In this document: in pieces, positions 1-38,873 of the stretch
Position numbering within the stretch: position 1 is the first letter of the stretch
How the letters are laid out: each line of letters begins with the position of its first letter
Source: Bacilli bacterium
Lineage (GTDB): Bacteria; Bacillota_I; Bacilli_A; RFN20; CAG-826
DNA length: 38,873 nucleotides
Direction of reading: 5' to 3'
NCBI GenBank assembly: GCA_017442875.1
Contig: JAFSPN010000046.1
Span: 64,723 to 103,595 of the forward strand
Made by a program: the position numbers and the translations under genes
The notes under the pieces: model-generated
What the model saw: the letters and a program-made list of their open reading frames with translations, nothing else
The model's database searches: none
Told to the model about the DNA's origin: nothing

Positions 1-1
1 T

Positions 2-637
2 AAAAAATATGTCTGGCTCCAGTTGATATTATCGATTCTATTATTATTTGGCGGGGCATTAATTATTGCTTTTGCCGCAACTAACAAGCAAAACATTTTA
101 GAGGATGCTCTAAATATTATTGCCGCAGTCATCTTATTCTTATTTGGCTTGTTTGCTATTTTGACATCGTTTATTTTTGAGCCAAACAAGATATTCACTA
201 ATGGTTTATTATATGGCTCTGCCTGCATTGCACTAGGCGTATTTCTATGCACGAGGGAGCTAGTTTTATTAAATTACTTAGTTTACCTATTAGCCATTTT
301 CTTTATTGTTGTGGGAAGTATTGAACTAATAAACGGCATTCTTTTGGTGATTAAAAAAGATAAAAATATCCCTTACATTATTGTCTCGTTTGTCGCTGCG
401 GTGGTTTTCATTACCGGTGGCATCTTGGCCCTTGTCTTCAGAGGCGATGTCAAGATTGCATTCTGCATCATTGCTGGTGCCTTATTATTTGTTGCTGGCG
501 TTTATGAGCTAATCTTTGGTATAAGAGAAATAGTTGCGCAAAATAAAAACAAAGAAAAGAAACCGCGCAAAGTCAAAAAGAAGGAAGAGCCAAAGCAAGA
601 AGAAATTAAAGAGCTTGATTATACAAAAAACGATTAA
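2..637 (+). CDS. DUF308/HdeD-like multi-pass membrane protein, 5' end outside window
   Basis: The reading frame is already open at base 2 (KKYVWLQLILSILLLFGGA...), so the true start lies just off the left edge; the TTG at 23 is unlikely to be the start because the sequence before it reads as a normal charged-then-hydrophobic N-terminus. About six hydrophobic segments follow in pairs separated by short loops, the pattern of the DUF308/HdeD family of small membrane proteins. The last 30 or so residues are a highly charged Lys/Glu tail (KEKKPRKVKKKEEPK) that should be cytoplasmic. No catalytic motif is visible and the function is unknown. It converges on secG and shares its terminator. Confidence 0.6.
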   Translation, partial: KKYVWLQLILSILLLFGGALIIAFAATNKQNILEDALNIIAAVILFLFGLFAILTSFIFEPNKIFTNGLLYGSACIALGVFLCTRELVLLNYLVYLLAIFFIVVGSIELINGILLVIKKDKNIPYIIVSFVAAVVFITGGILALVFRGDVKIAFCIIAGALLFVAGVYELIFGIREIVAQNKNKEKKPRKVKKKEEPKQEEIKELDYTKND

Positions 638-650
638 GTTTTATAGAATA

Positions 651-678
651 AAAAACGAGCAAATCAATGCTCGTTTTT
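651..678. terminator. Bidirectional intrinsic terminator between the DUF308 gene and secG
   Basis: The perfect inverted repeat AAAAACGAGCA / TGCTCGTTTTT has a 6-nt loop. An A-run on one side and a T-run on the other let it work for both convergent genes. Confidence 0.85.
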
Positions 679-696
679 CTTTACCCTAAGTAGCAA

Positions 697-936
697 TTAG
701 GCTGCTTTAGCGGTAATCTCAATAAGGATTGCGATAAAGAAGAATAGGATTGCACAGATAAGGGTGAGGATAGAAACAACTTTTTCCGCACCTCTTTCTT
801 TTGTTTTGACGAACACGTTTAAACCACCACCAGTAATAGCACCAGAAGCACCTTCTGATTTACCACCTTGGAGGAGGCAGAGAACGATGATCACAATAGC
901 GACCACCAACATAATCCAGTCATACCAATTTAACAT
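697..936 (-). CDS. secG: Protein-export membrane protein SecG
   Basis: A 79-residue protein with two transmembrane segments (about residues 5-22 and 55-75) joined by a Gly-rich loop containing GGKSEGASGAITGG, the signature layout of SecG. SecG sits beside SecYE in the plasma membrane and assists SecA-driven translocation. The start is the ATG at 936, with AAGGAAG upstream. It lies downstream of uvrB on the same strand but has its own candidate promoter in the 71-nt gap. The normal length of the family is about 75-80 residues, so the gene looks intact. Confidence 0.9.
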   Translation of the reverse strand: MLNWYDWIMLVVAIVIIVLCLLQGGKSEGASGAITGGGLNVFVKTKERGAEKVVSILTLICAILFFFIAILIEITAKAA

Positions 937-969
937 AAGAACATTCTTCCTTTCTTAGTCGCGATATTT

Positions 970-998
970 ATAATATTAGAATCGTTAGAATAACGCAA
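970..998 (-). promoter_or_regulatory. Candidate sigma-A promoter of secG
   Basis: Minus strand TTGCGT, 17 nt, TATTAT. The -10 is 5/6 but the -35 is weak. It lies between the uvrB stop and the secG RBS. Confidence 0.45.
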
Positions 999-1007
999 AC
1001 TTTATTT

Positions 1008-2987
1008 TCACAAACTGCTTTTTATTTCGAGAATAATATCTCGAAGTTCGGCCGCTCTTTCAAAATCAAATTCTTTAGCGGCTTGGCGCATTTGTTTTTC
1101 AAGTTCTTTAATCTTAGCTTCAATTTCCGCACGGCTACCATGTTTAGTGATATCAATCATTTCGCTGATCTCGTCATCGCTATTATGGATAGGTGGACGG
1201 ATTTCTTTAATGACTGTTCGTGGGATAATTCCGTTTTCATAATTGTAAGCTTCTTGAATTGTTCTACGACGGTTCGTTTCTTCAATACATTCATTCATTG
1301 AATCAGTAATTCTATCAGCGTACATTACAACCAAACCGTGTTCATTTCTTGCTGCTCTACCAGTAATTTGAATAAGTGACCTAGCGCTTCTTAAGAATCC
1401 TTCTTTATCGGCGTCAAAAATTGAAATTAGCGATACTTCAGGTATATCTAAACCTTCACGCAATAGGTTAATTCCCACTAGTACATCATACTTACCTTTT
1501 CTTAGTTGATAAATAATCTCACTTCGTTCCAAAGTTTTGGTTTCGTGGTGCAAATAGACGACTTTAATCCCTTTTTCCTTTAAGAAATTGGTAAGATCTT
1601 CCGCCATACGAATAGTTAAAGTAACTACCATTGTGCGTTCATTTCTTTTTACACGTTCGTTTATTTCGTGAACCAAATCATCAACTTGGCCTAATGTTGG
1701 TCTAACTTCAATCAAAGGATCTAATAAACCGGTTGGACGAATGATTTGCTCTGCTGAAACACCACCAGCTTTATTTAATTCATAATCGCCTGGCGTTGCG
1801 CTTGTACATAGTACATAAGGCATAATCTTTTCGAACTCATCAAAGTTAAGAGGTCTATTATCTAAAGCAGAAGGTAACCTAAAACCATATTCCACAAGAG
1901 TCTCTTTTCTTGAACGATCTCCATTGTACATACCTCTTAACTGTGGGAACGTGACATGTGATTCGTCAACAATCATTAAAAAATCTTCTGGAAAATAGTC
2001 AATTAAGCACCACGGCCTTTCGCCTGGTTTTCTTTTATCGATGTGTCTAGAATAATTTTCAATGCCAGGACACATACCAAATTCTTGCATGCTTTCCATA
2101 TCTTGATTGGTGCGCATTTCAAGCCTTTCGGCTTCTAACAACTTGCCTTCTTCTTTGAAGAATTTTAATCTTTCTTCTAGTTCTGCTTTAATTGTGACGC
2201 AGGCTTCTTTAATTCTCTCTCTTGTGGAAGCGTGATCATAAGCGGGGAAGATCGGGAATGTGTGATATGTATGTTTTACTTCCCCTGTCAAAGAATTGAT
2301 TTGCACTATTTTTTCAACTTCATCGCCAAAAGTGTCGATTCTTATAACGTCATTATCAGTGAAGGAAGCCGGAACGATTTCGATGATGTCGCCTCTTACT
2401 CTAAATGTGCCCGGCACGACATCTAAATTATTCCTTTTATATTGAGCGTCCACTAATTTCTTATATAACTCTTGCCTATTTATTTCCTCACCAACACGAA
2501 TATTGAAGACGAGATTTCGATATTCATCAGGATCGGTTAAACCATATATAGAAGCTACAGAAGCGACAATGATAGTGTCTCTTCTTTCTAGAACAGAGTT
2601 AATAGCCGATGTTCTTAGCATCTCAATTTCTTCATTCATAACAGCATTCTTATCAATATAAGTATCGCTCTTTGGAATATAGGCTTCTGGCTGATAGAAA
2701 TCGAAGTTAGAAACAAAGTATTCGACGCGGTTATGAGGGAATAGTTCTTGGAATTCTGAATATAGTTGGCCTGCTAAAGTTTTATTGTGGACCAAAACAA
2801 GGGTTGGTTTTTGAACTTTTTCAATAACGTTAGCCATTGTAAAGGTTTTACCAGTACCTGTAGCACCGAGCAAAACTTGGAACTTTTTGCCATTAAAAAT
2901 GCCATCAGAAAGCTTCTCAATAGCGGTTGGTTGGTCCCCTGTTGGTTTAAATTTAGAAACTATCTCAAAACGGCGCTCATTTTCCAT
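1008..2987 (-). CDS. uvrB: UvrABC system protein B
   Basis: The DNA-damage-loading helicase of nucleotide excision repair: it receives DNA from UvrA and recruits UvrC. From the ATG at 2987 ([13 protein letters not shown]) the protein is 659 residues, the family's normal length; an in-frame ATG further upstream (3059) would overlap prfB and add residues that do not belong to UvrB. Walker A GATGTGKT lies at residues 41-48, followed by the Tyr-rich beta-hairpin region ([16 protein letters not shown]), the helicase motif VDESH, and a C-terminal UVR domain of about 40 residues that binds UvrC. It starts 19 nt after the prfB stop, so secA-prfB-uvrB probably share a transcript. The stop codon is TGA. 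Confidence 0.96.
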
Positions 2988-3006
2988 AAAAACCTGCAAT
3001 TCTCGA

Positions 3007-4114
3007 TTATTTACTATTATTTTTGGCTTCCATACGCAAGAAAGCATATATAAATCCATCTAGGTTTCCGTTCATTGCTGATTGGACATCAGTGACTTCA
3101 AAAGACGTCCTATTATCCTTAACAAGAGTGTATGGGCAGAAGACGTATGAACGGATCTGGCTGCCCCACTCGATATTCTTTTTTTCACCAACGATGGAGT
3201 TTAATTTATTCTGTCTTTTTTCTAGTTCGATTAAATATAATTTGCCCTTTAACATTCGCATAGCGGTTTCTTTGTTGAGAAGTTGGCTTCTTTCGATTTG
3301 GCAGGAAACCACAATACCAGTTGGTAAGTGTGTGATTCTTACCGCAGTTTCAACTTTATTAACATTTTGCCCGCCTGCACCACCGCTACGATATGTATCG
3401 ATCTTTAAATCAGATTCATTAATATCGATATCGATAGAATCGTTGTTAAATTCAGGTACAACATTAACCGAGGCGAAAGACGTATGACGTCTTTTATTAG
3501 CGTCAAATGGTGAGATTCTCACTAAGCGGTGGACGCCTTTCTCACCTTTTAATAAGCCATAGGCGTGTTTCCCATTGATTTGTAAGGTGACTGATTTAAT
3601 GCCGGCTTCATCTCCTGGTTCAAAAGAAACAACCGACATTTTATAACGATGCTGTTCGGCATAAAGGACATACATTCTATAAAGCATATCCGCCCAGTCT
3701 TGGGCCTCTGTGCCTCCAGCGCCAGGATGGATTTCGATAATAGCGTTTAAATCGTCGAATTCGCCAGTGAAAAGAATTTGTAGTTCAAAATCATTTGCCT
3801 TGGCTTTTAATTCATCAAAGGAAGTTTCAATTTGTTCCAAAAAAGAATCGTCTTCAAAATCTAAAAGCTCTTCTAAATCTTTTAATCTAGAAGTTAAATC
3901 AGTGTACGTCTCCACTATTTCTTTTATATGATTGAGACGATTGATTGTTTCTAAAGCACTGTTTCGATTGTCCCAAAAGTTTGCTTCTTCGCTCTTTTCG
4001 GAGAGAACTTTTATTTCTTCGTTAAGGCTAACGAGGTCAAAGAGAAGACCCGAGTTGACGGATTCTCTCGCCAACAGCACAAAGTTCCTGTTTTAAAGTA
4101 ACTATGTCTTTCAT
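3007..4114 (-). CDS. prfB: Peptide chain release factor 2 (programmed +1 frameshift)
   Basis: RF2 releases peptides at UGA and UAA. The main part carries the stop-reading motif SPF (in [14 protein letters not shown]) and the catalytic GGQ motif ([19 protein letters not shown]). The gene starts at the ATG at 4114 ([18 protein letters not shown]), 1 nt after the secA stop. It runs 25 codons to CTT TGA at 4042-4037, then must shift +1 to continue as [15 protein letters not shown]. This is the autoregulatory frameshift known from most bacterial prfB genes: low RF2 allows the shift. The frame of the main part has no plausible N-terminus of its own. Total product is about 368 residues, normal for RF2. 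Confidence 0.95.
4037..4042 (-). promoter_or_regulatory. prfB +1 programmed frameshift site CTT-TGA(C)
   Basis: On the minus strand the zero frame reads CTC GGG TCT TCT CTT TGA C. CTT TGA C is the canonical RF2 slip site, and the GGG a few bases upstream is the anti-SD-like stimulator. The +1 frame from GAC continues in RF2. Confidence 0.93.
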
Positions 4115-4115
4115 A

Positions 4116-6512
4116 TTATTTTTTGTCCTCGGCGGGTTGTTCAGCTGGTTGTTCAGCTGGTTGTTCTTGAGCAACTTCAACACGGCGTTGCGGTTTGATG
4201 TTAACTAAGTTAAGAACAGCATCAACAGAGGCCATTTCTAAGCATTCTCTAAACATAGCATAGCCTTCATTAACATAGTCTTGTAATGGGTTTACGTTAG
4301 CGTAGCTTCTTAGGAAGATGGCTTCTCTTAATCTCGCCATGGAGTCAATATGTTTGGTCCAGTTTTGGTCAATACAGTGTAAGACCACTGAACGTTTGAT
4401 TTTATCTTTATCTTCTTCATCAACATCCCATTCGTTAAGAAGTTGATCAAATCTTTCTCTAATGAGAATAGCTAAATCTGGGGCGATATCTTCGACTGGA
4501 GCGTCATCATAAAGATTTGGTTTAATAACGCCAGATGGTAAGAATCTTGGTTCGACAACTTTAACAAGTTGTTCGCCAGACACTAATTGGTCATTACTAT
4601 CAGCAGGAACGCCTTTTTTAGCAAGGAATTCACCTGTCGTTTTAAAGATATCATCCATGATGTCGTCGATATTTCTACCTTCGATAATTCTATCTCTCTT
4701 GTCATAGACAATTTGTCTCTGTTTGGCTAAAACATCATCGTATTCTAATAGGCTCTTACGAGTATCGAAGTTTTGACCTTCGATTTTCTTTTGCGCTGAG
4801 GTGATGACATTAGTAATCATCTTGGCTTCTAATGCTTCGTCGCCAAAGTTCTTTTCAATGTAGTTTCTGATGGAATCGGCAGCAAATCTAACTAATAACG
4901 TGTCATCAAACGATACGTAGAATCTGGAGAAGCCAGGATCACCTTGACGACCAGAACGACCACGTAATTGGTTATCAATACGTCTGGATTCATGTCTTTC
5001 TGTTCCGAAAACACAAAGACCGCCTAACGCTCTGACTTCATCGTTAATCTTAATATCGGTACCACGACCAGCCATGTTTGTGGCCAATGTGATAGAGCCT
5101 TTTTCACCAGCGTGAGAGATGATTTCCGCTTCACGTGCATGGTTTTTCGCGTTCAACATCTCATGTTGGAGTCCTGCTTCTGTTAATAAAGCCGATATTT
5201 CTTCTGATGATTCAACGGAAACAGTACCAATCAAAATTGGTTGGCCTTTTTCGTGACGTTCTTTAACTTCCTTAATTAAAGCAGCAAGTTTTGGCCCTTT
5301 ATGTGCATAGACGTAATCGAGCGCATCTATACGGATAACAGGTCTGTTTGTAGGAATACATACAACACGCATGTTATAAATTTTACGGAATTCTTCTTCT
5401 TCGGTCTTAGCAGTACCAGTCATACCGGCAAGCTTGGAATAAAGACGGAAGAAGTTTTGATATGTAATAGTCGCCATGGTAATGGTTTCTTGTTTGATTT
5501 TGACATTTTCCTTTGCTTGAACGGCTTGGTGTAAACCATCAGACCATTCACGACCTGGTAAAACACGGCCGGTAAATGGGTCGATAATTTGGACTTCGCC
5601 TTCGGCGTCCACTAAATAGTCGACGTCTCTAGCCATAATGAAGTTCGCTTTTAAAGCGTTATGAATTCTATGGACTAAATCAGCATATTCTGGATCATAT
5701 AAGTTTTGGATACCAAACATGCGTTCCGCTTTTTGTTGACCTTCTTCAGTTAAGTGAACGGTTTTGTCTTTGACATCAACGGAGAAATCTTTTTCTTTCT
5801 TTAAAGTTTTGCAGAATCTATCTGCGACAGTATATTGAGAAGCACTTGTTTTAGCGCCACCAGAAATGATTAACGGTGTTCTACTTTCGTCGATTAAAAT
5901 GGAGTCGGCCTCGTCAACAATACAGAAGTTGAGTCCTCTTAAAACACGGTGTTCCATGTCGGTAGCCATATTATCTCTTAAGTAGTCAAAGCCTAATTCC
6001 GAGTTAGTCGTGTATGTAATATCACATAAATAGGCTTCCTTTTTCTCGCTTGTTGTCTTGGCGCGTGCATTAACACCAACTGTAAGACCTAAGAAACGAT
6101 AGATTTGACCCATCCATTCAGCATCACGACCTGATAAGTATTCGTTAACGGTAATAACGTGTAAACCTTTACCCGCTAAAGCGTTAAGATAAACAGCCAT
6201 TGTACATGTTAAGGTTTTACCTTCACCGGTTTTCATTTCAGCGACATCGCCATTATGCAAAACCAATGAACCAATGATCTGAACTTTGTATGGGAATTCG
6301 CCAATACAACGTTTAGCTGCTTCTCTTGCTACAGCAAAAGCTTCATATTTAATATCATCCAAGGACTTGCCTTGTTTTAATAATTCTTTAAAGTAAGGAG
6401 TTTTAGCCTGAAGTTCTTCGTTGCTAAGTGCGGCCATCTGGCTTTCATAAGCAATAACCTTGTCGGCTTCCTTCATATATTTTTTGAGAGCTCTTTTGTC
6501 AAAAAATCCCAT
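4116..6512 (-). CDS. secA: Preprotein translocase ATPase SecA (short C-terminus)
   Basis: The motor that pushes preproteins through SecYEG. Walker A MKTGEGKT is at residues 93-100, the DEAD-type motif VDEADSILIDESRTPL near 200, and TNMAGRGTDI and the QLRGRSGRQGDPG motif VI follow; helical scaffold and wing regions come after. At 798 residues it is shorter than Bacillus SecA and lacks the C-terminal zinc-binding SecB/lipid domain (no CxCxSGKxxxxCH). Instead it ends in a QPAE repeat followed by DKK. The start is the ATG at 6512 with a poor RBS. It heads the secA-prfB-uvrB run and has a candidate promoter at 6581-6609. Confidence 0.97.
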   Translation of the reverse strand: MGFFDKRALKKYMKEADKVIAYESQMAALSNEELQAKTPYFKELLKQGKSLDDIKYEAFAVAREAAKRCIGEFPYKVQIIGSLVLHNGDVAEMKTGEGKTLTCTMAVYLNALAGKGLHVITVNEYLSGRDAEWMGQIYRFLGLTVGVNARAKTTSEKKEAYLCDITYTTNSELGFDYLRDNMATDMEHRVLRGLNFCIVDEADSILIDESRTPLIISGGAKTSASQYTVADRFCKTLKKEKDFSVDVKDKTVHLTEEGQQKAERMFGIQNLYDPEYADLVHRIHNALKANFIMARDVDYLVDAEGEVQIIDPFTGRVLPGREWSDGLHQAVQAKENVKIKQETITMATITYQNFFRLYSKLAGMTGTAKTEEEEFRKIYNMRVVCIPTNRPVIRIDALDYVYAHKGPKLAALIKEVKERHEKGQPILIGTVSVESSEEISALLTEAGLQHEMLNAKNHAREAEIISHAGEKGSITLATNMAGRGTDIKINDEVRALGGLCVFGTERHESRRIDNQLRGRSGRQGDPGFSRFYVSFDDTLLVRFAADSIRNYIEKNFGDEALEAKMITNVITSAQKKIEGQNFDTRKSLLEYDDVLAKQRQIVYDKRDRIIEGRNIDDIMDDIFKTTGEFLAKKGVPADSNDQLVSGEQLVKVVEPRFLPSGVIKPNLYDDAPVEDIAPDLAILIRERFDQLLNEWDVDEEDKDKIKRSVVLHCIDQNWTKHIDSMARLREAIFLRSYANVNPLQDYVNEGYAMFRECLEMASVDAVLNLVNIKPQRRVEVAQEQPAEQPAEQPAEDKK
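4135..4166. repeat. 12-bp tandem repeat encoding the SecA QPAE tail
   Basis: Two exact copies of ggttgttcagct and a partial third, in frame, giving the QPAE repeats just before the SecA stop. Copy number could vary without breaking the frame. Confidence 0.85.
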
Positions 6513-6580
6513 ATTTTAATACCAATCACACAAATGGTGTGCCTTTCTTTTATAAAAGAATTTCATGCATTCGCTTAAAT

Positions 6581-6609
6581 ATAATAACAACGTAAAGCAA
6601 TCTTGTCTA
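6581..6609 (-). promoter_or_regulatory. Candidate sigma-A promoter of secA
   Basis: Minus strand TAGACA (5/6), 17 nt, TATTAT (5/6), about 70 nt upstream of the secA ATG in the gap after comFC. Confidence 0.6.
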
Positions 6610-6624
6610 ATAAATATTAGTGTT

Positions 6625-7257
6625 TTAGCTCGGTATTGTCCTTGTTTTCGCAAAAACAAGAACTCTTATTTGTTTAGGATTGAGTTTTTCTACCAAATTT
6701 ATTGCCGCTCTCATTGTCGAGCCTGTAGTGTAAATATCGTCTACCAAAAGAACCTTATCTTTTTCTAGATTTATTTCCTTTTTTAAAACCAGATATTTGC
6801 TTATTTCACTACGCTTTCTAGCCTTGTGTTCAGCTTGTTTAAAATGCGCCGTTTTTTCGATAATCTGAAGTGTCTCCAAGCCAAGATTTTTAAACATTTC
6901 AACAACGTGATTGAAGCCTCTTGTCTTATCGTCTTGAGCATAAGAGGGAATAGGAATGATTTTATAACCCGAATACCTCATTTTTAGCTCTTTAAAATAC
7001 ATATTTAAGAAAACATCGTTAAGTTCATAATCAAAGCAACCCTTATATTTATAGATTAATTCCTTAATATACGGGGTGTATTCAAACAATGCAGTTGCTT
7101 GATAAGCATCGACTTTGAAATTAATAAACTTTGGTTCAAACTCTCTTTGGCATTTGCTACATAAGCAGATATCTTTATCGAAAATCCTCAATATGTCATC
7201 TATTTTTATCTCTTTGAAGCATATCTTGCAATGCTTTGTTGTTGGCGTTAATTTCAT
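6625..7257 (-). CDS. comFC: ComF family protein (ComFC), phosphoribosyltransferase fold
   Basis: The N-terminal zinc-ribbon-like part has two Cys pairs (CKICFKEI and CLCSKCQ). The PRTase-like domain ends in the PRPP-binding signature VLLVDDIYTTGSTMRAA. ComFC is needed for single-stranded DNA uptake in natural transformation and interacts with ComFA. I chose the ATG at 7257 (MKLTPTTKHCKICF) because AGGA sits 8 nt upstream, within comFA; the further ATG at 7296 lacks this. It overlaps the end of comFA by about 60 nt, which implies translational coupling. Confidence 0.85.
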   Translation of the reverse strand: MKLTPTTKHCKICFKEIKIDDILRIFDKDICLCSKCQREFEPKFINFKVDAYQATALFEYTPYIKELIYKYKGCFDYELNDVFLNMYFKELKMRYSGYKIIPIPSYAQDDKTRGFNHVVEMFKNLGLETLQIIEKTAHFKQAEHKARKRSEISKYLVLKKEINLEKDKVLLVDDIYTTGSTMRAAINLVEKLNPKQIRVLVFAKTRTIPS

Positions 7258-8374
7258 CAATCGCATCCTGCATTTGTCTATTACTTCTTTTAGCAAAAAA
7301 GATCACCTCTCCTTCTGGGGCTTCTTTTTTTCTGCCCACTCTTCCAGCGATTTGAATCAATGATGCTGCATCGTAAATCTCACTATCTGCGTGAAAAACG
7401 ATGACTTGTAAATTCCTTATCGTAACACCTCTTTCTAAAACTGCTGTTGTTACTAAATATAGATATTTTCCTTTTCTTAAATCGTCAATGATTTGATTGC
7501 TATCGTTTCTTTGTGAATTCACATATGTTCCAAGACGAAAAAACGGCTTTAGAATAAAAGCGATTTTCTTTGATTCATCAATTGTTGGAACAAATATGAA
7601 AACTTGTTTCTTTTCTTTAATAAATCTCTTCATCTCTTTAATGAGTTTGTAGTGTAAGTATATATCGTCTCCGGTTATTATTTTAGGTACGGGTAATGGG
7701 TGATGATGAAATCTCACGGAAAGCCGCATCATATCTTTCCCAGGCTTTTTAAATTCGTTAATCAGTTCTTTTGATGGTGTTGCTGTTAGCAAAACAAAAT
7801 GCCCTCTAACCGCATTTTCGAAAAACTTTTTTAAAATGTCGTTTCCCTTGAATGGAAAGGCATCTATTTCATCCATAATTAAAAGATCGAAATAGTTGTT
7901 ATATCTAAATAATTGATGTGTTGTTAAACAGACTATATCTCCTTCGATGACACTATGGCACCCGCCGAATACCGCTATCACTTTGTTTCTAACAAAAATC
8001 TTTTGTAGACGGCACTTTAATTCATAGCAAACGCTCTTCCTCGGAACAGCAAAGCCTACTTTGTAGCCCTGCCCAACGCAAAAACTAATAAGACTTAAGC
8101 AGATTTCTGTTTTTCCAGAACCACACACCGCAAAAACTAAACTATCAATTCCTTTCTTATAATTTTCCACTAACTTATCCGATAGTTCTTTTTGTTCAGG
8201 GGATAACTCATACTCCAAGTGAATAGGTGCCTTCTTTGGGTATGATGGCTTATGTTCAACTTCTTCACCACGAAATGAGATACACCTACGGCAGTAAGGT
8301 TTACCATTTAAGTAGCCAATAGAATATATGTCAGTGTTTCCACAAATCGGACAAACGAAGCTATTTATCGGCAT
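7196..8374 (-). CDS. comFA: ComFA, late competence DEAD-box DNA translocase
   Basis: A helicase-like ATPase thought to pull incoming single-stranded DNA through the ComEC channel. N-terminal four-Cys zinc finger (CPICGNTD...CRRCISF, residues 8-33), Walker A CGSGKTE near residue 85, a DEAD-like box MDEIDAFPF near 168, and helicase C-terminal motifs AVLERGVTIRNLQVIVFHAD and QIAGRVGR. It is 392 residues, somewhat shorter than the Bacillus protein but with all motifs. The start ATG at 8374 overlaps the last 14 nt of the DUF1016 gene, and the TGA stop lies inside comFC. A second, broken copy of its Walker A region lies at 9389-9466. Confidence 0.9.
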   Translation of the reverse strand: MPINSFVCPICGNTDIYSIGYLNGKPYCRRCISFRGEEVEHKPSYPKKAPIHLEYELSPEQKELSDKLVENYKKGIDSLVFAVCGSGKTEICLSLISFCVGQGYKVGFAVPRKSVCYELKCRLQKIFVRNKVIAVFGGCHSVIEGDIVCLTTHQLFRYNNYFDLLIMDEIDAFPFKGNDILKKFFENAVRGHFVLLTATPSKELINEFKKPGKDMMRLSVRFHHHPLPVPKIITGDDIYLHYKLIKEMKRFIKEKKQVFIFVPTIDESKKIAFILKPFFRLGTYVNSQRNDSNQIIDDLRKGKYLYLVTTAVLERGVTIRNLQVIVFHADSEIYDAASLIQIAGRVGRKKEAPEGEVIFFAKRSNRQMQDAIDEINANNKALQDMLQRDKNR

Positions 8375-9353
8375 TAAGAATCTCCCTTATTTCTTTAATT
8401 TTGTTTTCTAGTAATTTCTTATTTATCAATTTTGTCTCGTATGTACTGATTGCTATATTTGAATTGTTTTGTGCCACTGAATACTCAACAACTGTTTTAT
8501 CTTTTGAAGTGCATAGAATAATTCCTACGCTTTGATTTTCGTTATCCTTCTTTTCTTGCCTATTTAATGCCTCTAAATAAAAACTCATCTTTGAAATATA
8601 TTCAGGTTTAAATTCACCTATTTTTAATTCAAATGCGACCAGGCAAGAATATGTTCTGTTGTAAAACAACAAATCAATATAAAAATCATGCATTCCAACT
8701 TGAATTCTGTACTCTTCTCCAATAAATGAAAAATCACTGCCAATTTCTAAAATGAAGTCCTTTAAATTTGAGACTATGGACTTTCTTAAATCTTTTTCAG
8801 AATATGTTTTTGGTAAATCTAAAAGCTCCAATGAATAATTGTCTAAGATTTTCGATTTTGGAATGTCATCCTCATCTACAGCAGGTGTTAAACTTTCTAA
8901 TGCTTTGCCATTTGACAATAAATATCTTTCATAATACCCGCTAGAAATTTGTCTATTTAATTCTCTTGATGAATAATTGTGTTTAATACAAAGTCTTAAA
9001 TAAAATTCTTTTTCTTCAATTGTTTTTGTGCTGGACAATATGACAATATTATTAGTCCAACTAATTTGTCTCGACAGTGCTGAGACAATTACATTGTCTC
9101 TATATTCTTCATAAAACTGTACCATCCTATATAATCCTGCTCTGTTAAAACCTTTTAAATTTGGATACGCTTTCATAAGATTGTTTGAAATCGATTCAAT
9201 AGTTTTCGAGCCCCATTTTTCCATTTTAATTTTTGCAGATAAGTATTTACCAATCTCAAAATACATTCCCACCAATTCTTCATTGATTTTGCGATATGCT
9301 TTGTCTCTATGCGATTGAATGATTGCTATAATTTCGTTTAATTCTTTTTCCAT
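8361..9353 (-). CDS. DUF1016 / YhcG-type PD-(D/E)XK nuclease family protein
   Basis: 330 residues in the two-part layout of the YhcG family: an N-terminal DUF1016 helical region (IGKYLSAK, WGSKTIESIS, FNRAGLYRMVQFYE) and a C-terminal nuclease-like domain (MHDFYIDLLFYNR then LVAFELKIGEFKPEYISKM). The D...E-x-K spacing matches the PD-(D/E)XK catalytic core. Family members are often scattered by transfer and lie near restriction-modification or other accessory genes; the biological role is not settled. This gene is richer in A/T-ending codons than its neighbours, and the comFA-like debris upstream suggests it was inserted into the comF locus. RBS AAAGGAAA upstream of ATG 9353; stop TAG overlaps the comFA start. 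Confidence 0.85.
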   Translation of the reverse strand: MEKELNEIIAIIQSHRDKAYRKINEELVGMYFEIGKYLSAKIKMEKWGSKTIESISNNLMKAYPNLKGFNRAGLYRMVQFYEEYRDNVIVSALSRQISWTNNIVILSSTKTIEEKEFYLRLCIKHNYSSRELNRQISSGYYERYLLSNGKALESLTPAVDEDDIPKSKILDNYSLELLDLPKTYSEKDLRKSIVSNLKDFILEIGSDFSFIGEEYRIQVGMHDFYIDLLFYNRTYSCLVAFELKIGEFKPEYISKMSFYLEALNRQEKKDNENQSVGIILCTSKDKTVVEYSVAQNNSNIAISTYETKLINKKLLENKIKEIREILNADK

Positions 9354-9388
9354 AAATATTTTTCCTTTCTACTATGTTTTTCGTGTTT

Positions 9389-9466
9389 TTGGGGAACCAC
9401 ACACAGCAAAGACTAAACTATCCATCCCTTCTTATAGTTTTTTTACAAGGTTTAGCTTTTTCGACA
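9389..9466 (-). pseudogene. Degenerate remnant of comFA (Walker A region)
   Basis: The stretch aligns base for base over most of its length with comFA at roughly 8115-8190. Read on the minus strand it gives GMDSLVFAVCGSPKT against comFA GIDSLVFAVCGSGKT, preceded after a one-base deletion by LSKKL/NYKKG-like residues. It has frame disruptions and loses the Walker A Gly, and it ends just upstream of the DUF1016 start. The remaining gene-free sequence here holds only a possible tiny ORF and a terminator. Confidence 0.75.
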
Positions 9467-9512
9467 GTTACATGCGTCTATCACGTCGAATTTTCTTAAT
9501 CGTTTCTTTTCT

Positions 9513-9605
9513 TTACTTGCGTTTGAGCAATCTAACACGCAAAACGTACTTGTGCTTCTTCCTTACATGGATAAGCGTGCATTTGTAGGCATTAATTTTT
9601 TTCAT
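9513..9605 (-). CDS. Possible 30-residue very basic peptide
   Basis: ATG at 9605 with GGAGG about 10 nt upstream, the SD lying inside the 3' arm of the rpiB terminator. The product starts MKKINAYKCTLIHVRKKHK and is nearly one third Lys/Arg. Past its TAA the same frame keeps a basic character (RKETIKKIRRDRRM) up to the comFA remnant, so it may be a decayed longer gene rather than a live one. I do not recognise the family. Confidence 0.25.
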   Translation of the reverse strand: MKKINAYKCTLIHVRKKHKYVLRVRLLKRK

Positions 9606-9609
9606 AAAT

Positions 9610-9644
9610 AAAAAACCTCCCTACTTACTAATCGGGAGATTTTT
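9610..9644 (-). terminator. Intrinsic terminator of the prfA-prmC-rpiB operon
   Basis: Minus strand CTCCC / GGGAG stem (extended by A-T pairs around one mismatch), 12-nt loop, followed by a run of T, about 25-60 nt after the rpiB stop. Confidence 0.8.
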
Positions 9645-9667
9645 GAATTTTGTCCAAAAAAAGTGAA

Positions 9668-10105
9668 TTATTTTTCTAAATCTTTTATCATCTGTACTCT
9701 TTGAGCGTGCCTTCCGCCTTGGAATTCCGCTTTTAAGAATGCATCAATACGAGCGGTTGCCTGTTTGTAAGTTGTGAACTTGGCACCAAAAGTAATGATA
9801 TTGGCATCATTATGTTCGCGCATTAAGCGTGACACGATGACATTATAGCCAATGCCTGCACGTATTCCTTTAATTTTGTTAGCGGCAATAGCAACGCCTT
9901 CGCCACTTGTACAAACAATAATACCAAATTTGCATTTGCCATTTTTAACTTCTTCAGCGCATTTAATAGCGAATTCAGGATAGTGACAAGATTCTTTGGA
10001 ATATGTTCCGACATCATTCACTTCAAAACCCTTTTTAACCAAATAGTCTTTTAACTGTTCTTTAAGGTCGAAACCACCATGATCTGAAGCGATTGCAATT
10101 TTCAT
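9668..10105 (-). CDS. rpiB: Ribose 5-phosphate isomerase B
   Basis: Interconverts ribose 5-phosphate and ribulose 5-phosphate in the pentose phosphate pathway. The sequence from MKIAIASDHGGF is 145 residues, normal for RpiB/LacA-B; GGTGGTGAT just upstream supports the ATG at 10105 over the ATG at 10144. The SDHGG phosphate-binding start, the catalytic Cys in IIVCTSGEGVAIAANK and the SRLMREHNDANI stretch are all present. It is the last gene of prfA-prmC-rpiB, a common Firmicutes neighbourhood, 35 nt after the prmC stop. Confidence 0.93.
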   Translation of the reverse strand: MKIAIASDHGGFDLKEQLKDYLVKKGFEVNDVGTYSKESCHYPEFAIKCAEEVKNGKCKFGIIVCTSGEGVAIAANKIKGIRAGIGYNVIVSRLMREHNDANIITFGAKFTTYKQATARIDAFLKAEFQGGRHAQRVQMIKDLEK

Positions 10106-10140
10106 AATATCACCACCATTTTCTTTACTATTATATAACA

Positions 10141-10971
10141 TCACAAAGTGTTTACGATGAATAAGTATCGCGTTTTGCCGTACATATCTTCTTCAAAACT
10201 ATACTTAGCGTTAGGACAATGCTTTTTAACAATTGGTTCAAGAAGATCCTTCATGTCTTCACCAATTTCAAATGCTATTAAGTAGCATTCATTTAACACA
10301 TTATCCTTATTTATTAATAATTGCTCGTAATACTTTGTGCAAGGCTTTGCAAGAAGGGCTAGATGCGGCTCTTGCTTCCATGTTTTTTCATCTATTGTAG
10401 ATTCATCTTCAATATATGGAGGATTGCATACGATCACATCTAATTTGATATTGCTTTCAATGAAAGGTGTGAGCATGTCTCCCTTTAATATTTCGACATC
10501 CAAATTAAGATTTTCAGCATTCTTTTTAGCTACACGTATAGTCTCTTTTGAATAATCGCTTAAATAGACTTTGCTCATTGGATAATTGGCCGCTAGATAC
10601 AAGCCTATGGCCCCGCTACCGCTACAAACATCGGCGATTGCCAAATTGTTGCTTTTAAAATAAGTCTCGATCAAGCGACAAGTTCTTAAAACAAGCTCCT
10701 CTGTTTCTTGGCGAGGTATCAAGACATTTTTATCAACGTATAATGGTAACTGTAAAAAATAAGACCTATTGAAAATGTATTCAATCATTTCGCCATCAAT
10801 GTATCTTTGCATCGATTCTTTAAATAGTGCATAATTCTTAATTTCTTCATCAAAGCATTTGGTCAATCCAAGATAATCAAAATCGTTGATTTCGCACAAA
10901 GCAAAAACCACTACTGGTTTTGGGACACCAAGTTTGATTGCTTCAAAATATGCTTCGCGATTAGTGGGCAT
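10141..10971 (-). CDS. prmC: Release-factor glutamine N5-methyltransferase PrmC
   Basis: Methylates the Gln of the GGQ motif of RF1 and RF2 using S-adenosylmethionine. The SAM-binding loop is VCSGSGAIGLYLA and the substrate-Gln motif NPPY is in VCNPPYIEDEST. An N-terminal helical substrate-recognition domain precedes them. I take the ATG at 10971 (MPTNREAYF), 1 nt after the prfA stop, with GGGTG upstream; a GTG nine bases earlier is possible. It ends in TGA, after which the gene's frame would run into rpiB out of phase, so this TGA is a real stop. Confidence 0.94.
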   Translation of the reverse strand: MPTNREAYFEAIKLGVPKPVVVFALCEINDFDYLGLTKCFDEEIKNYALFKESMQRYIDGEMIEYIFNRSYFLQLPLYVDKNVLIPRQETEELVLRTCRLIETYFKSNNLAIADVCSGSGAIGLYLAANYPMSKVYLSDYSKETIRVAKKNAENLNLDVEILKGDMLTPFIESNIKLDVIVCNPPYIEDESTIDEKTWKQEPHLALLAKPCTKYYEQLLINKDNVLNECYLIAFEIGEDMKDLLEPIVKKHCPNAKYSFEEDMYGKTRYLFIVNTL

Positions 10972-10972
10972 A

Positions 10973-12046
10973 TTATTCACCCGCTAATTTGGCTGATTGA
11001 TCGTAATGTATTAAAGCGTCGATGATTTCATCAAGTTCGCCCTCGATAACTCTATCTAGTTTTTGGATTGTAAATCCAATGCGGTGATCGGTAACGCGGT
11101 TTTGTGGATAATTATAAGTTCTAATCTTTTCGCTTCTTTCACCTGTACCAATTTTTAATCGACGTTCGTTACCAATCTTTTCTTGTTGCTCCGCTAACAT
11201 ATTGGCGTACATCTTTGTACGTAACATTTGCATAGCAATTTCCCTATTTTGGATTTGTGATTTTTCAGTTTGGCAAGCGACGACAGTTCCCGTAGGAATA
11301 TGGGTGATACGAACAGCGGATTCTGTCTTATTAACGTTCTGACCGCCTGCACCTTGGCTGTGATATGTGTCGACTTGTAAATCGTTTGGATTAATTTGAA
11401 TATCAATTTCTTCTGCTTCAGGCATAACTAACACTGTCGCAGTGCTTGTATGAATACGTCCAGATGCCTCTGTCTTAGGTACTCTTTGAACACGGTGAGC
11501 GCCGCTTTCGAATTTGAGTTTTGAGAAGACGCGATTTCCGGTAATTTTGAAGGAAATCAGTGCAAAACCCCCAGATTCTGAAGGATTTTCATCCAAAATT
11601 TGAATTTTCCAGCCTTGTGATTCGGCGTATCTTGTATACATTCTAAAGAGGTCACCAGCAAAGATGTTCGCCTCGTCTCCGCCAACTGCGCCTCTAATTT
11701 CAACGATGATATTTTTGTCGTCATTTGGGTCTCTTGGAAGAAGCATTTCTTTTAGGTCTTCAATGAGTTTTTCTTGCTCGGCTTCGAGACGTTTAACTTC
11801 CTCTTTCCCCATTTCAGCTAAGTCAGGATCAGAATCATGGGCCATTGCTTTGGCTTCTTCAATATCTGTTTCGTTCTTTTTGTAACGTTGAAAAGCCTCG
11901 ACCTGTGGATCAAGGTAGGCTCTTTCCTTAGAAATCTCTCTAAAGTGAGCAATGTTTTTCATTACATCTTCACTAACTAGTTCGTCATCGATTTCTTTTA
12001 AGCGTTTTACCGCGGCTTCGAGACGTTGATACATGCTTTCTTCCAT
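10973..12046 (-). CDS. prfA: Peptide chain release factor 1
   Basis: RF1 terminates at UAA and UAG. It shows the PxT-type stop-reading motif (PKTEASGRIHTS) and the catalytic GGQ ([18 protein letters not shown]). The start is the ATG at 12046 (MEESMYQRLEAAV) with AGAGGA 7 nt upstream; the ATG at 12079 has its SD directly against the codon and adds an unrelated stretch. About 357 residues, as expected. First gene of the operon with prmC and rpiB, divergent from dnaX. Together with the intact RF2, it means both release factors are available in this organism. Confidence 0.96.
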   Translation of the reverse strand: MEESMYQRLEAAVKRLKEIDDELVSEDVMKNIAHFREISKERAYLDPQVEAFQRYKKNETDIEEAKAMAHDSDPDLAEMGKEEVKRLEAEQEKLIEDLKEMLLPRDPNDDKNIIVEIRGAVGGDEANIFAGDLFRMYTRYAESQGWKIQILDENPSESGGFALISFKITGNRVFSKLKFESGAHRVQRVPKTEASGRIHTSTATVLVMPEAEEIDIQINPNDLQVDTYHSQGAGGQNVNKTESAVRITHIPTGTVVACQTEKSQIQNREIAMQMLRTKMYANMLAEQQEKIGNERRLKIGTGERSEKIRTYNYPQNRVTDHRIGFTIQKLDRVIEGELDEIIDALIHYDQSAKLAGE

Positions 12047-12114
12047 AATTATTCCTCTGACCGTAAAGTATTGTAGCATACCTCCTCATTCATAAAAAGA
12101 GATAAATAGTTGGC

Positions 12115-12143
12115 TTAATAGAATATTAACATTTCATTATCAA
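12115..12143 (-). promoter_or_regulatory. Candidate promoter of prfA-prmC-rpiB
   Basis: Minus strand TTGATA (5/6), 17 nt, TATTAA (4/6), about 70 nt upstream of the prfA ATG. It overlaps the region used by the divergent dnaX promoter. Confidence 0.5.
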
Positions 12144-12150
12144 ACGTTTT

Positions 12151-12159
12151 TGTTATATA
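12151..12159 (+). promoter_or_regulatory. Candidate extended -10 element of the dnaX operon
   Basis: TG-T-TATATA on the plus strand, about 20 nt before the dnaX ATG, with no clear -35. AGGTGA serves as the RBS at about 12168. Confidence 0.35.
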
Positions 12160-12179
12160 CTTAATCCAGGTGATTTTTT

Positions 12180-13874
12180 ATGGCTTATAAAGCTCTATAT
12201 CGAACATATCGTCCAAGTACTTTCGATGAAGTGGCAGGACAAGAACATATCGTAAAAACTTTGAAGAACGCTTTAGCGACTGGGAAGTTAGCCCACGCTT
12301 ATTTGTTCGCGGGACCAAGGGGAACAGGCAAAACCACAATGGCAAAATTGCTCGCTAAAGCCCTTAACTGTGATGAAGGCATTGGACATCAATGCAACGA
12401 GTGTAAAAACTGTAAAGCCATTATCGATGGTACCCACCCAGATGTATTAGAATTAGACGCAGCAAGCAATAACGGCGTTGATGAAATTCGAGATTTAATC
12501 GATAAAGTCAAATACGGCACTATCTTAGGCAGATACAAAGTCTACATCATTGACGAAGTTCATATGCTATCCACTGGTGCTTTTAACGCACTACTTAAAA
12601 CATTAGAAGAACCACCAGAACACGTCATCTTCATTTTAGCTACAACTGAACCGCATAAGATTTTGCCGACAATTCTTTCACGTTGCCAAAGATATGATTT
12701 TACAAAATTAAGCGATAAGGATATTAAGAATAGGCTGAAAGCCGTTCTTGAAAACGAAGGAGTCGCCTATAACGATGACGCGATTGACATCATTATTTCT
12801 TTAGCAGATGGTGGTATGAGAGATGCTTTATCAATACTCGATCAAGTTCTTGCCTATTCTGGAAACAAACTTGAAGTTCAAGATATCCTCGATATTTTTG
12901 CCCTTGAGTCAAAAGATGAAAAGATTGCTTTACTAAATTCAATCATCAATAAAGATGTTCCCGATGTTTTAGCGAGAGTAAATCGTTATGTTTCTTTAGG
13001 CACAGACATCAAGAGATTAACTGATGACCTTCTTTTAATATTAAAGGATATATTGATTTATCAATCTTCACGTAATATTTCCTGTTTAGAAGTATTAAAT
13101 GAGGAAGAAGCAAAGTTGTTCTTCAAATACTTAAGCATCGAAGAAACGATGAAGATGATTGATATAATCATGGCCGCTCAGAAGGATTATAAGAGTGTGA
13201 ACTCGATTATTCCACTATTCGAAGTCACTATTCTTAAACTTGTCACCACCAAAAAAGATGGTAGTCCAAGAGAAGAATATATCGAGCCACTTCCAAAAAT
13301 TGAAAAGCCACTTCCAAAGCCAGAACCTCAACCAGCGATATTTAAGGCGCCTGAACCAACGAAACCTGAACCGCAGAAGCCAGTATCGTTATTTGATCAA
13401 CCGGTAGAAGAATCAAAGCCAGTTATTTTATCAAAAGATGTGATTGTGGTAAAAGGGACTAGGAATGGAGAATCGTTCTTTGTGGACGATGATTTAATGA
13501 TTGACATCATGGTTGTCTCCAAAAAAGAAATTAAAAACCAATTATTGAATAATTGGTCAAATCTAAAACGCTATATTGCCCATCCTGATTTAGGTAAGGC
13601 CGCTACTTTACTAGTGGATGGTCGTCCTTTAGTGGCAGGGAACAAGATTCTCGTTGTTGAATATCAACTTCCTTCAACCGCGGATAGAGCCAACTTAATT
13701 GAAAATCAAGAAGCAATACAAAATGTCGTAGAAACTGTCTTCGGTAAGAGAATGTTTGTTTATGCTGTCTCAAGAAAAGACTCAGTAAGATCGCAACAAA
13801 ATTACATGAACAAATTGCAAATCAGTAAACTACCAAAGCCAGACACAATTAATATCGAATTCGAAGGAGAATAG
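12180..13874 (+). CDS. dnaX: DNA polymerase III subunit gamma/tau
   Basis: The clamp-loader ATPase that organises the replisome. Walker A GPRGTGKTT is near residue 45, followed by a Cys zinc module (CDEGIGHQCNECKNC), Walker B VYIIDEVHM and the sensor/SRC motif TILSRCQRYDF. After the AAA+ and collar domains comes a Pro/Lys/Glu-rich linker (EPLPKIEKPLPKPEPQP) and a C-terminal tau domain that contacts the polymerase and helicase. 564 residues, typical of Bacilli. It begins the dnaX-ybaB-recR-tmk-holB run and stops (TAG) 3 nt before ybaB. Confidence 0.96.
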   Translation: MAYKALYRTYRPSTFDEVAGQEHIVKTLKNALATGKLAHAYLFAGPRGTGKTTMAKLLAKALNCDEGIGHQCNECKNCKAIIDGTHPDVLELDAASNNGVDEIRDLIDKVKYGTILGRYKVYIIDEVHMLSTGAFNALLKTLEEPPEHVIFILATTEPHKILPTILSRCQRYDFTKLSDKDIKNRLKAVLENEGVAYNDDAIDIIISLADGGMRDALSILDQVLAYSGNKLEVQDILDIFALESKDEKIALLNSIINKDVPDVLARVNRYVSLGTDIKRLTDDLLLILKDILIYQSSRNISCLEVLNEEEAKLFFKYLSIEETMKMIDIIMAAQKDYKSVNSIIPLFEVTILKLVTTKKDGSPREEYIEPLPKIEKPLPKPEPQPAIFKAPEPTKPEPQKPVSLFDQPVEESKPVILSKDVIVVKGTRNGESFFVDDDLMIDIMVVSKKEIKNQLLNNWSNLKRYIAHPDLGKAATLLVDGRPLVAGNKILVVEYQLPSTADRANLIENQEAIQNVVETVFGKRMFVYAVSRKDSVRSQQNYMNKLQISKLPKPDTINIEFEGE

Positions 13875-13877
13875 ATT

Positions 13878-14180
13878 ATGAACATGCAACAAATGATGGC
13901 GCAAGCCCAAAAAATGCAAAGAGAGTTAAGAAAAGCTCAGGCGGAATTAGCCGCAAAAGAATTTGTGGTTTCAAAAGGCGGAGCTGTGACAGTTACCGTC
14001 TATGGTAGCAAACAAATTAAATCAGTTAATATTGATGCTGATGCTTTCGATGCCGACAACAAGGACATGGTCGAAGATATGATTGCTTTAGCAATCAACG
14101 AAGCTTTAGAACAAATAGAAAAAGAATCTGAAGAAATCAACGAACGTATTACAGGACAAAGAGGAGGGTTCGGCTTTTAA
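13878..14180 (+). CDS. ybaB: YbaB/EbfC family nucleoid-associated protein
   Basis: A 100-residue protein with the Met/Gln-rich start MNMQQMMAQAQKMQRELRKA, the central VTVTVYGSKQIKSVNID strand pair and a Gly-ending tail (GQRGGFGF) typical of the family. YbaB forms a tweezer-like dimer that binds DNA. Its place between dnaX and recR is conserved through most bacteria. The TAA stop overlaps the recR ATG (TAATG), so the two are translationally coupled. Confidence 0.94.
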   Translation: MNMQQMMAQAQKMQRELRKAQAELAAKEFVVSKGGAVTVTVYGSKQIKSVNIDADAFDADNKDMVEDMIALAINEALEQIEKESEEINERITGQRGGFGF

Positions 14181-14776
14181 TGGAAAAATTAAAAGCTTTA
14201 ACACGTTTAGAAGAATCTCTAGTTAAACTTCCTAGCGTTGGTAGGCGTAGCGCAGAGCGCATGGCGTACGCACTCCTAAGCATGGACGAGGAAGATTTAA
14301 ACGAATTTTCTGACGCTCTTAAAAATCTAAAACAATCAATACACGTCTGCCCTATTTGTGGTTTCTTAACAGATGGGGAACAGTGCGAAATATGCAGTAG
14401 CAGTGAAAGGGAAAAAGACATATTAATGATTGTTTCCTATCCTAAAGATGTTATCGCCTTTGAAAACGCTGAAACTTATCATGGTTTATATCATGTTTTA
14501 AATGGCGCTATTTCCTTAGGGAAAGGCGGGGGCGTTGATAGCCTAAATATCAACTCGTTATTAGAAAGAGTGAGTGAAAACCACTTCAATGAAGTGATAA
14601 TTGCTACAAATCCAACAATTGAAGGCGAAGCAACCGCTTTATACGTTGCTAAATTATTAGAAGACAAAGTCGATAAGGTTACTAGACTAGCTTATGGCCT
14701 TCAAATGGGTGGTAACCTTGAATACACAGATTCTCTTACCTTATCCAAAGCGATAGAAGGTAGAAGAAAACTTTGA
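14180..14776 (+). CDS. recR: Recombination mediator RecR
   Basis: Works with RecO and RecF to load RecA at gaps. Helix-hairpin-helix near the start (LVKLPSVGRRSAERMAYALL), a four-Cys zinc finger (CPICGFLTDGEQCEIC, residues 54-69), then the Toprim domain and the C-terminal Walker-B-like region (RLAYGLQMGGNLEYTDSLTL). 198 residues, the family's normal size. The stop is TGA inside the tmk ribosome-binding region. Confidence 0.96.
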   Translation: MEKLKALTRLEESLVKLPSVGRRSAERMAYALLSMDEEDLNEFSDALKNLKQSIHVCPICGFLTDGEQCEICSSSEREKDILMIVSYPKDVIAFENAETYHGLYHVLNGAISLGKGGGVDSLNINSLLERVSENHFNEVIIATNPTIEGEATALYVAKLLEDKVDKVTRLAYGLQMGGNLEYTDSLTLSKAIEGRRKL

Positions 14777-14790
14777 CGGAGGTAAATACT

Positions 14791-15411
14791 ATGTTCATCA
14801 CAATTGAAGGACCTGAAGGTTCAGGCAAAACAACCGCAGTCGATGCCGCTGTTAAAGAATTAGAAAAAATGGGTTATCAAATAGTTCGCACGCGTGAACC
14901 AGGAGGTACGCCTATTTCTGAACAAATCAGAAACGTTATTCTTGACAAGAATAATACTGCTATGGATAAAAGAACAGAAGCTCTATTGTATGCCGCTTCT
15001 AGAAGACAGCATTTAGTGGAAAAGGTTTGGCCTGCATTAAAGGAAGGCAAAATTGTTGTGTGCGACCGTTATCTTGATTCATCATTAGCCTACCAAGGTG
15101 GCGCTAGAGGATTAGGTATCGATAATATTTTAAACGTTAATAATTTCGCTACCGAAGGTACATTCCCGGATTTGACCCTGTTGTTTGATTTGCAACCTGA
15201 AGTTGGCCTTGCAAGAATTGCCGCCAATTCAAATAGAGAAGTCAATAGACTTGATTTGGAAAAACTAGAATTCCATACCAAAGTTAGAGATACATTTTTA
15301 GAACTAGCAAAGCGTTATCCAGAGCGTTTTGTAATTATTGATGCGAGCCAAAGTCGAGAAGAGGTCGCCAAGAAAACATTAGAAGTTATGCTTTCTAGAA
15401 TATGCAAGTAG
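14791..15411 (+). CDS. tmk: Thymidylate kinase
   Basis: Phosphorylates dTMP to dTDP. P-loop EGPEGSGKTT at residues 6-15, the DR[YH] motif in CDRYLDSSLAYQGGARGLG, and a short LID region. The ATG at 14791 is preferred over the TTG at 14773 because GGAGG lies 8 nt before it, overlapping the recR stop. About 206 residues. Its last 10 bases (ATGCAAGTAG) contain the holB start. Pairs logically with the thyA gene at the right end, which makes dTMP. Confidence 0.95.
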   Translation: MFITIEGPEGSGKTTAVDAAVKELEKMGYQIVRTREPGGTPISEQIRNVILDKNNTAMDKRTEALLYAASRRQHLVEKVWPALKEGKIVVCDRYLDSSLAYQGGARGLGIDNILNVNNFATEGTFPDLTLLFDLQPEVGLARIAANSNREVNRLDLEKLEFHTKVRDTFLELAKRYPERFVIIDASQSREEVAKKTLEVMLSRICK

Positions 15412-16397
15412 AAAAATATCTAAAAAACTATCAGCCAGTGATATATAAGACCTTTTTAAATTCATTAGAGAAGGATCAGCTTTCACACGCTTACCTGATT
15501 TCAGGTAATAACGGCGCACCACTATTAGATGTGGCAACGTTTTTTGCTAAATCAATACTTTGTGACGACCCTTCGCCACTAGCGTGTAATTCATGTATTA
15601 CCTGCTTAAGAGTGGATGATGGTAACTATCCTGACTTCTTCGTTTTTGACGGAAGTAAGGCCACAATCAAAAAAGAAGCAGTCACCACTATAGAAAGCGC
15701 GTTTGAAAAGAAAGCGTTTGAAAATAAAGGCATCCGTGTATATGTTTTGCATCTGATTGAGAACATGACTATAGAGGCCATCAATAGCATTTTGAAGTTT
15801 TTGGAAGAGCCAGGTCAAAAGGTTTATGCCTTCTTAACAACCAATAATGAAAACGTGATATTGCCCACTATTATTTCCAGATGCCAAGTCTTAAGACTTA
15901 AACTTATTGATAAGCAGATTGTCATTAGGACCGCCATCGAGGAAGGTGTCGATAAGAAAGATGCTGAATTGCTCTCCTATTTTTATAACGATGGTGAACT
16001 TATAAAAGAGATTCTAGAAGACAAGGAATCAAACAACGCTTTTTTTACTGCAAAAGAATGCTTTGAAGAAATAATTAAAGTTCTTGCAGAAGGTAGCACA
16101 AACGATATCATTTATCAGGTACAAAGCAATATTATAAACCGAATTAAGAGCAAAGAAGCGTGCCGCTATTTTATCAACATGCTTGTCATGGCGTTTGAAG
16201 ACGCCATCAATATTAGAAATCAAAAAAATGCATTTTTGGAAAGTTATGCTACAATATTAGAAACCTTGTCCAATAAACTTTCTCATTTAGATGAAAGTTT
16301 GATTGAATTGCTTAAATGTAGCGGAGTTATCAATACTAATGTGAACATCCCGTTACTAATCGATCACATATTCTATACAATCACAAAAGAGGAATAA
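15402..16397 (+). CDS. holB: DNA polymerase III subunit delta'
   Basis: Non-motor member of the clamp loader. It shows the clamp-loader fold without a Walker A: SHAYLISGNNGAPLLD replaces the P-loop, while a Cys cluster (CDDPSPLACNSCITC), the Walker-B-like helix AINSILKFLEEPG and TIISRCQVLRL (the SRC arginine-finger motif) remain. 331 residues. It begins inside the end of tmk (ATGCAAGTAG), and stops 4 nt before ricT. This tmk-holB-ricT-rsmI order is standard in Bacilli. Confidence 0.93.
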   Translation: MQVEKYLKNYQPVIYKTFLNSLEKDQLSHAYLISGNNGAPLLDVATFFAKSILCDDPSPLACNSCITCLRVDDGNYPDFFVFDGSKATIKKEAVTTIESAFEKKAFENKGIRVYVLHLIENMTIEAINSILKFLEEPGQKVYAFLTTNNENVILPTIISRCQVLRLKLIDKQIVIRTAIEEGVDKKDAELLSYFYNDGELIKEILEDKESNNAFFTAKECFEEIIKVLAEGSTNDIIYQVQSNIINRIKSKEACRYFINMLVMAFEDAINIRNQKNAFLESYATILETLSNKLSHLDESLIELLKCSGVINTNVNIPLLIDHIFYTITKEE

Positions 16398-16401
16398 TTC
16401 C

Positions 16402-17277
16402 ATGGCAGATATACAAAAACAAGAACAGACAAAAAATAACTACACCCACTTTGTGGGAATTAAGTTTTCAAATACTCCTCGCGCCTACTTTTTCGGCGTT
16501 GAAGGAAGCGACTATAAAATCGATGACAAAGTAGTTGTTGAAACAGTTCGCGGAATCGAACTTGGTGTGGTTGCAATTGAGCCATTATCCATTGATAAAT
16601 ACAGTAATGGTTTGCTTTTAAAACCAGTTTTAAGAAAAGCCACCGATACAGATATTAAACTTGCGGAAATTAATCAGAAGGACGCTCAATTTGCTCTTGA
16701 AATCTGCGAAGCAGAAGTCAAAAAATTGTCTCTTAATATGAACCTCATATCCTGCGAGTACATTCTTGATAAATCAAAAGTGTTGTTTTCCTATTTAGCG
16801 GATGACCGCGTCGACTTCCGTGAATTATTGAAAGTTTTAGCCGCGAAGCTTCATACAAGAATTGAACTTCGTCAGATCGGTTCAAGAGATAAGGCCAAAA
16901 TGATTGGTGGTCTTGGTTCATGCGGTTTGCCATTATGTTGCTCGACATTTTTGAATGAATTTGATGGCATTTCCATCAATAGAGCCAAAAACCAAATGCT
17001 CGCTATCAATATTCCTAAACTAAGTGGCCAATGCGGCAAATTAATCTGCTGTTTAAAGTATGAAGATGACTGTTATACAGAAGAACGAAAGAAGTATCCT
17101 GAGCTAGGATCTCGTTATTTCATCGACAAGGTTGAATATACAGTTACAAGCGTTAATATTCTTTCAAGTGTGATAAAAATCGAGAATGAAGATGATGTGA
17201 AATTCTTGCCATTTGAAGACTTTGTTAAGCAAACACACTTCAGAAAGAACAAGGAAAGAAGAAATGAAGAGAAATAA
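16402..17277 (+). CDS. ricT: PSP1-domain protein RicT (YaaT-like)
   Basis: A PSP1-domain protein; in Bacillus subtilis YaaT/RicT acts with RicA and RicF in an Fe-S containing complex that modulates RNase Y-dependent mRNA maturation. The conserved Cys-rich core is present: CGLPLCCSTFLNEF, then CGKLICCLKYEDDCY, five to six Cys that fit cluster binding. 291 residues, slightly longer than the Bacillus protein. GAGGAA precedes the ATG at 16402; the end overlaps rsmI by 14 nt. Confidence 0.9.
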   Translation: MADIQKQEQTKNNYTHFVGIKFSNTPRAYFFGVEGSDYKIDDKVVVETVRGIELGVVAIEPLSIDKYSNGLLLKPVLRKATDTDIKLAEINQKDAQFALEICEAEVKKLSLNMNLISCEYILDKSKVLFSYLADDRVDFRELLKVLAAKLHTRIELRQIGSRDKAKMIGGLGSCGLPLCCSTFLNEFDGISINRAKNQMLAINIPKLSGQCGKLICCLKYEDDCYTEERKKYPELGSRYFIDKVEYTVTSVNILSSVIKIENEDDVKFLPFEDFVKQTHFRKNKERRNEEK

Positions 17278-18103
17278 ATCGTTCGATGGAAAAAGGCCCA
17301 CTCTTTACTTAATTGCCACTCCAATTGGTAATCTCAAAGAGATGTCTCCTCGTGCCTTAGAAATCATTTCTGAGATGGATATCATTGCTGCCGAAGATAC
17401 CCGCAATGCCTTTTCTCTTTTAGCAAACTTTAATCTCAAGAAAGAACTATTCTCATTGAGAGAACATAACGAAATCGAAGCAAGCAAGCATCTTTTAGAA
17501 AAAATCAACCAAGGCAAAAAAGTAGCATATATGTCTGATGCTGGTTATCCTGGCATTAGCGATCCTGGTTACTTATTAGTCCAAGAAATGATTAAAAACG
17601 ATGTCAACGTTTCCACAATTTCAGGGAGTTCTGCTTTTATCAACGCTTTAGTAGCATCAGGATTAGAAACTAAGCATTTCTATTTTTATGGTTTCTTACC
17701 CGCCAAGGAAAACGAAGCAAAAGAAGAAATACTTAGTTTAAAAGACAGAAAAGAAACTTTAATCTTCTATGAAGCGCCGCACCGTATCAACAAAACTCTT
17801 AATTTATTAAGAGATGGCCTCGGTAATCGCAATTCGTGCTTGGCTAGAGAATTAACAAAAATTAACGAAGAATACATTAGAGGAACTCTTGATGAACTGG
17901 TTGAATTAGATGAATCATCGATTCGAGGAGAGATTGTTTTAATCATTGAAGGCAATAGAGAAGAAAAAGCTATTGATGATGATAAAATCAAGTCACGTGT
18001 CGCTTATTTTATAAATTTGGGTCTCAGTCAAAAAGACGCTATTAATGTCGTTAGCGAGGAGTACGACGTTAACAAAAACTACATAAAGAAGTTGGTATTC
18101 TAA
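17264..18103 (+). CDS. rsmI: 16S rRNA (cytidine-1402-2'-O)-methyltransferase RsmI
   Basis: Adds the 2'-O-methyl group to C1402 in the ribosomal decoding site. SAM-dependent tetrapyrrole-methylase fold: LIATPIGNLKEMSPRALE near residue 13, AAEDTRN, SDAGYPGISDPG, and FYEAPHRI. The ATG at 17264 (MKRNKSFDGKRPTLYLIATP) has AAGGAA 7 nt upstream; a longer frame from 17213 would only add residues lying within ricT. About 279 residues. Confidence 0.94.
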   Translation: MKRNKSFDGKRPTLYLIATPIGNLKEMSPRALEIISEMDIIAAEDTRNAFSLLANFNLKKELFSLREHNEIEASKHLLEKINQGKKVAYMSDAGYPGISDPGYLLVQEMIKNDVNVSTISGSSAFINALVASGLETKHFYFYGFLPAKENEAKEEILSLKDRKETLIFYEAPHRINKTLNLLRDGLGNRNSCLARELTKINEEYIRGTLDELVELDESSIRGEIVLIIEGNREEKAIDDDKIKSRVAYFINLGLSQKDAINVVSEEYDVNKNYIKKLVF

Positions 18104-18104
18104 T

Positions 18105-21100
18105 ATGGATGTTGCCTTTGCTAACGATAAGGGGCACAAAAACCCTCTCAAAGAGAAGACTGAACAGATCTTAAAAAGAATTAGAAACTGGAAGATTCCA
18201 AATTCTTTTTACTACTTTTTAATCCTTATTGCCATCGGTTTTGGTTTCTATTTAATGATGCTCGCAGAAAACGGCTTTTCATTAGCCTATGGTGGCGATT
18301 ATAGTGGCCAATATATCCCTATGGGATATCATATTTGGGATTATTATCACGAATGGATAAAAACTGGCCATTTTACTTTATTTGATCCGACTATTTATTT
18401 GGGCGTCAATTCATTTGGCTCAAATTCCTACTATGGCTTATTCTCTCCATTTAATATCATCATTGTCATTTTCCCAAGATCATTTGTACGCCAAGCGATG
18501 GCGATAAGTTCTGTTATCAAATTGGCCTGTGCTGGCTTGTTCTTCTCCATCTATATGAATCGCGCTTTTAAGGTAAAAGATGCGATTGCTAGAGTATGTG
18601 GCATAGCTTATGCTTTTGCGGGTTGGGGAGCATTTTACCTTTGGTATAACAACTATCAAGATATCTTAGTGTTCTTCCCTCTCGTCCTTTTAGGCATTGA
18701 AAAAGTTCTACAAGAATATAAACCATGGTTATTAAGTGTCGGTGTCTTCTTTTTATCAATATGTAACTATGTATTGATGGTTCCATATATCATCTGTGCC
18801 TTCCTATATGCAATGTTCAGGTTCTTCCAAATGATTAGAACCAAAAATGTAAAAGAAAACTTAATTACATTGGGATATGGTTTTGTTGGCTTCGCTGGCG
18901 GCCTTTTAATGGCGATGATGGTTATGGGCCCCGCTTTAATGGCGACACTATCGTCTCCTAAGCTTGATTCCTATTCATATTTTGGTGAATTGAAAGCTTT
19001 GCTTTTAGATGGTAAGTTTGGAGATTTCTTCAATTTGTTATTCACTTGGAACAAGGCTAAAGATCAACACGGTTACATCATACCTAATAGGGTTCTATAT
19101 CCAATCATTGAATTTTTTGTTCCAGCATCAACATGTCGTACTCTTCCATCATTGCAAATGCAAGATTGGGATTTTGATGACATGGCGGTTTCGTTATGGT
19201 GCTATATACCGTTTATCATGTTCTTAGTTCCCGCTTTAATACAATCTGGAAAAGAAAGAAAATGGTCACATTTTATTGCGTTTGTATTGCTGGTGGTATC
19301 TGTCTTTACTCCGTTCATGTACTACATGACGATGGCGTTCACTAACGCTTATGCAAGGTGGACTTTATTTGTTGCCACTTCTTTAATTGCATATGTTGGG
19401 ATTTACATCAACAAAATACCAAATGTCGCTAGATGGCACATGCACGTCGGCGTTGTTTTTGCTTTAACTGGTGTTGCTGTTTCTTGGATTTTAACTAATA
19501 AATTAGCTGTAGCAAATGTCAATGAACACGGAAAATTTATTCACCGCTTCTTAGCATATAATAATAATGGTAAATTCCTATTTGATTTTACAAACGCCTT
19601 CTTTATCGTTGAGTTGGTTTATATTGTGGGTGTCTATTTAAGCTTGCTTTTTACTTATAACAAAAAAGCTTTCAATATATTAATCACCTCGTTTGTTGCG
19701 TTTGAAGCAATTGTTATGGGCAATCTGGTTACATGGGGGCATGGTTATGACACCCATTACAACAATGGCTATGCCTTAAATGAACGTTTTAGACAAATTT
19801 ATAATAAGATTCAAAAAGATGACAAATCGTTCTATCGCTTATACACCTCAATTGGAGATGATTACAGCGTTAATAACAGCATGCTGAATAATTATGGCTC
19901 TGGCTCATTCTTCCACTCCTTATATAACTATGAAACCGATGATTTTACTGTCTACACAGGAATGAAAGATGGTGCTAAATCCGTTGGAGGTCACTACCGT
20001 GGAAAATATCAAGACTTAGACAATCTACTAGGTGTGAAATATTATTTCATCAGTAAAAACAAGAGCAAATATGACACCATTGAAAAGAATTATCCTGGCC
20101 ACTATACCGCTAATGTGCCGTTTGGTTTTGAAAAGAGCGATAAGTATGGCCTTGATTCCAAAGATTTCATAGTTTATGAGAATAAAGAATTAAGCGATTT
20201 TGGTTACACTTACGACACTTTATATAACGGCAATCTTCCAACTGGCGTTAGAGGAAATTATGGGACAATTACTAATGCGATGATTATGTCTACAACGCCT
20301 CTTATTTCCAAAGAAGATTCTGAAGAGATTGCCGCTAAATATAGCGATATAACTATCAGTGAGGAAAAGCCAAGCACTAGCTCATTTAACGTCATTTCAA
20401 AGAATAGTTCATACAATTGCACTTTCTACGATATTAGAGCTATAACTGGAAAATCTGCTGAAATATATGATATTGCAAAAATACCTACCATCCCGCATGA
20501 TTTTACCCCTACTGCCTATGAAAGAACAGATGGGCAAGGCGGTTCAAAAGCCACGAACTATTATGCTTTCTATACTTCAAAAACAACCGGACAACCATTT
20601 TTAAAAGCAAACACAATCTTTTATGCTTGTGCACCATTTAGTGGGTCAGAAAAATACGATTTCTATTTCATAGATAAAGAAAACAATATCGTGATGTATG
20701 ACTGTCACGATGATAACACCACCGATAACACATCACGGATGCGTGGATTTTATATTAGAGAAGACATCTATGCTATGGCGGTATGTGGAAAATGGTCAAA
20801 AAGTTATTTTCTATCAGACAAAGGCAATGAAATAATTAGCTTCTATGGTGAAAATAGAATAGATTACGAAACAAGAAGAGACGCGATGACTGCTTCACAA
20901 GTTGAGAATGTTAAGTATAGCAAGGATAGATTTACCTTTACTTCTAACTTCGAAAGCAACAAATTCGTATTATCAAGAGTTGCTTATGATAAAGGTTGGG
21001 GCATCATCGCTAAAGACAACGCGACAGGTAAAACACAACCGATTAAAGTATACAAAGCCAACGGCGGATTTGTTTCCTTTGTCGCACCTAAAGGTAGTTA

Positions 21101-21257
21101 TTCATATACAATGACATATCAAACCCCGTACTTATCTATTTCTTATCTTGTTTCAGCGTTAGCGGTAACATCATTCTTTGTTTCTTTTGTGGGCTATCAA
21201 ATTTATCAAGATAGGAAAAGACAACATTATTTAGACAAGATATTTAGAGAAAATTAG
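18105..21257 (+). CDS. YfhO-family multi-pass membrane protein
   Basis: 1050 residues. A cytoplasmic N-terminus, a first membrane segment near residues 35-53, the extracytoplasmic GGDYSGQYIPM loop, about a dozen further hydrophobic segments to residue ~545, a large soluble domain of about 450 residues, and a last membrane segment near 1015-1035 ahead of a basic tail. This is the YfhO layout (GT-C-like fold). In Gram-positive bacteria YfhO has been linked to glycosylating lipoteichoic acid; whether this protein does the same cannot be read from sequence. It starts 1 nt after the rsmI stop, so it is in the same transcript, which ends at the hairpin at 21290. Confidence 0.85.
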   Translation: MDVAFANDKGHKNPLKEKTEQILKRIRNWKIPNSFYYFLILIAIGFGFYLMMLAENGFSLAYGGDYSGQYIPMGYHIWDYYHEWIKTGHFTLFDPTIYLGVNSFGSNSYYGLFSPFNIIIVIFPRSFVRQAMAISSVIKLACAGLFFSIYMNRAFKVKDAIARVCGIAYAFAGWGAFYLWYNNYQDILVFFPLVLLGIEKVLQEYKPWLLSVGVFFLSICNYVLMVPYIICAFLYAMFRFFQMIRTKNVKENLITLGYGFVGFAGGLLMAMMVMGPALMATLSSPKLDSYSYFGELKALLLDGKFGDFFNLLFTWNKAKDQHGYIIPNRVLYPIIEFFVPASTCRTLPSLQMQDWDFDDMAVSLWCYIPFIMFLVPALIQSGKERKWSHFIAFVLLVVSVFTPFMYYMTMAFTNAYARWTLFVATSLIAYVGIYINKIPNVARWHMHVGVVFALTGVAVSWILTNKLAVANVNEHGKFIHRFLAYNNNGKFLFDFTNAFFIVELVYIVGVYLSLLFTYNKKAFNILITSFVAFEAIVMGNLVTWGHGYDTHYNNGYALNERFRQIYNKIQKDDKSFYRLYTSIGDDYSVNNSMLNNYGSGSFFHSLYNYETDDFTVYTGMKDGAKSVGGHYRGKYQDLDNLLGVKYYFISKNKSKYDTIEKNYPGHYTANVPFGFEKSDKYGLDSKDFIVYENKELSDFGYTYDTLYNGNLPTGVRGNYGTITNAMIMSTTPLISKEDSEEIAAKYSDITISEEKPSTSSFNVISKNSSYNCTFYDIRAITGKSAEIYDIAKIPTIPHDFTPTAYERTDGQGGSKATNYYAFYTSKTTGQPFLKANTIFYACAPFSGSEKYDFYFIDKENNIVMYDCHDDNTTDNTSRMRGFYIREDIYAMAVCGKWSKSYFLSDKGNEIISFYGENRIDYETRRDAMTASQVENVKYSKDRFTFTSNFESNKFVLSRVAYDKGWGIIAKDNATGKTQPIKVYKANGGFVSFVAPKGSYSYTMTYQTPYLSISYLVSALAVTSFFVSFVGYQIYQDRKRQHYLDKIFREN

Positions 21258-21289
21258 ATTTATTTTCTCTTGCTTTTATATCCTTTACT

Positions 21290-21314
21290 CCTCTAAGATA
21301 TTAGAGGTTTTTTT
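21290..21314 (+). terminator. Intrinsic terminator after the yfhO-like gene
   Basis: CCTCTAA / TTAGAGG stem with a 4-nt loop, followed by seven T. The typA RBS (AAGGAGGG) begins directly after the T-run, so typA transcription either reads through or starts from a site I could not place. Confidence 0.88.
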
Positions 21315-21330
21315 CTAAGGAGGGACCTGT

Positions 21331-23157
21331 ATGGACATTCGTAATATTGCCATTATTGCTCACGTTGACCATGGTAAAACTACGCTCGTGGATCAACTTT
21401 TAAAAACATCTGGTGCCTTCCGCATAAACGAAGAAGTTAATGAAAGAGCGATGGATAGTAATGATATCGAAAGAGAAAGAGGTATCACTATCTTAGCTAA
21501 AACTACTTCCATTATTTATAAAGACACAAAAATCAATATTCTTGATACTCCAGGACACGCCGATTTTGGTGGTGAAGTTGAAAGAATTATGAACATGGTC
21601 GATGGATGTTTATTGTTGGTGGACGCTTTTGAAGGCACAATGCCACAAACAAGATTCGTGTTAAAGAAAGCTTTACAAGCCCACATCAAACCAATCGTTG
21701 TTATCAACAAAGTTGATAGAAATAACATTGATATCGAAAGAACCTTAGATGAGGTCTTGGAACTATTTATTGAATTGGGCGCTCCAGATGAATTCTTGGA
21801 ATTCCCAACCATCTATACTTCTGGTTTAAAAGGCACATCATCATTAGAGGCTAATGTCTCCACCCAAAAACCAGGTATGGAGGCGGTTTTGGACACCATT
21901 ATCAAGGAAATTCCTGCGCCAAAAGCCGATCCAAACGCTCCGCTTCAACTACAAGTCGCTTTATTAGACTATAACGATTTCGTTGGTAGAATTGGCTTAG
22001 GCACAATCAAAAAAGGAACGATACGTGTCAATGATAACGTTTCTGTTGCTAGACTTGATGGAAGCATTGTTAACTTTAGAGTTATGAAACTCTTTGGCTA
22101 TCAAGGCCTAAAGAGATTGGAAATTGAAGAAGCTTCCGCTGGTGAAATTGTTGCCGTTGCTGGTTTAACAGATATTAACGTTGGTGAAACAATATGTGCA
22201 CAAGGACATGTTGATCCATTACCACCAATTAGACTAGATGAACCAACACTACAGATGACATTTGGCACCAACTCTTCTCCTTTAGCGGGACAAGACGGAA
22301 AGCAACTTACCGCCCGCAAGATTGAAGAAAGATTATTTAGAGAAACACAAAAAGACGTCGCTCTACGCGTTGAACGCATTCCAAACAAAGAATCTTGGGT
22401 TGTTTCTGGTAGAGGCGAACTCCATCTTTCAATTTTAATTGAAAATATGAGAAGAGAAGGCTTTGAACTAGAAGTCAGTAAACCACAGGTCATCATTAAA
22501 AGAATTGATGGCGAAAGATGCGAACCATATGAAGATTTGTTGATTGATGTACCAAACGAATTCGTTGGTGACATTATGATGTCATTAGGCAACAGAAGCG
22601 CAGAATTGATCAATATGGACGCTAGAGAAACAGTCACTATCCTTTCTTACGTTATTCCATCGCGTGGTTTATTAGGCTTTATGACCAATTTCATGACTTT
22701 AACCAAAGGTTATGGCATTATCTCTCATACATATAAAGAATATCGCCCAGTATCCGGTGTTTCATTAGGTGAAAGACAAATCGGTGTCTTAGTAGCCACA
22801 GAACAAGGACAAGCCACTCCATATGCTATTGAGCACGTTGAAGAAAGAGGCACAATGTTCATTGAACCAGGTGTCATGGTCTATGAAGGCATGATTATCG
22901 GCGAAAATCGTTACGATATCGATTTAGCAGTTAACTGTGTTCTTAAAAAGAATCTAACCAATGTTAGGAGCGCAACCAAAGACACCACTGTCGTCTTAAA
23001 GACTCCTCGCAAGATGTCATTAGAAGCTTGCTTAGACTATATCAACAGCGACGAACTCGTCGAGATTACTCCGGCGACATATAGAATGCGTAAAAAGATT
23101 CTCAACACAGCGGAACGTAAAAAATACGATTCACACGTAAGAAGAGGAGAAATCTAA
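21331..23157 (+). CDS. typA: Ribosome-associated GTPase TypA/BipA
   Basis: Translational GTPase related to EF-G, involved in ribosome assembly and growth under stress. G1 AHVDHGKTT (residues 10-18), the switch region RERGITILAKTTS, G3 DTPGHADFGGEVER and G4 NKVDR. Domains II, III and V follow, and the C-terminal BipA-specific domain is present (RNVRSATKD..., ITPATYRMRKKIL). 608 residues, full length. Strong SD AAGGAGGG 8-10 nt before the ATG. Codon use looks like that of a well-expressed gene. It converges on the TrkA-C gene. Confidence 0.96.
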   Translation: MDIRNIAIIAHVDHGKTTLVDQLLKTSGAFRINEEVNERAMDSNDIERERGITILAKTTSIIYKDTKINILDTPGHADFGGEVERIMNMVDGCLLLVDAFEGTMPQTRFVLKKALQAHIKPIVVINKVDRNNIDIERTLDEVLELFIELGAPDEFLEFPTIYTSGLKGTSSLEANVSTQKPGMEAVLDTIIKEIPAPKADPNAPLQLQVALLDYNDFVGRIGLGTIKKGTIRVNDNVSVARLDGSIVNFRVMKLFGYQGLKRLEIEEASAGEIVAVAGLTDINVGETICAQGHVDPLPPIRLDEPTLQMTFGTNSSPLAGQDGKQLTARKIEERLFRETQKDVALRVERIPNKESWVVSGRGELHLSILIENMRREGFELEVSKPQVIIKRIDGERCEPYEDLLIDVPNEFVGDIMMSLGNRSAELINMDARETVTILSYVIPSRGLLGFMTNFMTLTKGYGIISHTYKEYRPVSGVSLGERQIGVLVATEQGQATPYAIEHVEERGTMFIEPGVMVYEGMIIGENRYDIDLAVNCVLKKNLTNVRSATKDTTVVLKTPRKMSLEACLDYINSDELVEITPATYRMRKKILNTAERKKYDSHVRRGEI

Positions 23158-23164
23158 CAAAAGA

Positions 23165-23190
23165 AAAAGGGCCATCACTCTTTTATTTTT
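23165..23190. terminator. Terminator between convergent typA and TrkA-C genes
   Basis: AAAAGGG / CTCTTTT stem (one G-T pair) with a 6-nt loop, then ATTTTTT on the plus strand. The T-run overlaps the stop of the minus-strand gene. Confidence 0.6.
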
Positions 23191-24196
23191 TATCAATATT
23201 GAATAATAATTTAATGTTCTTATAAGGACCAATTAAGGTAACTGTGTCACCTTTTTGGATGATTGTGTCTTTGTTAACGAAGATATATTGATCATTACGT
23301 TTAATAACCACAATGGTAATCTTGTAATTATCATTGAGGCCTGTATCTTTGATCTTGCGATTCGCTATTTCTTCAGGAACTTCTTCAACAAATACTTCTG
23401 TTAATGCGTTCTCACCATAGTTGTTAACTAACTGTATTTCATTTGAACGATCAACCACAATTGTGTCGCTTTTCTTTCCGCCTAAAGAATCCACAAAGGC
23501 TGCGCGAATATCGGTAATAAGACCATAAGCCACAATAACATCGCCTTTAACAAACATTGTGTCTTTACTAACCGATACTCTTCTTGAGCCTCTCTTAATA
23601 GACAAAATAATGAAGGAATACTTCTTTGTTAATTCCATTTCTCGTAAAGTTAGTTCTTGAGCATAATCTGGGATTCTATTTAAAACGACTTCCACAACCG
23701 CGCTTCTACCGTAGTAGTCAATCGCGGTTACGATGTTGGTGTGTCTTGTGCGTTGAGAAGTACTGATGGCAATGTTTTCTAAAATCTTTTGAAATCTCTT
23801 ATTAATTGGAGGAATTTTAAGAGACGCCACGATGAGGAAAAGACCTAGTGTAACGAAAAAGGCAATAAAATACCATCCTTTGGCGCTTGCTTGAGCGGTG
23901 TTAACTTCCGCCCAAATAGAAATCAAAACGTTGATGATTAAGCCCATGATAACGACCGAGAATATGTGGCCTGTATACATACAGGTAACCGCAATTCTTC
24001 TTCTGCGGTCATCATTGGTAATTAATTCGCTTTCAGCGGTTGTGAAGCCAGCGCCTGTGAATAAAGATGCAACTTGGAATTTTAATTTATTAGTGGCTAA
24101 CCCTGTCAACTTAAAAGCAACAGAAAAGATTTCAATCATAAACATGTAGATTGCTACAACGCCAAGGATCAAAGAAATAGCTAGCCAAATACTCAT
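23183..24196 (-). CDS. Membrane protein with two TrkA-C domains
   Basis: 337 residues. Three hydrophobic segments (about 4-25, 65-90, 105-125) precede a cytoplasmic half that holds two copies of the RCK_C/TrkA-C domain, recognisable by the repeated pattern GDVIVAYGLI and GDTVTLIGPY. These small domains bind regulatory ligands in K+ channels, transporters and gating subunits. There is no NAD-binding RCK-N (Rossmann) domain and no clear pore-loop filter, so a transport role is not shown. The conserved N-terminal stretch GLATNKLKFQVASLFTGAGFTTAES is distinctive. It follows the RluA gene on the same strand by 16 nt. Confidence 0.75.
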   Translation of the reverse strand: MSIWLAISLILGVVAIYMFMIEIFSVAFKLTGLATNKLKFQVASLFTGAGFTTAESELITNDDRRRRIAVTCMYTGHIFSVVIMGLIINVLISIWAEVNTAQASAKGWYFIAFFVTLGLFLIVASLKIPPINKRFQKILENIAISTSQRTRHTNIVTAIDYYGRSAVVEVVLNRIPDYAQELTLREMELTKKYSFIILSIKRGSRRVSVSKDTMFVKGDVIVAYGLITDIRAAFVDSLGGKKSDTIVVDRSNEIQLVNNYGENALTEVFVEEVPEEIANRKIKDTGLNDNYKITIVVIKRNDQYIFVNKDTIIQKGDTVTLIGPYKNIKLLFNIDKK

Positions 24197-24212
24197 ATTT
24201 TATACTCGCTTA

Positions 24213-25151
24213 TTATTTTACATAATTCCCATCCATAAGTAAGGAAAATTCTTTTGGCATTGGTGATGTGAATTTAACCAACTTCCCAGTGAATGGGTGA
24301 ATGAAATCTAATTCATAAGCATGAAGACCCAATCTTTTAATTGGATTAGCGGGTTCACCGTACTTATCATCACCAATGATATGGTGACCTTTTTCACCTA
24401 AATGGACACGAATTTGATTCTTTCTTCCAGTATCGATATTGACATCAAGTAGGGAGTACGTGCCATTGGTTTTGATGACTTTATAGTGGGTAATGGCTAA
24501 TTGGCCATCACCTGGTTTTCTAGAAGAATACATCAGATTTTGACTATTCTTTTTCAGATATGTCTTAATTGTGTCGCTCGGTTTTTCCATGACGCCTTCC
24601 ACAATGGCGTAATAGCCACGCTTCTTAACAATATCATTCCATTTCTCTTGAAGAGCCTGTTGAATTTTGACATTTTTAGCAATCATAAACACACCAGAAG
24701 TATCTTCGTCTAATCTGTGAACAACGAAAACACGGTTATGTTTGTCTTTTTGTTGGACATAATCACTTAGCATACGATAGGCCGTTGACGATTTCTCATT
24801 ATCTGACGCTACAGAAAGAAGGCCGCTTGGTTTATTGATAACAATCAAATCATCATCTTCATAAATAATTGGTAGTTTGCTTCTCGTCTTCTTTTTAATC
24901 GGAGAATTAGAAATGATAATTGTGTCTTCTGGATATAATTTGAAATTGAATTGAGAAACAGGAGCCCCATCAACGGAAACGCGATGCGAAGAAAGAAGTG
25001 ATTTGACAGAATTACGAGATTGGCTCTTAAAAGTTTCTAGAAGAAACTCTAAAAGCTCGCATTCCTTTGTCACTTTGTATTCTTTGATGTTGTTATAATT
25101 CTTCTTTCTTGGCGCTTCATGAGCCTTGTTTTTGTTCATCGGTTTTTTCAT
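24213..25151 (-). CDS. RluA/RluD-family pseudouridine synthase with S4 domain
   Basis: Isomerises uridine to pseudouridine in rRNA. An S4-like RNA-binding region (about 35-85, SRNSVKSLLSSHRVSVDG) precedes the catalytic domain with the active-site motif HRLDEDTSGVFMIAKN; the later block RKNQIRVHLGEKGHHIIGDDKYG is also typical. 312 residues. The exact target site cannot be assigned. A second, shorter RluA-family gene lies at 37535. A TATAAT box sits only 8 nt before this ATG and no SD is visible, so the message may be leaderless or the start may be the ATG at codon 5. Confidence 0.88.
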   Translation of the reverse strand: MKKPMNKNKAHEAPRKKNYNNIKEYKVTKECELLEFLLETFKSQSRNSVKSLLSSHRVSVDGAPVSQFNFKLYPEDTIIISNSPIKKKTRSKLPIIYEDDDLIVINKPSGLLSVASDNEKSSTAYRMLSDYVQQKDKHNRVFVVHRLDEDTSGVFMIAKNVKIQQALQEKWNDIVKKRGYYAIVEGVMEKPSDTIKTYLKKNSQNLMYSSRKPGDGQLAITHYKVIKTNGTYSLLDVNIDTGRKNQIRVHLGEKGHHIIGDDKYGEPANPIKRLGLHAYELDFIHPFTGKLVKFTSPMPKEFSLLMDGNYVK

Positions 25152-25159
25152 ACGAGAAC

Positions 25160-25165
25160 ATTATA
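25160..25165 (-). promoter_or_regulatory. Candidate -10 (TATAAT) very close to the RluA-type ATG
   Basis: A perfect TATAAT on the minus strand ends 8 nt before the ATG at 25151. No good -35 at 16-18 nt; that region is occupied by the degV terminator. Confidence 0.4.
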
Positions 25166-25175
25166 CACGCGAGCA

Positions 25176-25203
25176 ATAAAAAAGGCACCAAATTGGCGCC
25201 TTT
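25176..25203 (-). terminator. Intrinsic terminator of degV
   Basis: Minus strand AAAGGCGCCAA / TTGGTGCCTTT hairpin followed by a run of T, about 20 nt after the degV stop. Confidence 0.85.
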
Positions 25204-25221
25204 ATTGTTCTTTTAATGATT

Positions 25222-26115
25222 TTATTTACCATCGCCTTCGTAACGGGTAACTTCTTTACCACGAGCGAAGGTAGCGATGATGCCTGGGCCACAGGATGTA
25301 CCAACGATAGGTCCAATCCAAATGATAGAACATTTGAGTTTGAGTTCTTCTTCCACTCTCTTTTTGAGAAGTTCAGCACGATCCATACACATGCCTTGAC
25401 CAATAACGATTTCATCAGTATCGCCTGGAACGATAACACTCTTAATGCCTTCAAAGATAGCGTTCAAAGAAGCTTTTGTACCTTTAACCTTTTCAATGGT
25501 TAAGTTGTTACCATCAGCAGCGGAGATAAAGATTGGTTTGACACCGATGATATTGCCGAAGAAAGCGGCGGTACCTTTGATACGGCCAGAAGCCTTCAAA
25601 TAAGTTAATGTATCAACGGTCGCAAAGAAGTTATAGAAATTGCGTCTTTCTAAGACCCATTTTTCTAATTCTTCAATCGAAAGACCTTCTTTTTGCTTTT
25701 TAGAAGCGTCGATTGTCAATAGACCTAACGCATATGCGGATGTGAGTGTTTCAACACCAATCATCTTGCGTTCTGGAAATTCTTCTAAAAGTTGTTCTCT
25801 AGCAAGCATGAATAAATTCAAAGAACCTGTTAGTTTGCAAGAGCACGCAAGATAGATAACATCAATTCCTTTTTCAAACAATGGACGTACTTTAGAAATA
25901 ACTTCTTCCATTGAGACTTGTGTGGTTTTAACTTTCTTACCTGCAGATAGCCAACCATAGAATTCTTCTGGGGAATATTCTTTCCAGTCAAGGTCGGCAC
26001 GATATTCTTTGCCATCGACCACTAAACCGAAATAGAAATATTCAATGCCATATTGTTTTCTTGTTTCAGTGCTGAGGTCGGAGCTAGAATCAGTAAAAAT
26101 TTGATATTTTGCCAT
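25222..26115 (-). CDS. DegV family fatty-acid-binding protein
   Basis: About 297 residues. The DegV start KYQIFTDSSSDLS, the loop TTQVSMEEV and the lipid-contact ACSCKLTGSLN segment fit the family (FakB-like). FakB proteins hold a fatty acid for phosphorylation by FakA before entry into phospholipid synthesis; no fakA lies here. The ATG at 26115 is chosen because AGAGGTGAT is well placed; a GTG nine bases earlier lies within that SD. Single-gene unit with terminators on both sides. Confidence 0.88.
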   Translation of the reverse strand: MAKYQIFTDSSSDLSTETRKQYGIEYFYFGLVVDGKEYRADLDWKEYSPEEFYGWLSAGKKVKTTQVSMEEVISKVRPLFEKGIDVIYLACSCKLTGSLNLFMLAREQLLEEFPERKMIGVETLTSAYALGLLTIDASKKQKEGLSIEELEKWVLERRNFYNFFATVDTLTYLKASGRIKGTAAFFGNIIGVKPIFISAADGNNLTIEKVKGTKASLNAIFEGIKSVIVPGDTDEIVIGQGMCMDRAELLKKRVEEELKLKCSIIWIGPIVGTSCGPGIIATFARGKEVTRYEGDGK

Positions 26116-26172
26116 ATATATCACCTCTGGCTAACATTGTGTCAAAACGTATGCATAAAAACTATATAAATG

Positions 26173-26220
26173 AAAAAACGGCATGTTTACAATCGGGGGG
26201 TCAATGTAACATTTACCGTT
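26173..26220 (-). terminator. Intrinsic terminator of the FGGY/ATP-grasp operon
   Basis: Minus strand stem AACGG / CCGTT with an inner ATGTTACA / TGT-AACAT part and a C-rich loop, followed by six T. It lies 25-70 nt after the small ORF stop. Confidence 0.65.
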
Positions 26221-26244
26221 GTTTTTTATTAAATTTAGTCAAAA

Positions 26245-26382
26245 TCAAGCACCATCAATATGGGTATCGCAGATATTACGATCTTTTTTCTGGCGGTTTT
26301 CTTGCTCTCTTTCACGGAACATATCAATGTCTTCGCCAGTAAAGTATCTTTTTCTTCTTTTATGCCTTTTTACGTAATCCAT
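26245..26382 (-). CDS. 45-residue charged protein, coupled to the ATP-grasp gene
   Basis: The ATG overlaps the TAA of the ATP-grasp gene (TAATG), the arrangement of translational coupling. The product begins MDYVKRHKRRKRYFTGEDID and continues with Arg/Glu/Lys-rich sequence to DTHIDGA, ending in TGA. It has a strongly basic N-terminal third and one Cys near the end, with no signal peptide or membrane segment. The reading frame is followed by the operon terminator, and no gene is more plausible on the other strand. I do not recognise a family. Confidence 0.6.
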   Translation of the reverse strand: MDYVKRHKRRKRYFTGEDIDMFREREQENRQKKDRNICDTHIDGA

Positions 26383-27578
26383 TATCTTCTTGCTTCACAA
26401 TACTCTTGGAATTCGTTTACTTCTTCTAACGTATCAAACTTCGCCATGAAGAATCTGTTTCCCATAGCGCCACTTAAAATGTCTGGATAGCGGCCTGAAT
26501 TGCAAATATTATCATGATATCTATTTAAAATTTCTTCATCGTTATGGATATAACTAACCCAGTCTCTTCTAGAAGCACAGGCCGCGAAGTATTTGGGCAT
26601 GCTCATGTCTTGTCTGTTTTCATTGAACGCCATCACATCAGCATAAATTTGATAACAGTTCACTGATTGAGAAAAGTTGATTAAATCTGGTGTAAAGCCA
26701 CCAGCAGGCCTCATGTTGGTTTCAAGAGCGACAATATCGTTGACTTTGCCAACACCTTTTATATCTTTAGTTAACCTAAAGAACTCTAAATGAAAGAATC
26801 TCTTTTTAACATTGAATGCTTTAATAACTTTTTGGCCAATTTCTTTTAAGTCTTCAGGCACTTCTTTAGCGGTGTAATAAAAAAGATCTTTGCCCTCATT
26901 TACCACGTCTGCTACAGAGGGAGGGAAAACGTTTGAGGCACACAAAACGACGTTGCTTTCTTCGTCGCATATGCCGTCAAAAGAGATAATATTACCGGTT
27001 ACAAATCGTTCGCAAATATAAGTGATCCATGATTCTTTTTTGTTGAAAAATTCATCCACGTCCCCACTATTTTCGATTTTAAAGTCACCTGCGGCACCTA
27101 CACCAATATCAGGTTTAATGAATACTGGATAACCAACTTTATCAATAAATTTTAACAGGCTTTCTTTATCGGATACTATTGTATAGTCCGCTACTTTAGC
27201 GCCGGCTTTTTTATAAAGTTCCTTCATTAATGACTTGTGCTGCCAGTATTTGAGTTCGTCCGGTCTAACACCATTTGGAATATTGAAATCGTTTCTTAAC
27301 CAGGAGTCTTTTTCTAGCCAATACTCATTGTTACTTTCTACATAATCAATAATGCCATATTTATTTCTAAAATAAGCTACTGCTTCTCGCTCATTGTCAT
27401 AGTTTTCCATATCATAACAGCAATAATATTCATCAAGACAATCTCTTAACTCACGAGAAATCTCAAAGAAAGAAGCATCGCCGATGCCTAAAACACGGAA
27501 GCCATTGTTTTTAAGAGCTTCTGCAAATCTATAATAGGTTTGTGGAAAATGAGGAGATATGACAATAAAGTTTTTCAT
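26382..27578 (-). CDS. ATP-grasp domain carboligase-like protein
   Basis: 398 residues. The N-terminal pre-ATP-grasp Rossmann-like part (FIVISPHFPQTYYRFAEALKNNGFRVLGIGD), the ATP-binding part with KSLMKELYKKAGAKV and GYPVFIKPDIGVGAAGD, and the metal-binding end ALETNMRPAGGFTPDLINFS give the order seen in carbamoyl-phosphate synthase / peptide-ligase type ATP-grasp enzymes. Such enzymes join a carboxylate, activated as acyl phosphate, to an amine or thiol. The substrate is unknown. Only 1 nt separates it from the FGGY kinase stop and its own stop overlaps the next ATG, so three genes form a tight operon. Confidence 0.8.
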   Translation of the reverse strand: MKNFIVISPHFPQTYYRFAEALKNNGFRVLGIGDASFFEISRELRDCLDEYYCCYDMENYDNEREAVAYFRNKYGIIDYVESNNEYWLEKDSWLRNDFNIPNGVRPDELKYWQHKSLMKELYKKAGAKVADYTIVSDKESLLKFIDKVGYPVFIKPDIGVGAAGDFKIENSGDVDEFFNKKESWITYICERFVTGNIISFDGICDEESNVVLCASNVFPPSVADVVNEGKDLFYYTAKEVPEDLKEIGQKVIKAFNVKKRFFHLEFFRLTKDIKGVGKVNDIVALETNMRPAGGFTPDLINFSQSVNCYQIYADVMAFNENRQDMSMPKYFAACASRRDWVSYIHNDEEILNRYHDNICNSGRYPDILSGAMGNRFFMAKFDTLEEVNEFQEYCEARR

Positions 27579-27579
27579 A

Positions 27580-29130
27580 TTAACGTTTAAAAAGATTATT
27601 AATTGCGATATCTAAAGGTTTCAGCCTTGGATACATTTTAAGATAGATATTATGATAAATATTATCATAGAGGATATGATTTTCTTTGTTTGGTTTAAAT
27701 GTTTGAGAGAATTTTGTCATATTTTTGACTGCTTCATGAACATTTTTAAATTCTTTCACTGCAGTAAATGTAGCAATAGCGGCACCTAACGAAGTAGATT
27801 CAATTGTTTGTACTCTAGATATTTCTAAGCCGAAAATATCAGCGGTGATTTGGCAGACCTCATCACTTAATGATCCGCCACCAGAAATTCTTAATGATTT
27901 AACTTTTTGGTGTTGCGATTTTTCAATGCTTTCTAGTCCCTCGCGCAAAGCAAACGCAATGCCCTCGACGATAGCGCGATAAATATGCTTACGGGTATGA
28001 ATGTTAGAAAAGCCAACAATAGCGCCTTTAGCTAAAGGACGAGCCAAACCCGGACCCCAATATGGTTGAAGAATCAAGCCATCCGAGCCAGGCGTGACAT
28101 CATTAAGCCATTCATCAAGAATTGCTTCGATGGCAATATTACGAGATTTGGCTTCGCTTTCTAATTCACTAGCGAATTCACTAGCAAACCATTTTAGCAT
28201 CCAATATCCACGATAAATTTGAACATCCATGTTGTATAAATTTGGAACCGCGGCAGCATAGGCTGGTAAGAATGGTTCTGGTTCATGATACTTTGGATTG
28301 CTCACTTCAATTGTGCATGCGGTGCCATATGATATAGCGCCAACATCAGGTGTAAGACAACCCAAACCAATTGTTTCGCAACCTTTATCACTCCCAGAAG
28401 CAATTAGTTTAAGTCCTTTTGGCAATCCAACTTGTTCCGCAACTTCGTCTTTCAAAGTGCCGATAATTTCACCCGCTTGGACAACGCGTGGGAGCATAAA
28501 ATTGGGTACACCAAAGATGCGTCCTTTCATCGCGCCCTCTTTATACCATTCACGTTTTTTGTAATTGAGTGGATAGTGACCAGTCAAGCCACCTGGAGAA
28601 TCGGCTAATTCGCCGGTTAACTTATAGTTGATATATGTGGAAATGTTGACATATTTATCAACCTTTTCCCATATTTCTGGTTCATTTTCTTTAACCCAAT
28701 GTGCCATCGTTCTAGTTCTATTGAGGTCGATAGTATCTTTCATACCGACAAGTTTAAATAAGAACTTGTGAACGGCTGGGAGTTTTTCTTCCGCTTTAGC
28801 GAGACGTTGATCTAACCAAAGAATAACTGGTCTAAGTGGCTTATATTCTTTATCCAATAAAACGGCGGAATCTCTAAATGTGGTGACGGTCATCGCAATA
28901 ATGTTAGATAATTCGTTTGGCTTAGCGGAGCAAAGTTCTTTTAAACATTCCAATAAATCTTCCCAATAAAAGTCAGCGTTTTGTTCGGCATAGCCTTTCT
29001 TATTGGAAAAATAAATTGGTTCGTAAGCTTTTTTGGCTAAATAAACAATTTCACCACTCTTGTTAATAAGGGCGGTTCTCACTGATTGTGTACCAAAGTC
29101 TAACGTTAATACTAATGGATCCTTTTCCAT
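27580..29130 (-). CDS. FGGY-family carbohydrate kinase
   Basis: 516 residues, two actin-like domains. The N-terminal phosphate motif LTLDFGTQSVRTALI, catalytic-base region WLDQRL, the adenosine-side motif GSDKGCETIGLGCLTPD, and the FGGY second signature region GIAFALREGLESIEKSQ / RISGGGSLSDEVCQITADIFG are all visible. Members phosphorylate sugars or polyols (xylulose, ribulose, glycerol and others); the substrate here cannot be told. Long variant, lacking a canonical xylulokinase or glycerol kinase start. SD GGAGGTGA before the ATG at 29130. First gene of the operon, divergent from ppdK. Confidence 0.88.
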   Translation of the reverse strand: MEKDPLVLTLDFGTQSVRTALINKSGEIVYLAKKAYEPIYFSNKKGYAEQNADFYWEDLLECLKELCSAKPNELSNIIAMTVTTFRDSAVLLDKEYKPLRPVILWLDQRLAKAEEKLPAVHKFLFKLVGMKDTIDLNRTRTMAHWVKENEPEIWEKVDKYVNISTYINYKLTGELADSPGGLTGHYPLNYKKREWYKEGAMKGRIFGVPNFMLPRVVQAGEIIGTLKDEVAEQVGLPKGLKLIASGSDKGCETIGLGCLTPDVGAISYGTACTIEVSNPKYHEPEPFLPAYAAAVPNLYNMDVQIYRGYWMLKWFASEFASELESEAKSRNIAIEAILDEWLNDVTPGSDGLILQPYWGPGLARPLAKGAIVGFSNIHTRKHIYRAIVEGIAFALREGLESIEKSQHQKVKSLRISGGGSLSDEVCQITADIFGLEISRVQTIESTSLGAAIATFTAVKEFKNVHEAVKNMTKFSQTFKPNKENHILYDNIYHNIYLKMYPRLKPLDIAINNLFKR

Positions 29131-29165
29131 GACGTCACCTCCATAGAATGATTTGTAATATTACC

Positions 29166-29193
29166 ATTATAGTTTATCGTAAAAACACTACAA
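29166..29193 (-). promoter_or_regulatory. Candidate promoter of the FGGY/ATP-grasp operon
   Basis: Minus strand TTGTAG, 16 nt, TATAAT (perfect -10). Confidence 0.55.
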
Positions 29194-29215
29194 TATCACT
29201 TTTTTTAGAAAAAAG

Positions 29216-29244
29216 TAGGCATGGTTGTGCATGTGTGCTAATAT
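29216..29244 (+). promoter_or_regulatory. Candidate promoter of ppdK
   Basis: TAGGCA, 17 nt, TAATAT with a TGC extended -10 on the plus strand. It lies directly upstream of an 18-bp palindrome. Confidence 0.4.
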
Positions 29245-29252
29245 TTAAGCGC

Positions 29253-29270
29253 TGTGAGTGCACACTCACA
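29253..29270. promoter_or_regulatory. Palindromic operator-like element in the ppdK leader
   Basis: TGTGAGTG-CA-CACTCACA, an 8-bp perfect inverted repeat with a 2-nt centre, at about +3 to +20 of the predicted transcript and 20 nt before the ppdK ATG. It lacks a T-run, so it is more like a protein site or a 5' hairpin than a terminator. Confidence 0.5.
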
Positions 29271-29290
29271 TAACCTGCAGGAGGATTATT

Positions 29291-31924
<2,634 letters not shown>

Positions 31925-31943
31925 TTAAATCTTAGGAATAAAC

Positions 31944-31974
31944 AAAAATCGCTTCCGTTTGGAGGCGATTTTTT
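31944..31974. terminator. Bidirectional terminator between ppdK and the GH3 gene
   Basis: AAAAATCGCTTCC / GGAGGCGATTTTT stem (one T-G pair), 4-nt loop, A- and T-runs on either side. Confidence 0.88.
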
Positions 31975-31979
31975 ATTAG

Positions 31980-34439
31980 CTAATTAGCAGCTTCTTTTTG
32001 GGCTTTCTTTTCCGCTTTTTCTAGTTTCTTGTATTTGCGGCCTTCTTTGTTGAAGTGATGCAAGCCCTTCCAGAAGTGACCATTAAACATCATGATAAGT
32101 CCATCGAGTTGGCTCATGCGCAATCCGCCACCAGAGAACCTAGACATACCTCTCATTGGTTGATGGACAACACCCATGATTAATGTGTTTGCCAACTCAC
32201 GATTACCAAATTTAATCAAAACTCTAGTAAACCAAGGAATGGCCTTACCAACAAGACGACCAATCCATCTCTTAGAATATCTGAGCTCACTTATCGTAGT
32301 GTTATAGTCAACAACCATGCGATTCTTTTTATAGAAGGATAGTTCGCCGCTTGGAATTGGGTGACCTAATAATAATTCAAACTCTTCGTCAGGAAGGTTG
32401 CGTAAATTACCGGAAGCGTAATTAGGTAATGATTTAATATCATATGGTAATTCCGATTCCGTTCCTTTTTGAGAAATGGTGCCAGTTAATTTGATATCTT
32501 CACTAGATGAACCAACATAGACATCGTATGTACCTTTTTCAATTTCCCATTTGTTTGTTTTGGTATTGAAGTATCTAAATGCCTTGTCATCAAATGGAAT
32601 TGAAATTTTCTTTGTTTCACCCGCTTTTAGGAACAACTTTGCAAAACCTTTTAATTCCTTAACTGGCCTAATGATTTCGCTATCTTTTAAACCAACATAT
32701 AATTGAGCAATTTCTTTACCATCAACTTTACCGGTATTAGTGATTTCAAATTCGACACCTTTATCATCAACTTTAAGGTTTTTGTATTCAAAAGTTGTGT
32801 AACTTAAACCAAAACCAAACGGGAAAGCGGGTTTGACATTCGCTTTTTCAAAGTAACGGTAACCAACACCATATGCTTCACGATATTCAATTGTCCTTTT
32901 GTGGCTTGGGAAGTTATCGCTGCTAGCAACGTCTTCATATTTAACTGGTAATGTTTCTGATAATTTTCCAGACGGATTCACTCTGCCCGAAAGAATATTT
33001 AATGTGGCTAAAGCGCCCCCTTGTCCGTTTAAATAGCAGTGCAATATTGCATCCACGTCATCGATAAATGGCATTTCAACCGCACTACCGCAGGATAAGA
33101 CAATCACGATCTTTTTATTAAGTTGTTTGATATCTTTGACTAGTTCTAATTGATTGTCTTTTAGACGCATATCGCTTCTATCTAGACCTTCTGCTTCAGT
33201 CACTTCATCTAAGCCAAGATATAAAACAACTACATCAGATTGTTCCGCTAATTTGATGGCTTCGTTATGAAGTTTTTTACTCTTTCTACCATATCTATTG
33301 AAGCCCCTAGAACATCCAACTAAATTAAAGCCATAGTCTTTTAAAAGATCAGATGTTTTATCTAGCTTAGTGGGGTTAACAATTGATGAGCCCGCACCTT
33401 GATATCTTGGCAAATATAAAAAGTCACCAATGAAAGAGACTTTAGTTTCATTATTGAGTGGTAAGACACCATTATTTTTTAACAAGACTGCACTTTCTTC
33501 AGCGCATTTTTGCGCAAATAAGTGATGGTCTTCAACATCGAATTTTTCCGGTGCTTTGTTCACGCCGTTTTCCATCGTGTCAAAAATTACATCTAATAAA
33601 GTATCGATATTATCATCAAGAACCGATTCATCTAACGAACCATCTTCAATAGCCTTAAGGATGTATTCTGCTCGGTCTGGCGTGCCAGGCATTTCTAATT
33701 GATTACCGCATTTTAATGAGGCTACACCATCATTGTTGCCGCCTCAGTCAGTAACTACCAAGCCTTTGAAGCCCCATTCTTTACGAAGAATATCCACCAA
33801 TAAATGCTCATTCTCATTGGCGAATGTTCCATTAATTAAGTTATAGGAAGACATGATCGATTTGCTCTTGCCTTCTTTAATAGCAATTTCAAAAGCGGTC
33901 AGATATATCTCTCTAAATGTTCTTTCGTCAACAACACTATCAAGAGTCATTCTGTTTTCTTCTTGGTTATTACACGCAAAGTGTTTAACACAAGCAGAAA
34001 TACCGTTTGATTGAATACCTCTAATATATCCAGCCGCCATTTTACCGGCTAAATATGGATCTTCTGAGAAATATTCGAAGTTGCGGCCACATAATGGGTT
34101 TCTCTTCATATTGGTACCAGGACCAAGTAAAATGTTAACTTTTTGGACAGCGGCTTCTTGGCCTAATCTTTCGCCTAAGCCTTCGCCTAATTCTGGGTCC
34201 CAAGAGTTCGCCATTGTCGCAGCGGTTGGATAGCATGTCGCTGGAATAGAGGCATTTAAACCTAAGTGGTCCGCCGCAGCGGCTTGTCTTCTCACTCCGT
34301 GAGGACCATCACTTAAGAAGGCGCTAGGAATGCCAAGACGTTCAATGTCTCTGGATTGCCAAAAGTCTTTACCTGTGACGAGACTGGCTTTCTCCTTTAA
34401 GGTCATTTTGTCGATTAATTCTTGATGTTTCCTTACCAT
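31980..34439 (-). pseudogene. GH3 beta-glucosidase with TGA directly after the catalytic Asp
   Basis: Hydrolyses terminal beta-linked sugars. Canonical order: GH3 N-domain (SDGPHGVR, GRNFEYFSEDP, substrate-binding KHFACNNQE), GH3 C-domain (ESAVLLKNNGVLPL, VLSCGSAVEMPFID), Fn3-like domain (PFGFGLSYTTFEYK onwards), then about 110 extra residues. No signal peptide, so cytoplasmic. The nucleophile Asp231 ends GFKGLVVTD; the next codon is TGA (33746-33744), and the same frame then continues GGNNDGVASLKCGNQLEMPG to the TAG at 31980. The family has Trp here (DWGG), so TGG to TGA is one base. Everything else, 818 sense codons in all, is intact. RBS AAGGAGA before the ATG at 34439. Confidence 0.88.
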
Positions 34440-34562
34440 AAGAATCTCCTTTTACACTTCATATTTTTCACACATTTAAAGCGTTATCTATACATTAAAA
34501 ACTAGTTGGACTCTCTTTAGATTAACACATAATTATCAATTTTTTGACAAACAATTGATAGG

Positions 34563-35552
34563 TTAGGCTTTTGATGCGAGAGCGTCTTGTCTAGCTTTGA
34601 TAGCCATTTCTTTACTTTCAATAGCTTCGCAAGCTTCATTAAAGGCTTTTTCAACAGAAGCAGCGTGTTTTTCTTCTTGGCCTTCTTTGACTTTCGCTTT
34701 CTTAACAGCGAAGTACTTAATAGCACGAGAGTTCGCTAATGTCTTAGCGCTAATCTCTTCTTTTTCAGTCTTGGTTAATAAAGCAGCATAACGATATTCT
34801 CCTGTTTTCTTTAATTGTTTTGCATAAGCTTCTGGATTCTTTTCTTGATCGATAGTCGCTAATTTCTTTTCAGCCTTTTGAGCGCGTTTCTCGTTATCTG
34901 GGAAGATAACTAAGAAGATAAAGAAGAAGATGACCATCGCAATACCACCTTGAGTGACCATCGCTAAGATGGAGAATACTGCTGGTGGCATGATTTTGGC
35001 ACCTAATGGAATCCAGAAATTATTAAGAGCGTTAGTGAAGACTGAGATTAAAACCCAACCAATGAAATACCACATCGCTTGATAAACAGGGTTACCGTGT
35101 GAGCGATAAGTGATGTTTCTTTGAAGTGGGAAGTTAATGCATTGCGCGGTGAAAACAGCGATTTCAAACGCTAAGAAATAGCCAAGACCACCACCGATAA
35201 TCACTTCATTAGCGTCGTTATAAATTGGGTTGGATCCAAAGATACACCAGTAATAATCAACACCAAATAAGCTGACTGGCACTTTTGGCCACATAAAGTC
35301 AACTGCCGCTAAATTGATACCAAATAAGTGTGGTAAGAAGATTAAAACGAGCATTTGATAAATAGTGACACCTTCAGAGAAGATGATGAAGAAGAAGATC
35401 ATATAGATCCACTTCGCTAGTTTTGGATGTTTGTCTTGGAATCCATACCAAACTGATAACCACCAACGTCCAATTCTTTGAAAGAACGCCACAAAACCGT
35501 TTTTTGATAATGGTTTAATTTGGTTTTGAATGTCTTGTTCTGTGTAATTCAT
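34563..35552 (-). CDS. Four-segment membrane protein with a charged C-terminal tail, partner of membrane GH3
   Basis: 329 residues. A cytoplasmic amphipathic N-terminus with aromatic residues (FFQRIGRWWLSVWYGF), then hydrophobic segments at about 48-77, 119-142, 158-180 and 189-217, and a soluble tail of about 110 residues, Lys/Glu/Ala-rich and likely helical or coiled coil (KRAQKAEKKLATIDQEK...). I do not recognise a transport or enzyme motif; GtrA-like or other small transport families cannot be excluded. Placed between two GH3 genes on the same strand, 101 nt after the membrane-anchored one, with AAAGGA before the ATG. The context suggests a role in moving or sensing the sugars that the glycosidases release, but that is inference. 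Confidence 0.7.
   Translation of the reverse strand: MNYTEQDIQNQIKPLSKNGFVAFFQRIGRWWLSVWYGFQDKHPKLAKWIYMIFFFIIFSEGVTIYQMLVLIFLPHLFGINLAAVDFMWPKVPVSLFGVDYYWCIFGSNPIYNDANEVIIGGGLGYFLAFEIAVFTAQCINFPLQRNITYRSHGNPVYQAMWYFIGWVLISVFTNALNNFWIPLGAKIMPPAVFSILAMVTQGGIAMVIFFFIFLVIFPDNEKRAQKAEKKLATIDQEKNPEAYAKQLKKTGEYRYAALLTKTEKEEISAKTLANSRAIKYFAVKKAKVKEGQEEKHAASVEKAFNEACEAIESKEMAIKARQDALASKA
34565..34578. other. Short gene-free gap before GH3 (34440-34562) includes inverted repeat ending here
   Basis: The 123-nt gap between the membrane-protein stop and the GH3 start holds the repeat TATCAATT / AATTGATA (about 34534-34560, 11-nt loop). It lacks a proper T-run and could be a weak terminator or an operator. 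A -10-like TATAGAT lies further downstream on the minus strand, with no good -35. Confidence 0.25.
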
Positions 35553-35625
35553 ATTTGTTTTCCTTTCTACTTTGCAACAAGAAAGTTTTTTCTTACGCGA
35601 GAAAATGATGATAATTTTATAAACA

Positions 35626-35647
35626 AAAGCACTTTAAAAAGTGCTTT
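35626..35647 (-). terminator. Hairpin after the membrane-anchored GH3 gene
   Basis: Perfect AAAGCACTTT / AAAGTGCTTT repeat, 2-nt centre, followed on the minus strand by TGTTTATAAAA. The T-run is imperfect, so it may only reduce transcription into the membrane-protein gene. Confidence 0.55.
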
Positions 35648-35653
35648 ATTTAA

Positions 35654-36820
35654 TTATTTAGCAGGAGCGTTCGCAAGTGCTTTTCTACGTTTGAAGAAGC
35701 GTAAGAATGCGAAGACACCCCAAACGGCTAAACCAGTGAAGATGACGACGTCTGCCACGATAATTGTGGTGACCCACCATTCAGCTTTATAGCCTAAAAT
35801 CTTAATTTGAATGGAGTTGCTATTGGCAACGGTATAAAGAATATTCTTTGTGGCTTGTTGCAAGATAGTAACATCTTTTGCATTATCTGCCTTAGCATCA
35901 TTCCACATCGTAATTGATGTAGAAGTTAAGATTAGGTCATTACCGGCATAGAGCATTTGTCTGGAATTCATGAAGGTATTATCTGTCTTATAGTCACAAA
36001 TGACTAAACCTTTGAATCCCCACTCATTACGGAGTACTTCAGTTAATAAGCGATAATCACCACCGGTCCATTTATTACCGATTCTATTGAATGAAGACAT
36101 AATACCTGTTGTGCCTTTATAAGCGGTAAGACCATCATCATTCGCTGATTTTACTAGGTTCACATCGTCATGGCCTTTAACTGCTAACTCGAATGGTTTT
36201 AAGTAGAGTTCTCTTAAAGCTTGTTCGGTGCAGAACGTAGAAACACCAGCACGGTTAGTTTCTTGGTCGTTTAAAACAAAGTGTTTAAGGTCGGTATAAA
36301 CGCCTTTACTTCTGGCACCTGTGATGACATTAACGGCCATCTTGCCAGAAAGGATTGGATCTTCTGAATAGTATTCAAAGTTTCTACCAGAGAATGGGGA
36401 ACGGTGTAAGTTGACCGCTGGAGCGTACCAACCAGAGTATGGCAAGGAGTTATTACCACTTGTGTCACCCCATAAGCCGTTTTCACCAACGATTTTACCC
36501 ATTTCATAGCCTAATGATTTGTTCCATGTGGAACCAATAACAATTTCTGAAACAAAGTTAGTATTACCAGAGAAGATAGCGGTGACCGCACCACCCATGA
36601 AATTAACGAATCCAATTGGACCATCACTATCATTGGTTAAGTTTTTACCAATTGAACCAATAGCAATAGTTTGGAAAGCACCATTATTAACTAAGGCAAG
36701 CATTTCGCTAAAAGTAATCTTCTTTAAGATATCAGCCCAACGATCATCATCAAAGTCCACTGAATCATGATGATACTGTCCAAGATATTCTTTATCGTTT
36801 CTTTCATATGACGGTTTACA
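35654..36820 (-). pseudogene. Membrane-anchored, domain-permuted GH3 glycosidase, 5' half missing
   Basis: What remains is the GH3 N-domain followed by a C-terminal membrane anchor (about 24 hydrophobic residues starting WWVTTIIVADVVIF, then FFKRRK). Numbering from the GTG at 36760: SDGPIGFVNFM near 45, GRNFEYYSEDP near 125, KHFVLNDQETNR at 159-170, nucleophile Asp256 in GLVICDY. In the permuted class known from Ruminococcus and Butyrivibrio, the GH3 C-domain and an N-terminal anchor come first; both are absent. The frame is open up to CKPSYERNDKEYLGQYHHDS and then hits TGA at 36823-36821, preceded by TAYT. I recall relatives with AYTW here, which would make this another Trp-to-TGA, but the flank soon becomes TetR-like on the other strand. 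Confidence 0.75.
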
Positions 36821-36924
36821 TCATGTATAAGCAGTGGGTATTAAAAAACTATCAAATACCAAAAGATGAGATGATTGATTTGACAACTCAGCTAGTAACA
36901 AACGGCTTATCGTCTTTTAGATAA
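36808..36924 (+). pseudogene. C-terminal remnant of a TetR/AcrR-type regulator
   Basis: The plus strand reads YIMYKQWVLKNYQIPKDEMI and on to QLVTNGLSSFR, stop TAA at 36924. The helix-turn-helix pattern of a Trp/Lys helix, an acidic 'IPKDEMID' turn and a final amphipathic helix is the usual last 35 residues of TetR-family regulators. No DNA-binding N-terminal domain exists to the left; that sequence is the antisense of the GH3 gene. The fragment is probably the tail of the regulator once divergent from the GH3 operon. Confidence 0.5.
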
Positions 36925-36952
36925 AAAAACCATAAGTCATACGACCTATGGT
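36923..36952 (-). terminator. Intrinsic terminator of hsp20
   Basis: Minus strand ACCATAGGTC / GACTTATGGT stem with one mismatch, 4-nt loop, followed by seven T. About 50-80 nt after the hsp20 stop. Confidence 0.85.
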
Positions 36953-37001
36953 ATAAAGCTTAATAATAGCTTTTAGGAAGAAATCTAGATACTTGCACTA
37001 T

Positions 37002-37403
37002 TTATCCAATTAAAACAGTGTGTTCTTTTTCGATTTCTTTCTCATCGCGTTTCTTGATTGAAACAGTTAAGACACCATTTTCCAATTTAGCGGAAACATC
37101 TTCAAGTTTCACTGTGTCACCAACATAGTATGAACGAGACCATTCGCCATAGCTTCTTTCTCTAACGATGTAGTCTTCATCATTTTCATCTTCCTTATTT
37201 AAGGATGCAGTGACTTTAAGATAACCGTTTTCAAGAGTAATCTTTGTGTCTTCTTTTTTCACTTCAGGTAACTCAATGAACAATTGGTAGTTAGTCTTGT
37301 TTTCTTTGATGTCAGTTTTCATCATGTGTGATACGGAACAGTTGTTTGCTCTAAGGAAAAATCTGTCGAAAAATGGATCATAAGTAGTAATATAATTTCT
37401 CAT
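37002..37403 (-). CDS. Small heat-shock protein (Hsp20/alpha-crystallin)
   Basis: 133 residues. An N-terminal aromatic stretch (YDPFFDRFFLR) precedes the alpha-crystallin domain, about residues 30-125: VKKEDTKITLENGYLKVTA, the ERSYGEWSRSYYVGD loop, and the signature AKLENGVLTVSIKK. The protein is a cytoplasmic ATP-independent holdase that forms oligomers. It ends shortly after the domain, so the usual C-terminal IxI oligomer tail is reduced to HTVLIG. SD AGGAGGTTG before the ATG at 37403. Single gene with its own promoter, two CIRCE operators and a terminator. Confidence 0.93.
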   Translation of the reverse strand: MRNYITTYDPFFDRFFLRANNCSVSHMMKTDIKENKTNYQLFIELPEVKKEDTKITLENGYLKVTASLNKEDENDEDYIVRERSYGEWSRSYYVGDTVKLEDVSAKLENGVLTVSIKKRDEKEIEKEHTVLIG

Positions 37404-37428
37404 AATTTCAACCTCCTATATTACCTCT

Positions 37429-37455
37429 TTAGCACTCAACCTCTTTGACTGCTAA
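37429..37455. promoter_or_regulatory. CIRCE (HrcA operator) 1
   Basis: TTAGCACTC-N9-GACTGCTAA on the plus strand; one base differs from the consensus inverted repeat. Lies about 25-50 nt before the hsp20 ATG, downstream of the -10. Confidence 0.9.
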
Positions 37456-37462
37456 CGACTAC

Positions 37463-37491
37463 ATGATAGAATAAAATTAGCACTCTGTCAA
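37463..37491 (-). promoter_or_regulatory. hsp20 sigma-A promoter
   Basis: Minus strand TTGACA (perfect), 17 nt, TATCAT (5/6). The -35 falls in the spacer of CIRCE 2 and the -10 lies just upstream of CIRCE 1. Confidence 0.88.
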
Positions 37492-37503
37492 TAGGACTGC
37501 TAA
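37477..37503. promoter_or_regulatory. CIRCE (HrcA operator) 2
   Basis: TTAGCACTC-N9-GACTGCTAA, the same one-base variant as CIRCE 1. It covers the -35 region of hsp20. Confidence 0.9.
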
Positions 37504-37524
37504 AAATATTTTTAAAAATTTTAT

Positions 37525-37546
37525 TTAGATAAAATTATTTATCTAA
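37525..37546 (-). terminator. AT-rich hairpin at the end of the RluA-family gene
   Basis: TTAGATAAA / TTTATCTAA with a 4-nt loop, overlapping the stop codon, with a T-rich stretch (ATAAAATTTTT) after it on the minus strand. Confidence 0.5.
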
Positions 37547-38236
37547 TTTTTTTAATATTTCTTGTAATTCTAGTGGTAAATTCACAAAAAATTCCTTATT
37601 TTTGAGATAATTTAATGGGCCGTTTATAGCCAAAAATTTGAGTTTATAGGCGTGTAAAAACTGGTTTTCAAAGCCAAATTCACGCTTAAAAATGTTGTTA
37701 ACTTTATAATCCCCGTATTTGATATCGCCCACGACGTGATGACGGATGTATGACATGTGCGCTCTTATTTGATGCGTACGTCCTGTGAGTAACTGCACAT
37801 CTAATAATGTATAATCCTTATATTTTTCTAATATGTGATATTTAGTGATGGCTGATTTAGCGCCACTTTTAATAGGAGCCACCACCATTTTCTTTCTTTC
37901 AAAGCTTTTTCTCAAAGGGGCATCCACCACTCCATCTTCTTCAATTGCGCCATTAACTAAAGTGATATAGTGTTTTTCAATTTGACTATGGTCGTTAAAG
38001 ATCTTACTCATTTCATCCGCTGCCTTTTTGTTTTTAGCGAATACACATAAGCCAGACGTGTCTTTATCTAAGCGATGAACCGGCATCGCCACCATTTTCA
38101 AATAATCGCCAACAATTATATCGAGCGATTCATGCGAACTATCGCCATCCTGTTGAAGCAATAAGCCACGCTGTTTATTGACAATTAAGAGATTATTATC
38201 TTCATAGATGATGTTTTCTTCGAGATTAAAGTTCAT
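37535..38236 (-). CDS. RluA-family pseudouridine synthase, short form without S4
   Basis: 233 residues. Catalytic motif HRLDKDTSGLCVFAKN (about 55-70) with the essential Asp, then RTHQIRAHMSYIRHHVVGDIKYG, both typical of the family. It begins directly with the catalytic domain (NIIYEDNNLLIVNKQRGLLLQ), lacking the N-terminal S4 domain seen in the larger paralogue at 24213. Short RluA proteins modify specific rRNA or tRNA uridines; the target is unknown. Upstream it lies head-to-head with thyA; downstream it ends in the hairpin beside the hsp20 control region. Confidence 0.88.
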   Translation of the reverse strand: MNFNLEENIIYEDNNLLIVNKQRGLLLQQDGDSSHESLDIIVGDYLKMVAMPVHRLDKDTSGLCVFAKNKKAADEMSKIFNDHSQIEKHYITLVNGAIEEDGVVDAPLRKSFERKKMVVAPIKSGAKSAITKYHILEKYKDYTLLDVQLLTGRTHQIRAHMSYIRHHVVGDIKYGDYKVNNIFKREFGFENQFLHAYKLKFLAINGPLNYLKNKEFFVNLPLELQEILKKLDK

Positions 38237-38263
38237 GTATATATTATATTTTGAATGTTTTTG

Positions 38264-38292
38264 TTTAGAAAGGTGACTAATTTGAATATAAT
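38264..38292 (+). promoter_or_regulatory. Candidate promoter of thyA
   Basis: TTTAGA (4/6), 17 nt, TATAAT (perfect), 24 nt before the thyA ATG. Confidence 0.55.
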
Positions 38293-38300
38293 GTATTCAA
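38282..38300. promoter_or_regulatory. Palindrome over the thyA -10
   Basis: TTGAATA-taatg-TATTCAA, a perfect 7-bp inverted repeat that contains the TATAAT and reaches the expected transcription start. Its position is that of a repressor site. Confidence 0.4.
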
Positions 38301-38315
38301 CGTGAGGTAATAATT

Positions 38316-38873
38316 ATGTCTAAAGCAGATGAAATTTTCGTAGCCAATATGAAAGATATTATGGAAAATGGTTTCTGGGATACCAATTTACCAGTTAGAC
38401 CACATTGGGAAGATGGTACACCCGCTCACACCGTTAAAAAGTTCTGCATTGTTAATAGATATAATCTACAAGAAGAATTACCTATCTTAACTATTAGAAG
38501 AACAGCTTTTAAGAGTTGTTTAGATGAACTTCTTTGGATTTGGCAAAAGAAATCCAACAATGTTCATGATTTAAATTCTCATATATGGGACTCCTGGGCG
38601 GATGAAACTGGTTCAATTGGCAAAGCCTATGGCTATCAATTAGCGAAGAAATCAATTTACCCAGAAGGCGAATTCGATCAAGTTGATAGAGTTTTATATG
38701 ACTTAAAGCATAATCCTCAATCAAGAAGAATTATGACTAACATCTATAACTTTGAAGATTTACATGAAATGGGCTTATATCCATGTGCTTATAGCATGAC
38801 ATTTAATGTCAGTGGCGATACATTAAACGGCATTCTTAATCAAAGAAGTAACGATATGCTTACCGCTAATAAC
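38316..38873 (+). CDS. thyA: Thymidylate synthase, 3' end outside window
   Basis: Converts dUMP to dTMP with methylene-tetrahydrofolate. The first 186 codons are present: KADEIFVANMKDIMENG, the folate/phosphate loop (TIRRTAFKSCLDELLWIW), DSWADETGSIGKAYGYQ, the Arg pair in PQSRRIMTNIY, and the catalytic Cys in LYPCAYSMTFNVSG followed by NQRSNDM. The PCAY form with a Phe/Trp-type follow-up resembles the Bacillus ThyA/phi3T branch, not the E. coli PCH branch. SD GAGGTAA, ATG at 38316. The frame is open to the right edge. Confidence 0.95.
   Translation, partial: MSKADEIFVANMKDIMENGFWDTNLPVRPHWEDGTPAHTVKKFCIVNRYNLQEELPILTIRRTAFKSCLDELLWIWQKKSNNVHDLNSHIWDSWADETGSIGKAYGYQLAKKSIYPEGEFDQVDRVLYDLKHNPQSRRIMTNIYNFEDLHEMGLYPCAYSMTFNVSGDTLNGILNQRSNDMLTANN

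Follow-up and report, generated by a model that had tools for sequence, protein, structure and literature searches.

A 45-residue protein with a conserved C-terminal tail, encoded beside an ATP-grasp ligase and an FGGY-family kinase in uncultured gut Bacilli

Introduction

The LysW/LysX amino-group carrier system combines a small protein with an ATP-grasp ligase, and the small protein has a conserved C-terminus. In LysW-type carriers the acceptor is a C-terminal glutamate. The locus described here is alike in pairing a small protein of conserved C-terminus with an ATP-grasp ligase, but its small protein ends in alanine in all aligned sequences, no pathway genes were recognised, and some genomes carry the small gene without the ligase. 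A second point of comparison is provided by the graspetides (PMC8939145), where a small ORF also adjoins an ATP-grasp gene; the type of ligase fold and the evolutionary behaviour are different at the present locus. Among titles and abstract openings, no literature was found on the small protein or on a set consisting of kinase, ligase and peptide.

The window, by which we mean the whole stretch of 38,873 nucleotides that was analysed, is part of contig 44 of a 1.32-Mb assembly. The three genes of interest and their neighbours in the window are listed in Table 1.

Table 1. Positions of the three-gene run and of the neighbouring genes in the window
Feature	Position	Strand	Remarks
45-codon small protein	26245..26382	-	central TGEDIDMFRERE motif, C-terminal NICDTHIDGA tail; no Pfam/NCBIfam match
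ATP-grasp enzyme, 398 aa	26382..27578	-	L-amino-acid-ligase-like fold (model of fused homologue)
FGGY-family carbohydrate kinase, 516 aa	27580..29130	-	Pfam FGGY_N and FGGY_C
DegV-family protein	25222..26124	-	next same-strand gene; part of syntenic block
RluA-family pseudouridine synthase	24213..25151	-	part of syntenic block
Pyruvate phosphate dikinase (PPDK) gene	29291..31924	+	divergent from kinase; in-frame TAG 29447-29449

Results

Gene order in the window and its relatives

The kinase, the ATP-grasp enzyme and the 45-codon ORF form the tight run that the first-pass annotation had described, with a single nucleotide (27579) between kinase and ligase and a TAATG overlap (26384-26380) of the ligase stop with the ATG of the small ORF. 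Across relatives the common block consists of a divergent PPDK gene, the kinase, the ligase, the small gene, DegV, a RimK-like ligase and a pseudouridine synthase, and members of this block are absent from many lineages. The RimK-like gene (PF08443; L191:8400-9278) is a second ATP-grasp gene which recurs between the DegV and pseudouridine synthase genes in loci of the family. It was considered as a modifier of the tail described below and was set aside, since homologues were found in 161 of the 224 genomes of family f1 and the distribution is therefore not discriminating; in genome G000 there is just a 36%-identical homologue on a different contig.

Two conserved enzymes in the window were each observed to contain a single in-frame stop. 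The 878-codon frame of the PPDK gene is open apart from its TAG, at which a relative has tyrosine, and this TAG could be either a true nonsense mutation or an assembly error. The second is a TGA (33744-33746, minus strand) inside the gene at 31980-34439, which we take to encode a GH3-type beta-glucosidase. GH3 enzymes usually have tryptophan at the matching position.

The kinase and its neighbours

The profile matches identify this protein as an FGGY kinase of the ordinary sugar or polyol type, with FGGY_N at 155.3 bits (cut-off 28.8) and FGGY_C at 106.8 bits (cut-off 27). Both Pfam domains are common to this protein and the described FGGY kinases (XylB, AI-2 kinase, gluconokinase and glycerol kinase), but none of the named NCBIfam equivalogs for xylulokinase, AI-2 kinase, gluconokinase and glycerol kinase was over its cut-off, nor were those for fuculokinase, ribulokinase and rhamnulokinase. 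The best equivalog score was obtained with XylB (263 bits against a cut-off of 380.25).

Kinase homologues, paralogues included, were found in 72 of 95 genomes at E <= 1e-30. The first-pass annotation had named a lack of kinase-ligase adjacency elsewhere as a refuting condition; where the ligase match was below 1e-50 (58 genomes), the two genes were neighbours on the same strand in just 15. Among hand-picked and hence non-random loci, the upstream neighbour of the kinase was the divergent PPDK gene in 19 of 25, while the ligase lay downstream in 7 of 26. Furthermore, the kinase occurs without a detected ligase, as in G003, G013 and G028, and it looks like an ordinary, separable neighbour.

The ATP-grasp enzyme

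Two Pfam models place the window ligase in the ATP-grasp superfamily (CPSase_L_D2, 24.4 bits, cut-off 19.8; ATP-grasp_3, 24.0 bits, cut-off 23.2), as does the ATP-grasp fold of a modelled homologue; none of the listed NCBIfam models reaches its cut-off with this protein. Numbered after the first row of a 66-row alignment, K155 and E286-x-N288-x-R290 are invariant and presumably catalytic. The fold was compared using a model of the homologue from G214, which is 54% identical to the window enzyme. The closest solved folds are the L-amino acid ligases (4wd3; 3vot; BacD/YwfE, 3vmm and 3wnz), with PurK after them, although their sequence identity to the modelled homologue is 15-19%. The Bacillus licheniformis ligase 3vot_B gave a Z score of 28.7 (rmsd 3.5, 356 aligned) and RizA 4wd3_A a Z score of 27.2 (rmsd 4.8, 362 aligned). 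The structure 4wd3 is also the best PDB sequence match of the window ligase itself (E 8e-8). The overall fold of the model thus predicts a carboxylate-amine ligase of the L-amino-acid-ligase type.

The ligase was found in 185 of the 224 genomes of f1, and at least 592 stretches encoding it were found among the GTDB species genomes. The best 80 of these at least 592 loci include Lachnospiraceae, Oscillospiraceae, Erysipelotrichaceae and others, and the tail or the small protein was present at 6 of the 80. In Firmicutes this ligase commonly occurs unaccompanied by the small protein. The ligase ORF was called at 68 of the best 80 loci, and 34 of these 68 have a same-strand PF00756 esterase gene no more than 400 bp away from it. 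At some loci of other Firmicutes the ATP-grasp gene is duplicated and flanks the esterase gene in the order ligase, esterase, ligase (L202:5998-9152, L206:6001-9166 and L237:5998-9176).

Sequence features of the small protein

Conservation of the small ORF in relatives had been proposed as a check, and it holds: of 95 related genomes, 22 gave a match (E <= 4e-5) with the window sequence as the sole query, and a profile could be made from 35 members. A pooled pN/pS of 0.18 was obtained for the last 31 codons (36 pairs from nine genomes of the genus), where pS, at 0.70, is near saturation. The small ORF is therefore a real gene under purifying selection and no chance ORF. The members share a basic N-terminus, a central motif (TGEDIDMLRERE or a variant) that contains Thr, Glu and Asp, a spacer that is variable and a tail that lies exactly at the C-terminus. 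The tails read ICDTHIDGA, YKDHIDGA, YERHWDEA and similar, and the last residue was found to be alanine in 35 of 35 and in 33 of 33 aligned sequences. A model of the free peptide gave one low-confidence helix (residues 16-33) followed by a loose tail, with a mean pLDDT of 59.5.

No significant match was obtained when the 35 members were scanned against Pfam and NCBIfam, where the best E-values were 0.017 and 0.0078 respectively, with one member each. The small protein thus represents an undescribed family that is absent from both collections. The central motif weakly resembles the C-terminal helix of a protein which we take to be TrmD (L168, L169, L170 and L171); this is likely to be chance, and it leads to false rows when the family is used in profile searches.

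Distribution of the small protein

A search of 279 genomes of the order with the 35-member profile (E <= 0.01) gave 108 genomes, which became 102 after six rows were removed. Matches to the presumed TrmD helix (G164, G173, G053 and G197) were left out of all counts, as were G122, with two stops inside the match, and G088, the sole order-wide match outside f1 (E 0.008). All 102 genomes, with a single match in each, are among the 224 of f1, a family of uncultured gut Bacilli. In the class search of 395 genomes the small protein was found in five genomes of a second family, f23 (5/28); G562 was left out because the tail is absent from its sequence. In a sample of the phylum it was found in 10 of 324 genomes, every one of which belongs to f1 or f23. 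Use of the tail to tag many different proteins within a genome was not seen, as almost every genome gave a single match.

Position of the small gene relative to the ligase and the kinase

In 21 genomes (genera g1, g8, g11, g17 and g30) the ATP-grasp gene is followed immediately by the small gene in the same orientation, and G014 would be a 22nd such case in which the two genes are separated by a contig end. In g13 (G027 and G126) the two genes converge, the small gene pointing towards the 3' end of the ATP-grasp gene. Six genomes (G003, G019, G028, G042, G056 and G125) have the small gene downstream of the kinase, and their ligase is at another place or was not detected. In the fetched loci of g18 and g25 the small gene adjoins other genes.

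Genomes with the small protein and without this ligase family occur in both families, the search having covered this particular ATP-grasp family. They amount to 7 of 102 in f1 (G003, G028, G112, G125, G226, G241 and G248), although some of the absences may be false because several ligase-free genomes are incomplete assemblies, and to 5 of 5 in f23. Among high-quality f1 genomes the ligase was found in 50 of 53 with the small protein and in 53 of 66 without it (Fisher p 0.03, uncorrected for kinship, from a two-by-two table counted by hand from the match lists). This value leaves room for a closer tie between peptide and ligase than our preferred explanation claims.

Fusions that carry the tail

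The tail forms the C-terminus of the ATP-grasp ORF itself in 19 genomes of g23 and two of g55, with open frames of 427 to 465 aa. Thirteen of these distinct genomes were read as sequence and the others were assigned by match positions. The tail ICDxH(I/V)DGA was present in 13 of the 13, whereas the central GED was kept in 3 of 13. The model made for one fused homologue is confident over the ATP-grasp core and shows the tail as unstructured (pLDDT below 50 at residues 410-429), with no placement of the tail in the active site; since just 2 of 66 aligned sequences cover the tail, this model is uninformative on its location.

In addition, one assembly of f23 (G304) has the small protein in full at the C-terminal end of a GNAT acetyltransferase of 208 residues, whereas in G493, a genome of the same genus, it is free. 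Two unrelated enzymes thus carry the module, each time at the C-terminus. This is most simply explained if the C-terminus does the work and the protein in front of it is a vehicle.

Discussion

The account that we favour, with confidence a little short of even, is that the run brings together three separable functions in a family-specific way, and that the small peptide presents a free C-terminal tail to a partner. The small protein would be basic and disordered over most of its length; a short motif would form a helix, and the tail, placed exactly at the C-terminus, would be shown to the partner. Since the C-terminus alone needs to be free, fusion to the end of a preceding gene would be tolerated. 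The ATP-grasp enzyme (in two genera) and the GNAT acetyltransferase (in one genome of the other family) would be vehicles for the tail. The central motif is lost and the tail kept in most of the ATP-grasp fusions, so the motif probably docks the free peptide and would be dispensable once the tail is covalently attached to an enzyme. In the window lineage translation of the peptide is probably coupled to that of the ligase, and the two may work side by side, but we infer that the peptide is not bound to the ATP-grasp enzyme in general. Against this account, the GNAT fusion was seen in a single assembly, and an equally good explanation for the missing motif of the fusions is that it serves solely for ligase binding, which would favour a ligase subunit.

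Such a subunit, regulatory or structural, dedicated to the ATP-grasp enzyme and re-used in ligase-free lineages, is rather unlikely in our estimate. The first-pass annotation had offered the small protein as a subunit or substrate of the ligase, and the part of this that stands is the physical association: the gene follows the ligase in 21 genomes, either overlapping it stop to start or after a short gap, is convergent with it in two g13 genomes and is fused to it in 21. In the window genus, two of the three ligase-free genomes examined at the locus (G011 and G013) were also without the small ORF. An exclusive tie is weakened, because the ATP-grasp family is widespread without the peptide, which is beside or on the ligase in so few of the best 80 of the at least 592 loci, and because ligase-free genomes with the peptide occur in two families. 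In g5, g14 and g28 the small gene follows the kinase, and the ligase is at a different place or was not detected. An obligate subunit, suggested by the ATP-grasp fusions, was weakened by the ligase-free genomes of the class-wide search. Distinctly less likely is a role as substrate, with the carboxylate of the C-terminal alanine activated and joined to an amine, and the peptide serving as a carrier or protein tag. The action of ATP-grasp ligases on carboxylates, the amino-acid-ligase fold of the enzyme, the invariant alanine and the strict C-terminal position of the tail would all suit this role. However, it is opposed by the same ligase-free genomes, by the lack of recognised carrier-pathway genes in the block and by the fused model, which does not put the tail into the active site. 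The terminal position of the tail, its alanine and its presence on unrelated proteins would also agree with a proteolysis or quality-control signal, the peptide acting as adaptor or decoy for a protease that reads C-termini; this is improbable, as no recurring protease gene was seen beside the small gene in recognised clusters, and the lone NCBIfam match of this kind, to a ClpXP specificity factor (one of 35 members, E 0.0078), is not significant.

The two remaining readings treat the neighbouring enzymes as one pathway or the ORF as a precursor. The first-pass annotation had suggested that a sugar is phosphorylated and then ligated, and the small protein could serve such a two-step carbohydrate activation and ligation pathway as its carrier. 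A closely packed operon, seen in the window as well as in genera g1, g11, g17 and g30, would fit, but the low frequency of kinase-ligase adjacency leaves the pathway unsupported, the steady neighbour of the kinase being PPDK, while the ligase lies beside the PF00756 esterase at half of the loci with a called ORF among the best 80. With the kinase also present in genomes with no detected ligase, we rejected the pathway on these neighbour counts and give it a very small probability. A graspetide-like precursor of a ribosomal-peptide natural product, modified by the ATP-grasp enzyme, has hardly any probability in our view: the small ORF does adjoin the ATP-grasp gene and its central motif does offer Thr, Glu and Asp, yet the fold is nearest to amino acid ligases, most fusions drop the motif and keep the tail, and the peptide occurs in genomes without this ligase family.

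A bolder reading, which we regard as a long shot, is that the tail is a portable encoded C-terminal tag whose end is activated by the ATP-grasp amino acid ligase, or by another enzyme where this is absent. The result would be a minimal system for peptide carriage or protein conjugation in small-genome gut Bacilli, and the fused form would be a self-carrying ligase.

The operon of one genus together with the fusions would have tied the peptide to the ligase, and the wider sample disagrees, which calls for caution with such evidence. What the sample does bring out is a protein of 45 residues on which strong selection acts in roughly a hundred genomes, all from a family of uncultured gut bacteria. 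Its last nine residues persist with few changes on the ends of two unrelated enzymes, and C-terminal recognition would therefore be testable with a short synthetic peptide.
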